A DNA stretch of 59,919 nt. Origin: an uncultured Ignavibacteria bacterium. GTDB lineage: Bacteria > Bacteroidota > Ignavibacteria > Tepidaquicellales > Tepidaquicellaceae. How positions within the stretch are numbered: position 1 is the first letter of the stretch; each line of letters opens with the position of its first letter. Position numbers and translations under genes: made by a program. This document shows positions 1 to 59,919 of the stretch, piece by piece. The notes below the pieces were generated by a model. The model saw only the letters and a program-made list of their open reading frames with translations. It was not told the origin of the DNA and did no database searches. Where the stretch lies: NCBI GenBank assembly GCA_937872315.1, contig CALMST010000019.1:1-59919 (forward strand). Direction: 5' to 3'.

Positions 1-17
1 ATGTGTAATTGTGTAAT

Positions 18-55
18 AAGGATTGGCAACTTTCATATGTTGCCAATCCTTTTTT
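18..55 (+). terminator. Rho-independent terminator of a gene upstream of the window
   Basis: A 13-bp perfect stem (18-30 pairs with 39-51) closes an 8-nt loop and runs into a T tract on the plus strand. It would end transcription of a plus-strand gene that lies before base 1. The left arm has no matching A tract, so it is probably one-directional. Confidence 0.8.
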
Positions 56-541
56 AATAATCTGCAATGCTTAAAAAGATTGTCAATCCGGATAAGTCTC
101 TGCGCGCATCCATTAAACTGTATCAGGGAAATGTCATTCATTACCTTAACCTGAAATTTCTTATTATCCGAATCCTCAAATGAAAATATTAGAAAATGTA
201 AACCGAATGGGAATATTCTGCCGTCAGCAGGATCATAAAATTAATCAAAAAGATTCTTTATCTCTCATTACTGTTTATTCTTTTCTGAAATTTTTAAAAT
301 CATCCTTTAAAAAATTTTAAGGAAAAGCCTGCAAATTCATTACCATTGTATTATCATTTTATACACACCTTAACTGATATTTTTTTTAAAAGCATAAAAA
401 TAAAAATTGATTTTGCATTATATTAATCATAATTTATTTACAAAAAAAATACCTTTATAATTAACTAACCAATATCATCTCTCTTTTAAGATCAATATTG
501 TTAAATCCCAAAAAACCTTAAACCGAAAGGATACAATCTCA
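56..541. other. AT-rich intergenic region, no gene recognised
   Basis: About 490 bases between the first terminator and the first gene. A 38-codon plus-strand reading frame (67-183, ATG to TGA) is present, but it has no ribosome-binding site and no recognisable product. The 3' end should hold the promoter of the T9SS protein, but I could not pick one out. A purine-rich ribosome-binding site (gaaagga) sits about 10 bases before the ATG at 542. Confidence 0.5.
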
Positions 542-3382
542 ATGAAAAAGTTACTCATTGTTTTAGCAGTAATTTGTTCCGGATATTTTGTTTTCACAGG
601 ACAGAAAAACACTGATGATAAAAAAACAATCAAAGACGCACCACCTATTTGGAACATACACAAGCTTACAAAATGGTATACTGACAGAGGACTTACACCG
701 CCAAATTATGTAGCTTCTGAAATTCAGAATAATAATTCAAACACTCAAACCGATGCGGGTTTATTGTCTAATATAAGAGTTTTTCCGTCAAACAATCCGC
801 AGTCAGAGAATTCAATTGCGATAAGTGAATTTAATTCAGAGCATCTGTTCGTTTCTACAAATATGTTCTTCACTCAGTCTTATTTCTTTTCAACCAACGC
901 CGGAATGAACTGGTTTGGAAGTGAAAATAATCCAAACGGATATTCCAATTACGGAGATCCGGTTGCTTTATTTGACCTGCAGGGAAATGCTTACTGGGTA
1001 ACACTTACTCAGCCTGGCGGAGTAGGCATAACTAAAACAACAGATTTCGGAACCACATGGGGACCTTTATGGTATGCTGATCCTGTCTCTAATACCAATG
1101 ATGACAAGGAACATGCTATGACAGACCTGTCAGGAGTCTATCCTAATAATATATATGCAGCTCTTACGGATTTTAATCTGAGCGGACCGCCCGTCAGTTT
1201 TGTAAGATCAACGAACGGGGGCCAGAACTGGAGTGCCAGAACAAATCTTCCGATCGGAAGCGCAAGAGGTCAGGGTGTGAATATTCAGACAGGACCTGCA
1301 GGCGAAGTATATGTCACGTGGGCGCATTATCCCGGTACAACCGCAGAGCAGGGTATCGGTTTTGCAAAATCTACCGACGGCGGCGCAACTTTCAATACTC
1401 CTGTAGTAGCTTTTCCAATCAGCGGTATAAGATTAAGCAATGGAGCTTTACCGGAATACGGCGGAACACGAGTTTCAAGCTTTCCATCTATGGCTGTTGA
1501 CAGATCAAATGGTCCGAGAAGAGGATGGATCTATATTGTCTATCCTGACAGAAGTACGGGTGATGCGGATGTTTATGTAAATATTTCTACTGACGGCGGC
1601 GCAACCTGGGGTGCCAAGATCAGAGTCAATGAAGATCCGGTTGGTAAACAGCAATGGATGTCTTCAGCTGCTGTGGATGCTTCAAATGGTGCTTTGAGTA
1701 TTTCGTATTTTAATATGGATACAACAGGATTGCTAACTGCAAGATATCTTGCAACCTCGCTTGACGGCGGATCCACATGGGACAGAACCAAGATCAGCAA
1801 CACAAGATTTACACCCGGAGCCATTCCCGGATTTGCCGGAGGTTATATGGGTGATTATTATGAAACTGCATCTTTCGGCGGTAAGATAGTTCCATGCTGG
1901 AGTGATAACACCGCAGGTCCATGGCAGGCTTTTGTTTCTCCGGTAATTCTTGGACCGTCAATTAATACTACTCCCCTGCCAAATACTGAAAATCTTAACG
2001 GACCATATGTAGTAAATGCAACTATCTCAACTGCAGGAAGCGGTCTGGTTACGGGAGAAACAAAACTGCACTGGGGCAGAGGTACTATAAATAATATTAC
2101 GATCATGGGTAATACCGGAGGAAACAACTGGTCAGCTAATATTCCCGGTAACGGTCAGCCCGCTGAATACAGATATTATATCAGTACAATTGACTCACTG
2201 GGCAGAGCTTCAACTTCACCTGCTAATGCTCCCGGTTCTTATTATACTTTCTTTGCCGTAAATGATACAATAAGACCTCAGATCACTTACACACCGCTTC
2301 CGGATCAGGCTAAAGCTTCATGGCCATCTACAGTTACGGCAAATGTAACTGACAACATCGGCCTGGATTCTGTATGGGTAAAATGGTATAAAAATTCAAC
2401 CGCAAATACCAAACAATTCAGATTGCCAAATACAGGAGGCAATATTTTTTCTGCAATGTTTAATTCACTGAATTCAGATGTGTCGATCGGAGATTCAATA
2501 TTTTATAAAATCTATGCACAGGATAATTCATTGCTGCATAATTCAGATTCGACCGTTCTGAATAAATTCAAAATAGTAAATGCTTTTCTGTGCGAAGACT
2601 TTTCAGGAACCACTTTTCCTCCGACCGACTGGAGCCTTGAATATTCAGGAACTCCTTATTGGCTCAGGGACAATGCAAGTGCTTTCGGTACAGGCTCAGG
2701 CTCAACCACTTATCAGTTCTATGATGCCAATGTTGGCGTTAATCAGTCACTGATCACTCTGACTTTCGGCAATACCGTTCCGGGTGACTCATTAAAATTT
2801 GATCATGCTTACTGCACATACATAGACGAAGTGGATCAGCTTCAGATACTGACTTCCACTAATGCCGGAGCTACATATACATCTCTGATCACACTTGACG
2901 GAGGTGTTTCCGGACCATTGGTAACAGCTCCACCGAATTTAAATCCTTTTACTCCGACTGCGGGTCAGTGGGCAACTAAAAAGTTAGCTCTTCCTTCAGG
3001 TACAAATAAGATCAAATTCACTGGTCTTAGTCAATATGGGAATAATTTGTTTCTGGACAATATCTGTGTAGCAGGAGGTACTATAGGAATTTCAAGTTCA
3101 CTTAATGATCTGATACCTGAATCATATAATTTATCTCAGAACTATCCAAACCCTTTCAATCCGACAACAAAGATAAATTTCTCAGTACCAAATAATGGAT
3201 TGGTAACTTTAAAGATCTATGATATTCTTGGAAAAGAAGTCATGACACTGGTGAATGAAACTGTTGCGGCAGGTAATTATGATGTAAGTTTCAACGGCAG
3301 TAATCTTGCCAGCGGTGCTTATTTTTACAGATTAGAGAGCGGTTCATTTACAGATATAAAACGAATGATGCTGATAAAATAG
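542..3382 (+). CDS. Secreted sialidase-like (BNR/Asp-box) beta-propeller protein with T9SS type A sorting domain
   Basis: This 946-residue protein starts with a signal peptide (MKK, then a hydrophobic stretch to about residue 20). Residues ~80-480 carry repeated Asp-box-type motifs (S/T-x-D/N-x-G-x-T/N-W/F: STNGGQNW, STDGGATF, STDGGATW, SLDGGSTW). These mark the corners of blades in sialidase-like and related six- or seven-bladed propellers. Residues ~490-730 look like Ig/FN3-type beta domains with VTDNIGLDSV-like segments, followed by a jelly-roll-like region at ~745-860. The last ~85 residues are a type IX secretion sorting domain (YPNPFNPTTKINF, then GKEVMTLVNE, ending in KRMMLIK). I infer export across the outer membrane and surface attachment or release. 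Asp-boxes alone do not show enzyme activity, and I see no clear sialidase catalytic set (such as an FRIP motif). A strong ribosome-binding site supports the ATG. It stands alone and converges on the next gene across a shared terminator. Confidence 0.85.
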   Translation: MKKLLIVLAVICSGYFVFTGQKNTDDKKTIKDAPPIWNIHKLTKWYTDRGLTPPNYVASEIQNNNSNTQTDAGLLSNIRVFPSNNPQSENSIAISEFNSEHLFVSTNMFFTQSYFFSTNAGMNWFGSENNPNGYSNYGDPVALFDLQGNAYWVTLTQPGGVGITKTTDFGTTWGPLWYADPVSNTNDDKEHAMTDLSGVYPNNIYAALTDFNLSGPPVSFVRSTNGGQNWSARTNLPIGSARGQGVNIQTGPAGEVYVTWAHYPGTTAEQGIGFAKSTDGGATFNTPVVAFPISGIRLSNGALPEYGGTRVSSFPSMAVDRSNGPRRGWIYIVYPDRSTGDADVYVNISTDGGATWGAKIRVNEDPVGKQQWMSSAAVDASNGALSISYFNMDTTGLLTARYLATSLDGGSTWDRTKISNTRFTPGAIPGFAGGYMGDYYETASFGGKIVPCWSDNTAGPWQAFVSPVILGPSINTTPLPNTENLNGPYVVNATISTAGSGLVTGETKLHWGRGTINNITIMGNTGGNNWSANIPGNGQPAEYRYYISTIDSLGRASTSPANAPGSYYTFFAVNDTIRPQITYTPLPDQAKASWPSTVTANVTDNIGLDSVWVKWYKNSTANTKQFRLPNTGGNIFSAMFNSLNSDVSIGDSIFYKIYAQDNSLLHNSDSTVLNKFKIVNAFLCEDFSGTTFPPTDWSLEYSGTPYWLRDNASAFGTGSGSTTYQFYDANVGVNQSLITLTFGNTVPGDSLKFDHAYCTYIDEVDQLQILTSTNAGATYTSLITLDGGVSGPLVTAPPNLNPFTPTAGQWATKKLALPSGTNKIKFTGLSQYGNNLFLDNICVAGGTIGISSSLNDLIPESYNLSQNYPNPFNPTTKINFSVPNNGLVTLKIYDILGKEVMTLVNETVAAGNYDVSFNGSNLASGAYFYRLESGSFTDIKRMMLIK

Positions 3383-3514
3383 TCTGGGAATTTTCAAAAC
3401 AGGCATAACTGAAGATGTATATTTCAGCAGAACAATTAAGGAAAACAGAACTGCATTATAATAATTTGAACTGAATGATATAATCCTGATAATCTTTAAG
3501 TTGTTTATAATATA

Positions 3515-3554
3515 AAAACGGGACCTGTAATTTAATATTACGGTCCCGTTTTTT
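3515..3554. terminator. Bidirectional Rho-independent terminator between convergent genes
   Basis: A GC-rich stem (acgggacc paired with ggtcccgt, extended by gtaat/attac after one bulged base) is flanked by five A on the left and a run of T on the right. It can therefore terminate both the plus-strand T9SS gene (ends 3382) and the minus-strand gene (ends 3570). Confidence 0.85.
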
Positions 3555-3569
3555 ATTATGAATATTTAA

Positions 3570-5297
3570 TTACGGATTTAATACATGAACAAAATTTGAA
3601 GAATTTGTGAATACAGTGATAAGATCTGACAGATCTACAAGATTATCACAGTTCAGATCAGTTATAACATTTCCTGATGTAAAATTTATTGCATCATTAT
3701 ATACAAGCAGAACATCCTCAAGATTAATTGATTCATCCTGATTTATGTTGCCCTGATAAAATGACCATGATCCGCCGGAATTTACCATATTACCACCATA
3801 AGCCTTTGAAGATTCTGTCGTAAAATTATATGCTGAAAAATTTGATTTGAACATCTGAGGATTACTGCTCCATGTTTCAAGAGAATTTTCACTTTTAGCG
3901 ACAATATAATATCCCACTCCGCTCGCTGCATTCGGGAATGTGACGGTTGAAGCTATACCTGATCCTGCAAGGACTGATGATGAGTCTATAAGATTATAAG
4001 GTGATGATGAGCTTCTTAACTCAACATTAAATATCTTCTGAAACGGACAACTTTCCAGACTTACTGTTAATCTTAATGATGGTTCCACAAGTTCATATTC
4101 CGAAATAAATCTGAAACTAAAACCCGTGCTGCCGACAATTGTTCTGATTACAGATCCGGAAGCCGAATCTAATTCGTAAACAGCAGTACCGCTTGTTGTT
4201 AAATAATGTCCGTTTCCAAGGAGATATACACCCCGATTTCCTGTAACGACATTTAATGTACGTATATAATTTCCTGCGGAATCAAGAATTACAAGACCTG
4301 AAGGAAGACTGAATCCTGCCACAACAATATTTTTATTATCTAACTCGATCATCTGTTCTGCAAAATTAAGATTTGTGCTAGAGTGAAAAGGGGCAATAAA
4401 ATTACCGTTGAGATCATAATTTGCAACATCATTTGGAGCTGATGAACAGGATACGAGTATATTGTTTTGTAAATATAATATACCAAACGGACTTGTTATA
4501 CCTGTTGTAATAAAACTTCCTAAAGAATTCCCGGAAAGATCAAATTCCTGAATAGTATTTGTGCTTAAGCCACTGCCAACAGTTACAAGAAGATTGTTAT
4601 TCGGTCTGTAAGCCATACCACGGATATTATCAAGTATGCTGTTGTTCAAGCCTCCGGAAGGAGCAAAAACGGATTGATAAATACCGCTCTGGTCAAACCT
4701 CTGAACCACATCCGAGATCTGATCTGATACAAGAATATCTGTTCCGTTTACCCGCTGAAGTGCATGTATCGGAGTTGATAACTGAATTGAACTTGTAGGA
4801 ATGAAATTAGAATCAATCAGGTCTCCATTGAATGAATCAAAGATAAATACCCTGTCCCGGGAGGATTCCGGAATCATCAGCACTTTTGATGATGTAAGAT
4901 TATCTTTAAGTTCAGGATAAAAAAATTCCTTTGAATTTGAATTATCAACTATCCTGCCGTTACCGTAATCAATTCTGGAATTATTAATATTTACACTGCC
5001 AATTATTTCATCATAAAAAGCAGTATAACTTCCGTTATAGATATTCCGGAAATCAGTTATCACAATATAAACCGGATTCCCGTTTTCAATGCTTCTGGCA
5101 TGGATCATTATTCTTTCCGGAGCGATTATGCTCACAGGCAGATTCCTGCTTATTGCAAGCTGCTGAGCTGCTATGACAAGACCGGGATTTTCTTCTGTCA
5201 GAGTAAGCAGTTCATTGAATCCGGTCTTAGGTGAACTGAATGAATAGGAAGGAAGGATAAAAAAAATAAAAAATACAAATAAGGATAAATTTTTCAT
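3570..5297 (-). CDS. Secreted NHL/YVTN-like beta-propeller protein with C-terminal dockerin-like module
   Basis: This 575-residue protein has an N-terminal signal peptide (MKNLSLFVFFIFFILPSYSF). Residues ~140-375 hold repeats of the kind '...D.SG.Y...F.....GI...' (FDQSGIYQSVFAP, FDLSGNSLGSF, YDLNGNFIAPF, LDSAGNYIRTL), which suggests a six-bladed NHL-like propeller. The last ~200 residues form a module also seen in the gene at 10185: a small beta domain containing YYIVAKSENSLETWSS, a linker YNFTTESSKAYGGNM, then two EF-hand-like dockerin-type segments (GNINQDESINLEDV and DLNCDNLVDLSDL), ending in NFVHVLNP. No YPNPFNP T9SS tail is present. Localisation outside the cytoplasm is clear from the signal peptide; function is unknown. 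Start chosen: ATG at 5297, the only one giving a signal peptide. Confidence 0.75.
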   Translation of the reverse strand: MKNLSLFVFFIFFILPSYSFSSPKTGFNELLTLTEENPGLVIAAQQLAISRNLPVSIIAPERIMIHARSIENGNPVYIVITDFRNIYNGSYTAFYDEIIGSVNINNSRIDYGNGRIVDNSNSKEFFYPELKDNLTSSKVLMIPESSRDRVFIFDSFNGDLIDSNFIPTSSIQLSTPIHALQRVNGTDILVSDQISDVVQRFDQSGIYQSVFAPSGGLNNSILDNIRGMAYRPNNNLLVTVGSGLSTNTIQEFDLSGNSLGSFITTGITSPFGILYLQNNILVSCSSAPNDVANYDLNGNFIAPFHSSTNLNFAEQMIELDNKNIVVAGFSLPSGLVILDSAGNYIRTLNVVTGNRGVYLLGNGHYLTTSGTAVYELDSASGSVIRTIVGSTGFSFRFISEYELVEPSLRLTVSLESCPFQKIFNVELRSSSSPYNLIDSSSVLAGSGIASTVTFPNAASGVGYYIVAKSENSLETWSSNPQMFKSNFSAYNFTTESSKAYGGNMVNSGGSWSFYQGNINQDESINLEDVLLVYNDAINFTSGNVITDLNCDNLVDLSDLITVFTNSSNFVHVLNP

Positions 5298-5514
5298 AAT
5301 CTTATTGCTCTTTTAAATTTATAAATTATTTTCTTAAGGTATAAATTAATTCCGATAATAAGAATGACTTAATTTATTTATAATATTTTTTCTGTTACAA
5401 TTTTAAATATTCTTAAAAAATATAAAATTCTGATAAAAAAACAATCTCAGGATACGGTCAAAAGCTGATCTTATTATGACATTTAATTGAATTAAAAATA
5501 AATTACATAATAGC

Positions 5515-5522
5515 TAATTTTG
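5515..5522 (+). promoter_or_regulatory. Candidate -7 promoter element (TAnnTTTG type)
   Basis: TAATTTTG matches the TAnnTTTG -7 consensus known from Bacteroidota primary sigma factors. It lies 56 bases before the ATG of the GTPase gene at 5579. No good -33 element sits at the expected distance, so this is a weak call. Confidence 0.3.
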
Positions 5523-5578
5523 TATGCAAAAACTAAATCACTTAAGTGATATTATTTATAAATCTTAATACTATCTAA

Positions 5579-6904
5579 ATGAAAAAGATTAAAATTATTA
5601 TTATGGGTGCAGCAGGAAGGGATTTTCATAATTTCAATGTGTATTACAGAGATAATCCTGATTACGAGGTCATAGCGTTTACAGCAACCCAGATTCCGTT
5701 CATCGATGACAGAAAATATCCTGCAGAACTAAGCGGTAAATTATATCCAAAAGGAATTCCAATCCTGCCGGAAGAAGAACTGTTTAACTTAATCAAAAAA
5801 CATAATCCGGATGAAGTTGTATTTTCATATTCAGATGTTACTTTTGATTATGTCATGACTAAAGCTGCCCGGGTTAATGCTGCGGGTCCATCATTCAAAC
5901 TTCTCGGATATGATCAGACAGCAGTAAGATCCACTAAACCCGTAATAGCAGTTGTAGCATCCAGAACAGGTTCGGGTAAGAGCCAGACATCCAGAAAAGT
6001 CATGGAGATATTAAATGCACTTGGCAAAAAAGTAATTGCGATCAGACATCCAATGCCATACGGAAATCTTGCTAAACAGAAAGTACAGAGATTTGCCGCA
6101 ATTTCTGATCTGAAAAAACATAAATGCACTATTGAAGAAATGGAAGAATACGAACCTCATGTTGCAAGAGGAAATGTAATTTATGCCGGAGCCGATTATG
6201 AAGCGATCGTAAGGGAAGCAGAAAAGGAAGCCGATATTATAATTTGGGATGGAGGTAATAATGATATGCCGTTTTATAAAAGCGATCTTGTCATCACTGT
6301 TATTGATCCTCACAGAGCCGGTCATGAATTACGATACTATCCCGGGCTGACGAATCTGCTTATCTCTGATATTGTAGTTATAAATAAAATTGACTCAGCC
6401 GATCCTGAAGACATTCTTAAAGTCAGAAGGAATGTGGAAAAAATAAATCCAAAGGCAATTATCATCGAAGGTGCTTCGCCAATTTCACTTGATAACAGCA
6501 ATGATGAAGATCATATAAGAAATAAAAAAGTACTTGTGATAGAAGACGGTCCTACACTCACTCACGGTGAGATGAAATACGGTGCCGGGACAATTGCCGC
6601 GGAAAAATTCGGTGCTAAAGAGATAATCGATCCCAGAGAATATGCTGTAGGAACAATCAAAGATACTTTTAAAAAATATCCGGACATTGGTCATCTGCTT
6701 CCTGCAATGGGATATGGTGATAAACAGATAAAAGATCTTGAAGCTACAATTAACAAGATCCCCTGTGATTCCGTTATAATCGGAACTCCTATTGATCTGA
6801 GAAGACTGATTAAATTCAGGAAACCTGCTTTCAGAGTGAATTATGAATTACAGGAAATCGGAAAACCGGATCTGACGGATATTCTTAAAATGGAATTTTC
6901 TTAA
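5579..6904 (+). CDS. Cyclic 2,3-diphosphoglycerate synthetase-family P-loop GTPase
   Basis: This 441-residue protein opens with KIIIMGAAGRDFHNFNVYYR. That signature is characteristic of the cyclic 2,3-diphosphoglycerate synthetase family, which closes the ring of 2,3-bisphosphoglycerate in thermophilic methanogens; bacterial members are mostly called 'GTPase'. Residues 1-120 form a Rossmann-like N-terminal domain (ATQIPFIDDRKYP, LYPKGIPILPEEEL). A P-loop follows (ASRTGSGKSQTS, Lys134), then IIIWDGGNNDMPFY and a VVINKID motif resembling the NKxD element of G proteins. The length matches the family. It is monocistronic, with a candidate promoter upstream and a strong terminator downstream. Family membership is confident. 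Whether the bacterial enzyme makes cyclic 2,3-diphosphoglycerate is not established by the sequence. Confidence 0.85.
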   Translation: MKKIKIIIMGAAGRDFHNFNVYYRDNPDYEVIAFTATQIPFIDDRKYPAELSGKLYPKGIPILPEEELFNLIKKHNPDEVVFSYSDVTFDYVMTKAARVNAAGPSFKLLGYDQTAVRSTKPVIAVVASRTGSGKSQTSRKVMEILNALGKKVIAIRHPMPYGNLAKQKVQRFAAISDLKKHKCTIEEMEEYEPHVARGNVIYAGADYEAIVREAEKEADIIIWDGGNNDMPFYKSDLVITVIDPHRAGHELRYYPGLTNLLISDIVVINKIDSADPEDILKVRRNVEKINPKAIIIEGASPISLDNSNDEDHIRNKKVLVIEDGPTLTHGEMKYGAGTIAAEKFGAKEIIDPREYAVGTIKDTFKKYPDIGHLLPAMGYGDKQIKDLEATINKIPCDSVIIGTPIDLRRLIKFRKPAFRVNYELQEIGKPDLTDILKMEFS

Positions 6905-6938
6905 AAAATAATCTTACTGAGAATCCAGACTGCTATAA

Positions 6939-6981
6939 AAATAAATCCATAATGATTTTATTCATTATGGATTTATTTTTT
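6939..6981. terminator. Bidirectional terminator between convergent GTPase and cytochrome genes
   Basis: A 17-bp perfect stem (6939-6955 with 6962-6978) closes a 6-nt loop. A run of T follows on the right and a run of A precedes it on the left, so it can serve the plus-strand gene ending at 6904 and the minus-strand gene ending at 7001. Confidence 0.85.
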
Positions 6982-7000
6982 TTAAATTTTATATTAAAAA

Positions 7001-7624
7001 CTATTTACTGCCTGTCTCAGTTGGTGTCTGACCTGCAGTCACAGGAGGCTCTGCCTGAGGTACAATATTCTTTATTGGTTTTATTGATTTCAGATATGCA
7101 AAAATGGCTTTGATCTCGTCATCTGACATATGCTTAAAAAATTCCCAAGGCATAGGAGGTAAAAGATTTCTGCCGGCTTTCATACCTTTGTATTTTCCTT
7201 CCCTTAATGCAATCAGGAAATTACTTTCCTGCCACAATCCAATCCCTGTCTCATCAGGTGTTATGTTTGATGCATAGGATATTCCCCAAGGTCCAACCCA
7301 TGCTGTCAGATCCTGTGTAACTGAAAGTCCCTTGCTTTCCATTTCCTTCCTGTCCACATCAGGAGGCGGCATGCCTGCAGGATGACCGGATAACTTCAAT
7401 GATTCATCAATAACAGGTCCTTTAGGAGTCATTTTTTTTGGAGTATGACAATCTTCACATCCGCCTATCTGAACAAGATGCTCTCCCCATTTAATCTGAC
7501 TTTCAAATCCACCAAATTCAGTCTTCTGATTTATTTCCTTTTCTTTACCACTATCTGAACAACCTGATAAAACTAAAATAAAACAAACAATTGAAACGCA
7601 GGTAATAAATAATTTAATTTTCAT
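7001..7624 (-). CDS. c-type cytochrome lipoprotein (mono-heme)
   Basis: This 207-residue protein has a lipoprotein signal peptide with lipobox LSGC (Cys22), so it should be membrane-anchored on the periplasmic side. One heme-binding motif, CEDCH (Cys56, Cys59, His60), follows. A methionine in LLPPMPWEFFKHMSDDEIKA is the likely distal heme ligand, and the helix after it (DDEIKAIFAYLKSIKPI) is the usual C-terminal helix of class I cytochromes. The C-terminus is Pro/Thr-rich and disordered. Family members often act as small electron carriers or as subunits of periplasmic dehydrogenases; no partner gene lies nearby, so the electron donor is unknown. The terminator at 6939-6981 follows it. Confidence 0.85.
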   Translation of the reverse strand: MKIKLFITCVSIVCFILVLSGCSDSGKEKEINQKTEFGGFESQIKWGEHLVQIGGCEDCHTPKKMTPKGPVIDESLKLSGHPAGMPPPDVDRKEMESKGLSVTQDLTAWVGPWGISYASNITPDETGIGLWQESNFLIALREGKYKGMKAGRNLLPPMPWEFFKHMSDDEIKAIFAYLKSIKPIKNIVPQAEPPVTAGQTPTETGSK

Positions 7625-8151
7625 ACTTTGTAATATTTAATTTTAAAAAATATTTTCATAAAAATAAAATTTTTTTTCATAATTTCAAATATTGAATTTG
7701 TTGAATAAAAAATCAGATATATAATAGTATCCGGATTAACTTAAAAAAGTTTTATAGATATTATTATATCAAATATCAAATTTTTTTAATTGATTTTCAT
7801 AACATGCCTGTAAGTGATAAATTACAGAAAGAAATTCGGAGAATATCCGGGATGTAAAAATTTCCGGTTTTAACCAGCTGTCAGGGTTTTTCAGACAGTC
7901 GGTGTTTTGGAATATATGCCGCCAGTTAAGTATGATTTTAATGTTATATTTCTTAAAAACAAGCGGTGCGGTTTTATTTTGCTTCTTTCAGCAGATCGTT
8001 CAATAGAACTGTGAAAAATCCGGGTATGGTTATAGTCTGTTCTGTATTTTTTTAAACGTACTGGACATAGCTGACTAACCATTGGCAAAGAAATTCTAAA
8101 GAATTTTAAAAAATCTATTACCTTATTAACATTTAAAATACAATACCATCA
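7625..8151. other. 527-base gene-poor region, possibly holding eroded coding sequence
   Basis: The first ~180 bases are almost pure A/T. Bases ~7800-8090 are distinctly richer in G+C and contain a 63-codon minus-strand frame (ATG near 8082 to 7891). That frame has no ribosome-binding site and no recognised product. A small imperfect hairpin lies at about 7880-7900. I read this as a decayed gene or element rather than an active gene. Confidence 0.4.
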
Positions 8152-9825
8152 TTACTCAACCAGCTTTTTATATTTTACTCTCTTAGGTTCAATATAGCCA
8201 AACTTCTTCTTTTTGTATTCTTCGAATTCCGAATAGCTTCCTTCAAAATATTCAACAATAGAATCTCCTTCAAAAGCAAGAATGTGTGTAGCGATTCTGT
8301 CAAGAAACCATCTGTCGTGCGAGATCACTACTGCGCAGCCTGCAAAATTCTCAAGTCCTTCTTCAAGTGCTCTAAGAGTATTTACATCTATGTCGTTTGT
8401 AGGTTCATCGAGTAGCAGAACATTAGCTTCGGATTTTAAAGTTAATGCAAGATGAAGTCGATTTCTTTCCCCACCTGAGAGCATGCTAACTTTTTTCCCC
8501 TGATCTGCACCGCTGAAATTAAATCTGGCCACATAAGCTCTTGAATTAAATTGTTTTCCTTCGAGGTTAATGAATTCATTACCTTCTGATATAACTTCCC
8601 AAACAGTCTTATCGGGATCTATGTTTGCATGAGCCTGATCGACATATCCTATTTTAACTGTATCACCAACTTCAAAATTGCCGCTGACAGGTTTCTCTGT
8701 TCCAAGGATCATTCTGAAAAGCGTTGTTTTCCCTGTACCGTTTGCTCCTATCACTCCTACAATTCCAGCGGGAGGTAAGGTTATATTCAGATTTTCATAC
8801 AGAAGTTTATCTCCATATGATTTTGAAACATTAACTGCTTCAATTACTTTATTACCGAGTCTCGGTCCGTTCGGAATATATATTTCAAGTTGTTCTTCTT
8901 TGTTTTTTTTGTCTTCATTCATCATCCTGTCATAATTCTGAAGTCTGGCTTTGGATTTAGCCTGTCTTGCCTTTGGTGACATGCGAACCCACTCAAGTTC
9001 TCTCTCAAGAGTTTTCTTTCTTTTACTCTCCTGCTTTTCCTCATTGGCAAGGCGCGCTGTTTTCTGATCAAGCCATGATGAATAATTTCCCTCCCATGGA
9101 ATTCCTTCTCCCCTGTCAAGCTCAAGTATCCATCCTGCAACATTGTCAAGAAAATATCTGTCGTGGGTAATGGCTATTACAGTACCTTTATATTGTTTAA
9201 GATGCTGCTCGAGCCAGTCAATAGACTCGGCATCAAGATGGTTTGTTGGTTCGTCCAGTAAAAGAATATCCGGTTCTTTTAAAAGTAATCTGCATAAAGC
9301 AACTCTTCTGCGTTCTCCCCCTGACAGATTTTTTACGGGTTCATCACCGTCAGGCGTTCTTAAAGCATCCATAGCTCTTTCAAGCTTGGCATCAAGTTCC
9401 CATCCGTTAAGATGCTCGATCTTTTCAGTAAGTTCACCCTGTCTTTCTATGAGCTTCGTCATCTCGTCATCATCCATTGGTTCCGCGAATTTATTGTTTA
9501 CTTCTTCATATTCTTTTAAAACATCAACAACTTCCTGAGCGCCTTCCTGAATTATTTCCTTTACGGTCTTTGTTTCATCTAGCTCCGGATCCTGTGACAG
9601 ATATCCGATCGAATATTCTTTAGTGAAATGTACTTCTCCTTCATAGTTCTTTTCAATTCCTGCTATTATTTTTAACAGCGTTGATTTACCGGAACCGTTA
9701 AGACCTATGATCCCTATCTTTGCTCCGTAAAAAAAAGAAAGATAAATATTTTTTAATACCTGCTTGTTTGGCGGGAATGTCTTGCTTACTCCTACCATTG
9801 AAAAAATTATTTTATTGTCTGACAA
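8152..9825 (-). CDS. ettA: Energy-dependent translational throttle protein EttA (ABC-F ATPase)
   Basis: This 557-residue protein has two ABC ATPase domains and no membrane domain, as in the ABC-F family. Domain 1 has Walker A GLNGSGKST (Lys47), signature LSGGERRR, and Walker B ILLLDEPTNHLD. Domain 2 has Walker A GANGTGKTT, signature LSGGERNR, and Walker B VLLLDEPTNDID. The linker between them (ARLANEEKQESKRKKTLERELEWVRMSPKARQ region) matches the P-site tRNA-interaction motif region of EttA. The start NIYLSFFYGAKIGIIGLNG aligns closely with E. coli EttA. It binds the ribosomal E site and gates entry into elongation according to ADP/ATP. The start is TTG at 9825: the only in-frame ATG (9798) would remove the first beta strand that EttA proteins have. 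It stands alone. Confidence 0.93.
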   Translation of the reverse strand: MSDNKIIFSMVGVSKTFPPNKQVLKNIYLSFFYGAKIGIIGLNGSGKSTLLKIIAGIEKNYEGEVHFTKEYSIGYLSQDPELDETKTVKEIIQEGAQEVVDVLKEYEEVNNKFAEPMDDDEMTKLIERQGELTEKIEHLNGWELDAKLERAMDALRTPDGDEPVKNLSGGERRRVALCRLLLKEPDILLLDEPTNHLDAESIDWLEQHLKQYKGTVIAITHDRYFLDNVAGWILELDRGEGIPWEGNYSSWLDQKTARLANEEKQESKRKKTLERELEWVRMSPKARQAKSKARLQNYDRMMNEDKKNKEEQLEIYIPNGPRLGNKVIEAVNVSKSYGDKLLYENLNITLPPAGIVGVIGANGTGKTTLFRMILGTEKPVSGNFEVGDTVKIGYVDQAHANIDPDKTVWEVISEGNEFINLEGKQFNSRAYVARFNFSGADQGKKVSMLSGGERNRLHLALTLKSEANVLLLDEPTNDIDVNTLRALEEGLENFAGCAVVISHDRWFLDRIATHILAFEGDSIVEYFEGSYSEFEEYKKKKFGYIEPKRVKYKKLVE

Positions 9826-10184
9826 ATTATTTTTTTTAAATTTTATTGTGCAATATAATGAATTAAGTTTTTTTAATTGAGGAAGATATTAATGCTGTGT
9901 ATTGAGTTACATAAGATTTTGAAATATTGAATTCAATAAACACTTTTAATCCGGTGAAATTATATATTTTTAAAAATGAAAATTATTGTATACATAAATT
10001 TGTTTAAATATATAAATCAGTTGCTTATGTAGAAAAATATTATTAGTTTTACCGCATCCCCTATATATATATTCCCCAAATTAATTTAATTAATCAATTC
10101 CCCAAAAAAGAATTACTTTTTTAAAATCAGAGAATTTTTATATCTGTTTCTGATTACTGAATTTTATTAATTAAAACTATTAAT
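9826..10184. other. AT-rich intergenic region with a short direct repeat
   Basis: This divergent region between ettA (minus) and the secreted propeller protein (plus) should hold both promoters. A 10-base direct repeat (attccccaaa at 10071-10080 and 10097-10106) stands out as two C-runs in A/T DNA and could be an operator. TAAATTTG at 9995-10002 fits the TAnnTTTG -7 pattern, but far from the start codon. No gene or RNA recognised. Confidence 0.35.
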
Positions 10185-11702
10185 TTGAAAAATTTTTTCG
10201 CATCTGCAATACTTTCGCTTATTGCATTCACTTTCACGAATATACATTCACAAACAGTATATCCTGTGAGAGACGCTACAGTAAATATAGGTTCTGCCAC
10301 CGGGGATATTACCTGGTTTCCTTATACACCCGTAAAAGAAACAAACGGTGTGTTTGAAATATATTACAGGTATAATTATATTCCAAGCAAAGCCATTTCT
10401 ACTGACGGTGTCAACTGGTCATTCGTTTCTAATCTTACATCACTTCCTTCGGGAGAATCAATTATTAAAAAAGATGATACCTGGTATCTTGGTTATCATA
10501 CCCACTATCAGGGAAATGTTTATTTTAATACTTCCCAGAGCAGTGATGGATTAAACTTCATTCCCGGTACCAGAAGATTTGTTTCCGGTGAAGACATGTC
10601 ATTCATTTTGAATAATGACAGTTTTTATTGTTACATTCGTCCTCTTAAGCCGCAGATCGATCCGTACAGAAAAATTGGCCTGATGAAATCTGCTGACTTT
10701 GTGAACTGGACTCCTATTAAAACAATACTCGCTGTTGATCCCCAGGATTATACTGATCCTTCTTCTCCTGATTTCAGAAAACAATTTTACAGCATGAGTG
10801 TCTTTAAATCCGGATCTGATTTCTGGGGACTCATAAATGTGTACCGAATGGGAGATAACGGACAGGATAATGAACAACTTCCGCCTTATAATGTAAATGA
10901 ACATACAATAGAAGTTCAGCTTGTATATTCAAATGACGGTATCAACTGGCAGAGAACAAATGATCGCAAAGCTTTTATTCCAAGATCAGGAAATACAAAA
11001 CAATCTTTTGGACTTCCAACTGTCGTAAACAATAAACTTTATGTTTATACTATTGAAGCAGACAGACGTCACACAGATTATGAAAGTGCTAATCAAAACG
11101 GAAGATTTTTTAAAATCTGGAGATATCAGATGAACTTGAGCGATCTTGATTCCTGGAAACCTCCCGCATCATTAAATTTACAAATGGCAATTGAAGGGAT
11201 TATGATCTCTTCAACTCAGCAAAACACAGATGACAGTATCTGTGTTTATTTAAGGAAAAAACAGTATCCGTACAACCTGATGGATTCAGCAAAAGGTGTT
11301 ATAAACAGAACTACCTTAAAAGGTGATTTTAATTTTTATAACATTAAAAGCGGTTCTTATTATTTAGTTGTAAAAGGAAAAAACTTTATTGAAACATGGA
11401 GCAGAAATCCGGTTGAGGTTCTAAGAGCTTCAAAATTCAAATATAATTTCACTTCTTCAATGCAACAGGCATACGGCAACAATCTTCATTTAGTAAATGG
11501 ACGATATTGTGTTTTCAGCGGAGATGTAGATCAAAGCGGAAATATTGAGTTGTATGACATGGTAAACGTTTTTAATGATTCTCAAAACTTTGGAACGGGA
11601 TTAAATACTGATCTGAACGGGGACGGTATTGTGGATCTGATAGATGTCGCACTTGCAAGTAATAATACAAGTAATTTTATTTTAAGTATTACTCCTGAAT
11701 AG
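10185..11702 (+). CDS. Secreted protein with GH43-like five-bladed propeller and C-terminal dockerin-like module
   Basis: This 505-residue protein has a signal peptide (MKNFFASAILSLIAFTF, cleavage near HSQ). Residues ~25-325 contain recurring segments such as STDGVNWSF, SSDGLNFIPG, SADFVNWTP and SNDGINWQR. These are typical of five-bladed beta-propeller proteins related to glycoside hydrolase families 43/32/62; I could not assign the three catalytic acids, so enzymatic activity is uncertain. The last ~170 residues match the C-terminal module of the protein at 3570-5297: YYLVVKGKNFIETWSR, YNFTSSMQQAYGNN, then two EF-hand-like segments (GDVDQSGNIELYDM and DLNGDGIVDLIDV) and a final NFILSITPE. 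There is no T9SS YPNPFNP tail. The start is TTG at 10185, chosen because it is the only one that gives an intact signal peptide. Confidence 0.7.
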   Translation: MKNFFASAILSLIAFTFTNIHSQTVYPVRDATVNIGSATGDITWFPYTPVKETNGVFEIYYRYNYIPSKAISTDGVNWSFVSNLTSLPSGESIIKKDDTWYLGYHTHYQGNVYFNTSQSSDGLNFIPGTRRFVSGEDMSFILNNDSFYCYIRPLKPQIDPYRKIGLMKSADFVNWTPIKTILAVDPQDYTDPSSPDFRKQFYSMSVFKSGSDFWGLINVYRMGDNGQDNEQLPPYNVNEHTIEVQLVYSNDGINWQRTNDRKAFIPRSGNTKQSFGLPTVVNNKLYVYTIEADRRHTDYESANQNGRFFKIWRYQMNLSDLDSWKPPASLNLQMAIEGIMISSTQQNTDDSICVYLRKKQYPYNLMDSAKGVINRTTLKGDFNFYNIKSGSYYLVVKGKNFIETWSRNPVEVLRASKFKYNFTSSMQQAYGNNLHLVNGRYCVFSGDVDQSGNIELYDMVNVFNDSQNFGTGLNTDLNGDGIVDLIDVALASNNTSNFILSITPE

Positions 11703-11751
11703 GCCTGAGCATTGATCCGGCAAAGAATATTGAATTTTAAAAAATATCTTT

Positions 11752-11809
11752 AGCGGTAAGTTTTAATCAAAGCTAAACTAATTAAAATTTTGTTAAAGCT
11801 TACTGCTAT
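11752..11809 (-). terminator. Bulged inverted repeat, possible terminator of the small ORF and egtD-like gene
   Basis: Two arms (agcggtaag at 11753-11761 and cttactgct at 11800-11808, one G-U-type mismatch) with inner ttttaat/attaaaa pairing form a long bulged stem. On the minus strand it is followed by an A/T-rich stretch with a T run. The right arm overlaps the end of the 37-codon ORF. A weak call. Confidence 0.3.
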
Positions 11810-11907
11810 TTCTATTGTTTACTTTCCGTCTTATTCTCTTTACGAAAATACAGATACCAGAATATCCAGATCAGACCAATTATCCAGAGTGAATCTATAT
11901 ATTGCAT
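11794..11907 (-). CDS. Small single-span membrane protein (37 aa), function unknown
   Basis: This short reading frame runs from ATG at 11907 to TAA at 11794-11796 and begins 25 bases after the stop codon of the EgtD-like gene on the same strand. A clear Shine-Dalgarno sequence (agaaagga) precedes the ATG by about 6 bases, better than most genes here. The product has a short polar start (MQYIDS), a Trp/Ile-rich transmembrane segment (LWIIGLIWIFWYLYF, residues 7-21), and a positively charged, polar tail (RKENKTE...). The positive residues after the helix predict an N-out, C-in orientation. I do not recognise the family; small accessory subunits of membrane complexes look like this. The ribosome-binding site, spacing and membrane profile support a real gene co-transcribed with its upstream neighbour. 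Confidence 0.6.
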
Positions 11908-11932
11908 CTTATTCCTTTCTTAAAACTATTAT

Positions 11933-12937
11933 TTATAAATTTCCTTTTAATCTGAAAGCACATAATGCGAAATATTCTTTCTCATCTGTATAATAATCTG
12001 AAAAGATAAGACCGGATCTTTCTGCAAGTTCATTGATCATTCTTTTATTAAATTTGTAAGAATTTTCTGTATGGATTAACTCACCTTTTTTAAGCTTGAT
12101 TATTTCATCAATTGACTTCAATTCAACATTCATATCAGAAAGAGATTCCAGATACATTTCGATCCTGCTGTCTTCCTTATTGAAAACAGCTTTATGTTTA
12201 AAACTTTCTAACTTAAAATTTGCATTCAGCTCTCTGTTAATTCTTGAAAGTATATTAAGATTGAATTCCGCAGTAATACCGTCAGCATCATTATAAGCGT
12301 CTTCAAGTATTTTCGTCTCTTTGACCAGATCAAAACCGATCAGAAGCCTGTCTGTCTCATTCATATATTTTGCAAGCATTCTCATAAGATCAATGCTTTC
12401 TTCATGAGTAAAATTGCCTATACTCGATCCTAGGAATAAAATAATTTTAGGTGAATCAAACCTGGAAACTATAAACTCCATTCCTTCCTCATAAAATGAA
12501 ATAACTCCATTTATGACCAGTCTTGAATAATTTTCATTAAGCTGTCTGGAGGATTCTATTATAATGTTTGATACATCCAGAGGAATATACAATAGTTCAT
12601 TTCGTTCCTTTAAAAAAGATCTGATAAGAAGTTCGGTTTTCACTGAAGTACCGCTACCTAGTTCAACTATCATATTTTTATCAATATTTCGCTCTGAAAT
12701 TGTATCAGAAAGATTATCAAGTATTTCAGTTTCAGATCTTGTAGGATAATATTCTTTAGTACTGCAAATTTTTTCAAATAATTCAGAACCTCTTTCATCA
12801 TAAAAATATTTTGGGAGCAAAAACTTTTTTTCTGATGTGAGCCCGTTTCTTACATCTTCTTCAAAAGAATTCAGGAAATGAATCTTATCATTCCTGAAAA
12901 TACTCAGCCTGTCATTTATAACTTCTTCTTTAAACAA
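11933..12937 (-). CDS. EgtD-like L-histidine N-alpha-methyltransferase (Methyltransf_33)
   Basis: This 334-residue protein matches the EgtD family, which uses S-adenosylmethionine to trimethylate histidine to hercynine, the first step of ergothioneine synthesis. Seen in order: LLPKYFYDERGSELFEKI and TKEYYPTRSETEIL, the family's N-terminal signature; the SAM-binding loop VELGSGTSVKT; YIPLDVS; ILFLGSSIGNFTHEES; and RIEMYLES near the substrate site. Length is normal (EgtD about 320). The start is TTG at 12937, preceded by an aaaagg ribosome-binding site. No egtB or egtC gene lies nearby, so the end product is uncertain. Related methyltransferases act on other histidine-derived or unknown substrates. 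It appears to be followed by the small membrane-protein ORF at 11794-11907. Confidence 0.8.
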   Translation of the reverse strand: MFKEEVINDRLSIFRNDKIHFLNSFEEDVRNGLTSEKKFLLPKYFYDERGSELFEKICSTKEYYPTRSETEILDNLSDTISERNIDKNMIVELGSGTSVKTELLIRSFLKERNELLYIPLDVSNIIIESSRQLNENYSRLVINGVISFYEEGMEFIVSRFDSPKIILFLGSSIGNFTHEESIDLMRMLAKYMNETDRLLIGFDLVKETKILEDAYNDADGITAEFNLNILSRINRELNANFKLESFKHKAVFNKEDSRIEMYLESLSDMNVELKSIDEIIKLKKGELIHTENSYKFNKRMINELAERSGLIFSDYYTDEKEYFALCAFRLKGNL

Positions 12938-12989
12938 AATATATTTTACCTTTTCGCTGCCGCCTAAATATAAAAAAGCTGACTTTTAA

Positions 12990-13430
12990 TTAATTAACTA
13001 CAATTGTTCCTGTCTGAGTATTATTATTTCTGTCTGTATCCCCGGTGGTATTGTTCGGGTCAACCACAAATATCAAATCATAAGTCCCTGTACCTTCAGG
13101 TCCGATTACCACAGAAAATGTAAACATCTGATTTGAATTGTTTGACAAACCATTCAATGTTTCAGTATCGTTTACCTGGACTACTCCTGTTGCACGGTTT
13201 ATCAATTTTAAATTAACCACACCCTGAGAAGAAGTTTCTGCGTCACAGTCACCGGAGGAAAAATTGCCAACAATAAATTCCAGATCAAATCTCTGATTTG
13301 CATTTACTGTACCGGGATAATTCTGACCGGTAATCCTGAGATCAGGCGGATCAGACTGAAAAATACAGCAGGAAGAAATTAATAAAAGTGAAAGGAAGAT
13401 TAATGATCTGTAAAAATTCAAATTATTCAT
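12990..13430 (-). CDS. CARDB-domain lipoprotein
   Basis: The protein of about 146 residues begins MNNLNFYRSL and has a lipoprotein signal peptide with lipobox ISSC (Cys21). An upstream in-frame codon at 13463 would add 11 residues before this signal; ATG at 13430 is preferred because it gives a normal signal peptide. The rest is one CARDB-like immunoglobulin fold: PDLRITGQNYPGTVNANQRF at the start, a central VGNFSSGDC...V segment, and YDLIFVVDPNNTTGDTDRNNN near the end. The last element is the typical 'D..N.V.E.NE.NN' signature of CARDB. Two cysteines (one in SGDCDA) may matter for stability. CARDB domains are linked to adhesion and cell-surface display; the exact role is unknown. Confidence 0.7.
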   Translation of the reverse strand: MNNLNFYRSLIFLSLLLISSCCIFQSDPPDLRITGQNYPGTVNANQRFDLEFIVGNFSSGDCDAETSSQGVVNLKLINRATGVVQVNDTETLNGLSNNSNQMFTFSVVIGPEGTGTYDLIFVVDPNNTTGDTDRNNNTQTGTIVVN

Positions 13431-13538
13431 TTTGTTAATTTTTAAATTAAAGAAGAAAAACATAAAATATTTTTCTGATAACTACAATGTCATTTTTTTA
13501 AATCAAATTTTATCTGAAAGATCTTAGATAAATCTTAA

Positions 13539-16475
13539 TCAGGATAATACAATTGTTTCATTCAGTCTGACATAATACAGCTTACAAATAACTTTCTTTT
13601 CTTTATATAATTCTTTTATTACATCTTTATAAATTCCCAGTTGTATTCTGTATTTATCTTCATTCTTTCTGCTTCTGTCTGTTTTATAATCTATGATCTC
13701 TATTCTGTCATCATAAATTGCCAGTAGATCTATTGTACCCCGTATGACTTTATCTTCTTTAGGATAAAGAAAATCAATTTCCGGTTTAAGTTCTTTCGCA
13801 TTAAGAGAATCTATGAAGTTTTTTATCCTGTTGATTTCATCTATTTCCGATTTTATCTCAACCCCGTTTGCAATTTTATTTGCTGCTTCATGTACAATCC
13901 TTCCGAATTCAAATCTAGATTTATTTAACAGATAAGGCTGCTCAATATCGGCTGCGTCTGTTTGCAAGATTTCAGGTTCTGTTTCAGGTGACAATTCCAT
14001 TAACAAATGAGGAGAAATAAATTTTTTACTTTTTGCAATTTTGCCGGGCAGATTAATTTTTGTAACGGTCCTGTCCGTATCTGATTTATTACTTATGATC
14101 TCATGATCAAAATTTTCAATTATCTCCTTTCCTGTTCTTTCAGAAAGTGACGTCATAAATGAAGATGGAGAGTAAGCTGTAACAAACAAATACTGCATAG
14201 CTCTGGTAACAGCCACATACAATAACCTTCTGTCTTCATCATAACTGTTTTTTTTGCAAATGCTTCTCATCAAATCCGATTTCCAGTTATCAAACATGTA
14301 ATAATATTGATTCTTATCAGCGAAAAATTTTTTAGCTCTGATACCGGATATCTCATGGAAATATATACTGCCGCTGTCCTGCCTGAACACCGGGAAATTA
14401 CTTTTGTTTACATTCGACAGTATTACTACCGGATATTCCAATCCTTTTGATGCATGAATGGTCTGCATTAAAACTGCATCAGTATTTTCACCTGTTACGA
14501 TCTTATGCTCTGAATTTTTGGATCTGTCAATTATCCTTATAAGTTCATTAAGAGATATCAGATCATTTTTATTCCATGCACTTATGATGCTTATGATCTT
14601 ATTTCCTATAGCATCATTAAAATTATATCTTCCTAATATTTCCCCGACAATTGCAAGCAGATTATTCCTGATCGATTTCAGATGTTTCAGAAATACATCT
14701 GCAGATTCCGGAATATCCGGAATGAGCCTTATACCGTTCTCCGAAATCATTTCAATAAGCCCTTTTATTTCAGGATAAGTATAACCATCTTTTTCCAGAA
14801 CCGGTATCCATCCCAGAATATCCCTCTCATCAGATAAAAGCCTCAGCCAGGCAAGAACTATTATTCCCTGTTCACTTGAGAATATCTCCAGCCCGCCCCC
14901 GTAATTTGCCGGAATACCTGCTTTGATAGCTTCTCTCTGAAGTTCAAGACAGAATTTCTTGTTTCGTGATAAGACACAGATGTCAGAATATTTAACAGGT
15001 CTTTCTTCAATAATCTCGAATGTAGCCTTATTATAAACTCTTATCCTGTATTTTTCTTTTTCATTCAAAAGCTCAGAAATTTTTTTCAGCACAAGCTGAT
15101 ATTCATCTGCCTTGTCATTTGCCTGATAAAAGTTAATTTCAGTGTGATCACCGAAATTAAATTTTTCCTTCAAAGCTTCTTTAAAATTAATATCAATTAT
15201 TTCCGAATCCACCTCTTCCTGGGCACTTCCTTTAACAAAAAGAGTTTCTCTGCTGAATTCAAGTATATCTATGGAACTTCTGTAATTATTTTCAAAAGTT
15301 ATTTTCTTATACTCAGTAACATCATAATTAATTCTTGTTTCATCCTGATTTAACTGATCTTTAAACAAAGACAAACTATTGCCAAATTGAGTTATGTTCT
15401 CAATTTTTGTATTTCTGAATCCGTAAATGCCCTGCTTCCAGTCGCCGACAGCGCACAAGTTTATTTTGTTATTAACATTCTTACAAAGAAGCATTATTAA
15501 TTTAAACTGTATCTCATCCGTATCCTGAAATTCATCTATCATTACATATTCAAACTGAGTTTTCTCTCTTACGTTTTTATTTTTCAGCAGAGTCAGATAT
15601 GCAAACATCACCATAAATTCAAAATTGATCTGATTTCTTTCCAGAAGAAACTCAAGATATTCAATATATATGTCTTTCAGAAATTCTATATATTCATCCT
15701 GAAAATCATCATAGAAAATTTTATCTTTAACAGCGGAGTTAACTCTCTTCTCATCATAGATTTCTTCCTCATCAAGATCCGGATATAATTTATCCTTTAA
15801 TGCATATGAGAATCTGTTTTTAAGTTCATTGATTTTCTCGCCGCCTCTCTGCGAGGCTACGGGTTTGTTCAGATCATCAAATAAATCTGAAAAGGCTTTG
15901 TAGTTCCCTTTCAGTATTGAATGCGCTTCCTTGCTCCATTTTCCATCTTCTGGATATATTCCCAGACTGCAAAGTTTTTTAATGATCTTCAAAATATTAT
16001 CGCTTTCTTTTTGAAGGATGTAAAATAAATCCTGATACTTATTTCTGTATCTGTCTGTAAAAGACATAAAAAACTTTCTGAACAATTCTGATTCAAATTC
16101 TGAATTCTCAACAATATCAAAATTGGCAGGGAGATAATTTTTTAATCCAAGATATGCGGGAGAAGATACACCGTACTTTTTAACGATCAGGGAGCAGAAT
16201 GAATGGAAGGTCATTACAGGCGCTTCGAGCAGTTTATGAACATTAATCCTGCCTGACATGCTTTTTATGATCTTCTGCTTCATCTGATTTGCGGCATTCA
16301 CGGTAAAAGTAACAAGAAGTATATCTTCAGGATCAACATTCTTATCTGTTATGTTTTTGTATCTGTTGACTATAGAATAGGTCTTTCCCGTACCAGCGCC
16401 CGCATCCACAAGATATATACCTTCTGTGGATTCTATTAAATCCATTTGCGGATCAATGTTTGTAATTAATGCCAT
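13539..16475 (-). CDS. AddA-like UvrD/Rep helicase with C-terminal PD-(D/E)XK nuclease domain
   Basis: This 978-residue superfamily 1A helicase has all motifs in order: Walker A GAGTGKTYS (Lys31), VMIDEFQDTDEIQ (motif II), AVGDWKQGIYGFRNT (III), ENNYRSS (IV), QTIHASKGLEYPVVIL (V), and LLYVAVTRAMQYL (VI). The last ~130 residues are a RecB-type nuclease: FEFGRIVHEAANK, then GTIDLLAIYDDRIEIIDYKTDR and the QLGIYKDVIKE helix. Together with the upstream gene it forms an AddAB-type complex, which resects double-strand breaks and loads RecA. It is shorter than B. subtilis AddA (about 1230), a common variant. Its first codons overlap the end of the addB-like gene by 10 bases, so translation is coupled. 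Confidence 0.85.
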   Translation of the reverse strand: MALITNIDPQMDLIESTEGIYLVDAGAGTGKTYSIVNRYKNITDKNVDPEDILLVTFTVNAANQMKQKIIKSMSGRINVHKLLEAPVMTFHSFCSLIVKKYGVSSPAYLGLKNYLPANFDIVENSEFESELFRKFFMSFTDRYRNKYQDLFYILQKESDNILKIIKKLCSLGIYPEDGKWSKEAHSILKGNYKAFSDLFDDLNKPVASQRGGEKINELKNRFSYALKDKLYPDLDEEEIYDEKRVNSAVKDKIFYDDFQDEYIEFLKDIYIEYLEFLLERNQINFEFMVMFAYLTLLKNKNVREKTQFEYVMIDEFQDTDEIQFKLIMLLCKNVNNKINLCAVGDWKQGIYGFRNTKIENITQFGNSLSLFKDQLNQDETRINYDVTEYKKITFENNYRSSIDILEFSRETLFVKGSAQEEVDSEIIDINFKEALKEKFNFGDHTEINFYQANDKADEYQLVLKKISELLNEKEKYRIRVYNKATFEIIEERPVKYSDICVLSRNKKFCLELQREAIKAGIPANYGGGLEIFSSEQGIIVLAWLRLLSDERDILGWIPVLEKDGYTYPEIKGLIEMISENGIRLIPDIPESADVFLKHLKSIRNNLLAIVGEILGRYNFNDAIGNKIISIISAWNKNDLISLNELIRIIDRSKNSEHKIVTGENTDAVLMQTIHASKGLEYPVVILSNVNKSNFPVFRQDSGSIYFHEISGIRAKKFFADKNQYYYMFDNWKSDLMRSICKKNSYDEDRRLLYVAVTRAMQYLFVTAYSPSSFMTSLSERTGKEIIENFDHEIISNKSDTDRTVTKINLPGKIAKSKKFISPHLLMELSPETEPEILQTDAADIEQPYLLNKSRFEFGRIVHEAANKIANGVEIKSEIDEINRIKNFIDSLNAKELKPEIDFLYPKEDKVIRGTIDLLAIYDDRIEIIDYKTDRSRKNEDKYRIQLGIYKDVIKELYKEKKVICKLYYVRLNETIVLS

Positions 16476-19141
16476 AATTTATTCCCTGAGCACAGATTTA
16501 AATATTCACAATTTTTACAGACGTCCCTTGAACCAAAAACCGGTTCCGCAGGAAACTTAGTTTTATTGTATTGATTAATTTCAGCTAATTTATCCTTTGC
16601 CATGTTTAAAAAAGCATCACAATCATTTTTAAAAACCGTCCCGTATTCCCCGCCGCCGGTTCTCTCTGCATAGATCTTTTTAGCCACAGGCATAAGTACG
16701 TTTTTTATTAATGTAACCTGTTTCATACAATTGAAATCTTTGTAAGTAAATTGAAGCTCTTTTATTATAGTTAATGATGTTTCATTGAATCTGCCGTATA
16801 GTTTATCTTTTTCAAAATATTCCAGTTCGTTAAGATTAAGATTGTCAAGTATATAATTATAATTCTCCCGTCCAATGACTGCAGGCAGCTTTGCAGATTT
16901 TTCATCAGTTATTAGATATTCATAAAATCTGTCAGTCCTGATATGATCTGAAAAATTCATGTCAAAATATCTGATTTTGGTAAGACACTCTTTAAGTTTA
17001 TTATCCGGATTGATCTGATTTCTGTAATTAAAAAAAAGAAAATTGTATATAAACTCAACTTCTTTTGTAACTTCTCTCTGAAAGGATATATAAGCAATTG
17101 CCTGAAAATCAAAATTCTCATATTCATTTTCCTCTATATAATCTATGTTTGACTGATAAGTAACTTCCGATTCACCCTTTTTAACGGATGAAGATTTATA
17201 ATCAACAATTTTATTTTCATACTGAAGATCAATTTTTCCGTTAATCAGAGAATTATCATTTCCTCTTATCCATTTTTCAGTATTGATGTATATTTTCTTT
17301 AACCCAAATCTGTCCATTAAGATATTTTCTGTTTTTCCGGAGGGAGACTGAGAGGGAGTTTTATTAATTTTCATCTCATTAAGAAAACTCATGACTGATT
17401 CCGCGCCTAATCTGAAATCAGATCTCACAAATTCAGTGTTTATGTTTTTTACAAAAACTGACATCTCTTCAGTCATAACGTCAAGTATCTCATCAAATTT
17501 TTCTATTGTAAATTCAGGATGGTTAAAATACATTTCGGCAAAATTATGAAATAAAATGCCCCTTTTCATTGCTGGATTTACCTCGTAGGGAAACAATTTG
17601 TTCAGTGAATAAAGCTTCGGGCATCTGTAAAAATTATTAAGACCTGTAGGAGATATATTCTTTAGTTCATTGACAGGTTTGAAAGTAATTTTTCCTTTTT
17701 CCGGTTTATACAATTTATTTACAGAATTGTCATTTACATAGACCGGAGCAAAATATTTATCATCAAAACTGTCAGCCTTTTCTTCTGATAGAATAGAAAA
17801 ATAATAACAAGGTATCACCTCTTCATAATCTCTGACATTTCGGACAAAATAATATTTTTTTTCTCCCTGCTGAATAAGTATCTGAAATCTCATTCTGTTC
17901 TTTTCTTCCTCTTCCTCTTTGTTCAGATAATCCTTATCCGGATAAATGCGCATCCATGATTCATCCAGACCTATATAAAAGATGATTTTTCTGTCAATGA
18001 ATGCCGAGTTCAGAGCATTTACAAACAGGATCCCTGTTTTCTCAGAACCTGTATCCATATCAAACTCTCTCAGAATGTATCTAAGGTCAGCAATGCTTTT
18101 CTCAGAGATCTTCGTATTCTCAAATCCGGATAATTCCATCATTTCAATAAGAGCAGGATTTATGTTATAATCAAAACTGACTTTTAATGTTTCCAATAGT
18201 TTATTGAAATTCATGTTATTTATATCCATGCAAATGTCATATAAAGATTTCAATTCTTTATTTTTATTTAAACTCCTGACATATATGCCTGCATTATAAT
18301 TATTGAATTCCGGCGGGATCCTTATTCCAAATTCATTTGCCAGAGGAATAATTTCTTTTAGTTCAATATTTTCTATATCAGATGATATTTCAAGAAAAGA
18401 TATAAACGTCCTTACTGAAAGATCATCCTTTAGATAATATTTTTCTTCAATCTGTAATCCTTTCTTTTTGATAAGTGATTTTATTATTTCAAGATATTCA
18501 GATTCAATATTGAGGACTATGGCTGTTTCATCAGCATTCTCTTCACTTATAAGTTCAGCAATACTCCGTGCAAGTGATTCATCTGAGTTAAATACATAAG
18601 TTTTGTCAGGTGAGAATTTTTCATCAAGAAACAACTCTATTCTGTCGGCAGGTTTACCTTTTTTTATCAGAACCTCCATATCCAGAAGTGAAAAGAGCTC
18701 TTCACCTATAACTGCTATATTCTTACTACCATAATAATCTTCATTAAAATTTTCCATAAGGCTTTCAATCGTGTCATATTCTTTCAGCAGATCAAGTATT
18801 ACTTTTTCGTCGTCTGAAAGATAAAAAGAAACAAATTCAGATTTAGCATTATACATCCAGATCTCATATATCTTTTTTATTGTCTGATGTAATAAATTCA
18901 GAGGAATTTTTTTGCTTTTAAAAATGGAAAGTATAATTTCCGTTTTATCATATATTTTTTCATAATATACATCCGCAAATTTTTTGGCGATCTGTTTCGG
19001 AGTCATTGCAAGATATCCCAGTCTGGGCTCACTCACGAGTTTGTTTAAAGCTGTTGCAAGAGGAGCATCATTTGTAATTACAAGTTCATACCCTGATACT
19101 TCATTAAATAATTCCTGAATGGTTTTTGATTTTCTTAACAT
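16466..19141 (-). CDS. AddB-like PD-(D/E)XK nuclease with C-terminal iron-sulfur cluster motif
   Basis: This 891-residue protein is the probable partner of the helicase that follows it. The C-terminal third is a RecB/Cas4-type nuclease: SPTGLNNFYRCPKLYSLN, GILFHNFAEMYF, INGKIDLQYENKIVDYKSS, and FDFQAIAYISF. One Cys in the FYRCPKL segment plus Cys875, Cys878 and Cys884 in the CKNCEYLNLC motif form the four-cysteine iron-sulfur staple of AddB and Cas4 nucleases. The N-terminal ~500 residues are helicase-like in length but contain no Walker A motif; the start (MLRKSKTIQELFNEVSG...) lacks any GxxGxGK. So this subunit should scan and cut DNA without hydrolysing ATP. A candidate promoter lies 78 bases upstream. 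Identification is by architecture and gene pairing, since AddB sequences diverge strongly. Confidence 0.8.
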   Translation of the reverse strand: MLRKSKTIQELFNEVSGYELVITNDAPLATALNKLVSEPRLGYLAMTPKQIAKKFADVYYEKIYDKTEIILSIFKSKKIPLNLLHQTIKKIYEIWMYNAKSEFVSFYLSDDEKVILDLLKEYDTIESLMENFNEDYYGSKNIAVIGEELFSLLDMEVLIKKGKPADRIELFLDEKFSPDKTYVFNSDESLARSIAELISEENADETAIVLNIESEYLEIIKSLIKKKGLQIEEKYYLKDDLSVRTFISFLEISSDIENIELKEIIPLANEFGIRIPPEFNNYNAGIYVRSLNKNKELKSLYDICMDINNMNFNKLLETLKVSFDYNINPALIEMMELSGFENTKISEKSIADLRYILREFDMDTGSEKTGILFVNALNSAFIDRKIIFYIGLDESWMRIYPDKDYLNKEEEEEKNRMRFQILIQQGEKKYYFVRNVRDYEEVIPCYYFSILSEEKADSFDDKYFAPVYVNDNSVNKLYKPEKGKITFKPVNELKNISPTGLNNFYRCPKLYSLNKLFPYEVNPAMKRGILFHNFAEMYFNHPEFTIEKFDEILDVMTEEMSVFVKNINTEFVRSDFRLGAESVMSFLNEMKINKTPSQSPSGKTENILMDRFGLKKIYINTEKWIRGNDNSLINGKIDLQYENKIVDYKSSSVKKGESEVTYQSNIDYIEENEYENFDFQAIAYISFQREVTKEVEFIYNFLFFNYRNQINPDNKLKECLTKIRYFDMNFSDHIRTDRFYEYLITDEKSAKLPAVIGRENYNYILDNLNLNELEYFEKDKLYGRFNETSLTIIKELQFTYKDFNCMKQVTLIKNVLMPVAKKIYAERTGGGEYGTVFKNDCDAFLNMAKDKLAEINQYNKTKFPAEPVFGSRDVCKNCEYLNLCSGNKLWH

Positions 19142-19610
19142 AAATGAAATGAAAATTAGATTTCAAAATACAGATTTCACCTTATAAATAAAATACTATG
19201 AGAAGTTAATTTGTTTTGCAAATATATATCTGTCCGGAACGGTGTAAAGAAAAACAGAATAGAATCATCTGTAATCTTGCAAACTTTCTTATGAACGATC
19301 AAAATAAAGAAGTAAAGAAAAATCACCGGCTTTTGATAAATTGCCGGAAATTCATTTACATTTACGGGTACTTCTATATCATTAATTGAAATGATTGATT
19401 CATTATTCAATATTAACCTTATATTAATTTAAAAATATGTATAAGACGGCACTGGAATATACACTGTAATGTGATTAAGTATAACCTTGAAATTTCTTAC
19501 TGTTGAAATTAATTTGAATTTCACTTTACCAGAAAATCTGCAAGTAAACGCAGAATTTTTCAAACCGGCTTGCGCAGAGCATTTTTAAATTAAGCAAACA
19601 ATATTATAAA
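19142..19610. other. Divergent intergenic region between addB-like and exonuclease III genes
   Basis: 469 bases, A/T-rich, between divergently transcribed repair genes. It holds the candidate addB promoter. A 77-codon minus-strand frame (19177-19410, TTG start) has a low-complexity Phe/Ile-rich second half and overlaps that promoter; I treat it as non-coding. No RNA gene recognised. Confidence 0.45.
19219..19248 (-). promoter_or_regulatory. Candidate promoter for the addB-addA operon
   Basis: Read on the minus strand: TTTACA (19243-19248), a 16-base spacer, then TATATTTG (19219-19226). This fits both a sigma-70 -35/-10 pair and the Bacteroidota TAnnTTTG element. The operon's ATG at 19141 lies about 70 bases downstream. 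The same TATATTTG octamer precedes the genes ending at 23799 and 49636. Confidence 0.4.
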
Positions 19611-20402
19611 ATGGCAAAAAAATCCAGCTCAGACATTATAAAGATCTACTCATGGAATGTAAACGGTATCAGGGCTATTCAGAAAAAAGGTTTTATGGAA
19701 TGGATCGCAGAAAGCAGAGGAGATATAATCTGTCTCCAGGAGACTAAAGCCCAGCCTGATCAGCTTGATGACTTTATAAAAAATATAGACAACTATAAAT
19801 CATACTGGTTTTCCGCAGAGAAGAAAGGATATTCGAGCGTTGCAATTTATTCAAAACCTGACCCGGAAAATACGATCAATGGATTCAATAATCAAAAGTT
19901 TGATTCTGAAGGAAGAGTTATTTTTGCAGAATATGACAAATTCATTCTTGCAAATGTATATTTTCCAAACGGAGGACGCGGACCGGAAAGAGTTAAATAT
20001 AAACTGGATTTTTATGATGAACTTTTTTTCAATCTCGAAAAAAAATACAGGGACAGAAAGGGAATAATTGTTGTAGGTGATTATAATACTGCTCACAAGG
20101 AAATAGACCTTGCCCGTCCCAAAGAAAATGTAAAAACTTCCGGCTTCTTGCCTGAAGAGAGAGAGTGGATCGATAAAATCATCAATCTAGGATATACGGA
20201 TGTTTTCAGAAAATTCAATAAAGAACCCGGACAGTATTCATACTGGGATCAGATCTCCAGAGCCCGGGACAGAAACATAGGCTGGCGAATTGATTATTTT
20301 ATGGTCAGTAATGATATTGCAGGTAATGTTAAAAAGGCTGAGATCCATCAGGATGTTTTCGGAAGTGACCACTGCCCTGTATCAATTGAAATAGAGTTCT
20401 GA
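19611..20402 (+). CDS. xth: Exodeoxyribonuclease III (AP endonuclease, ExoIII/APE1 family)
   Basis: This 263-residue enzyme cuts DNA at abasic sites and trims 3' ends during base excision repair. The active-site motifs are intact: SWNVNGIRA (metal-site Asn), ICLQETKA (metal-site Glu), GDYNTAHKEIDLARPK (catalytic Asp and Asn), WRIDYFMVS, and SDHCPVSIE (the catalytic Asp-His pair). The signature GYSSVAIYSK and the length match the ExoIII subfamily. The gene is transcribed divergently from the addB-addA operon, so three DNA-repair genes share one intergenic region; the MDR dehydrogenase gene follows 80 bases later on the same strand. Confidence 0.93.
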   Translation: MAKKSSSDIIKIYSWNVNGIRAIQKKGFMEWIAESRGDIICLQETKAQPDQLDDFIKNIDNYKSYWFSAEKKGYSSVAIYSKPDPENTINGFNNQKFDSEGRVIFAEYDKFILANVYFPNGGRGPERVKYKLDFYDELFFNLEKKYRDRKGIIVVGDYNTAHKEIDLARPKENVKTSGFLPEEREWIDKIINLGYTDVFRKFNKEPGQYSYWDQISRARDRNIGWRIDYFMVSNDIAGNVKKAEIHQDVFGSDHCPVSIEIEF

Positions 20403-20482
20403 TAAATCTGAAATAAATTTATAAATCGTTTTCTTACGGGTTCCTAAATTAATATACAAAATTCGATATTCCATCTATACAA

Positions 20483-21499
20483 ATGAGAGCTGTACTAATA
20501 ACGGAAACAGGCTTTGACGGGGATTTTCACAAAAATCTGAGTATTCAGAATATACCTGATCCGGAGGCCGGAGAAAATGATGTACTTGTGAATATAAAAT
20601 TTGCTGCTTTAAATCACAGGGATCTCTGGATTATAAAAGGTGCTTATTCAAAGATCAGACTTCCTGTGGTACCAGGATCCGATTGCTCGGGAGTAGTAGT
20701 ATCGGCGGGGAAAAATGTAACCGGGTTTTTACACGGTGACGAAGTAATAATCAATCCGGGATTTAACTGGGGAGATAATGAAAATTTTCAATCGGGAGAA
20801 TTTAAGATACTTGGAATGCCGGACAACGGGACTCTTTCGGAATACATTGCCGTAAATAAAAATTATGTTTATAAAAAACCCGCGCATTTATCTTTATCTT
20901 CTGCTGCGGCAATTCCTCTGACAGGTATTACGGCTTTCCGTTCAGTTTTTAAAAAAGCTGAATTAAAAAAAACTGATCGTATTTTAATTCCGGGTATAGG
21001 AAGCGGTGTATCAACATTTGTATTATTATTTGCCGTCAGCATTGGTGTTAGTGTGTTTGTTACATCCGGAAGTAATGAAAAAATAGAATCAGCAATTTCT
21101 CTCGGAGCCGAAGGTGGAGTTAATTATAATTCGGATAATTGGGAAAAAGAATTGTCAGAGATTTCTTTAAATAGTATCAACGTAGTAATTGACGGTTCAG
21201 GCGGTAATACAATAAGTAAATGTATGGAATTTATAAATTACGGGGGAAGGATAGTTTGTTATGGCGCAACTTCAGGGAATGTAAAAGATTTCCCGATGGC
21301 AAGACTTTTCTGGAAGCAACTAAAGATATTTGGTTCGACAATGGGTTCTCCTGAGGATTTTAATGAAATGATTAAATACATTGAAAAGGAAAAAATATCT
21401 CCGGTCGTTGATAAGATCTTTAAACTTGATAATATTTCTGATGCTTTTGAAAGAATGAATAATAGCGAACAGTTTGGAAAGATCGTTGTTGAGATTTAG
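20483..21499 (+). CDS. Medium-chain dehydrogenase/reductase (zinc-free alcohol dehydrogenase / quinone oxidoreductase type)
   Basis: This 338-residue protein has the GroES-like N-terminal domain (LNHRDLWIIKGAY, PVVPGSDCSGVVVSAG) and a Rossmann nucleotide-binding domain from about residue 155 (RILIPGIGSGVSTFVLLFAVSIG, then VFVTSGSNEKIESAISLGAEGGVNY). The segment VVIDGSGGNTISKCMEFINYGGRIVCYG is typical of NAD(P)H-dependent MDR enzymes. The four structural-zinc cysteines are absent; only Cys of GSDCSG lies near the expected catalytic region, so it is probably zinc-independent. The substrate cannot be read from the sequence. It lies 80 bases after xth and converges on the TfoX-N gene. Confidence 0.85.
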   Translation: MRAVLITETGFDGDFHKNLSIQNIPDPEAGENDVLVNIKFAALNHRDLWIIKGAYSKIRLPVVPGSDCSGVVVSAGKNVTGFLHGDEVIINPGFNWGDNENFQSGEFKILGMPDNGTLSEYIAVNKNYVYKKPAHLSLSSAAAIPLTGITAFRSVFKKAELKKTDRILIPGIGSGVSTFVLLFAVSIGVSVFVTSGSNEKIESAISLGAEGGVNYNSDNWEKELSEISLNSINVVIDGSGGNTISKCMEFINYGGRIVCYGATSGNVKDFPMARLFWKQLKIFGSTMGSPEDFNEMIKYIEKEKISPVVDKIFKLDNISDAFERMNNSEQFGKIVVEI

Positions 21500-21573
21500 G
21501 GTATTTGATATATAAATATTAAATTTTAAAAATTAAATTTTAAATTTTATACCAGATTTTAATCCCAAAGATC

Positions 21574-21933
21574 TTATTTATTACTTTTCTTCTTTTTGGA
21601 AGGTTTTGCGATCTTATTATATTCGAGAGCAAGATCCAGCCAGTACTGCAATTGTTTTTTCGTTCTCATACCAACGGGCTCGACATATACAAATCCTTTC
21701 ATCGGTCTGCCGGTAAAATCCATTGGAGAACAGCCTTCTTTGCCGAGAGCTTCAATATACTTATCAGGATCCAGACGAACCATGAGTTTTTCTTTTTCAA
21801 CTCCGACACACATCTTTCCGTTTACCATAAAACACAAACCGCCGAACATATTTTTCTCCTCCACATTCAAATCCTCCCGGGTTAATGAAAATATCTCTCT
21901 GACACTGTCAGCTATTTCCTGATTGTATGACAT
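21574..21933 (-). CDS. TfoX/Sxy N-terminal-domain protein
   Basis: This 119-residue protein matches the TfoX N-terminal domain: MFGGLCFMVNGKMCVGVEKEKLMVRLDP, then GRPMKGFVYVEP and KKQLQYWLDLALEYN. The C-terminus is a lysine-rich tail (KPSKKKKSNK). Stand-alone TfoX-N proteins are widespread and mostly of unknown function; the competence-regulator role of full-length Sxy/TfoX should not be assumed. It converges with the dehydrogenase gene across 74 very A/T-rich bases. Confidence 0.85.
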   Translation of the reverse strand: MSYNQEIADSVREIFSLTREDLNVEEKNMFGGLCFMVNGKMCVGVEKEKLMVRLDPDKYIEALGKEGCSPMDFTGRPMKGFVYVEPVGMRTKKQLQYWLDLALEYNKIAKPSKKKKSNK

Positions 21934-22118
21934 GATTTAATGTAAAATTAAGTATTAAGAATAATTTTTAATAATTATTTATTTCATTTAGCTCCGCATA
22001 ACTTTTCATTTAATGGCATTGCTAAATTTTCCAGCTTCCGAAATTTTACGTGAACATCAACTTAACTTCGTTCATTTTAAAATCAATACTTTGAAGACTG
22101 TTCTTAAAAATTTATGTA

Positions 22119-23654
22119 CTAATTACTAAGATTCTTTTTTATTTCGTAAATATCTTTTCTTCTGTCTTTAAGATTTTTTACACTTCCGAAATTATGAAGT
22201 TCTCTTAACAAGTCCAGATCAACATCAGCTATAAGTATCATTTCAGTATTTGGAGTAGCTTCGGTCTTTATACCATTTACGGGAAACGGAAAATCACAGG
22301 GAGTAAATACCATAGACTGTGCATACTGAATATCCATATTATGAACTTTAGGAAGATTCCCGACGCTTCCGGCTATTACTACGAAACATTCATTTTCAAC
22401 CGCTCTTGCCTGAGCGCATACTCTGACTCTTGAATATGCATTCTGCGTATCGGTTAGAAATGGCACGAACAATATTTCCATTCCTTCTTCAGCAAGTAAT
22501 CTGCTTAGTTCCGGAAACTCTACATCGTAACAGATAAGTATTCCGATCTTTCCACAATCTGTATTGAATGTTTTTATATTCTTACCGCCTTTAAGACCCC
22601 ATACCCTGCTTTCATCAGGAGTGACATGAAGCTTTTCAAATCTTTCAACTGACCCGTCTCTTTTACATAAATATCCAGCATTAAACAATTCGTCATTTAC
22701 CAGTTCAGGCATGCTTCCCGCAATAATATTAATATTATATGATATCGATAATTTAGAAAACTCCTGTATGATCTTATCTGTATATGATGCAAGCATTCTT
22801 ATCGCTTCGGCTTCTCCAAGATGATTATATTTTGCCATAAGAGGAGCATTAAAGAATTCAGGGAAAAGACAAAAATCACTTTTATAGCCACTGAGGGCAT
22901 CGACAAAATATTCCGCCTGCTGCATAAGCTCTTCGATCACCTGATATGGACGCATCTGCCACTGTACAAGACCGATCCTCACTACTCTTTTATTAGGCAG
23001 CAGTATTTTTTTATTTTCATTTTCATAATAAATATTTTCCCATCTTAAAAGAACCGCGTACTCATTTGAAGCTTTATCACCTTCAAGATAACTTTTCAGA
23101 ACCCTCACAGGATGGAAATCATTGGACAATTGAAAATTCAATACCGGATCATGAATTTCCCTTGATTTAACTTTTTCTATATATTCTTTGGGTGTGATTG
23201 ATTCGGAATATTTATGATACTGCGGAATCCTTCCTCCGAATACTATTCCTTTCAAATTCAGTTCTTCGCAAAGATTTTTTCTGTATTCATAAAGCCTCCT
23301 TCCCAGTCTCAGACCTCTGTATTCAGGCTTTACAAAAACATCAATACCATACAGAATATCTCCGTCTTCAGTATGTGTTTCAAAAGTATAATTCCCCGTA
23401 ATATCCTTATAATTATGCTGCTCACTGAAGTTATCATAATCCACAATTATTGATAATGCGCAGCCGGCTATGTCACCTTTAACTTTAACCACCGCCTGAC
23501 CTTCAGGAAATTTTTCGAGAAGTTTTGAAATATGAACTTCAGTCCATATTGAATGTGGCATAGTTTTATAGGATTCTATCATTACTTTTTTCAATTCCTG
23601 ATAATCATCAATCGTTAACAATGTTAGTTCAATGTTTTCGTCCTGTATTTTCAT
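22119..23654 (-). CDS. Fused GNAT acetyltransferase - carbon-nitrogen hydrolase (nitrilase superfamily)
   Basis: This 511-residue protein joins two domains. Residues 1-~205 are a GNAT acetyltransferase; the acetyl-CoA loop EYRGLRLGRRLYEYRKNL fits the R/Q-x-x-G-x-G/A consensus. Residues ~224-511 are a nitrilase-superfamily hydrolase with the full catalytic triad: Glu266 in FPEFFN, Lys341 in FEKLHVTPDE, and Cys375 in ILICYDVEFPE. The same fusion is known from B. subtilis YhcX and many others and is annotated as a bifunctional amidohydrolase/N-acetyltransferase. Its substrates are unknown; an amide may be made by one domain and hydrolysed by the other. It is monocistronic. Confidence 0.87.
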   Translation of the reverse strand: MKIQDENIELTLLTIDDYQELKKVMIESYKTMPHSIWTEVHISKLLEKFPEGQAVVKVKGDIAGCALSIIVDYDNFSEQHNYKDITGNYTFETHTEDGDILYGIDVFVKPEYRGLRLGRRLYEYRKNLCEELNLKGIVFGGRIPQYHKYSESITPKEYIEKVKSREIHDPVLNFQLSNDFHPVRVLKSYLEGDKASNEYAVLLRWENIYYENENKKILLPNKRVVRIGLVQWQMRPYQVIEELMQQAEYFVDALSGYKSDFCLFPEFFNAPLMAKYNHLGEAEAIRMLASYTDKIIQEFSKLSISYNINIIAGSMPELVNDELFNAGYLCKRDGSVERFEKLHVTPDESRVWGLKGGKNIKTFNTDCGKIGILICYDVEFPELSRLLAEEGMEILFVPFLTDTQNAYSRVRVCAQARAVENECFVVIAGSVGNLPKVHNMDIQYAQSMVFTPCDFPFPVNGIKTEATPNTEMILIADVDLDLLRELHNFGSVKNLKDRRKDIYEIKKNLSN

Positions 23655-23798
23655 AAATTTTATTTTTTTTAATTTAAATTTTTAGAAGTCCGGATTAAAT
23701 ATTTTTTTGATCTCAACTCTGATATCCGGATAAAACAATCTGATATTACTAATATAATAAAACATATAGTTTTATAAAACCAGGAGTTGATTTATTCG

Positions 23799-25169
23799 TT
23801 ACAAAGGAACTTTTATTTTCTTTTTAACAGGTAAATCACTCTTATGCAGATCCTCGAGATACTGATCTTTAAGCTGATCATAGAAGGAATGTCTGCTGAC
23901 AAAATTTGAAACAAGATTTGCTATTACGGCAGTAAGCATTAAATTGAATATAATATTGTGATTATTTGTCATTTCAATTACAAGTATTGATGAAGTAAAT
24001 GGACTTTTTGTTATCCCGGTTAAAAATCCAACCATGCCGCAAAGTATGACAAGATTTGTATCTGTGCCGGACAATTCCATCCAGCCTGAGATCAGAGCAC
24101 CTATACTTGCGCCAGCACTCAGTGACGGTGCAAAAATACCGCCAGCCGCGCCGGAGGTAAATGAAATAACGGGTCCAATTATTCTTAACAAAGGAATGTA
24201 CCATTCAAGATATTTCTGATCCGTAAATAAAGTTGCGACCATGATCTCCTTACCTGATCCAAAAGCTCTTGCATCAATAATTACAGCCATAGAAGCTAAA
24301 ATAAGTCCGCAGACCATAGTATAAAATAACTTTTGTTTATTGTTCCTCAGATCCTTCTTTTTTTCCGAAATATAAAGTATCGCTTTACCCATACCGCTTC
24401 CGGCAAGTCCGGTGACTACCGAAACCGGAATTACGATCAGTACCATCCATAAGGAAGTATCATTGATGAGAGGATATCCCAGGTATAGATAAGGACCTAA
24501 GAGATTTAAAGCTGTCAGACCTGCAATGATAACACCGGTAAGGAGTGCGGATTTAAAAAAACTAAAATGTGTTCTTGTCAGTTCTTCTATTGCAAATACT
24601 ATTCCACCGAGAGGAGTATTGAATGCGGATGCAAGCCCGGCAGCTGCACCAGTTACAAGCATAGTTCTTGTGGAAATCTTCGGATACCATTCCGGGAGAA
24701 GATCATTTATTTTTTTAAAAATAGAAGCAGATATCTGAATGGTAGGTCCTTCCCGTCCGATAGCTCCGCCTCCGAATATCATTATAAGACTTGAAGCCAT
24801 TTTTACAAAAATGACTTTTACTCCAAGCAATTTATCGACTTTGGATTTTTCTTTAGTGTTAGATAATTCAATAGCAGCAACTACCTGAGGGATTCCGCTG
24901 CCTTTAGAATATGGTGAATATTTTTTTACAACCCACCATGCTAGAATAAATGTCAACGGTGTAATAATAAAAAACAGCCATTTCTCTTTTTCAAAAATAT
25001 ATGAAGTTCCGTCTTCCGCCCATGAAAAGAGCTTTGCATAGAAAACAGATAAAAGACCGGTAATAATTGCTCCGATCCAGAACGGCAACGCATTAAGAAA
25101 ATTTTTCTTAAAACTCTTACTGTCTAAAATTGAAATTAGTTTTTCTCTGATGAGTCTTATAAAATCCAT
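23799..25169 (-). CDS. ClC-type chloride channel/antiporter
   Basis: This 456-residue membrane protein carries the three ClC selectivity motifs: GSGIP (residues 90-94), GREGP (138-142, with gating Glu140) and GIFAP (344-348). The segment AAGLASAFNTPLGGIVFAIEEL contains the glutamates (195-196) at the position of the internal proton-gate glutamate of E. coli ClcA (Glu203), which suggests a Cl-/H+ exchanger rather than a pure channel. Length matches bacterial ClC proteins without CBS domains. A TATATTTG promoter-like element lies about 42 bases upstream. Role: chloride/proton exchange, for example in acid or volume stress. Confidence 0.92.
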   Translation of the reverse strand: MDFIRLIREKLISILDSKSFKKNFLNALPFWIGAIITGLLSVFYAKLFSWAEDGTSYIFEKEKWLFFIITPLTFILAWWVVKKYSPYSKGSGIPQVVAAIELSNTKEKSKVDKLLGVKVIFVKMASSLIMIFGGGAIGREGPTIQISASIFKKINDLLPEWYPKISTRTMLVTGAAAGLASAFNTPLGGIVFAIEELTRTHFSFFKSALLTGVIIAGLTALNLLGPYLYLGYPLINDTSLWMVLIVIPVSVVTGLAGSGMGKAILYISEKKKDLRNNKQKLFYTMVCGLILASMAVIIDARAFGSGKEIMVATLFTDQKYLEWYIPLLRIIGPVISFTSGAAGGIFAPSLSAGASIGALISGWMELSGTDTNLVILCGMVGFLTGITKSPFTSSILVIEMTNNHNIIFNLMLTAVIANLVSNFVSRHSFYDQLKDQYLEDLHKSDLPVKKKIKVPL

Positions 25170-25210
25170 TCTTTGAGAAATGTTGACATTACGTAGTTTC
25201 TGTGTAAGTT

Positions 25211-25218
25211 TACAAATA
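25211..25218 (-). promoter_or_regulatory. Candidate -7 element (TATATTTG) upstream of the ClC gene
   Basis: On the minus strand the octamer TATATTTG lies about 42 bases before the ATG at 25169. It is identical to the octamers before the addB operon and the DUF4846 gene. No convincing upstream -33/-35 box is seen. Confidence 0.35.
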
Positions 25219-25395
25219 TATTTAATATATGAAAATTAAATTAAATATTTTGAGAAATAATCTTAATCATTAAAATAAAAATAAAAAATAATTTTCATAA
25301 TAAGGATTATAGCATTTTAAAAATCAGTGAATCAGTAAGGAATTTTAAAAACTTGCGCTGATAAGTTAAAGGTAAAAGTTACAAAATAATATCTC

Positions 25396-26352
25396 TTAAC
25401 TTAATAATGAATATGAGATCAGTAATTTATTGTCATCTTTCCATTGAATCCAGCCTTTACCTAAGAGTGTATAATTTTCATCATAAAGTTCAACAGACAT
25501 CCATTCATCCTGAATGAGTACAGGTTTCAGGAAATCATGTTTTATGTTTACTTCACCTGCATAGTCAAGAGGTTTGATCCTGATCTTTTGATCAGTATCC
25601 GGGAGCAGCTCGACAGAATTAACACTTAAAAGAAATTCCGGCCAGTACAGAATTTCTCCCGCGTACCTGTCAAGGAAGCTCATCTTTTGTATCCTGTCAT
25701 TAACTGACACTTCCACAAAATCTTTTCCGACAGATATCAGTTTCAGATAAAAAATATCATAATCGAGTTTATAATGTTCTGGTAATAACCAGGGCGGCGC
25801 ATATATGAGATCATAATTACTAATCTCAGTTTTCTTAAAAACTAAACTGTCATCAGGTGAATGTTCATATACAGGTTTATTAAGATTCTGCTCTCCATAA
25901 AAATACAAAACTTTTTTAGTAATAATATCCGGTTTAAAGAAACCAAGTCCCATTATATAGTCCGGTTCATCTTTAACCGGAGAATAGCCAGTATTATAAT
26001 TAGCAGTTAATATATTTGCTTTTTGATAAGATGTATCTGATCTGTTTTCATTTGAGCCATTCATTAAAAAAATCCGGAAAGTGATCGCAACAAGCAAAAC
26101 AACAAGAGCAATAGCAAGTATCCTGTTGGCTTTTTTTATTCTTGCCGGATCAGCCTTATAGCAAAAAATAAGCGCAGTCATCAGCGCGGCAATAGCGGCA
26201 TACACTCCATACATAAAGACTATTGCGCCTCCTGCCAGCCCCTGTCCTTTTGCTGCACCGGTGATCGCCGCAAATGACATACCCAGGATATCAAATACCA
26301 GAATTGCCAAAAGATACATAATCAGAGAAGGTGGTTGTAATAGTTGTTTCAT
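25396..26352 (-). CDS. Membrane protein of unknown function with extracytoplasmic beta-rich domain
   Basis: This 318-residue protein has three predicted transmembrane helices in the first ~105 residues (LIMYLLAILVFDILGMSF; GAIVFMYGVYAAIAALMTALIF; ILAIALVVLLVAITFRIFL). The remaining ~210 residues are soluble, acidic and rich in aromatic residues (DYIMGLGFFKPDIITKK, YDLIYAPPWLLPEHYKLDYD, LLGKGWIQWKDDNKLLI). I do not recognise the family. It lies 70 bases after proC on the same strand and may be in its operon, though nothing links it to proline synthesis. Confidence 0.6.
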   Translation of the reverse strand: MKQLLQPPSLIMYLLAILVFDILGMSFAAITGAAKGQGLAGGAIVFMYGVYAAIAALMTALIFCYKADPARIKKANRILAIALVVLLVAITFRIFLMNGSNENRSDTSYQKANILTANYNTGYSPVKDEPDYIMGLGFFKPDIITKKVLYFYGEQNLNKPVYEHSPDDSLVFKKTEISNYDLIYAPPWLLPEHYKLDYDIFYLKLISVGKDFVEVSVNDRIQKMSFLDRYAGEILYWPEFLLSVNSVELLPDTDQKIRIKPLDYAGEVNIKHDFLKPVLIQDEWMSVELYDENYTLLGKGWIQWKDDNKLLISYSLLS

Positions 26353-26422
26353 AATATATTTTCAGTTAATTAAAAAAAAAATCATAAATGACAGAAGTTC
26401 ACTTCCGGAGAAATTAATTTTC

Positions 26423-27217
26423 TCAAATCTTATTGATCTTATCAAATGAAGTTTTAATTCCTTTGATAAGAGAAGAGCTGAAGCCCTGATGTTCCATTTC
26501 ATTTAATCCGACAATAGTGCATCCCTGCGGCGTGGTAACTCTGTCTATAAGTTGTTCGGGATGAACTTTCTCTTCAAGTGACATTTTAGCAGCACCTTTT
26601 ACGGTTTGCGATGCAATTGCAAGAGAAGTGCCCGCATCGAATCCGATTTCAATACCCGCCTGCATTGCAGCTCTTATATAACGAAGTGCATAAGCAGTTC
26701 CGCAGGCACCAAGGATCGTTGCCCCATCCATTAATTTTTCTTCTACCTTAAGAGCAGTTCCGAGATATCCGAACAATTCCACTATCCGTGATCCGGCTTT
26801 CTTATATTTATCATGAAAAGAAATACAGGTAGCCGATTCTCCGAATTGCGCTGCAATGCTCGGCATTATTCTGACTACCGAATGAGCTTTTAATGTTTTC
26901 TTTTCAATTTCTTCCAAACTTAAAGCGCTGACAGCTGAAACGATGATCTTATTTTTTATGAAAGGCAGAATTTCCTGAATTACCGCATCAGCCTGATAAG
27001 GTTTTACAGCAAGTATAATAATATCGGCATTAGCTATTCCGTGTGTGTTATCTGATGAAAGAAATATGTTCAGTTCTTGCAGCTCTTTGATAAATTCTAT
27101 ATTCCGCCTTGTTACTGTCAGATTTGATTTCGGAGAATATTTTGCCAAACCTTTAGCCAGTGCAACTCCAAGATTGCCGCCTCCGATAATGTGAATATTT
27201 TTTATTTTAGTTTTCAT
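26423..27217 (-). CDS. proC: Pyrroline-5-carboxylate reductase
   Basis: This 264-residue enzyme makes the last step of proline synthesis, reducing pyrroline-5-carboxylate with NAD(P)H. The Rossmann motif is IHIIGGGNLGVALAKGL at the N-terminus; IILAVKPYQADAVI and VVRIMPSIAAQFGESATC follow. The C-terminal family signature is clear: GACGTAYALRYIRAAMQAGIEIGF and TTPQGCTIVGLNEME. The length is typical. It is a plain housekeeping gene whose start (ATG at 27217) fits the family. Confidence 0.93.
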   Translation of the reverse strand: MKTKIKNIHIIGGGNLGVALAKGLAKYSPKSNLTVTRRNIEFIKELQELNIFLSSDNTHGIANADIIILAVKPYQADAVIQEILPFIKNKIIVSAVSALSLEEIEKKTLKAHSVVRIMPSIAAQFGESATCISFHDKYKKAGSRIVELFGYLGTALKVEEKLMDGATILGACGTAYALRYIRAAMQAGIEIGFDAGTSLAIASQTVKGAAKMSLEEKVHPEQLIDRVTTPQGCTIVGLNEMEHQGFSSSLIKGIKTSFDKINKI

Positions 27218-27310
27218 TTTTAATTTAATGTTTTCTGTTTAGTAAGCCTTTTAATATTTAAAATTCAAAATAGACTTATCAATTTTAATCCGGGAAAAAT
27301 AATTCCGGTC

Positions 27311-27790
27311 TTATTTCCAGTTTTCATTTGCTTTTTCAATTCCTGCCTTACCTTCCTTTAGCCATTCATTTTTAATATCAGGTTCAGCGCAAAGATAAAG
27401 TTTGCCGTCAATTATGTCAAAAGTTTCAGGGTCTGAATCTGCTGAGAAACCTTTACTAACTGCAAAGCTGCAATAGCCACCATACTGAGGTAAATACTTA
27501 TCAGGATCACTTTTAAAGAGATCAAGATTTTCCTGAGAAGTAAAATACCAGGTTGCATTATTATATCCGAATGTAAAATTACTATTCCCTTTGACCGCTT
27601 TGAGTTCAGTAAAATATGCGACAGGGTCATATCCGTGTATTGCTTCACCGGACACAATTCCTTTATTCACTTTACCGTGCAGACCCCAGGATAAAGGGAA
27701 AATATGATTGTAAAAAGCAAATGCTATAAGAATTAATACTATTATTCCGAGTATTGCGGAAATTCTGTTTAATAATTTCTTTGATCTCAT
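27311..27790 (-). CDS. Membrane-anchored YHS-domain protein
   Basis: This 159-residue protein has one N-terminal transmembrane helix (ISAILGIIVLILIAFAFYNHIF), probably an uncleaved anchor, then a YHS domain: IHGYDPVAYFTELKAVKG, TWYFTSQENLDLFKSDPDKYLPQYGGYCSFAVSKG (split here by reading order: TSQENLDLFKSDPDKY and YGGYCSFAVSKG). The domain is a small metal- or ligand-linked fold found in copper and heavy-metal transporters and in many stand-alone periplasmic proteins. The Cys in GGYCSFAV is the conserved one. Function unknown; metal binding is possible. Confidence 0.8.
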   Translation of the reverse strand: MRSKKLLNRISAILGIIVLILIAFAFYNHIFPLSWGLHGKVNKGIVSGEAIHGYDPVAYFTELKAVKGNSNFTFGYNNATWYFTSQENLDLFKSDPDKYLPQYGGYCSFAVSKGFSADSDPETFDIIDGKLYLCAEPDIKNEWLKEGKAGIEKANENWK

Positions 27791-28258
27791 TTATTTTAAA
27801 ATGTATAATAGTTATTGCAAGAATTTAAAAGAACCTGAAAATTTGAGGCGGATGAAGTCCTGCCGGTTTCAAGTTTTGTCTGATAAAAGGAAACAATATT
27901 CATAACTAAGATCAAAGCATGACCATAAACTTTCCCTGAAAAATTTTCACAAACTGTTTCTTTACAGACTTAAACCATCTTAGATCATGTCCAGGTTTTA
28001 AAGTGAACAATATAATCAATTCAGTATTACATTCAGTTTAAGTAATTAAAAAAGTAAGCGGGTTTGCCGGGATGATCATATTATTAAAATCTTTTTTAAA
28101 TTTATGCAATGATTTGTAAAATAAAAATCTAAATTTAGGATTAAACCATGGTTAAAGATTCAATTTGGCTATCAAAAATAAAAACTCCGAAACCATAGTT
28201 AATCATACATATGATTCCGGAATTTAATAACTGAACAGTCAGTATTTCTACTGAGGTT
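27791..28258. other. Gene-free A/T-rich region downstream of the M1 peptidase gene
   Basis: 468 bases between two minus-strand genes. It contains an imperfect direct repeat (aaaccatggttaa at 28143-28155; aaaccatagttaa at 28190-28202) and a weak hairpin near 28205-28220 that may help end the peptidase transcript. No reading frame of note and no RNA gene recognised. The promoter of the YHS gene should lie at its left end. Confidence 0.4.
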
Positions 28259-30286
28259 TTATTTTATCAGCAGCATCTTTTTTTCAGACCTGAAAAGATC
28301 AGAGCCGCTGGTTGCAATTAATTTATAAAAATATACACCTCCCGGTAAATTAGCTGCATTAAATTCAGTTTTATATGAACCAGCATTCTGATTTTTATCA
28401 ACAAGTTTTAAAATTTCCTTTCCCTGCACATTATAAACATTCAAAGTAACATAACTATTTGACGGAATATTATATTCAATAACTGTAGAAGGATTGAAGG
28501 GGTTAGGATAATTTTGTTTTAATTCGAACTCAGCAGGTATAAGTTCACCGGTATTTTCAGCTGAAAGAATAATAGAAGCCTGTTTAAGTACAATATCAGC
28601 ATTAGGGTCAAAGACAACAGAAGTTGGCTGTAAAGAAAAATTCCAAATGAATGTCTGATTATTTACATCATTCATTACTCTTATTATTGTATCAGAACCA
28701 CCTGTAAAATTTATCTTTACTTCAACTGGCATTTTAAAAAACACTGTATTTGTCTGAATTTGTTTAGCAGTAAAATGAACATCCCAAGATGATCCTGAAC
28801 CTGTGAAGTAATACGAATTTGAATAAACGGGATGATTTGGATTATAAATCCATTCATTAAAAAACCAGTTTAGATCCTGACCTGTCACTTCATTAACTTT
28901 AGTTATAAAATCAGCTGTTACTGCATTTTTAAATTTGAATTTAGCGGTATCAGAGGCATAACCTCTGAGCGTATTAAAAAATAAAGCTGAATCCTGCAAT
29001 ACATATCTAAGCATATGAAGAACACATGAACCTTTATAATATGTCATAGCAGTGTTAAATAATGTTCCCTGGGAGGGAGTTATTACAGCCCATTCCGGAT
29101 TATAAATTGACCAACCGGGATTACTGCCAAGATAGCCGTTTGCATCACCGTTAATAGAAGATTTGTAAGATGAATATCCATTGGTGGTTTCTTTCCACAA
29201 AGCTTCACAATAAGTGGCAAAACCCTCATTAAGCCATATATCTGCCCAGGTTCCCGGAGAGATCATATCACCAAACCACTGATGTCCGAATTCATGAGCA
29301 ACTACATTCTCGTTCCAGTAATTTGGACCAAGAATCGTAAGCGATTGATTTTCCATGCCGCCCCATGAGAATAAGTTATTGGCAGTTGCAAAGCCATTTT
29401 TTTCAAAAGGATGTTCACAGAAGATCTTAGAAAATCTTGTCATCATAGCAGGCATCTTTGATTTAATGTTAGCCAGACCGGATTCACCCGAATTCCAGTA
29501 AAACCTAATCGGAATTGTGTCATTAGGATCTGATAATTTCTGCCAGTAAACAACATCCAGATTATAATTCACTTTTCCGATCATAGTCATAAGATAAGAA
29601 GCGATCGGATCTCTGCTGATCCAGTGATAATATATTGCACCGCCCGAGACTACGGAATCAGCAAGTCTTCCGTTAGATCCAAGCAAAACGCTGGTCGGTA
29701 CTCTTGCAGTCAGATCCAGGGTAGCTTTATCAGAAGGTCTGTCCCAGCATGGAAACCAGCAGCGGGCTCCTTCAGGTTCGCAGTCCGTAAAGACCATTCC
29801 TGATCCGGCATAGAAACCGTTATCGGTGACATTATTGTGCCTGTAAAAAATTTTTAGAACCAGAGATTCTCCTGGATTATAAAGTCTGTCAAGAACAATG
29901 TTAAGCAAGTCTCCTGTATGAGAATATACAAGAGGCAAATTATTTTTTAAAACTGAATCAATAACCATTGAACTGTTCTTTGCATTCAGTGATATTGAGT
30001 TCAATGATGAATCTATATTCAGACTTATTTCATTTGATGCCGTGAATGATCTTGGATAAGGAGAGATAAAGCAGTTATAAATATCCAGCTCAAGCTTATA
30101 ATTCAAAACATCAAAGGAATGTTTTGGTGAATTAGGAGAATCCTGTCCGTTTATATGCAAAGTATTCTTCCCGTTCAGTTTTTTTTCTGAACAAAGTTCT
30201 GCTCCTGTTTTCTCCATCATTTGAGCAAATATGTAACCACTTGTAAATTGTAACAAAATAATTAATACTATTGATAGTCTTTTCAT
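28259..30286 (-). CDS. Secreted M1-family metallopeptidase with T9SS type A sorting domain
   Basis: This 675-residue protein has a signal peptide (MKRLSIVLIILLQFTSGYIF, Gln22 next). It contains an M1 aminopeptidase-like core: N-terminal beta domain to ~240, substrate-binding GGMEN (309-313, the GxMEN motif), zinc site HEFGH (331-335) and third ligand Glu354 in WLNEGFAT. The catalytic domain is short because the usual large helical C-terminal domain of M1 enzymes is missing. The last ~85 residues are a T9SS sorting tail (LKQNYPNPFNPSTVIEY, then GKEILKLVDK, ending in KMLLIK). So it is an extracellular or surface zinc peptidase, probably for peptide nutrition. Known T9SS-bearing M1 enzymes are common in this lineage. 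Confidence 0.88.
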   Translation of the reverse strand: MKRLSIVLIILLQFTSGYIFAQMMEKTGAELCSEKKLNGKNTLHINGQDSPNSPKHSFDVLNYKLELDIYNCFISPYPRSFTASNEISLNIDSSLNSISLNAKNSSMVIDSVLKNNLPLVYSHTGDLLNIVLDRLYNPGESLVLKIFYRHNNVTDNGFYAGSGMVFTDCEPEGARCWFPCWDRPSDKATLDLTARVPTSVLLGSNGRLADSVVSGGAIYYHWISRDPIASYLMTMIGKVNYNLDVVYWQKLSDPNDTIPIRFYWNSGESGLANIKSKMPAMMTRFSKIFCEHPFEKNGFATANNLFSWGGMENQSLTILGPNYWNENVVAHEFGHQWFGDMISPGTWADIWLNEGFATYCEALWKETTNGYSSYKSSINGDANGYLGSNPGWSIYNPEWAVITPSQGTLFNTAMTYYKGSCVLHMLRYVLQDSALFFNTLRGYASDTAKFKFKNAVTADFITKVNEVTGQDLNWFFNEWIYNPNHPVYSNSYYFTGSGSSWDVHFTAKQIQTNTVFFKMPVEVKINFTGGSDTIIRVMNDVNNQTFIWNFSLQPTSVVFDPNADIVLKQASIILSAENTGELIPAEFELKQNYPNPFNPSTVIEYNIPSNSYVTLNVYNVQGKEILKLVDKNQNAGSYKTEFNAANLPGGVYFYKLIATSGSDLFRSEKKMLLIK

Positions 30287-30539
30287 TTTGATGTTTTTAA
30301 TAATTGATTTAAACCTTTTTGAAATAGGATTAAATAAATTTACTGCAATTTTTATACCTTAGAATTTGAATTATAGAATAAAATCCCTTTATTTTCGATA
30401 AAATTTTTATTTAAAGTGTATATTTTCTACACAGATTAAATTAATGATGACATAATACACATTTATTTTTATTATTACCAAAACTGAAAGTAACAAGATA
30501 TTGAATATTTTATAAAACAATCTGAGCAGAAACAGCAGA

Positions 30540-31610
30540 TCAGTTTACAATCTTTTCTATATAATTAGAATTCATTAATCCCAGAACCCCCATATACTTT
30601 AGATCAAAAGACATCATATCTCCTGTTTTATATCCTTTCTTATTTTTACCAAGATCAACTACAAGCATATCAGAACTTGCTTCTATTATCCTGACTGAAT
30701 CATCTTCAGGGATCAGATAATCAGGGTTTAAATCAAGTAAACCAACATCAAGTATTGCTCTGTAAGAAGTCTTTCCTTCATCTTCAGGATTGAATTCAGG
30801 AATACGACCGGCTACATTTTCTATCTGATCACCTGAGGGTAAAACCGGTTTTATATTTAGCTCGATAATTTCAGGATAAAATTTAAATACATCTGTTTCC
30901 ATTCCTCTGAAAGGTTTTCCTGTAAACAGATTATTTCCAAAAAATAGGGCTTCCCCGATCCTGAAATGGTTAACGTCTCTGGGGATTTTCTTATCCAGCA
31001 AAAGCGGAAGAGTAACACTTGTACCGCCTGAAATCCATGGGATCTTTCTGTGAAAAATTACTTCAATAAGTTTTTTATACAAACAAAGCTGAATAAGTTT
31101 TTCCTGATTTGGCAGGATACCATTCAAACAATTAAAATTGGTACCAATTCCGATAATCCCGATATTAGGAAGTAAAAAAACTTTTTTATAAAATTCCGCA
31201 AGCTGATCTCCCATGATCCCTTCTCTGAGATCACCCATTTCGATCATAATAATTATCTTATGAAATTTCTGCTGACGGCAGGCTTCATCGCTCAGAAGTT
31301 TTATTGTAGAGTATTCCGTATTGAAACTGACATCAGCATATTTTATTACATTATGTATGCTCCGTTTCGCAGGCGGTTTTATGTATACAGTTTGAATTTC
31401 AGGATTTAAAGATTTAATGGTTTTTATATTTCCGATTCTCGTGTCATGCATTTGACTGACACCTAACTTAAGTAATTCGTTCAGAAACAATTTGTTACCG
31501 CATAATAGCTTTGTTACTACTCCCCATTCAATATTATTTCTTGAAAAGATTTTTTCCAGATGCAGATAATTATGTTTGAGTTTACCCGGATTAAGACTTA
31601 ATACTGCCAT
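30540..31610 (-). CDS. Alanine/ornithine racemase-family PLP-dependent enzyme
   Basis: This 356-residue protein has the fold-type III PLP racemase architecture. The PLP lysine is Lys34 in WGVVTKLLCGN; the conserved MHDTRIGNIKTI, IMIEMGDLREGI and PWISGGTSVTLPLL segments and the RIGEALFFG motif mark the YhfX/ornithine-racemase type (COG3457), not the classic alanine racemase. Characterised members racemise ornithine or other basic amino acids in clostridia; the specificity here cannot be read from sequence. It is the last gene of a three-gene tight run: it starts 6 bases after alr ends, on the same strand. Confidence 0.8.
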   Translation of the reverse strand: MAVLSLNPGKLKHNYLHLEKIFSRNNIEWGVVTKLLCGNKLFLNELLKLGVSQMHDTRIGNIKTIKSLNPEIQTVYIKPPAKRSIHNVIKYADVSFNTEYSTIKLLSDEACRQQKFHKIIIMIEMGDLREGIMGDQLAEFYKKVFLLPNIGIIGIGTNFNCLNGILPNQEKLIQLCLYKKLIEVIFHRKIPWISGGTSVTLPLLLDKKIPRDVNHFRIGEALFFGNNLFTGKPFRGMETDVFKFYPEIIELNIKPVLPSGDQIENVAGRIPEFNPEDEGKTSYRAILDVGLLDLNPDYLIPEDDSVRIIEASSDMLVVDLGKNKKGYKTGDMMSFDLKYMGVLGLMNSNYIEKIVN

Positions 31611-31616
31611 ATCATT

Positions 31617-32768
31617 TTATTTTACTACAATTCTTGGAATGTTGATATGCAACCTGGTCAGTAACTCATAGTTAAGCTGATTACTTTGTTCACTAAACGA
31701 AGATACGGTAATCGCTTTTCCGTTTTGTTTTCCAATAAGAACTACTTCATCACCTTTGTTTACATTCTCTATTCCGGTAACATCAACTGATAAACTATTC
31801 ATGTTCACCGTTCCAATTACAGGTGCTATTTTTCCATTAATCAATACCGATCCTACGTTACTTAAATTTCTGCTGAATCCATGTGAATAACCAACCGGAA
31901 TCACGGCAATTTTAGTATTTTTATTTGCCAGATAAGCTGTACCATATCCTATAAAACAACCTTTTTTTACTTCTTTAACTGACATTACTTTTGATGTCCA
32001 TCGAATAATTCTTTTTAACATAACCGGTAAATTATCTTTTTCGCCTGTACATAACACATGTGTTTCTTTATTCGGCCAGTATCCATATTGTAATATTCCG
32101 ATTCTCACCATATTTTTCTGAGTTTCAGGATAATTGAGTAAAGCTGCTGAGCAAGTTGAATGCTGATAAACTGATCTCAGACCCTCATCTTCAAACATTT
32201 TCAGGGTTAATTCAAAATTATTGATCTGATTAGAAACTCTGAAATGATTTGCCCTGCTTTCTGCACCTGCAAAATGAGTAAAGACACCCTGTAAAATAAC
32301 ATGTTCACCGTTCTTTCTGAACCATTTAAATAATTTCGGAAAATCAGTGTGTGCAAATCCCGTCCTTCTCATGCCTGTTTCTATCTCTATATGGATCTTA
32401 GATCTGATATTCATTTTTTTTGAATAATCCTTAGCAATCTCAAGTCTTTCAAAATCGAATACAGAAAATTCAATATTATTTCTAATGGTCCATTCTATTG
32501 CTTCATTTTCGATTGCACCCATAATGAATAATTCAGGAATATTATACAATTGTTTTTTCAGCAAAAAAGCTTCCTCAGCCGAATACAAAGCAAAATAATC
32601 TATTCCTTCGTCCATTGCCATTTGTACAAATTGTGATACCCCGTGACCATATGCATTACCCTTGACTACACTGCAGTAACGGACACCCGGCTTTAATTTT
32701 TTCTTAATGAATCTTAGGTTGTACTGCAAAGCCGATGCACTAAGTTCAATAATGGAGGTATCAAACAT
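31617..32768 (-). CDS. alr: Alanine racemase
   Basis: This 383-residue enzyme makes D-alanine for peptidoglycan. The PLP-binding lysine is Lys36 in YCSVVKGNAYGHG; the second catalytic residue, Tyr275, sits in IGYGTAYLA-like context (IGYGTAYL). IEIETGMRRTGF, RIGILQYGYWP and VIGTVNMNSLSVDVT are family signatures. Its start overlaps the end of the M20 gene by 8 bases, so translation is coupled, and the second racemase gene follows after 6 bases. The linkage with an acyl-amino-acid hydrolase and a second racemase suggests broader D-amino-acid metabolism, or that this is a catabolic or extra alanine racemase, not necessarily the only one. Confidence 0.9.
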   Translation of the reverse strand: MFDTSIIELSASALQYNLRFIKKKLKPGVRYCSVVKGNAYGHGVSQFVQMAMDEGIDYFALYSAEEAFLLKKQLYNIPELFIMGAIENEAIEWTIRNNIEFSVFDFERLEIAKDYSKKMNIRSKIHIEIETGMRRTGFAHTDFPKLFKWFRKNGEHVILQGVFTHFAGAESRANHFRVSNQINNFELTLKMFEDEGLRSVYQHSTCSAALLNYPETQKNMVRIGILQYGYWPNKETHVLCTGEKDNLPVMLKRIIRWTSKVMSVKEVKKGCFIGYGTAYLANKNTKIAVIPVGYSHGFSRNLSNVGSVLINGKIAPVIGTVNMNSLSVDVTGIENVNKGDEVVLIGKQNGKAITVSSFSEQSNQLNYELLTRLHINIPRIVVK

Positions 32769-33906
32769 ATATGGTTAATTGGTTAATAATATTTGTAAAT
32801 ATTTTCACACCTGTTTCAATAAGTTCATCAGGAAAATCATAATCAGGATTATGAAGAGCCGGAATATTTTCACCTGCTCCGAGACCAAACATACAGCCTT
32901 TAAAACGTGAAGTAAATAATCCGAAATCCTCACCCCATTTAAAAGGATATTTTTTTTCAGTGACAGTAAACCCTGAATTACTTCCTGCTATTCTTACAAT
33001 ATCAACAGCTTCTGTGTTATTATTACTTGCATAAAAAGTCTGAAGATATTTTAACTCAATTTTTAATCCATGTTTATCAGCAATACTTTTACTGATTTTT
33101 TCAATTTGATCTTCAAAACTTCGTAAAATATCATCATTCCAGGATCTTAAAGTAAAATGCACAGTTGCCTTTCCGGGAGAAATTCCATAAGCTTTTTCAC
33201 CAAGTTCTGCATAGACAGGTGTAACAATCATCATATCATCCCGTTCAGGTTTATTATTATTTTTTGAAATACATTCCCGAAGTATCTCAGAAACTGCAAG
33301 TGCAGGATTGTTTCCCTGTTCCGGTTCAGCAGCATGTGACTCTTTACCATAAAGATCTATAATTAAGCTGTTTACAGAAGCTGTGAATAAATCATCTTTA
33401 ACTATAATTTCATTTAATTTATATCCGGGCAGGTTGTGTAATGCAAATATGAAATCCGGTTTAATATCCGAAAATTTTTTATCTTCTAATATCGCCTTAG
33501 CCCCCATACCTATTTCTTCAGATGATTGAAAAAGTAATCTTATCTTTCCTTTAAGAGGACTATGAATTTTAAGATACTGCGCAACTCCGCATAAGATTGC
33601 TGAATGTCCGTCATGGCCACATTTATGAGAAACATTCCTGTATTGGGATCTGTATTGAAATGTATTCAATTCTTCAATAGGTAAAGCATCGAGTTCAGAA
33701 CGAAAAATTATCTCCTTTCCGGAATGTCCTGAGTCCCAGGTTGCGATAATGCCATACCCTCCGACGCCGGATAATAATTCTGTTGGATTGCAGTTTGATA
33801 AGAATTCCCTGATTGACCGGGAAGTAATTTTTTCGTTATCTGATAATTCAGGAATTGAATGCAGGTGTTTTCTGAAATTTACAAGCTGATTGAAATTTAT
33901 TGTCAT
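32761..33906 (-). CDS. M20-family amidohydrolase (N-acyl-amino-acid / hippurate hydrolase type)
   Basis: This 381-residue zinc hydrolase matches the M20D family: FRKHLHSIPELS at the start, RSELDALPIEE, KCGHDGHSA (metal ligands), LFQSSEEIGMGAK (catalytic Glu-Glu pair), FALHNLPG (metal His), SHAAEPEQGNNPA, and the C-terminal ALHNPDYDFPDE. Members remove acyl groups from amino acids or split aromatic amides, releasing free amino acids. The downstream gene alr overlaps by 8 bases, so the product amino acid may be passed to racemases. The upstream neighbour (GNAT) is separated by 155 bases containing the inverted-repeat element. Confidence 0.87.
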   Translation of the reverse strand: MTINFNQLVNFRKHLHSIPELSDNEKITSRSIREFLSNCNPTELLSGVGGYGIIATWDSGHSGKEIIFRSELDALPIEELNTFQYRSQYRNVSHKCGHDGHSAILCGVAQYLKIHSPLKGKIRLLFQSSEEIGMGAKAILEDKKFSDIKPDFIFALHNLPGYKLNEIIVKDDLFTASVNSLIIDLYGKESHAAEPEQGNNPALAVSEILRECISKNNNKPERDDMMIVTPVYAELGEKAYGISPGKATVHFTLRSWNDDILRSFEDQIEKISKSIADKHGLKIELKYLQTFYASNNNTEAVDIVRIAGSNSGFTVTEKKYPFKWGEDFGLFTSRFKGCMFGLGAGENIPALHNPDYDFPDELIETGVKIFTNIINQLTIYV

Positions 33907-33937
33907 AAGCTATTAATTACAACATTTTCTTTTATAC

Positions 33938-34034
33938 ACGTGTGGCACATTTCTGTTTTAAACAGAGTCAACATAAATAAATTCTTTCATTTTAAAATAA
34001 TGATTTCTTTTCATAAAAAAAATGTGCCACACGT
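33938..34034. repeat. 97-nt inverted-repeat element (MITE-like or attenuator)
   Basis: A 15-base perfect inverted repeat (acgtgtggcacattt at 33938-33952; aaatgtgccacacgt at 34020-34034) brackets 67 bases. A small palindrome (ctgttttaaacag, 33953-33965) adjoins the left arm. The arms are far more G+C-rich than the A/T-rich interior and flanks. It sits between the GNAT and M20 genes, both on the minus strand. It could be a miniature transposable element or a regulatory stem. Confidence 0.6.
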
Positions 34035-34061
34035 ATAGTCAAAAGAATTCCTTCAATCAAA

Positions 34062-34499
34062 TCATTCAGCCTGATACCTCATCTCAAGATACTTATTTGT
34101 AAATCCTAATTTCTCATAAAGAAATTTAGCGGGATTATCAGGTTCTACATGCAATGCTATTCCGCCCCTGGTCTTTGGCATTACTTCCAGCATCAGTTTT
34201 TTTCCAATTCCTTTTCCACGATGATTTCGGTGAATAGCAATATAGACGAGTATATTAGATGGAATATATCCTTCCATTCCTGTCTCATTTAAAACTACTG
34301 AACCTATGATCTCTTCATTTTCAATACAGAGTATTATCATACCGCCTTTCTCAGGATTTAATGAAAATTTTATCGCCTTAAGAATAAATTCCTTCTTATC
34401 TCCAAACTGGTCCAGATTCTCAAATAAAAAATCAGCAATTTTTTCATTGCTAAATTTTTCATTTTCACCGCTTTTTGGATCAATGTGTATATATGTCAT
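34062..34499 (-). CDS. GNAT-family N-acetyltransferase
   Basis: This 145-residue protein has the GNAT fold: ENEEIIGSVVL, ILVYIAIHRNHRGKGIGKKLM (the acetyl-CoA loop R-x-x-G-x-G), and LHVEPDNPAKFLYEKLGF near the C-terminus. The substrate is unknown. It begins 2 bases after the stop codon of the symporter gene, so both are one transcript. In this setting, next to an acyl-amino-acid hydrolase and two racemases, an amino-acid acetyltransferase is a reasonable guess, but no sequence motif proves it. Confidence 0.83.
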   Translation of the reverse strand: MTYIHIDPKSGENEKFSNEKIADFLFENLDQFGDKKEFILKAIKFSLNPEKGGMIILCIENEEIIGSVVLNETGMEGYIPSNILVYIAIHRNHRGKGIGKKLMLEVMPKTRGGIALHVEPDNPAKFLYEKLGFTNKYLEMRYQAE

Positions 34500-34501
34500 A
34501 T

Positions 34502-35950
34502 TTATGAATTATTTAAATATTTAGGATTTCTAAAAAATATTGAAAATGTGATGAAAATTAATAAAGACATACTAATTCCAAATATATTCGCATCGAGACC
34601 GAATGGTAAATTTACATCCAGTGCAGTAAGTATGATTGTAGTACTTCCTCCTCCTGCCATTGAAGAAAGAGCTGCTATCCAGTTTGTCTGTCTGAAAAAC
34701 ATTGCTGCCATTAAAGGTACAAATAATCCGGAAACCATAAATGCATATGAGTACAACATTAACTCCAAAACATTCTGCATATTGGCTGCAAGAAAAATTG
34801 CCAATGTACCTAACAGCAATGTAAGGATCTGGGTAAAGATAAGCACTCTCGGATGACTTTCCAAACCAGGAAAAAATTTAATAAGAATATCAGTAAGCAT
34901 GTTTCCTGATGCAGCCATCAGACAACTGTCTGCCGTTGACAGAATTGCCGAAAAATATGCTGACATCATGACTCCCATTAAACCAACCGGCAAAACCTGA
35001 CGAAGCAGCAACGGTAATCCAAGTTCAGGATCCATTCCGGCAGCATCATTATATCCTGATCCGGAAAACATTCCCTGCTCAGCTGCTACTCTTCCGAAAA
35101 TCCCTAGAAGCACTCCCATGAATGCCATCACCGGCCATTCAAATAATCCAGCTATAAACCAGGCTTTCCGAGCTTCTTTTTTATTTTTACTTGCATATAT
35201 CCTTTGATACAAAGTCATTCCGACAAACCATATTGGAATTATGGTAACTGCCCAGTTTACTAATGTCTGCCAGCTTACCGATGTCATCGACATAAAATCA
35301 GGTTGTATGTATTTTATAATTTCTTCCCGGCCGCCTATAGCAAAATAAGAAATTGGAATTCCTACAAATACCAATCCCACCATAAGAATGATCCACTGAA
35401 CAGTATCTGTAAAAATAACTGCTTTCATTCCTCCCATTACTGTATAAAAGATCGTTACCAGTCCCATTACTATTAATGCTGTTTCTACACTTAAACCTTC
35501 AAAAGATGAAGATGCAAGTTTTGCTCCCGCTAGTATCTGAGAACTTGTAAATCCAAGATAACCTATTGCTGAGATTATTCCTGCTGCCAAAGCAACCTTG
35601 CTGTTATAATAATGATTAAATAACTGAGGAAATGTTGTCATTTGTTTTTCAAGACCGATCTTATAAACCTTTGGTATCAGTATCACTGCACTTACCCATG
35701 CTCCTATTAAACCGGTAAACAACATCCATGATCCGGATAAACCCATTATAAATCCAAGCCCCCCGAGACCGATTGAGAAACCACCGCCTACATCAGTCGC
35801 CACAACTGACAGTCCAATATGCCAGCCTGATATGCTTTTATCACTTATAAAAAAATCTTCTGTACTTTTGTTCTTTTTGAGAAAATAGAAACCTATACCA
35901 AGTAAGGCTAACATATAGCCAATAAATATACTCAGATCTATTATGTGCAT
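34502..35950 (-). CDS. Sodium:solute symporter (SSS family)
   Basis: This 482-residue protein has about 13 hydrophobic segments and SSS-family motifs: KSTEDFFISDKSISGWHIGLS near the N-terminus, FSIGLGGLGFIMGLSGSW, and the C-terminal ILSTADSCLMAASGNMLTDI, which carries the sodium-site residues. It resembles the branch that includes proline, pantothenate and sialic acid carriers; the substrate cannot be told from sequence. It is the first gene of a probable operon with the GNAT (2-base gap) and perhaps the amidohydrolase and racemases, so an amino acid or acyl-amino acid is the likely cargo. Confidence 0.87.
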   Translation of the reverse strand: MHIIDLSIFIGYMLALLGIGFYFLKKNKSTEDFFISDKSISGWHIGLSVVATDVGGGFSIGLGGLGFIMGLSGSWMLFTGLIGAWVSAVILIPKVYKIGLEKQMTTFPQLFNHYYNSKVALAAGIISAIGYLGFTSSQILAGAKLASSSFEGLSVETALIVMGLVTIFYTVMGGMKAVIFTDTVQWIILMVGLVFVGIPISYFAIGGREEIIKYIQPDFMSMTSVSWQTLVNWAVTIIPIWFVGMTLYQRIYASKNKKEARKAWFIAGLFEWPVMAFMGVLLGIFGRVAAEQGMFSGSGYNDAAGMDPELGLPLLLRQVLPVGLMGVMMSAYFSAILSTADSCLMAASGNMLTDILIKFFPGLESHPRVLIFTQILTLLLGTLAIFLAANMQNVLELMLYSYAFMVSGLFVPLMAAMFFRQTNWIAALSSMAGGGSTTIILTALDVNLPFGLDANIFGISMSLLIFITFSIFFRNPKYLNNS

Positions 35951-36311
35951 TTTTTCAGTCCGTTTTAATTAAAAAAAACTGATTTCAGATATATTTATGA
36001 AATTTTATATTTTATGTATCAACAAAAATTTCAATAAAGCAGGTTATAAAATCGAATGGAAAATTACTAAAGGAATTTGTTTAAACCATTTGAAACTATA
36101 TAAGAATATTAAAATAAGTAAAACAAAGAAGTATTAATATGAAAGGATTTAATAATTGATTAATTAATAATTTTTACACTCCGGCATTTTAATTCATTCT
36201 CAATTTGCAAAAAAATAATTCTTTCTTTATAATCTTAAATTTTCTGTTTTATAAAAAAAACTGGTTCAATATTATAAATAATATGAAGCTTAAAAATCCT
36301 GCTAAAAATAA
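35951..36311. other. A/T-rich intergenic region
   Basis: 361 bases upstream of the symporter gene (which reads leftward) and downstream of the sigma-factor operon. No reading frame beyond 26 codons, no clear terminator hairpin and no RNA gene seen. It should contain the symporter promoter. Confidence 0.4.
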
Positions 36312-36911
36312 TCATTGATCTTCTTTATATAACTGATTGCTCAGATTGCCGAATTTATCAATCAGTTCATTAATAGCTTTGTCCTGTTTCTTAATACTTT
36401 TCGGTCTGAAATAAAACCAGTTAATGGCGATCCATAAAAAAGTTAAACCATATGTGAAAATTGTCCATAACATTTTCATACGTGATGCATATTCATACAT
36501 ATAAAGTGCTATGCCTGCGGATAACATTATAAAATATATGTTGAGCATTGTAGTCTGAAGAAACTTCTGCTTCTCCTTTAATCCTAGTAGTTTTTTAAGA
36601 TATTCACTGCTGCTTAGCGAATAATCAGATTTCTTTAGCTCCGGAATCATTAAATTGTAACAACATAGAAATATTATCATGGCGAGAATCACTATAACAA
36701 TTCCTAATTTTGTCGTTATCATTTCTGGCTGATAATAATACCAGATGAATCCTATAAAAGCGGAAGTTAAAAGTAAAAGAATATTTGTAAGAACCAATTT
36801 TCTGAGATTTTTCTTACGGAAATTATCTGCCTTCTCAAGAATTTCCTTTTGATCAGGAATGACAGTTGACTGTTCATTCCATAATTCTTTAAGATTAATA
36901 TTAATCGTCAT
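36312..36911 (-). CDS. Membrane protein, possible partner of the ECF sigma factor
   Basis: About 199 residues with four hydrophobic helices (LVLTNILLLLTSAFIGFIW; LGIVIVILAMIIFLCCYNL; TTMLNIYFIMLSAGIALYMY; LWTIFTYGLTFLWIAINWFYF) between a charged N-terminus (LWNEQSTVIPDQKEILEK) and a charged C-terminus (KSIKKQDKAINELIDKFG). The ATG at 36911 is preferred over the upstream TTG at 36920; with it the gene overlaps the sigma gene by 11 bases. I recognise no named domain. The position right after the sigma gene suggests an anti-sigma or signal-transducing membrane protein, but no anti-sigma motif is visible. Confidence 0.6.
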   Translation of the reverse strand: MTININLKELWNEQSTVIPDQKEILEKADNFRKKNLRKLVLTNILLLLTSAFIGFIWYYYQPEMITTKLGIVIVILAMIIFLCCYNLMIPELKKSDYSLSSSEYLKKLLGLKEKQKFLQTTMLNIYFIMLSAGIALYMYEYASRMKMLWTIFTYGLTFLWIAINWFYFRPKSIKKQDKAINELIDKFGNLSNQLYKEDQ

Positions 36912-37389
36912 AACTTTCAAATTTTTTGGTTAATTTTTCTTTTATTCTGTGAATCCTGACTCTGACATTGGCTTCCGATAACCCAAGGATCTCTGCAATT
37001 TCTGATTGTTTAATTTCTTCCAGTTCAAGCGAAATTATTATCCTGTCTGTCTCGGGAAGTTCTGAGATTGATTTGTATAAAAAATCTTTTTTGCCTTCAT
37101 TCTCATTGTTAATTTCCTCTTTCAAATCTTCAGGCATATCTCCTTTTGGCATCTTCCTTTCCTTTTCTATCAGCCTCAGACAATGATTCGATGCGATTCT
37201 GAATATCCATGTTCCGATGGAAGATTCATTCCGGAACTTTGAAAGATTCTGCCAGACTGCTATGAAGGTTTCCTGCGATAGATCCTTTGCTTTGTCAATG
37301 TCATTCACATATCCCATACTCAGGCGGAAAACTTTTTGCCAGTATGTACTGTAAATTTCCTCGAACGAAATTTTTATATTATTGTCCAA
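36901..37389 (-). CDS. RNA polymerase ECF sigma factor (sigma-70 family)
   Basis: This 162-residue protein has region 2 (IYSTYWQKVFRLSMGYV, KAKDLSQETFIAVWQNL, IGTWIFRIASNHCLRLI) and region 4 (LPETDRIIISLELEEIKQSEIAEILGLSEANVRVRIHRIKEKL) of extracytoplasmic-function sigma factors. Region 3 is absent, as usual in this class. The start is TTG at 37389, 11 bases inside the upstream hydrolase gene, so translation looks coupled; the next in-frame ATG would remove part of region 2. Expected to direct transcription of a small regulon, possibly including its own operon. Confidence 0.87.
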   Translation of the reverse strand: MDNNIKISFEEIYSTYWQKVFRLSMGYVNDIDKAKDLSQETFIAVWQNLSKFRNESSIGTWIFRIASNHCLRLIEKERKMPKGDMPEDLKEEINNENEGKKDFLYKSISELPETDRIIISLELEEIKQSEIAEILGLSEANVRVRIHRIKEKLTKKFESYDD

Positions 37390-38233
37390 TAAATTTTTTT
37401 AACTGATTTTCATACCACTCTTTATCATCAAACATTATAAAATGAAGACCTTTATCTGCGTATTGAAGATCTGCGGTTTTCAGATTTTTATACTGCTCCT
37501 CGATCCCTTTTTTAAAATTAGCGAAACTTGCTTCAAGTAAAATTAATGCCGGACATTTTATACCGGCTATTTTTTCCCTCAGATCCGTATTACTGAAATC
37601 ACAGTACATTTCAGCAAATGTTGTCCTGTCTGATTTCACAGACCATCCTATCACAAGTTCACTTCTGGATGTATCAGCCAGCAGCATTGGAATATTTTTC
37701 TTCTGCATCTTATAGAATTCTTCATCTGATGCTGATGTAATTGAGTTTATCATTTCACTGCAATCGTTATTTTCTTTAGATTTGAATGAAGGATCCATTA
37801 TGGCAGCAAGACAGGGCAAAGCATCCACTACAACTATCTTTCCTATGATGTCAGGATAATCAGCTGCTAAAGCCATTGCAAGACCGCCTCCCATACTATG
37901 ACCTATGATAATGGGTTTGTCAATATTGTTATCCCTGATATATTCTGCAATTGAATTTTCCCAACCGGTGAAAGTCGGATCAGGCTGCGGGGCAGTTCCT
38001 GCAAATCCCGCCATTGTGAGAACGTAACAAGTGTAGTTGTCTTTATATTGAGCAACAGTTTCATCCCATACGTCACCCGAACAGGAAAATCCCGGTATGA
38101 ATATTATGGACTCTACCCCGCTTCCTGTTATTTTCACATCAAACAGATAAGTTTTTTCTTTTGCTCTTACTGTGAAAACAATTGAAATTAAAATGGCAAC
38201 TATTAAGCCCGGCGTTAATACTCTTTTCTTCAT
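37379..38233 (-). CDS. Secreted alpha/beta-fold hydrolase
   Basis: This 284-residue protein has an N-terminal signal peptide (MKKRVLTPGLIVAILISIVFTVRA). The hydrolase fold shows an oxyanion loop (FIPGFSCSGDVW), the nucleophile elbow GHSMGGG (Ser113) and a late histidine (ADKGLHFIMFDD). The acidic member of the triad is not certain, because the usual 'GxxD' after strand 7 is replaced by LLEASF. It overlaps the sigma factor start by 11 bases, making it the first gene of a three-gene run. An exported hydrolase ahead of a sigma factor suggests that its activity or substrate is the signal that the operon reads, but this is inference. Confidence 0.8.
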   Translation of the reverse strand: MKKRVLTPGLIVAILISIVFTVRAKEKTYLFDVKITGSGVESIIFIPGFSCSGDVWDETVAQYKDNYTCYVLTMAGFAGTAPQPDPTFTGWENSIAEYIRDNNIDKPIIIGHSMGGGLAMALAADYPDIIGKIVVVDALPCLAAIMDPSFKSKENNDCSEMINSITSASDEEFYKMQKKNIPMLLADTSRSELVIGWSVKSDRTTFAEMYCDFSNTDLREKIAGIKCPALILLEASFANFKKGIEEQYKNLKTADLQYADKGLHFIMFDDKEWYENQLKKFIGQ

Positions 38234-38542
38234 AATTTATTATTTTTTAATTAAGTTAACGTTTTATAGTTTAGATACAGGAAATTCATAAATGTTACAT
38301 TTAATTTACTAACAAATGAAACAAAAAAATATGACCGGGATTTACAAGTCAGTTGAAGATTATTTGACTGATACTGTAATGACGTAAAATATTGCTACTG
38401 AAAAAATATTTTACAAAATTGATTTGTAATAAAAATTCAAGTGAAGTTGCGGAATCTTTTGTGAATCCGTAAATGCAGACCGGAATTAAAGAAACCGGGA
38501 TAATGGAAATTCTTTCTTTTAAGATCAGATTATATTTTCGGT
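38234..38542. other. A/T-rich intergenic region, nothing recognised
   Basis: 309 bases with no convincing gene (a 23-codon plus-strand frame from ATG at 38316 lacks a ribosome-binding site), no strong hairpin and no RNA signature. It should contain the promoter of the hydrolase-sigma operon, whose -7 element I could not identify. Confidence 0.4.
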
Positions 38543-38998
38543 TTATAATCCAAACTGATTCAAATGGTGATCAATGTGTCTCCACATCGTTCGTGACCAT
38601 TCCTCGTTTGTAAGATATCCGAATATAGGATGTGTTGGAATCGGATCCCCGTCTTCCATCATACTGAATCTGTCAATCAGTTCCAGTAGATTGTTAAGAT
38701 CTGAATCAAAATCTCCCGGTTCTGTTCTTTTTTCACATTGATCAAACTCAGGAATTGTAGGTGAATTGTTTGGCCATGGCAGTGTCTGTGAAACCTGTAT
38801 GTTAAATGGCGGATTGCTGTATTCACTTTCTGTTATGGGAATAGAAATTTCACCTAACGCAACTCTTAAAGGTTCGGATAAATGAATTATCATCTGATGC
38901 GAATTCATTTTTCCCCATTTGGGCTCATTGCTATTTTTTATTTTAGAAAGTCTTAAAAGTATATCCTCTCTGTTTTTTTTATCGAATAGATTTTCCAT
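38543..38998 (-). CDS. DUF1569 / DinB-like protein
   Basis: This 151-residue protein matches DUF1569, a branch of the DinB four-helix metal-binding fold: KWGKMNSHQMIIHL at the N-terminus (SHQMIIHL holds the first metal-type His), DLNNLLELIDRF, and the C-terminal HPIFGYLTNEEWSRTMWRHIDHHLNQFGL (split: HPIFGYLTNEEWSRTMW and RHIDHHLNQFGL). Members are small, cytoplasmic and mostly of unknown function. It is a single gene, 58 bases upstream in transcription of the ABC-M1 gene's end. Confidence 0.8.
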   Translation of the reverse strand: MENLFDKKNREDILLRLSKIKNSNEPKWGKMNSHQMIIHLSEPLRVALGEISIPITESEYSNPPFNIQVSQTLPWPNNSPTIPEFDQCEKRTEPGDFDSDLNNLLELIDRFSMMEDGDPIPTHPIFGYLTNEEWSRTMWRHIDHHLNQFGL

Positions 38999-39056
38999 GT
39001 TTTTATTAGTTTGAAATCAGATTAAAATATGTTTTCTGTAATTTGGTTTAAAATAA

Positions 39057-42000
39057 TTATTCCATATCAGAATTTAAATTCAAACTTTTATAATATTCCT
39101 TTAATTTTTCCGGATCATTCAGCTCAAACATATCCCTGATCAGATATCGTTTTGATTCAGGAGTGTACTTGTAAAGACAGGTTAATAATTCCAATGAAGT
39201 CGTATACAGTGGTCCCTTAAATTTAACTTCATCTATATATTCCCTTAACGCTTTGTTCAGATTGTCTTCACCAATGTTTTCACTTAAGGTATAAAGAGCT
39301 ACCGCACCTTTTCCATAAGAAATATAAGTTTGCTCAGGATTAACATATATAAGTGGTGCCTCATTTCCTGTCTCACTTGACCTTCCTTTCATGTATCTGT
39401 TTAACTGAATATCAAGAAATTTTGCCGCGCTCGATTTACCATATTTCCTTTCATATATTTTTGCGGTTATGTATTCAGATACACTTTCAGTAATAAAATG
39501 CGCTCCCTGAACATCTGCAGGTATTACCTGATTTCCCCACCACTGATGAGATAATTCATGCGCCGCCACGTAAAATGAAATATCGATTGTATTTTTCCCG
39601 GCATATTCTGGATCATTCAAAAAACGTATCTCCGAGGTAGGAATTACATTGGCAAATGTAGTAGCATATGTTCCCTCAGATCTTGGGAATTCCACAATAA
39701 TTGCCTGAGTATGCTGATACTCTCCAAAATTTTCAGTGTTGTAATCATATGAAGATTTTAATCCGTCTATCATTCCTGAAAGATTATATTCATGCCCTTT
39801 GTTATAATAGATTCCAAATTCAATTCCTTTGTACTCCTCTTTATAAAATTCATAAACTCCGGAATTGTAACCCACTACGAACTTAATTTTTCTCCCGGGT
39901 TTGTAATGGAAATATCTTCTTCCGTTTTCAGTCCATTCCTCCAGTAATACCCCCGGTGCTATGGCTGTCTGATCCTCTGAAGTACTGACTATGGTTTCAA
40001 AATCCACTTCATCTTCATCCGGGCTCTGATAGTGATTTTTTAAAGCCGTACTGTCTTCAGGCATTTTATTAACCGTGTCCGCAAAATATCCAAGCCTTGG
40101 AAAAATATCCTGTTTGATAAAAGTACCGTTCTTTAGAATATTTGAATTCTGTGTTAATATAGTGTTAGGTTTATTTTTTATGTTAAATGAAATTTTAATG
40201 CTGTCATCAGGCATGATTCCCTTGGATAATTTATAAACTTTGAATTTAAAAAAATTGTCCTCACTTAAAATTGATACATCTTCAGCAAATGTTACAGATG
40301 TAATTTCATCAAATCCAGTTCTCATTAGAATTGTATCTATAAGTTGTTTTGTCCTGTTAACAAGAATATAATGTCCATCTGCCTTAAAATTATTTTCACC
40401 GGGATATATGTCAAGATTTATCTTTACAGATGAGATTCGAGGTTGTGGCATATTCCTGTACTTTCCGTAATTCTCCCTGAATTTTTTAAGCTGATAATTT
40501 TTCTCATCATCTGTAAGCCTTATGTTTAAAGGCTTTTTCTCTTCAAGATACAAAAATACTCCCGAAATAATTATTATTGTAATCAGTCCGGAAATCATAA
40601 ATGCCGCTAATCCACCAAAACGATTTTTCCAGGTCTTAATCCTTTCTTGCGGGGTGTATGTGATTTTTCTCTGCCAGATCAGCAAAGTCAGAGAGCAAAG
40701 AAATAATCCGAATATACTCCAGTAAATTTTGTAAATAAAAAAAGGTATTAGAGTATGTCCGTATCCGTTAAGATCAGAATGTTTAAATATCATATCAGGA
40801 TCAGGATTTTTATTGAACAATAATACATTTGTTTCAATGCCCGCTGAATTTAAATTCCCTATTCCAAACAAAAGGAGTATAAGCATAAAAAATCCGAATA
40901 AAATATTTTTGGTTAACGAATGAACAAAAAAAGAAGCAATTGCCCAGATAATAAAACCTGAATAATTTATGATGAACAGTTCAAATAAATAAAGCCTCAG
41001 TTCAAAATTAAAATATCCGCTGTATATCTGCAGAGCTATTCCTGTAATCATTACAAAACCTAGAAGTATCGCCTGCATAAAAATAATTGCGAGAAGTTTG
41101 GAAAAGTAAAAAACACTGTCAGGTGTTGCTGTTACATTGATCAGTGATTCAATACCGGATGCTTTTGGACGATTTATAATTATCCCGGAATATAAAAATG
41201 TCATCCCTATAATTATGAAAGAAAAAAAGAATACCGGCAGTCCCAGTATCTTGCTTGTTACAGGAAGTATTCTTGTATCAGTTTGAGGATCCATTTGCAG
41301 AAAAACAACTGCAATGAGAATTAATCCTGCGGCAAGTATACTGATAAATGATCCGCTTGTAATAATAAATTTAAGATCGGTGAGGCAAATGTAAACAGCA
41401 GTTTTTATATTCCGGAAAATGTTAAATCTGTAACTGACTTTTACAATTTCAGGATCTTTGATGGCTGTAACATTTGCTTTTTTATTTTTAAATCTGCCAA
41501 TGAATTTAAACAACTGAATGTTCCGCTCCTGAGTAAACGCAAATTTCCTGTAAATCAATAATGAAATAAAAAATGACAGTAAAACCCATATCAATCTGTT
41601 TAAAATTATCAAAATCCCTGACGGCAATGGTGATACATTAAATTCAGTAATTGTCAGATCATTTATATAGTAATTAGTAGCAGCTTCTCCAAAAGGATCT
41701 GCTATTGCCGCGAATATATGATCCCTGATTCCTCCTGATAATCTTAATAATATCTCACGAAAGACAAAGACAATAAAAACAAGAATGAAACCTGAATATA
41801 AATTTCTTGTAAAGAGGACGATCCCGAATATTAAGATTCCCGTAAATAAAAAATTCGGGATCATATATACAATAAATAATTGTGCATAAACAAACGGATC
41901 AAATGAGATAAGCAAATTATTATTAACACCGGGTATAAATGTTCCGGCAATTAAACCAAATATTAAAAAAAGACCTGAGATCAGAACGATTAGAAATGAA

Positions 42001-42329
42001 CTAAAAAATTTCCCGGCAAGATAAGAAGCTTTTGAAACAGGATATGTAAACAATACACTGTGAAAATTTTCTTTAAAGTCTCTGTACACAGAATATCCGA
42101 TAATTGCCGGGATCAATATCAACATTCGTTTGCTAAAGAAATCAACAAATGAGTACAAGCTAAGCGGTGAGTTGGCAATACCGCTTCCGGTCGAACCTTC
42201 TCCGAATATACCCGCCTCTCCGGCCATTGAAACCAGTGCAATCAGAAATATAACGACTGAATAAATATATATGGAAAAATTTTTCAGCCAGTATTTCAGT
42301 TCAAACTTAAATATTGTGTTAAACATCAT
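39057..42329 (-). CDS. ABC-2 type permease fused to an M1 aminopeptidase domain
   Basis: This 1090-residue protein joins two parts. The first ~600 residues hold two sets of about six transmembrane helices separated by soluble segments, the layout of ABC-2 permeases (starting MMFNTIFKFELKYWLKNFS and SFHSVLFTYPVSKASYLAGK-like YPVSKASYLAGKFF). The last ~490 residues are an M1-type peptidase: HELSHQWWGN (His924, Glu925, His928) with a third ligand Glu948 in FITESVSEY. The HEXXH-X19-E spacing is one longer than usual, as in related Bacteroidota fusions. The peptidase domain follows the last helix and probably faces the periplasm. Its first codons share ATGA with the upstream ATPase gene, so the two are co-expressed. 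The transported substrate is unknown. Confidence 0.87.
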   Translation of the reverse strand: MMFNTIFKFELKYWLKNFSIYIYSVVIFLIALVSMAGEAGIFGEGSTGSGIANSPLSLYSFVDFFSKRMLILIPAIIGYSVYRDFKENFHSVLFTYPVSKASYLAGKFFSSFLIVLISGLFLIFGLIAGTFIPGVNNNLLISFDPFVYAQLFIVYMIPNFLFTGILIFGIVLFTRNLYSGFILVFIVFVFREILLRLSGGIRDHIFAAIADPFGEAATNYYINDLTITEFNVSPLPSGILIILNRLIWVLLSFFISLLIYRKFAFTQERNIQLFKFIGRFKNKKANVTAIKDPEIVKVSYRFNIFRNIKTAVYICLTDLKFIITSGSFISILAAGLILIAVVFLQMDPQTDTRILPVTSKILGLPVFFFSFIIIGMTFLYSGIIINRPKASGIESLINVTATPDSVFYFSKLLAIIFMQAILLGFVMITGIALQIYSGYFNFELRLYLFELFIINYSGFIIWAIASFFVHSLTKNILFGFFMLILLLFGIGNLNSAGIETNVLLFNKNPDPDMIFKHSDLNGYGHTLIPFFIYKIYWSIFGLFLCSLTLLIWQRKITYTPQERIKTWKNRFGGLAAFMISGLITIIIISGVFLYLEEKKPLNIRLTDDEKNYQLKKFRENYGKYRNMPQPRISSVKINLDIYPGENNFKADGHYILVNRTKQLIDTILMRTGFDEITSVTFAEDVSILSEDNFFKFKVYKLSKGIMPDDSIKISFNIKNKPNTILTQNSNILKNGTFIKQDIFPRLGYFADTVNKMPEDSTALKNHYQSPDEDEVDFETIVSTSEDQTAIAPGVLLEEWTENGRRYFHYKPGRKIKFVVGYNSGVYEFYKEEYKGIEFGIYYNKGHEYNLSGMIDGLKSSYDYNTENFGEYQHTQAIIVEFPRSEGTYATTFANVIPTSEIRFLNDPEYAGKNTIDISFYVAAHELSHQWWGNQVIPADVQGAHFITESVSEYITAKIYERKYGKSSAAKFLDIQLNRYMKGRSSETGNEAPLIYVNPEQTYISYGKGAVALYTLSENIGEDNLNKALREYIDEVKFKGPLYTTSLELLTCLYKYTPESKRYLIRDMFELNDPEKLKEYYKSLNLNSDME

Positions 42330-43213
42330 GACTGAAATTTGTTTTTATTCTGCAATGCTATAAAATAAACGTCTTCCAGATCAGGAAATGTATATTCAAA
42401 TTCTCCTGAAGGTTTTGAATCGGCATGGATTCTTATCTTTAATGAATTGTCGGTATTGTATTTTGAAGATAATATGTTGTGTGTTAATTCAAGTTCTTTC
42501 AGCTGATTCGGATCAACATCCCTGACAAATATTTTTCCATCAATTTCCCGTATTGCTGAAACCGGAGATGCCTGTTTGATAATTCTTCCGTTATTCATTA
42601 CAGCCATGTCATTGCAGAGATCCTTTATGTCATCTACGATATGTGTTGAGAATATAATGGTTTTCGATCTCGCTATCTCCCGAAGCACATTCAGGAACCT
42701 GTTTCTTTCAGCGGGATCCAGACCGGCTGTTGGTTCATCTACAATAATGAGCATGGGGTCATTTAAAAGTAACTGAGCAATACCGAACCTCTGTTTCATT
42801 CCACCTGAATAGCTGCTGACATATTTTTTTCTGTCGTCTGTTAAATTTGTTAATTCAAGTACATACTCAACTATTTTTCTTCTTTCTGTTTTGGATGCAA
42901 CTCCCTTCAGTACTGCAAAGTAATCTAATAATTCATCTGCATTCATTTTTGAATACACTCCAAAATCCTGAGGCAGATATCCAAGAATTCTTCTTAGGCT
43001 CATCGGATCTTTAAGTATATCAATCTCACCGAATAGAATACTTCCTGAGTCAGGATCCTGTATAGTTGCTATAGTTCGCATTAATGATGATTTCCCGGCA
43101 CCGTTTGGTCCGAGCAAGCCGAACATTCCCTTTCCTATTCTTAGATTCAATGAATCAATTGCTTTGACTCCGTTTGGGTATGTTTTGCAAAGGTCTTTTA
43201 TTGTCAGCTCCAT
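42326..43213 (-). CDS. ABC transporter ATP-binding protein (partner of the permease-peptidase fusion)
   Basis: This 295-residue protein has all ABC ATPase motifs: Walker A GLLGPNGAGKSS, Q-loop YLPQDFGVY, signature YSGGMKQRFG (with SSYSGG), Walker B LLLNDPMLIIVDEPTAGLD, and the H-loop IIFSTHIVDD. The C-terminal ~70 residues are the extended domain typical of ABC-2 drug/lantibiotic or gliding-type exporters. It overlaps the start of the permease-peptidase gene by 4 bases (ATGA) and is transcribed first, giving a two-gene exporter unit. Confidence 0.88.
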   Translation of the reverse strand: MELTIKDLCKTYPNGVKAIDSLNLRIGKGMFGLLGPNGAGKSSLMRTIATIQDPDSGSILFGEIDILKDPMSLRRILGYLPQDFGVYSKMNADELLDYFAVLKGVASKTERRKIVEYVLELTNLTDDRKKYVSSYSGGMKQRFGIAQLLLNDPMLIIVDEPTAGLDPAERNRFLNVLREIARSKTIIFSTHIVDDIKDLCNDMAVMNNGRIIKQASPVSAIREIDGKIFVRDVDPNQLKELELTHNILSSKYNTDNSLKIRIHADSKPSGEFEYTFPDLEDVYFIALQNKNKFQS

Positions 43214-43334
43214 TCTTTCGATATTTTGTTAAATTGTAATCAGGTAATTATTTTTTAGAAAAGTTACGTCAATCTTAAAGATAAGTTTGATAAATTCAAT
43301 TTATATTTTTTACAATTACCTGCGGATATGGATC

Positions 43335-43366
43335 CAAAAAAAATCCCCGGATAAAATTCCGGGGAT
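43335..43366 (-). terminator. Rho-independent terminator of the SRPBCC gene
   Basis: A 9-bp G+C-rich stem (43343-43351 with 43358-43366) closes a 6-base loop. On the minus strand it is followed by a run of U (A run at 43336-43343 on the plus strand). It lies 68 bases after the stop of the gene at 43434-43871. Confidence 0.85.
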
Positions 43367-43433
43367 GGTATTGTTTATAAATTTTTTCTTTGAAAGATAT
43401 ATCAAAACAACAGTAAAGGCTGTCCTGATCAAC

Positions 43434-43871
43434 TCAGCTTTCAGACAATTCTTTAATTTTATCCAGTGCTTTTGGAAATGTTTTATCAAAGAATCCTGCA
43501 AACTCAGAATCTACATCTACATCTACATTCAATTCTGTAACTCCGTCTTTTTCTGCAAGTTTGTAAATTTCTTCACTTCCGGACCATTTTTTGGATTCCT
43601 CATCAGGAGGCATTTCAATCCCGTTCTTTACCATTCCAATATGCTTTATTGACATCAGTTCATTCTCAATGCATTTATCTATTATGCTGTACATACCGTC
43701 TTTATTCGGACCAAGAAATAATGCTGTGCTTCCTTCTTTCCAGTCAGAAACAGCATAAGATCCTTCATAAAAAACATTTGTCCATTTCCTGTAAGTATTG
43801 TCATCCCAAAGTACTCTCCATATTTTTTCTTTTGGAGCATTGATCAGGATTGAATAATTTTGTTTTTCCAT
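43434..43871 (-). CDS. SRPBCC-family protein (START/AHSA1-like)
   Basis: This 145-residue protein matches the SRPBCC helix-grip fold: KQNYSILINAPKEKIWRVLWDD at the start (SILINAPKEKIWRVL), then DWKEGSTALFLGP, and KWSGSEEIYKLAEKDGVTELNV in the middle, ending in a long helix (FFDKTFPKALDKIKELSES). Proteins of this type bind hydrophobic ligands in a deep pocket or act as Hsp90 co-chaperones; the ligand here is unknown. Followed by a strong terminator. Confidence 0.82.
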   Translation of the reverse strand: MEKQNYSILINAPKEKIWRVLWDDNTYRKWTNVFYEGSYAVSDWKEGSTALFLGPNKDGMYSIIDKCIENELMSIKHIGMVKNGIEMPPDEESKKWSGSEEIYKLAEKDGVTELNVDVDVDSEFAGFFDKTFPKALDKIKELSES

Positions 43872-43901
43872 AACATTAATATTAAGGTTTAAAAAAAATA
43901 T

Positions 43902-45695
43902 TTAATCGAAGAATTCTTCGACCTCAAGTTTCATCAGTCTGGCTTTGATCGATCCAGACGTTCTTCCAAAATGCTTGGCAAGTGATTTCAGATCTTTCTT
44001 TTTAAAATACAATTCTTTAAGCTCCTCGTCAAGCTTTTCCGTCCAGGGTCTGTATGCAGCTTTGTGATTTTTTCTTACACCTTCAACGGTATAAACCTTG
44101 TCTTTAGTTTTTTTATCAGATACTCTTTTATTATTTCCTGAATTGTTAAAATTAAAATTATCCTTATAATATTTTTTTGGTTCATTTTTCAGCAACCTGA
44201 TGTTAGGCGAACTTGGGAAATCTTTTGATACAAGTGTTTCAGGAATAAGTACAATATTTTTGGTTCGTGTAACTGCAACATAGAGAAGATTTATCTCTTC
44301 ATTCAATTTCGCAATGCTGAGTTCATCGCTTTTACCGTCTTCTGCCTGCTTTTCCAGTTTCTCCTCTGTTATGAAATCATTAATAATCTCCACTACATCA
44401 TATTCCATTCCTTTACATCTGTGAACTGTCGAAAATATAATTTCAGCTTTATCCTTCTCATCATTTTCAACGTGCTTATCTTTAATTAATCTGATTATTT
44501 TGGGGATGTCATTGCCGTATTTCTTTACTATATCCACTAACATCGAGAACTGGGTATCTCCCGTTTTCTCTATAAAGCTCTGAAGTTCTTTTAAATCTTT
44601 CATCTGTTTTACAAGTTTATCCCTGATCATCTTATGTCTCCCGTTGTATAAATTAAGCACATCGTAAAGCGAAGCACCTTCATCTGCATATGTATATGAA
44701 TTTATGTTTCCTTCGAAATACAAACTCTTCAGATTTTTCTTTTCGTTTACAAATTCAATAGCTCTCAGCAAAAGTCCTAGATTTGTTCTTCCCAGAATTG
44801 CGCTTATCTTTAAAGAGCTGGAAATGTTATTACCTGTAATTGGGATCGGTGAATATTCGGAAATGATCTCTTTCATTTTAAGAACTTTCATTGCCAGGTC
44901 AGCAATGTCCTGTCCGAATCTGAAACTTCTCGTCAGTCTGTATGTTTTAAAATCAGCTTTTTCAAGCGAGTTGACCGCAAATCTCCAGCCGTATATCTGC
45001 TGATGAGTGTCTCCGACAATTACTTTAACTGCATTTTGTTTAAAGAAAATATCAAGCATGGCGGCAGATGCATCCTGTCCTTCATCAAACAAAATATAAT
45101 CATAATTTAATACCGGTTCGGATAGCTGAAATTTTTTGAGATAAAAATCATGTGTTATCTCAATTTCACCCCTGTTCATTTTAGCCAGAAAAAGCCGGGT
45201 TTGATTTTCAATATATTCGTAATGTTTGCTGACAAACATCTGAGCAAGCGGATCAGATACTATATCACAATAATCCAGATCGCTGACTTTTTGCCTGTCA
45301 CTGTTGCAGAAGTATGAAATGAATTTGCTTATATGGCTGGCGACAATGTGCTCGCCGTGTTTTTCACCCAAACCCCTGAGCTTCAGCATCTCAGCAATTT
45401 CATGAGACTTATATCCAAAAGACCGGAGAGTATATTTACTTCCGTAAACTATATTTCTGTATGCAAGCGAGTGTGCTGTTTCCACTGAGACATTATCAAG
45501 CCCTTTGTCGGCAAACTTCTTAATAGCCTCATTCTTAACTGATTTATTGAATGCAAGATAAAGTATCCTGCTGTTCTTTGGCCGGGCTTTGGCATATTCA
45601 ATGATCGTTGTAGTCTTTCCTGAGCCGGCAACTGCATTTATTTTAATGTTGCCTGAAGAATTGATGATCTCATCTTGTTCATCCGTAAGTTCCAT
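43902..45695 (-). CDS. UvrD/Rep-family (FBH1-like) DNA helicase with C-terminal Myb/SANT-like domain
   Basis: This 597-residue superfamily 1 helicase has the motifs NAVAGSGKTTT (Lys27), YILFDEGQDAS (motif II), IVGDTHQQIYGWR (III), LTRSFRFGQDIA (IV), TVHRCKGMEYDVVEI (V) and NLLYVAVTRTKN (VI). The RLTRSFRFG and CKGMEYDVV variants resemble the F-box helicase 1 (Fbh1)-like branch that disassembles RecA/Rad51 filaments. Residues ~548-597 form a separate domain, YRPWTEKLDEELKELYF followed by LAKHFGRTSGSIKARLMKL, which looks like a Myb/SANT or MADF-like DNA-binding helix-turn-helix. No nuclease domain. It stands alone, 30 bases upstream of the SRPBCC gene. Confidence 0.85.
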   Translation of the reverse strand: MELTDEQDEIINSSGNIKINAVAGSGKTTTIIEYAKARPKNSRILYLAFNKSVKNEAIKKFADKGLDNVSVETAHSLAYRNIVYGSKYTLRSFGYKSHEIAEMLKLRGLGEKHGEHIVASHISKFISYFCNSDRQKVSDLDYCDIVSDPLAQMFVSKHYEYIENQTRLFLAKMNRGEIEITHDFYLKKFQLSEPVLNYDYILFDEGQDASAAMLDIFFKQNAVKVIVGDTHQQIYGWRFAVNSLEKADFKTYRLTRSFRFGQDIADLAMKVLKMKEIISEYSPIPITGNNISSSLKISAILGRTNLGLLLRAIEFVNEKKNLKSLYFEGNINSYTYADEGASLYDVLNLYNGRHKMIRDKLVKQMKDLKELQSFIEKTGDTQFSMLVDIVKKYGNDIPKIIRLIKDKHVENDEKDKAEIIFSTVHRCKGMEYDVVEIINDFITEEKLEKQAEDGKSDELSIAKLNEEINLLYVAVTRTKNIVLIPETLVSKDFPSSPNIRLLKNEPKKYYKDNFNFNNSGNNKRVSDKKTKDKVYTVEGVRKNHKAAYRPWTEKLDEELKELYFKKKDLKSLAKHFGRTSGSIKARLMKLEVEEFFD

Positions 45696-45893
45696 ATCTT
45701 CTCTGTTTTGATTAATAATATATTCCTGTTTAAAATCATTTATTCTTAAATCTTAAATTCTGAATATTATACATTTTACTTTTTCTGTCAATTCGAAAAA
45801 AGGCTTTTTAAATTAATTAAATAAGGAAAAAATATCAAAGCAGTTTTAAGAAAAATTTGCAAAAAATTTTCACGGAATAGATCTTATAATTTT

Positions 45894-46619
45894 TTAGTTT
45901 TTTTTCAGACTATTATTCAATTCATCCCTGAGTAAATAGGCTTTTATCAAAAGAGCATTATAAGCAGCTACTCGCTGCTGTATCATAGAAAAATATCCCG
46001 TAAATGCATTTGTAAAACGAACACTGCTTATCTGATCCGGATTGATCATTTCTTCCTTAAGCACATTGTACTCTGAGAAGACAAACGGCATGATCAGATC
46101 TTTGAAATAACTGTAAAAATATTCCTCTAAAAATTTAACTCCATTTACTTCAGAATAAAAATCAACAATCATTCCTTTTAAATTGAAATCATTTATGATA
46201 TTCAGATTTCCGCTGCTTTTCATGTCTTCATAAGTTACTGAACGCGAATTGATATTGGATATCTGAACAATAAGCTTCATGACTGCTACTGTTGAATCTT
46301 TGTTAAATTTATCGTCCTTTAAAGAAATTAATAGCGGCATGGCTTGCTTCATCCACAGACTATCACTTTTTATTGTCTTTTCAAATTCAGTTATATTTTC
46401 ATTAACATCCTCTATATATGCAGCAATATACTTCTGTTCAAGATTTCTTTCCTGTCTTTCCTCCTGCCAGTTGCTGAGCAGAAATCCTGAGGTCACACCT
46501 AAGAATACAGCAAATATCTCAAGTAAAAGTTTATCCCACTCATATTTTTTCCGTGGTTTTACAGCAATTTGTACCGGATTTTCTGCAACCGTACTTTCTT
46601 CTTTTTCTTCTTTATCCAA
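45894..46619 (-). CDS. DUF6090-like single-span membrane protein
   Basis: This 241-residue protein has a charged N-terminal stretch (MDKEEKEES...KPRKKYEWDK), one transmembrane helix (LLLEIFAVFLGVTSGFLLSNW), then a helical soluble domain (QEERQERNLEQKYIAAYIED, YEDMKSSGNLNIINDFNLK, VKFLEEYFYSYFK). The pattern 'EIFAVFLGV...F.L..WQEE' followed by long helices matches DUF6090-type proteins of Bacteroidota; function is unknown. Start is TTG at 46619; no earlier or later ATG fits well. It is 131 bases after the Tat-like small ORF pair and monocistronic as far as can be seen. Confidence 0.6.
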   Translation of the reverse strand: MDKEEKEESTVAENPVQIAVKPRKKYEWDKLLLEIFAVFLGVTSGFLLSNWQEERQERNLEQKYIAAYIEDVNENITEFEKTIKSDSLWMKQAMPLLISLKDDKFNKDSTVAVMKLIVQISNINSRSVTYEDMKSSGNLNIINDFNLKGMIVDFYSEVNGVKFLEEYFYSYFKDLIMPFVFSEYNVLKEEMINPDQISSVRFTNAFTGYFSMIQQRVAAYNALLIKAYLLRDELNNSLKKN

Positions 46620-46659
46620 ATTATTTTAATATTAGTTTGATTAGTTTATTGCAAATTCC

Positions 46660-46986
46660 TCAATTATTTTTTACAATAATATAATGATGTGTTTCTTTTC
46701 CGTAATTATTAAGAACCGTTTTAAAATCGAGAATAGGCACATTCATAGTTCAGTCAGATAGATCCTGCTTTTCCATAATATCAAGATTATGAATATCATA
46801 CTGCTTTCCATTAAGATCAAGCATTACGATATCCATTGTAAATGCTGAATCTGTATTTGCTGCAAACCAGTAATTTGTGATTTGCTTAATTGGTTTTGAA
46901 AAAAAATTGGTCGAGAATAATGAGTCAGATAAAGCATAACTCGTAACAGCGGCAAGTAAGGTTTTTGAAAATTCTCTTCTGTTCAT
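46660..46986 (-). pseudogene. Small Tat-signal protein interrupted by an in-frame TGA
   Basis: The first 78 codons (ATG at 46986) encode MNRREFSKTLLAAVTSYALS, a twin-arginine signal (NRREF), then a short soluble region ending LDIMEKQDLSD. A TGA at 46750-46752 ends it. The same frame then continues from an ATG at 46746 for 28 codons (MNVPILDFKTVLNNYGKE...) to a second TGA at 46660-46662. Joined, the product would be 108 residues. Read as a decayed gene or two tiny ORFs; a stop-codon readthrough is possible but unproven. Real Tat substrates are usually folded cofactor-bearing proteins, and this one is unusually short. Family not recognised. Confidence 0.45.
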
Positions 46987-47203
46987 AAAATGTGTATTTA
47001 TAATTTATTAAAATAATAAATGTATGAAAAAAGAATATAAAAAATATTCGAAGGAATTAAAACTGAACACAAAGTTCATAATTTCAGAAAAACACTCATC
47101 ACTTAAAAAATTTACTTATAATAATACACAGCATAATAACTGTTTTTCTATTAATGCTCTAAATGTTTAATTTTAGTTGAATTATTAATTTATTCTGATC
47201 AAA

Positions 47204-47668
47204 GTGAAAAAAATAATACTCATAATTTATTTATTACTTTTTGGATCAATTACCTTTGCACAGGATCTGAATTATTCTGAAGTTCCCGAAGAAGTCAAAG
47301 CAAGTTTTGTTGACATATACCCGGATATAGAAAAAGTGGTTTGGGAAAAAGAAGAGAACAATTACGAAGCGTTCTTTAATTATAATAATATTGAAACATC
47401 ATTGATTTTGGATTCAACTGGTAAAGTCCTTTTAAGAAAAGAAGAAATTTCTGCAAATACACTTCCAGTAAACATAAAAGAATATTCTTCCCAGAATCTT
47501 AATTCGGATAAGATAAATAAAGCAATCATGCTCACAAATGAATTTGGAGTTATAATTTTCAAAGTTGAGATCGACGGAACTGATTATCTGTTCGGTGTTG
47601 AAGGAAATTTTATTTCAAAAGAATCCGAGTATGATTATTATGAAAAATATGAAGATAATGGAGAATGA
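47204..47668 (+). CDS. Secreted PepSY-like protein
   Basis: This 154-residue protein has a signal peptide (MKKIILIIYLLLFGSITFAQ). The mature part holds two half-repeats with the pattern VPEEVKASFVDIYPDIEKVVWEKEENNYEAFF (VPEEVKASFVDIYP, VVWEKEENNYEAFF) and YSSQNLNSDKINKAIMLTNEFG...YEVEIDG. This matches the periplasmic PepSY-like ('putative beta-lactamase-inhibitor-like') proteins common in Bacteroidota. Starts with GTG at 47204. It converges with nhaA, with only 6 bases between stop codons, so transcripts may overlap. Function unknown; such proteins are often regulated by envelope stress. Confidence 0.75.
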   Translation: MKKIILIIYLLLFGSITFAQDLNYSEVPEEVKASFVDIYPDIEKVVWEKEENNYEAFFNYNNIETSLILDSTGKVLLRKEEISANTLPVNIKEYSSQNLNSDKINKAIMLTNEFGVIIFKVEIDGTDYLFGVEGNFISKESEYDYYEKYEDNGE

Positions 47669-47674
47669 AAATAA

Positions 47675-48973
47675 CTACATTTCCTTACTGTTGATCCTGA
47701 GAATAATATAGCTACCTATACCAGCGATCACTGAGCCTGCAAGAATGCCTACTTTTGAAGAATCTATAAAGATCTGACTTCCGGCAAATGCAAGATTAGC
47801 AATAAATATAGACATTGTAAATCCAACACCGGCAAGTAAAGCAATACCTATTATCTGCATTGGTTTTATTCCTGAAGGCAGTTCCGCAGCTTTCAATTTT
47901 ACGCTGATGAATGACATTAAAGAAACCCCGATACATTTTCCGACAACCAGACTTAGAATTATATTTATTACCAGAGGAAAATCAAAATCCATATCCTTAC
48001 TGAAAGACACTCCTGCATTAGATAAAGCAAACACAGGCATGATAAAATATGCTGCCCATGAATGCAGCCTGTGTTCGAGATGCTGAAGTGGAGATTGTAC
48101 TTTAGCAGTCCACGTTTCAAGTCTGTCCAACTGATTAATCTGTTCTTTTGTAAGTATCGGGCTGTTTATGTCTTTTGTCTCCTTTACTCTTTTTTCTATC
48201 TTTGATAAACCCTCAATATATGTATCTGTATCTATCTTCTGTCTGATCGGTATTGCAAATGCAAGCAATACCCCTGCCACTGTCGGGTGAATTCCTGATT
48301 TTAAAAATAAAACCCAGATGACTATGCCGAATAAAAGTACTAAGTATTTTAAATAGATCCCTTTTGAAGACAATATGAAAAGTGTTGCAAGAGGTATCAT
48401 GGAAATTAAGATAAGCATCCAGTTTATACTTTCACTGTAAAAAATAGCTATGACAAGTACAGCACCAATGTCATCTACGATTGCAAATGCAGTCAGAAAT
48501 ATTTTCAAGCTGAGTGGGATCCTGTTTCCTAATACTCTTAGTATGGCAAGAGAGAATGCAATGTCCGTTGCCATTGGGATTCCCCATCCGTCAAGCGTTT
48601 CAGGATTTTTGTTAAGTATAAAAAAGAATGCAACAGGAAAAATCATACCGCCAATAGCCGCAAACAAGGGAAATGACGCTTTCTTAAAAGAATTCAGTTC
48701 TCCGATCAGCAACTCTCTTTTTATTTCAAGTCCTATGAGAAAAAAGAATATTGCCATGAGACCGTCATTAATCCACAAGATAAGGGGTTTTTTCAGTTCG
48801 AATGCTTCGGAACTTATACCTATCTTGAATTGCCATAAATTCTGATAACTTTCACTGATCGGAGAATTAGCCCATACCAGTGCAATTATAGTTGCTCCAA
48901 AAAGTAAAATACCACTTGAACTCTCCGCTCTTATAAATCTCTGAAAAGGTGTTACTAAATATTTATCAATCAT
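47675..48973 (-). CDS. nhaA: Na+/H+ antiporter NhaA
   Basis: This 432-residue membrane protein is a typical NhaA: SGILLFGATIIALVWANSP, LMAIFFFLIGLEIKRELLIGEL, ATDIAFSLA (Asp137, equivalent to E. coli Asp133) and AFAIVDDIGAVLVIA (Asp167-Asp168, equivalent to Asp163-Asp164, the sodium/proton site). The C-terminal half has the usual KSGIHPTVAGVLLAF and ALLAGVGFTMSIFIANLAF segments. It exchanges two protons inward for one sodium outward. It is longer than E. coli NhaA (388), with an extra soluble segment around residues 245-300 (KIEKRVKETKDINSP). Confidence 0.93.
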   Translation of the reverse strand: MIDKYLVTPFQRFIRAESSSGILLFGATIIALVWANSPISESYQNLWQFKIGISSEAFELKKPLILWINDGLMAIFFFLIGLEIKRELLIGELNSFKKASFPLFAAIGGMIFPVAFFFILNKNPETLDGWGIPMATDIAFSLAILRVLGNRIPLSLKIFLTAFAIVDDIGAVLVIAIFYSESINWMLILISMIPLATLFILSSKGIYLKYLVLLFGIVIWVLFLKSGIHPTVAGVLLAFAIPIRQKIDTDTYIEGLSKIEKRVKETKDINSPILTKEQINQLDRLETWTAKVQSPLQHLEHRLHSWAAYFIMPVFALSNAGVSFSKDMDFDFPLVINIILSLVVGKCIGVSLMSFISVKLKAAELPSGIKPMQIIGIALLAGVGFTMSIFIANLAFAGSQIFIDSSKVGILAGSVIAGIGSYIILRINSKEM

Positions 48974-49092
48974 TAATTAAAACTTTGCTTAAAATAATTT
49001 TTTATTATAAAATTTTTCATATTAAATTCATGCTATAATTATCTGTTAAAATAATTTCAAAAACTGCATTTAACATTTTCGCATAAAACTTT

Positions 49093-49581
49093 TTATCTCC
49101 GGTGTCTTTTTTTTGTTTTCACAAATGCGGCGACAATTGCTGATATTATTGTTCCAAGAATTAATGCCCCAATTAATGAAAAGATCATATAATTAAAAAG
49201 ACTGTAATACTTAATTGCTTCCTGCTGGGACATAGTTCCTTGTTTTACCGAAAATCTTATCACATTATTAAAATAATCAGGTGATATTATTTCTGTAGCA
49301 ATGAACTGAGAAATGGGACTTAAAATCGCAATAATTATTGTTATGTAAAATCCAGTGACAAATCCTTCTTTATAAGTCATGGATCCATTGTAGAAATTTT
49401 TTTTCTTATCCAGTAAGGCGAGTATAAAAATTATAACTGAAGGTATGATCACTAAATTTGAATATACCTGATGTAAACTTATATACCGGCTGTGAAGACC
49501 TACTGATTTTTCCAGAAAAGTCCATAGGAGCATCATTATAATAAATATCACTCCCCATTTTATCTCAATTCTATAATTCAT
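49093..49581 (-). CDS. DUF4199 membrane protein
   Basis: This 162-residue protein has four predicted helices: WGVIFIIMMLLWTFLEKSVG, NLVIIPSVIIFILALLDKKK, FVTGFYITIIIAILSPISQF, and LFNYMIFSLIGALILGTIISAIVAAFVK. The GSMTYKEGFVTGFYITII and IATEIISPDYF segments match DUF4199, a Bacteroidota family of unknown function. It lies 54 bases after the DUF4846 gene's end on the same strand and may be co-transcribed with it. Confidence 0.78.
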   Translation of the reverse strand: MNYRIEIKWGVIFIIMMLLWTFLEKSVGLHSRYISLHQVYSNLVIIPSVIIFILALLDKKKNFYNGSMTYKEGFVTGFYITIIIAILSPISQFIATEIISPDYFNNVIRFSVKQGTMSQQEAIKYYSLFNYMIFSLIGALILGTIISAIVAAFVKTKKRHRR

Positions 49582-49635
49582 TTTAATATATTAATATAAA
49601 GTAATTGGATTCTTTCTCATAAATTTGAAACGGCT

Positions 49636-50529
49636 TTAATCTTGAAATCTCTTAAGACTGGTTTTGTCAAACGTCCATTCCGGAGTATATAGTTTATCCG
49701 AGTCTTTTAAATCGTACCATGGCGAAAGATACTTATTTTCCGGATTAACCAAAATATGAATATCCTGAGCAGGCATATAGCTTTGGGCCAGAAGGAAAAT
49801 TTTCTGACCTTTATCATCGGCTGCAACATCCACGACCAGCACCGCATGTCCGGGCGACCCTCCGTATATAAAAACATCTCCAGCAGAAAGTTCATTTTCG
49901 GAAATACTCTTAAGTTCTTTTGATAAAGAGATCGTCCCCGCATACGAAAATACCATTTCAAGATAATTCTTGAAAGTCCCGTATGAATAATCTTTTTCTC
50001 CTGAAAAATACCAGCTTGATTTATTGCCATTAACCTTTATTCTGTATCCTTCAGCCCATTTATCATAATCGGCAGAAAAGCCGTTTGTAAAATTGAAATG
50101 AATATCAGCGAAATCATTTTTTTCATACAAATATTCTGCCCTTAATCTAATAATGGCATCAGCGCATTGCTGAAGATCTTTATTACCTGCGTCAATATCC
50201 AGAACTGCCGCATGGATTTCCCTGTTTGCTTTTTCCGTTCCGTCATAATGATAAACTTTAGAACCATCTTTTTTTAATGAAAAATGCTGAAGATAATATC
50301 CAAATGACCCGGTGTCAGAATTAATCCTTTGATATCCTTCCGGTGTGATAAAACGTGTAAGGATATTTTTTCCCGATGGATTAATAAACTCCCGCTTATT
50401 GTCATTCTTATCATGACTCTGATCAAACGCTGAATCTTCCTGCTTTTGAAAAACATGCTCCTTGCCGGAATTCTGATCACATCCCGTGATAAACATTACC
50501 AGAAACAGAACTAACTTTACCGAGAGCAT
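49636..50529 (-). CDS. DUF4846 lipoprotein
   Basis: This 297-residue protein starts with a lipoprotein signal peptide (lipobox ITGC, Cys17) and a polar linker (GKEHVFQKQEDSAFDQSHDK). The rest matches DUF4846: GYQRINSDTGSFGYYLQH, HAAVLDIDAGNKDLQQCADAI, RLRAEYLYEKNDF, YAGTISLSKELKSI, AGDVFIYGGSPGHAVLVVD, LLAQSYMPAQDIHIL and SPWYD...YTPEW. The C-terminal part has the GHAV and similar residues of a papain-like or NlpC-type fold, but I cannot assign a catalytic triad. Membrane-anchored on the outside of the inner membrane or outer membrane. A good promoter lies about 62 bases upstream. Confidence 0.82.
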   Translation of the reverse strand: MLSVKLVLFLVMFITGCDQNSGKEHVFQKQEDSAFDQSHDKNDNKREFINPSGKNILTRFITPEGYQRINSDTGSFGYYLQHFSLKKDGSKVYHYDGTEKANREIHAAVLDIDAGNKDLQQCADAIIRLRAEYLYEKNDFADIHFNFTNGFSADYDKWAEGYRIKVNGNKSSWYFSGEKDYSYGTFKNYLEMVFSYAGTISLSKELKSISENELSAGDVFIYGGSPGHAVLVVDVAADDKGQKIFLLAQSYMPAQDIHILVNPENKYLSPWYDLKDSDKLYTPEWTFDKTSLKRFQD

Positions 50530-50590
50530 TTAATAATTTTGGATTGGTGATTTAAAAACTGATTTACATAAGATAATCAGTTTGTAAGCT

Positions 50591-50622
50591 CAAATATATT
50601 AACTTTTTTGGTATTTTGTCAA
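50591..50622 (-). promoter_or_regulatory. Promoter of the DUF4846 gene
   Basis: Read on the minus strand: TTGACA (50617-50622), an 18-base spacer, then TATATTTG (50591-50598). The -35 hexamer is a perfect consensus and the -10 region (TATATT) is close to consensus; the octamer also fits TAnnTTTG. The gene's ATG at 50529 lies about 60 bases downstream. This is the best promoter in the window. Confidence 0.55.
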
Positions 50623-50712
50623 TGCTGCCCAAAACGCTTTCATTTATATTTGTTAAGAAAGTTTGTGAATTTTGCTTTTCAGGATTTAATGTCTGAAATT
50701 CAAAATAATAAT

Positions 50713-50751
50713 CCCTCCCAACCTTACCCTTCCGAAGGATGGTTGGGAGGG
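50713..50751. repeat. G+C-rich intergenic palindrome (REP/hairpin element)
   Basis: An 11-bp perfect outer stem (ccctcccaacc with ggttgggaggg) encloses an inner short stem (cctt/aagg around ccg). The element is about 60% G+C inside sequence of about 25% G+C. Such 'cctcccaacc...ggttgggagg' palindromes recur in intergenic DNA of several bacterial lineages. No T tract follows on either strand, so it is not a standard terminator. Only one copy is present in this window. Confidence 0.65.
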
Positions 50752-50944
50752 GTCTGTGAATTGATTTTAAAATATATATCGCTTTTAAAGCAATTCATAA
50801 ATAATTTTAATTTCTTTAAATCGAATTGGACGGCACTGGTATTGGGTATTGGTAAATTTTTGGAAAATTATAAAACTGAACATTTTCTGAATCTCTTACG
50901 TAAGTTAATCCATTTTAAATAAACTTAATATTATATATCTCAAA

Positions 50945-51826
50945 ATGAAAAAAATTTTAGTCATTACCCTTACGCTTTTATTTTGTAAATTTACTTTTGC
51001 CCAGGAATATCCGGTTCAGATCACTGATCAGGGATATATCATAGTAGAAGTCACATTGATTGATTCAATAAAGGCAAACTTCATTCTTGATACCGGAGCG
51101 GGTGCTGTTGTTTTATCCGCAAAGACATTTGAAAAAATAAAAAATAAGGCAGTAACTTCCGGATATTTTACCGGATTCAGAAATGACGGCGACAGAATTG
51201 ATGGCGAAATATACAAAATCCCGTCTCTTGCAATCGGAGATATTGTTCAGAAAGATGTGCTGATTGGGATTTATCCGCCGCTTGATGACTATGGTGTTGA
51301 AGGACTTGTCTCCCTGAAATTTTTTGAAGACAAGCCTTTCAATATTGATTTCAAAAATAAAAAGATCACTTTTTTGAGCAATGATGATATTTTAAAACTA
51401 AAAAACAACAACACTGCTGTGCCAATAACATTGCAGATACAATCAGACTTTTCCCTTGATATTTTTATCAGGATTTGTCTTGGTAATGATGTAAACGTCA
51501 ATGCTGAGTTTGATACCGGAAGCGGTTACAATACATTTTTGGTTAATCCCTTTTTTATGAAACAACTCGGTCTTGACAAGAACAAAATCCAGTCAGGCAT
51601 TTTTAAAACTCCAATTACAGGCACTGATCTTACCGAATATAAATCTGTTTTAAATTCTGTAAAAGTATGTAATACAAATAATTTTTCTACCGGCAATGTT
51701 TCGGTAGATGTACCGGTTATTTTCCGGGAAGGTCTTATTTATGAAGCTCTTATTGGTTCGTTTTTATTTAGGAATGGAAATATTACCATAGATATTCCGG
51801 ATAAGTTAGTAATGTATGGAGAATAA
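50945..51826 (+). CDS. Secreted aspartyl protease-like protein with two retropepsin-like domains
   Basis: This 293-residue protein has a signal peptide (MKKILVITLTLLFCKFTFAQ). Two retropepsin-like halves follow, each with a catalytic motif: FILDTGAGAVVL (Asp49) and AEFDTGSGYNTFL (Asp190). Between them, the EGLVSLKFF segment corresponds to the family's 'DGLIG' strand, and the second half has ALIGSFLFRNG. Clan AA proteases of this type act as a dimer of two domains; here both are in one chain, as in cellular pepsin-like organisation but with retropepsin-type motifs. Exported; likely cleaves peptides or takes part in envelope processing. The small membrane protein gene follows after 66 bases. 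Confidence 0.78.
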   Translation: MKKILVITLTLLFCKFTFAQEYPVQITDQGYIIVEVTLIDSIKANFILDTGAGAVVLSAKTFEKIKNKAVTSGYFTGFRNDGDRIDGEIYKIPSLAIGDIVQKDVLIGIYPPLDDYGVEGLVSLKFFEDKPFNIDFKNKKITFLSNDDILKLKNNNTAVPITLQIQSDFSLDIFIRICLGNDVNVNAEFDTGSGYNTFLVNPFFMKQLGLDKNKIQSGIFKTPITGTDLTEYKSVLNSVKVCNTNNFSTGNVSVDVPVIFREGLIYEALIGSFLFRNGNITIDIPDKLVMYGE

Positions 51827-51892
51827 TTATTGATTATTATTTTTCTGATAAAATTATAAAGAAAATTTGTTTACAGATTATTATTTTTGATA

Positions 51893-52237
51893 ATGTCTGA
51901 CAATGTAAAACTTATATTGACCAGGACAATTCATACATTGATCTGGTTATTCTTCAATGTTGTTATCTTTTATCTGCTGTATGCTGTCATTGTCAATAAG
52001 ATTGACAAATGGTTATGGTACGGACTTGGTTTCTTTTTTCTGGAAGGAATAATACTTTTGATATTTAATAATTATTGCCCGCTTACATTGATTGCAAGGA
52101 AGTATTCGGATTCCACTAAACATAATTTCGATATATATATTCCGGAGTGGCTCGCAAAAAACAACAAACTAATTTACACAAGCATTCTTGGAGTTGTAGT
52201 TATAATATTAATTTACAGATTGCTGCTGTCTTCCTGA
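51893..52237 (+). CDS. Small membrane protein of unknown function
   Basis: About 114 residues with three hydrophobic segments: TLIWLFFNVVIFYLLYAVIV, WLWYGLGFFFLEGIILLIF, and LIYTSILGVVVIILIYRLLL. The middle NNYCPLTLIARKYS and IYIPEWLAKNNK recall the 'CPLT' segment of DUF2784-type membrane proteins, but the match is weak. An upstream in-frame TTG at 51887 would add two residues; ATG at 51893 is preferred. It ends 20 bases from the stop of a convergent gene. Confidence 0.55.
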   Translation: MSDNVKLILTRTIHTLIWLFFNVVIFYLLYAVIVNKIDKWLWYGLGFFFLEGIILLIFNNYCPLTLIARKYSDSTKHNFDIYIPEWLAKNNKLIYTSILGVVVIILIYRLLLSS

Positions 52238-52257
52238 TAACAATCCTGATTCATCAA

Positions 52258-52890
52258 TTATTCATAGATCCATACTTCTTTTACATTCACATTCAAAGAA
52301 TCATCCATTGTTCCGAGATACGGATTCTTATTATCCCTTTTATCAGAAAGCCAGTATCTGGTTTCATTAGTATCCGGATCTTTATAATACATGAGATATA
52401 CTGTTTGATCATGAAGTCCGTATTGCCTTATAAATCCCTGTAAACCACGGCTTATCTCACTGAATGTAAATCTCTGATCATCAATAAATTTTATATCTTT
52501 TACTTTATTTCTGATGCTGTTATAGTTTTGAATGAATATCTCCCACCTTGCATCATTGATCCCTTTCATTACTTCATCTGATTTTGATTTCATTTCATCA
52601 AGTAATACAATCGTTTTGCTGCCTGCCCCATATGAGTCATTGTATACCAGTGATTCCTTCACACCAATATACTTTTTAAAAAAATCGCTGAATATTATTC
52701 TCACATTTACGGGAGCTAATTTAAGATTATTAAAGCGAAGCGTGATCTCGCTGTTTGACTGCTTCATCTGCGGGGTTTTGGTTGTATCTTTTTTAATTAT
52801 GGAATCCTGTAAAATCAAAGTCTGATCAGACGGATGAGAATAAAACCCGGAAATTAATAACAACAATGCAATAGTAATTTTAAAGATCAT
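52258..52890 (-). CDS. Secreted protein of unknown function
   Basis: This 210-residue protein has an N-terminal signal peptide (MIFKITIALLLLISGFYSHP). The mature part begins with a Ser/Thr/Lys-rich segment and continues with TLRFNNLKLAPVNVRIIFSDFF, YNDSYGAGSKTIVLLDE, and YYKDPDTNETRYWLSDKRD. I recognise no domain. It is exported and monocistronic, with 212 A/T-rich bases upstream to the DUF2071 gene on the other strand. Confidence 0.55.
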   Translation of the reverse strand: MIFKITIALLLLISGFYSHPSDQTLILQDSIIKKDTTKTPQMKQSNSEITLRFNNLKLAPVNVRIIFSDFFKKYIGVKESLVYNDSYGAGSKTIVLLDEMKSKSDEVMKGINDARWEIFIQNYNSIRNKVKDIKFIDDQRFTFSEISRGLQGFIRQYGLHDQTVYLMYYKDPDTNETRYWLSDKRDNKNPYLGTMDDSLNVNVKEVWIYE

Positions 52891-53008
52891 CTTAAAAGTT
52901 TAATATTTTCTCGTTAATTTTAAAAGATTTATTTTACTCAAATTAATCTTAATATTTTGCAACAGCAATAAATAAATCAAAATAAATATTATTTTTTGAA
53001 CTTAAATT

Positions 53009-53016
53009 AACTTTGC
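53009..53016 (+). promoter_or_regulatory. Candidate -7 element (TAACTTTG)
   Basis: TAACTTTG fits TAnnTTTG and lies 87 bases before the ATG of the DUF2071 gene. No clear -33 element at the expected spacing, so low confidence. Confidence 0.28.
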
Positions 53017-53102
53017 GAATTGCCATTTTGATTCTAAATAAAATATACCAGCTGTTCCAATTTACTTTCAACTTAGCACTTTTAATTTTTAACTAATTAA
53101 GT

Positions 53103-53822
53103 ATGCCAAAAACTTTCCTCAGAGCCGAATGGAAAAAACTGCTGATGGTAAATTATCCTGTAGATAAAAAATTACTTGATCCTTACATTCCGTATAAAAC
53201 CGAACTTGATCTCCGGAATAATACCTGCTATGTAAGTCTTATAGGATTCATGTTTTTAAATACAAAGGTAAAAAATATGAAGATACCTTTCCATGTTAAC
53301 TTTGAAGAGGTCAATCTTAGATTTTATGTAAGACATAATGACACGAAAACAGGTGAATGGAAAAGAGGTGTTGTCTTTATAAAAGAGATAGTATCAAAAC
53401 CTGCATTAACCTTCATTGCAAACAGTTTGTATAAAGAGCATTACGAAACTCTCCCAATGTCTCATAAGTGGATAACCGATATTAACAGTTTATCTATTGA
53501 ATATTCCTGGGAAAAATCAAATTTCAGGAATTCCATAAAGATCATCACCGGAACTGATCTGTTTGATATTGAAAACGGAAGCGAAGAAGAATTCATTACA
53601 GAGCATTACTGGGGTTACACTAAGATCAATGACAGCATGACCTCTGAATATGGAGTAGAACATCCAAGATGGAAGATATATAAAACAACTGACTACAAAA
53701 TAAATGTGAATTTTGAGAATACTTACCCGAAAGAATTTGGATTTTTAAGTTCCGTAAAACCTGCTTCGGTTTTTCTGGCTGAAGGATCGGAGATCGAAGT
53801 GAAAGAAGGTGGTATGATTTAA
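53103..53822 (+). CDS. DUF2071 protein (YqjF-like)
   Basis: This 239-residue protein matches DUF2071: FLRAEWKKLLMVNYPVDKKLLDPYIPY at the start (WKKLLMVNYPVDKKLL), then NTCYVSLIGFMFLNTKV, FEEVNLRFYVRH, GEWKRGVVFIKEIVSK and EFITEHYWGYTK. Family members (B. subtilis YqjF) are cytoplasmic and of unclear function. It is monocistronic, followed 99 bases later by the end of the first cyclase gene on the other strand. Confidence 0.83.
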   Translation: MPKTFLRAEWKKLLMVNYPVDKKLLDPYIPYKTELDLRNNTCYVSLIGFMFLNTKVKNMKIPFHVNFEEVNLRFYVRHNDTKTGEWKRGVVFIKEIVSKPALTFIANSLYKEHYETLPMSHKWITDINSLSIEYSWEKSNFRNSIKIITGTDLFDIENGSEEEFITEHYWGYTKINDSMTSEYGVEHPRWKIYKTTDYKINVNFENTYPKEFGFLSSVKPASVFLAEGSEIEVKEGGMI

Positions 53823-53921
53823 AATCAGGAATTAAGGAAAGTAATGTTATTTTTAATTTATACTTTTCACAATGATCCTCACTATATCACACTTAGAAAC
53901 ATTCCGGGGTTTTTCAAATCT

Positions 53922-56777
53922 TTAAAAGTTAAGATTCATTGCAAGTTCTGTCACCTCTTCAAGTGATATTTTTTTACCGGATTCCATTTCTGTTAAAAAT
54001 TCCTTAGCACCAAGTTTTTGATTCAGGTATTTTTTTGTTTTATCAATTTCAATTTTCAATATTTCCAATGGTTCATTTTCGAATGAATAAAATGCTTCTT
54101 CTGTAAAGCCTAATATTTTAGCAGCCTTAACAGGATATTTTTCACTTATTGCCTGAGAAATTCCTATGAGACTGTTATATATTCCGAACTTGTTGTTTAA
54201 ATCAATCCTTATATTTAAACTTTCCAGATGAAGATTCAACGCAACTTGACTCTCGCCTGAATCAAATTTTATAAATCCGAGCATGTTCTTTGAATCAGCC
54301 AGAACTTTCTTATTTCCCATTTCAGCATTTATTTCCAAGCTTTCACATAAGTATTCTTCCGCCTTAGCTTTAAACCCAAGATAAGAATAACAAGCGCTCA
54401 GATTATTCAGAATCTCAATAATGCCTCTTTTTTCCTTTATGTCTCTGAGAATATACAAACTCTCTTCAAGATAGATTCTGGCTGTTTCATAATCGGAATT
54501 ATGCTCAGCAAGTTTTCCGAGATTATTCAAAGCCATTGCCTTTCCTCTGCTGTCCTGAAGTTTCCTGTAAAGATTTAAACTTTCAGTAAAGACTTTTTCC
54601 GCATATTCATATTCTCCCAGATTAACCAGTGGAGCACCGAGATTCAGCAGACAGTCTGCTGCAAGATGATCATCACCCAGTTCATTGAATAACTTGAAAC
54701 TCTCCTCGCCATGATACTTTGCTTTTTCAAATTCACCCTTTGCATATTCGATAATTCCCAGATTAGTATGAGAAACCCCTAATCCTTTTTTATCATTTAA
54801 AAGTTCGTTGATCTTAAAACTTTTTTCATAAAAAGATTGGGCTTTTTCATAATTTCCTTTAATCCAGTTAAATGTACCCATCCATTGAAATGCTTTTCTT
54901 CTTATATCCTGAGAAAATTCTTCAGGATCTAAAATCAGCTCTTCTATATAACTCATAGCTTCAGAAATATAACCCCTTGATTCCCAAAACCTGCTGAGAG
55001 TTATTGCAAGATATAATCCTTTTTCTTTAAGCTCCCTGACAATTGAAGTTGTGATAGCAGTCCTGAAATTAAAATTTTCAAATTCCAGTTTATCGAGCCA
55101 CTCTTTTTGATCCGCTCCTTCTATTTCCTTTCTGGCTTTTTCAGCAAATGTTATATAGTGATCAAGATGTTTTAATAAAACATTCTCCAGCTCACCTGAT
55201 TCCACCAGCATCTGCTCGCCGTATTCTCTGATCGTTTCCAGGATCCTGAATCTTCCGTCTTCCACACAGGATGTTATAAGAGATTTCTCAATAAGCTTGG
55301 AAAGAAGATCTATTATTTCAAATTTATTTAACCTCTCATCTGAGCAAACTTCTTCAGCAGCTTCGAGAGTCCAGCCGTTTGAGAATACCGATATTCTGTT
55401 CAATAAAAGTTTCTCATTTATCAGAAGAAGATCATAACTCCAGTCCACAAGCGCTCTTAGAGTTTGCTGCCTGGGTAAAGCTGTTCTAACTCCCGCGTTA
55501 AGAAATCGGAATCTGTCATTAAGCCGGTCTTTTATCATTTCAAGAGAAAAAGTATTGACACGTGATGCTGCAAGCTCAATTGCAAGTGGGATCCCGTCAA
55601 GCTGAATGCATATATCCCGCAAAACTCCTGCATTCTTATCGGTTACCTTAAAATCATGTTTTACAGCTTTGGCTCTTTCAACGAATAATTTTACAGATTC
55701 ATAATTCATAATTTCTTCCGCATTTAAATCAATTTTCGTATCAGGATTTTTCATTGATGAAACATAAAAGATCTGTTCCCCCGGAATTCTTAAAGATTCT
55801 CTGCTGGATGTTATAATCTTCACGTTCCTGCATCCGGATAATATCTTCACAGTCAATTCAGAAACTGAATTAATAATCTGCTCGCAGTTATCAATAATCA
55901 ACAGCAGCTCTTTATCCTGCAGATATTCCAGTAATGATATTTCTAGTGACTTTCCCGGATCTTCAATTATTCCGAATACTTTTGCTGCTGATCTTACAAG
56001 CATTTTATCTTCTGTAACAGGTGATACATCAGCAAACCATACACCGTTCCCGAAATCATCAATCAGATCAGCTGCTACCTGTAAAGCTAACCTGGTCTTT
56101 CCCGCGCCTCCGGGTCCAAGAATTGTCAGTAAAGAATTTTTCTTTACTAATTCCTTAATAGCAGAAATTTCTTTCTGTCTCCCTATGAAACTTGTATTCT
56201 GAACTGGCAGATTATTCGGTCGGGCATCCAAAGTCTTTAATGGAGGAAATTCTTCACGAAGATTTTTTGATAATACCTGGAACAACCTGATCGGTTTTTT
56301 AAGATCTTTTAATCTTCTTTCACCAAGATCCCTGAAAGAAATATATTCAGGAAGTTTTTCCAGTGAAGATATATATGTTTCATTGGATATGATGATCTGC
56401 CCGCCATATGCTGAAGACATGATCCGAGCTGTTCTGGCCAGTGTCATATATCCATGATAATTGCTTCCGTCCCATTCCGCCTCTCCGGTATGTATGCCAA
56501 TTCTTATCTTAATTTCAGCTCCGTCCCAATTATGAGAGGCAAGGTTTAACTGAGCTTCTACACCTGCCTGTACTGCATTTTCAGCATTTTCAAAGGCACA
56601 ACAGAATGCATCGCCGATTATCTTGAAAACAAATCCTTTATTTGACTCAAATGTATTTCTTAATATTGAATTATGTATCTCCAGAGCTGCAGGCAATTTA
56701 CCGGGTTGATTTTGAGCTAACAAAGTGCTTCCTTCGATATCGGTAAACAGAAAAGTTACGTTTACATTAGGTTCCAT
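53922..56777 (-). CDS. Class III nucleotide cyclase - NB-ARC-like ATPase - TPR protein (paralogue 1)
   Basis: This 951-residue protein has three parts. Residues 1-170: a class III adenylate/guanylate cyclase domain with both metal-binding aspartates, Asp13 (FTDIEGST) and Asp56 (IIGDAFCCAF); the transition-state asparagine position (in ARTARIM) is Ala114 and Arg118 is kept. Residues ~196-450: a STAND/NB-ARC-type ATPase with Walker A GPGGAGKTR (Lys227), Walker B LLLIIDNCEQ and SREPL-type sensor (TSSRESLRIPGE). Residues ~600-900: about seven tetratricopeptide repeats of 40 residues. The architecture resembles mycobacterial cyclase-ATPase regulators, but has a TPR end instead of a LuxR helix-turn-helix. 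Cyclase activity is uncertain because of the Asn loss. The paralogue follows upstream in the same orientation. Confidence 0.85.
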   Translation of the reverse strand: MEPNVNVTFLFTDIEGSTLLAQNQPGKLPAALEIHNSILRNTFESNKGFVFKIIGDAFCCAFENAENAVQAGVEAQLNLASHNWDGAEIKIRIGIHTGEAEWDGSNYHGYMTLARTARIMSSAYGGQIIISNETYISSLEKLPEYISFRDLGERRLKDLKKPIRLFQVLSKNLREEFPPLKTLDARPNNLPVQNTSFIGRQKEISAIKELVKKNSLLTILGPGGAGKTRLALQVAADLIDDFGNGVWFADVSPVTEDKMLVRSAAKVFGIIEDPGKSLEISLLEYLQDKELLLIIDNCEQIINSVSELTVKILSGCRNVKIITSSRESLRIPGEQIFYVSSMKNPDTKIDLNAEEIMNYESVKLFVERAKAVKHDFKVTDKNAGVLRDICIQLDGIPLAIELAASRVNTFSLEMIKDRLNDRFRFLNAGVRTALPRQQTLRALVDWSYDLLLINEKLLLNRISVFSNGWTLEAAEEVCSDERLNKFEIIDLLSKLIEKSLITSCVEDGRFRILETIREYGEQMLVESGELENVLLKHLDHYITFAEKARKEIEGADQKEWLDKLEFENFNFRTAITTSIVRELKEKGLYLAITLSRFWESRGYISEAMSYIEELILDPEEFSQDIRRKAFQWMGTFNWIKGNYEKAQSFYEKSFKINELLNDKKGLGVSHTNLGIIEYAKGEFEKAKYHGEESFKLFNELGDDHLAADCLLNLGAPLVNLGEYEYAEKVFTESLNLYRKLQDSRGKAMALNNLGKLAEHNSDYETARIYLEESLYILRDIKEKRGIIEILNNLSACYSYLGFKAKAEEYLCESLEINAEMGNKKVLADSKNMLGFIKFDSGESQVALNLHLESLNIRIDLNNKFGIYNSLIGISQAISEKYPVKAAKILGFTEEAFYSFENEPLEILKIEIDKTKKYLNQKLGAKEFLTEMESGKKISLEEVTELAMNLNF

Positions 56778-57041
56778 ATTACTACGTTTATTGTATCAAT
56801 ACAAATCAATAAAGGATTTATAATTAATAATATTTTATAGATTCCAAAAAAAAAATAAAATTGAATATTGAAGTTTAACGGACTTAAATTGGTTCACTTT
56901 TAACAGTATTCTCGCAAATATTTCTAAGGTGTAAAGTCTTTTCTTTTAAAATTTTCGGAGCCATTTATATTAAGTTTACTAAAATAATTATTTTGAAATT
57001 CCTTTTCCAGTTGAAGCATTTATGTATTAAATATTATAATA
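56778..57041. other. Spacer between the tandem cyclase paralogues
   Basis: 264 A/T-rich bases between two same-strand paralogues. No hairpin terminator and no clear promoter; whether the two genes share a transcript cannot be settled by eye. Confidence 0.4.
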
Positions 57042-59915
57042 TCAATTATCAATTTTCATATTTTGTCCGATCGCATATTCTAGAGCTTCATGAAGACTCA
57101 TCGATTCCCCCTCTGAAAATAATTTTTCAAATTCAGATATTTCAATGTGAGATCTGAGATCTTTTTTTACGTCTTCAATTCTTTTCAATTCAGCATCTAT
57201 TAAATTTTTTTGCGATGATTTAAGAAGCGGCATGTACTTTCCCGCAATGACGCAGGAGTCCCTGAATTTTTTCATCCTGAAGAAAATATCCGATATGCCT
57301 TCAAAACCTTTTGCGATAGTATAATTATCACCGAGTTCTTCTGCTATATTTATGGCTTCCGTAAACATTCTCATTGCCTTTGAATAATCTTCCTTTTCAA
57401 TCAATATGCTTCCGAGTGTAGATATAGGGGTCACATAAACCCTTCTGTCCCCTATGTCTTTTAATATTACAATACTCTCTTCAAGATATCTCTCAGCTTC
57501 ATCATATTCCTTAAGCATGTATGCTACAGAGCCCAGATTACTTAAAGCAATTGAAATCCCCTGCCTGTCACCAAGCTCTCTTCTCAGAGACAGGCTTTCT
57601 TCAAAAACGGTTTTTGCTTTCTGATAATTACCGTCAAGATAATCCAGTGCTCCAAGATTGCCGATTATTTTTGCCAGTTGCACTGAATCTTTTATTTCTC
57701 TGTAGATTGAAATACCGTCTTCAATTTTTTCCCTCGCTTCTTTATGGAATCCCTGTTGTAAAAGACCGAGAGCAATGTTCTGGAGATTTCGGGCAATGTA
57801 TCCCCGGTTATTGATTTCTTCTGAGATCTTCAGACTCTCTTCTGCAAGATTTTTCAATTCATTATAATCTATAAGGAACAATGCGATCATGCTATGTGCC
57901 ATCAAAGCTGCTGCTTCGCCGTCTTTGTCTTTCAGTTTTCTGAATATAGCAAGGCACCGGTCAAGATGTTTTTTTGATTCGTCATAGTTTCCCTGCTGAA
58001 TGTATAAAAAACCCATGCGGAAAATTGCTCTTGCTCTCCAAAGTTCGTCAGCAGAAGAGGCACTTTCCAGAGCTTTCTGAAGAGACTCAATGCCTTCTGA
58101 AAAATAACTTCGCAGTTCCCAGAATTTACTAAGTATAACACTAAGTTTAAGCGCAGCTTCAGGATCATATTCAAGAGACCATCTCAGGCTTTCACGGAGA
58201 TTTTCATTTTCCGCTGCTATCTTTTGAAGCCATATCTTCTGACCCGCACCTGATAATCCCTTTTCTGAGTTTTCCGCAAACTTTAAAAAATAATCAAAAT
58301 GCTTTTTCCGGTACCGGTTCTTATTTCCCGATTCATTTAATTTTCCTTCACCGTATTTTCTGATAGTCTCCAGCAGATAATAACGATGTCCGTATTCATT
58401 TTCAGTTGTTTTTAAAAGGGATTTATCAGAAAGATTTGATAACAGATCAAGTATCTCAAATTCATCAATATTATCATCTGCACAGATTTCTTCGGTAGCC
58501 TCCAGAGTCCAGCCTCCTGAGAAAACTGAAAATTTCTGAAGAAGTAATTTTTCCTTTTCCGGGAGATAATCATAACTCCAGTCAATCAAGGCTTTTAATG
58601 TCTGTTGTCTTGGCAATAGACTTTTATTACCTCCGGTAAGTAAATTGAATCTGTCATTCAGACGTTCGAGTATTTTTTCTACCGGCATCACTTTTACTCT
58701 AGCTGCCGCGAGCTCTATCGCAAGTGGTATTCCGTCAAGCTTAATGCATAACTGGGCTATTGCTGTCGTGTCTTTGTCATTAAGTTTAAAATCTGTTTTG
58801 ACGGCTTTAGCCCTTTCAATGAAAAGTTTGACGGACTCTGTTTGCAATATTTCCTCCGCAGATTTTTTTTCATAAGAATCAGGTAACTCCATCTGAGATA
58901 AATTGACAATATTTTCACCCGTAAGATGAAGAGGCTCTCTGCTGGTAATAATGATCTTTAGTTTCGGACATTTCGTTAACAGTAATTCCGAGATCTCTGC
59001 GCTCTCTTTCAGGAGATGTTCACAATTATCCAGGATTAGCAAAATCTCCTTCTCCCTGAGAAAATCAGCAAGTACATCAGTCATTTCTCTTTTTACATCC
59101 GGCGCAATTTTTAAAACAGCCATTATCTCCTGAAGAATATGCGGGGAATCTGTGAGTTTGGCTAGCTCAGCTATACATACACCGTAGCCGAACTCATCTA
59201 CAAGTGAAGAGGCCAGATGTACGGCAAGCCTTGTTTTTCCCGTTCCGCCAAACCCTATTATTGAAAGCAACCGGACTTCAGATAGAATTTCTCGTATCTC
59301 CTTTAACTCATTTTTCCTGCCGATAAAACTGGTTAGTTCAAGCGGAAGGTTATTCCACCTTTGATCAACTGTTTTTATCGGAGGAAATTCGGAAGGAATT
59401 TTTTCGGGGACGACCTGATAGATCTGAACTAATTGATTTATATCTTTCAGTTGCCTCTTTCCAAAATCTCTGTAAGAAATTTTATCCGTTAGCTTACCTT
59501 TTAAATCTTCATACACTTCTCCCGATATCAGTATCTGTCCCCCGTTTGATGCTGTCATCAGTCTGTGTACCTTGCTTAAGGTAACATAGCCCGTATAATC
59601 ACCGCCTCCATATTCTGCCTCGCCTGTATGTATTCCTGATTTAATTTTAACAGAGTCAAAATCAATTCTTCTTTCCTCCAGTTTTATCTGAATATTTACA
59701 GCAGCTTTTACAGCTTCTGCAGGGTCATAAAATGCTGCGCAATGCGCCTCATTATTCCTTTTGAAAATAAATCCATTATGTGATTCAATTATCTCTCTAA
59801 ATAGTTTATCAAGACTGTCAAGTGTTGTCTGGAAAGATCCGGGATCTTTTCCGGACGACCCGGAATTTTCATATATTTCAGTGAATAAAAATGTTACGTT
59901 ACCTGTAGGATTCAT
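57042..59915 (-). CDS. Pseudo-cyclase - NB-ARC-like ATPase - TPR protein (paralogue 2)
   Basis: This 957-residue protein aligns residue for residue with paralogue 1 over the first ~120 residues. The class III cyclase domain has both metal-binding aspartates replaced: Glu13 (FTEIYEN, where paralogue 1 has FTDIEGS) and Glu56 (RNNEAHCAAF, where paralogue 1 has IIGDAFCCAF; the conserved Gly-Asp is Asn-Glu). Asn is also missing (Ser114), while Arg118 is kept. The domain should not make cyclic nucleotide. The ATPase (Walker A GFGGTGKTR, Walker B ILLILDNCEH, TSREPLHLTGE) looks intact, and about seven TPRs of 40 residues fill residues ~640-900. Complete at ATG 59915, four bases from the window end, so its promoter is outside. 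Likely a regulatory or scaffolding partner of paralogue 1. Confidence 0.83.
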   Translation of the reverse strand: MNPTGNVTFLFTEIYENSGSSGKDPGSFQTTLDSLDKLFREIIESHNGFIFKRNNEAHCAAFYDPAEAVKAAVNIQIKLEERRIDFDSVKIKSGIHTGEAEYGGGDYTGYVTLSKVHRLMTASNGGQILISGEVYEDLKGKLTDKISYRDFGKRQLKDINQLVQIYQVVPEKIPSEFPPIKTVDQRWNNLPLELTSFIGRKNELKEIREILSEVRLLSIIGFGGTGKTRLAVHLASSLVDEFGYGVCIAELAKLTDSPHILQEIMAVLKIAPDVKREMTDVLADFLREKEILLILDNCEHLLKESAEISELLLTKCPKLKIIITSREPLHLTGENIVNLSQMELPDSYEKKSAEEILQTESVKLFIERAKAVKTDFKLNDKDTTAIAQLCIKLDGIPLAIELAAARVKVMPVEKILERLNDRFNLLTGGNKSLLPRQQTLKALIDWSYDYLPEKEKLLLQKFSVFSGGWTLEATEEICADDNIDEFEILDLLSNLSDKSLLKTTENEYGHRYYLLETIRKYGEGKLNESGNKNRYRKKHFDYFLKFAENSEKGLSGAGQKIWLQKIAAENENLRESLRWSLEYDPEAALKLSVILSKFWELRSYFSEGIESLQKALESASSADELWRARAIFRMGFLYIQQGNYDESKKHLDRCLAIFRKLKDKDGEAAALMAHSMIALFLIDYNELKNLAEESLKISEEINNRGYIARNLQNIALGLLQQGFHKEAREKIEDGISIYREIKDSVQLAKIIGNLGALDYLDGNYQKAKTVFEESLSLRRELGDRQGISIALSNLGSVAYMLKEYDEAERYLEESIVILKDIGDRRVYVTPISTLGSILIEKEDYSKAMRMFTEAINIAEELGDNYTIAKGFEGISDIFFRMKKFRDSCVIAGKYMPLLKSSQKNLIDAELKRIEDVKKDLRSHIEISEFEKLFSEGESMSLHEALEYAIGQNMKIDN

Positions 59916-59919
59916 TTAG

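Follow-up and report, generated by a model that had tools for sequence, protein, structure and literature searches.

Two adjacent cyclase-STAND-TPR genes of an Ignavibacteria bacterium, one with both metal-binding aspartates of its cyclase domain replaced by glutamate

Genes and domains at the locus

The window (the whole stretch of DNA that was analyzed) is a contig of 59,919 bp from an uncultured Ignavibacteria bacterium, whose genome assembly comprises 4.56 Mb in 386 contigs. Analysis of one end of this contig revealed two adjacent genes in the same orientation, here designated P1 and P2, with the following features.

53922 to 56777, minus strand: P1, 951-amino-acid cyclase-STAND-TPR protein with intact metal aspartates (intact open reading frame, Pfam)
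56274 to 56774, minus strand: P1 class III cyclase domain, residues 2 to 168 (Pfam)
56610 to 56612, minus strand: P1 Asp56, second metal aspartate
56739 to 56741, minus strand: P1 Asp13, first metal aspartate
56778 to 57041, no strand: AT-rich gap of 264 bp between P1 and P2
57042 to 59915, minus strand: P2, 957-amino-acid cyclase-STAND-TPR protein with altered metal site (intact open reading frame, Pfam and model)
57096 to 58103, minus strand: P2 TPR superhelix, approximately residues 605 to 940
58566 to 59333, minus strand: P2 STAND/NB-ARC ATPase, approximately residues 195 to 450, with intact Walker A (GFGGTGKT) and Walker B (LLILDN)
59406 to 59912, minus strand: P2 class III cyclase homology domain, residues 2 to 170 (sequence and model match to Ma1120)
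59562 to 59564, minus strand: P2 Arg118, transition-state arginine, retained and invariant across the family
59598 to 59600, minus strand: P2 Asp106, second purine-selecting position, retained
59748 to 59750, minus strand: P2 Glu56 (GAG), replacing the second metal aspartate; also Glu (GAG) in the ortholog, with RNNEA in both
59760 to 59762, minus strand: P2 Lys52, purine-selecting position, retained
59877 to 59879, minus strand: P2 Glu13 (GAA), replacing the first metal aspartate; Asp (GAC) in the 85% identical ortholog

No terminator-like site was found in the gap between the two genes, and an Rfam search returned nothing. The ATG of P2 is positioned 4 bp from the contig end, where the contig stops upstream of the gene, and this start agrees with that of the ortholog. 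No contig continuing upstream of P2 was detected, as the final 140 bases matched themselves alone. The contig is thus broken at the 5' end of P2 (59915 to 59919). The gene convergent to P1 on its other side is presumably DUF2071-like (named by sequence inspection rather than by profile search), and contig C18 of the sister genome G002 is broken inside such a gene. Because the assemblies break at the arrays, the true extent of the arrays is hidden.

Pfam analysis predicted NB-ARC (STAND) and TPR domains in both proteins and a cyclase domain in P1. The cyclase domain of P1 scored 56.6 bits against PF00211 (cut-off, 21.9), and no PF00211 match was listed for P2 at an E value of 0.001. The STAND NTPase profile PF00931 exceeded its cut-off in both proteins, and the Walker residues were conserved in the family alignment. 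The N-terminal domain of P2 was matched by sequence to the cyclase Ma1120 (3.7e-12). The AlphaFold2 model of P2 (mean pLDDT, 85.8) shows a full cyclase fold at approximately residues 1 to 170, with a TM-score of 0.90 on the Ma1120 target, and the best PDB match of its STAND-TPR body was the STAND-TPR protein 6mfv. The class III cyclase fold was therefore assigned to P1 by Pfam and to P2 by sequence and structure, which bears out the cyclase-STAND-TPR architecture given for both copies in a preliminary description of this locus.

Metal-site changes in P2 and in the family

Global alignment of P1 and P2 over residues 1 to 180 contained zero gaps. Of the two aspartates needed for catalytic competence, P1 carries both (D13 and D56) and P2 carries neither (E13 and E56). 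Position 114, usually a transition-state Asn, is Ala in P1 and Ser in P2, and Arg118 is retained in both, as in every scored homologue. The preliminary description had read the gap-free alignment and all of these residues correctly. P2 has further lost G16 (E), S17 (N), L20 (S), H35 (L), G55 (N), and R92 (K), residues that each show at least 98% conservation among intact relatives. It retains Arg118, K52, D106, G94, H96, G98, Y107, G109, Y110, and Q127.

The missing Asn had been taken as a sign of degeneracy, a view that was rejected here. Asn114 was absent from all 65 Ignavibacterial homologues, which carry Ala or Ser, and present in 43 of 61 homologues from outside. The Ignavibacterial proteins share a GY-TLAR motif that contains one residue more than the usual motif. 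Ma1120 from M. avium has Ala in place of this Asn and is active, and its activity was reportedly lost when the Ala was exchanged for Asn (PMC4215837), so the absence of Asn is not decisive. By structure, no solved cyclase domain is closer than Ma1120, and for P2 the sequence comparison gave the same result; Ma1120 differs in having both metal aspartates and in lacking the one-residue insertion.

Both metal aspartates were intact in 60 of the 65 Ignavibacterial homologues and altered in five (residues at the first/second metal position).

P2: E/E
P2 ortholog (G002): D/E
L041:637 (G001): E/E
L077:5181 (G013): E/E, with an extra Glu (SGEEACC)
L074:2903 (G013): G/E

On a tree of the STAND domains, these five proteins fell into four lineages, and a single origin was rejected (p-AU, 4e-10). 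On the tree of the short cyclase domain, three changes suffice and a single origin was not rejected (P = 0.34), which leaves room for domain exchange. The second aspartate was replaced by Glu in every altered lineage, and the first by Gly (Gly13) in one. Thus, 7 of 8 changed metal positions over the four lineages became Glu (binomial P of about 0.0002 to 0.009 for an expected Glu share of 22 to 40%), an excess over random loss that would be consistent with conservative drift or with retention of some acidic function. Of the outside homologues, 59 could be scored at both positions, and a single one of these had an altered second aspartate, again Glu. This Chloroflexi (Anaerolineales) homologue (L132:5947-8895) is naturally D/E and carries its second metal position in SRGEEFF, which recalls the GGEEF diguanylate cyclases.

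G16 was lost in three of the four altered lineages, and H35 likewise; each was lost in 1 of 60 intact members. K52, D106, and R118 were present in all five altered proteins; the K52/D106 pair occurs in 31 of 60 intact members, and its presence in all four lineages has a chance probability of about 0.07. With positions 13 and 56 left aside, pooling of the four lineages revealed changes at 18 of 76 conserved sites in the metal half versus 9 of 108 in the rest (Fisher P = 0.005), while intact members averaged 0.6 and 0.7 changes per protein in these parts. This contrast was mostly driven by P2; L074:2903 alone showed none (1/19 versus 1/27), and the base/Arg half was also somewhat more changed in altered than in intact members (P = 0.01). 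The pattern of a lost metal half and a kept base/Arg half, as in a C2-like domain, is therefore strong in P2 and weak or absent in some other lineages.

Comparison of the cyclase domains of P2 and its ortholog yielded a dN/dS of 0.13, indicating purifying selection. As this protein is retained and very probably does not carry out canonical two-metal catalysis by itself, judging from its residues, a pseudo-cyclase with a noncatalytic or partner role is plausible, and to this extent the preliminary description stands. A different reading, which we consider unlikely but a serious contender, is that P2 carries a cyclase domain in decay or reduced to a structural cap, that the protein acts through its STAND-TPR part, and that the changes reflect relaxed selection and no partner role. 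The loss of many conserved metal-half sites is in line with decay, as is the unusual divergence of the cyclase domain relative to STAND, in which P2 ranks 2nd and its ortholog 3rd of 63 (dN between the two, 0.161 in the cyclase domain and 0.062 in STAND). However, intact pairs show similar cyclase-to-STAND dN ratios, dN/dS is still low, the fold of the modeled domain is complete, and Arg118, K52, D106, and the other residues listed above are retained. Most intact ortholog pairs likewise show faster evolution in the metal half than in the base/Arg segment, so stronger constraint on the base half was dropped as evidence specific to P2. P1 shows the reverse of the P2 pattern, with a long STAND branch (0.88) and a cyclase domain of unremarkable divergence relative to STAND (rank 61 of 63).

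Glutamate might also serve as a metal ligand, in which case P2 would still be active but with a changed metal preference, much as GGEEF diguanylate cyclases function with Glu at a position where others carry Asp. The bias toward Glu at the changed positions and the D/E Chloroflexi homologue are compatible with such activity, and GGEEF is a natural active-site motif of diguanylate cyclases such as WspR (PMC2270323). However, P2 has lost G55, G16, H35, and R92, which are near-invariant in intact members (G16, H35, and R92 also in outside homologues); one lineage has Gly13, and under relaxed selection, too, no replacement of Asp is more conservative than Glu. We therefore regard continued activity of P2 as improbable.

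Family members, orthologs, and gene neighborhood

Members of this family were found in 10 of 391 genomes of the class, with 1 to 11 members each; the family-bearing relatives are metagenome-assembled genomes named Ignavibacteria. Because the genome studied here holds about nine full-length members, P1 and P2 are two members of a family and not an isolated pair. Adjacency is common, since 27 of the 65 family genes have a same-strand family neighbor within 1.5 kb, many of them in tandem arrays.

In the STAND tree, P2 paired with an ortholog from a genome of the same genus (G002, L068:9152-12064; 85% identical), and P1 and P2 were placed in different large clades and not as sisters, so a recent local duplication giving rise to the two was rejected. 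The best match of P1 in G002 was only 47 to 52% identical, and no P1 ortholog was found in that sister genome. There, the P2 ortholog lies in a five-gene array and is followed by a different downstream paralogue and then by a gene that we take to be PPK2-like (by sequence inspection, not by profile search). The nearest relatives of P2 in other genera (G013, G023, G010, and G011) are all D/D. Those in G013 and G023 are solitary among unrelated genes, and no second family gene was seen beside those in G010 and G011 in the 7 to 8 kb fetched. These differing neighbors, the missing P1 ortholog, and the lone or unpaired D/D relatives indicate that P1 and P2 do not form a conserved unit.

The preliminary description had proposed that P2 is the sensor or partner of P1 in a fixed two-gene switch, with one active and one degenerate copy. 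The two genes are adjacent on the same strand, and the E/E copy L077:5181 in G013 directly adjoins an intact copy, but a dedicated switch is very unlikely given the different STAND clades, the absence of a P1 ortholog from the sister genome, the different downstream genes of the P2 ortholog, the frequency of family adjacency, and the 264-bp gap. The paired order expected in relatives was not kept, and of the two Asp-to-Glu changes expected there, Glu56 is conserved in the ortholog and Glu13 is not.

In the putative ortholog pairs L062:7485-10652 versus L069:8808-11921 and L016:331-3381 versus L071:855-3989, the TPR part was 42 to 44% identical versus 69 to 73% for STAND and 70 to 72% for the cyclase domain. 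Several putative ortholog pairs thus look as if the sensor part diversifies.

A defence-like role, also suggested previously, was rejected. In a PADLOC search, PycC models matched P1 weakly (E values of 2e-4 to 3e-3) and P2 not at all, with weak TPR matches besides; the neighbors are housekeeping genes. No cNMP-effector-like neighbor, as expected of a Pycsar system, was seen among the open reading frames of the window, and phage records contained partial matches to the family only. The STAND ATPase with C-terminal TPRs resembles 6mfv and bacterial STAND receptors such as Avs5; here, in contrast, the output is a cyclase, and no defence link was found.

A possible role for the altered cyclase domain

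The best explanation, which we put forward tentatively and at somewhat less than an even chance, is that P2 is a maintained pseudo-cyclase with a dead metal/triphosphate half and a kept base/Arg half, acting as a conditional partner or brake in a multi-paralogue network and not as the dedicated partner of P1. It draws on the observed residues, the separate losses in the STAND tree, the half-site residues retained, the purifying selection, and the domain architecture; loss of catalysis, heterodimerization, the STAND switching cycle, and the second messenger are predictions. In class III cyclases, two chains pair head to tail, and each site consists of the metal half of one chain and the base/Arg half of the other. 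Because each site draws on both subunits in this way, a P2 homodimer would be expected to be inactive. If P2 instead paired with an intact paralogue, one working site might be completed, as in C1/C2 of mammalian adenylyl cyclase, and P2 resembles mammalian C2 in the residues retained. Heterodimers in which one class III cyclase chain makes up for residues missing from the other are known, e.g., the mammalian transmembrane adenylyl cyclase, in which one half provides the metal/phosphate site and the other the base site (PMC8815786). Unlike P2, which has no visible fixed partner, C1 and C2 are fused and co-evolved.

The family may represent expanded Ignavibacterial soluble receptors with a C-terminal TPR sensor, a central STAND ATPase switch, and an N-terminal class III cyclase output. 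Ligand binding by the TPRs would permit oligomerization of the STAND ATPases and bring the cyclase domains together, with P2 as conditional partner or brake among many paralogues. Four proteins with cNMP-binding domains are encoded in the genome and would be possible receivers of the putative second messenger. Among the points against this explanation, the P2 ortholog keeps Asp13, and synteny shows no conserved partner.

No literature on Ignavibacterial cyclases with TPRs was found. The closest parallel is the Mclx set of Mycobacterium (Rv0386, Rv1358, and Rv2488c), in which an N-terminal class III cyclase is likewise followed by AAA/NB-ARC and the paralogues include a copy without a metal residue; the Asn is missing from both Mclx2 and Mclx3, and Mclx2 is without a metal residue as well (PMC4452763). 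The M. tuberculosis Mclx2 protein is an existing precedent for a metal-residue-losing copy in a cyclase-NB-ARC paralogue set. The Mclx proteins differ in having a C-terminal LuxR DNA-binding domain, where the Ignavibacterial family has TPRs and no HTH output; family-wide loss of Asn and a far larger paralogue set also set the Ignavibacterial proteins apart. A similar regulator role was suggested for Mclx2 and Mclx3 (PMC4452763), and P2 retains K52/D106 and Arg118 while its metal ligands are lost, so the degenerate domain might act as an input sensor for the STAND module of the same protein by binding a nucleotide or cyclic nucleotide that it does not turn over, but such putative binding merits little credence, as low NTP affinity would be expected without the metal and phosphate contacts.

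The purine-selecting pair 52/106 covaries across the paralogues (L015 to L017, L041, L062 to L106, and the window genes). Among 60 intact members, K/D was found in 31, E/R in 5, E/K in 4, D/R in 2, and Q/N in 2. A basic residue at position 52 goes with an acidic one at 106 (Fisher P = 9e-11; phylogenetically independent pairs, about 9 to 0). Arrays mix purine-pair types. To our knowledge, the E/R, E/K, and D/R pairs are not signatures of ATP or GTP cyclases.

As a doubtful extension of the partner-or-brake explanation, recurrent metal-dead pseudo-cyclases might contribute only the base half to mixed STAND-receptor complexes. Output would then need two ligands (an AND gate), and the purine would be chosen by the K/D, E/R, E/K, or D/R pair of that subunit. 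If the partner model is true, the C1/C2 split of mammalian adenylyl cyclase would have a bacterial counterpart, encoded by separate genes, that arose several times in NLR-like receptors, and the family would provide a natural setting in which to test how pseudo-enzymes turn into regulators. Even without the partner model, the covarying purine-selection pairs form a testable set for substrate choice by class III cyclases.
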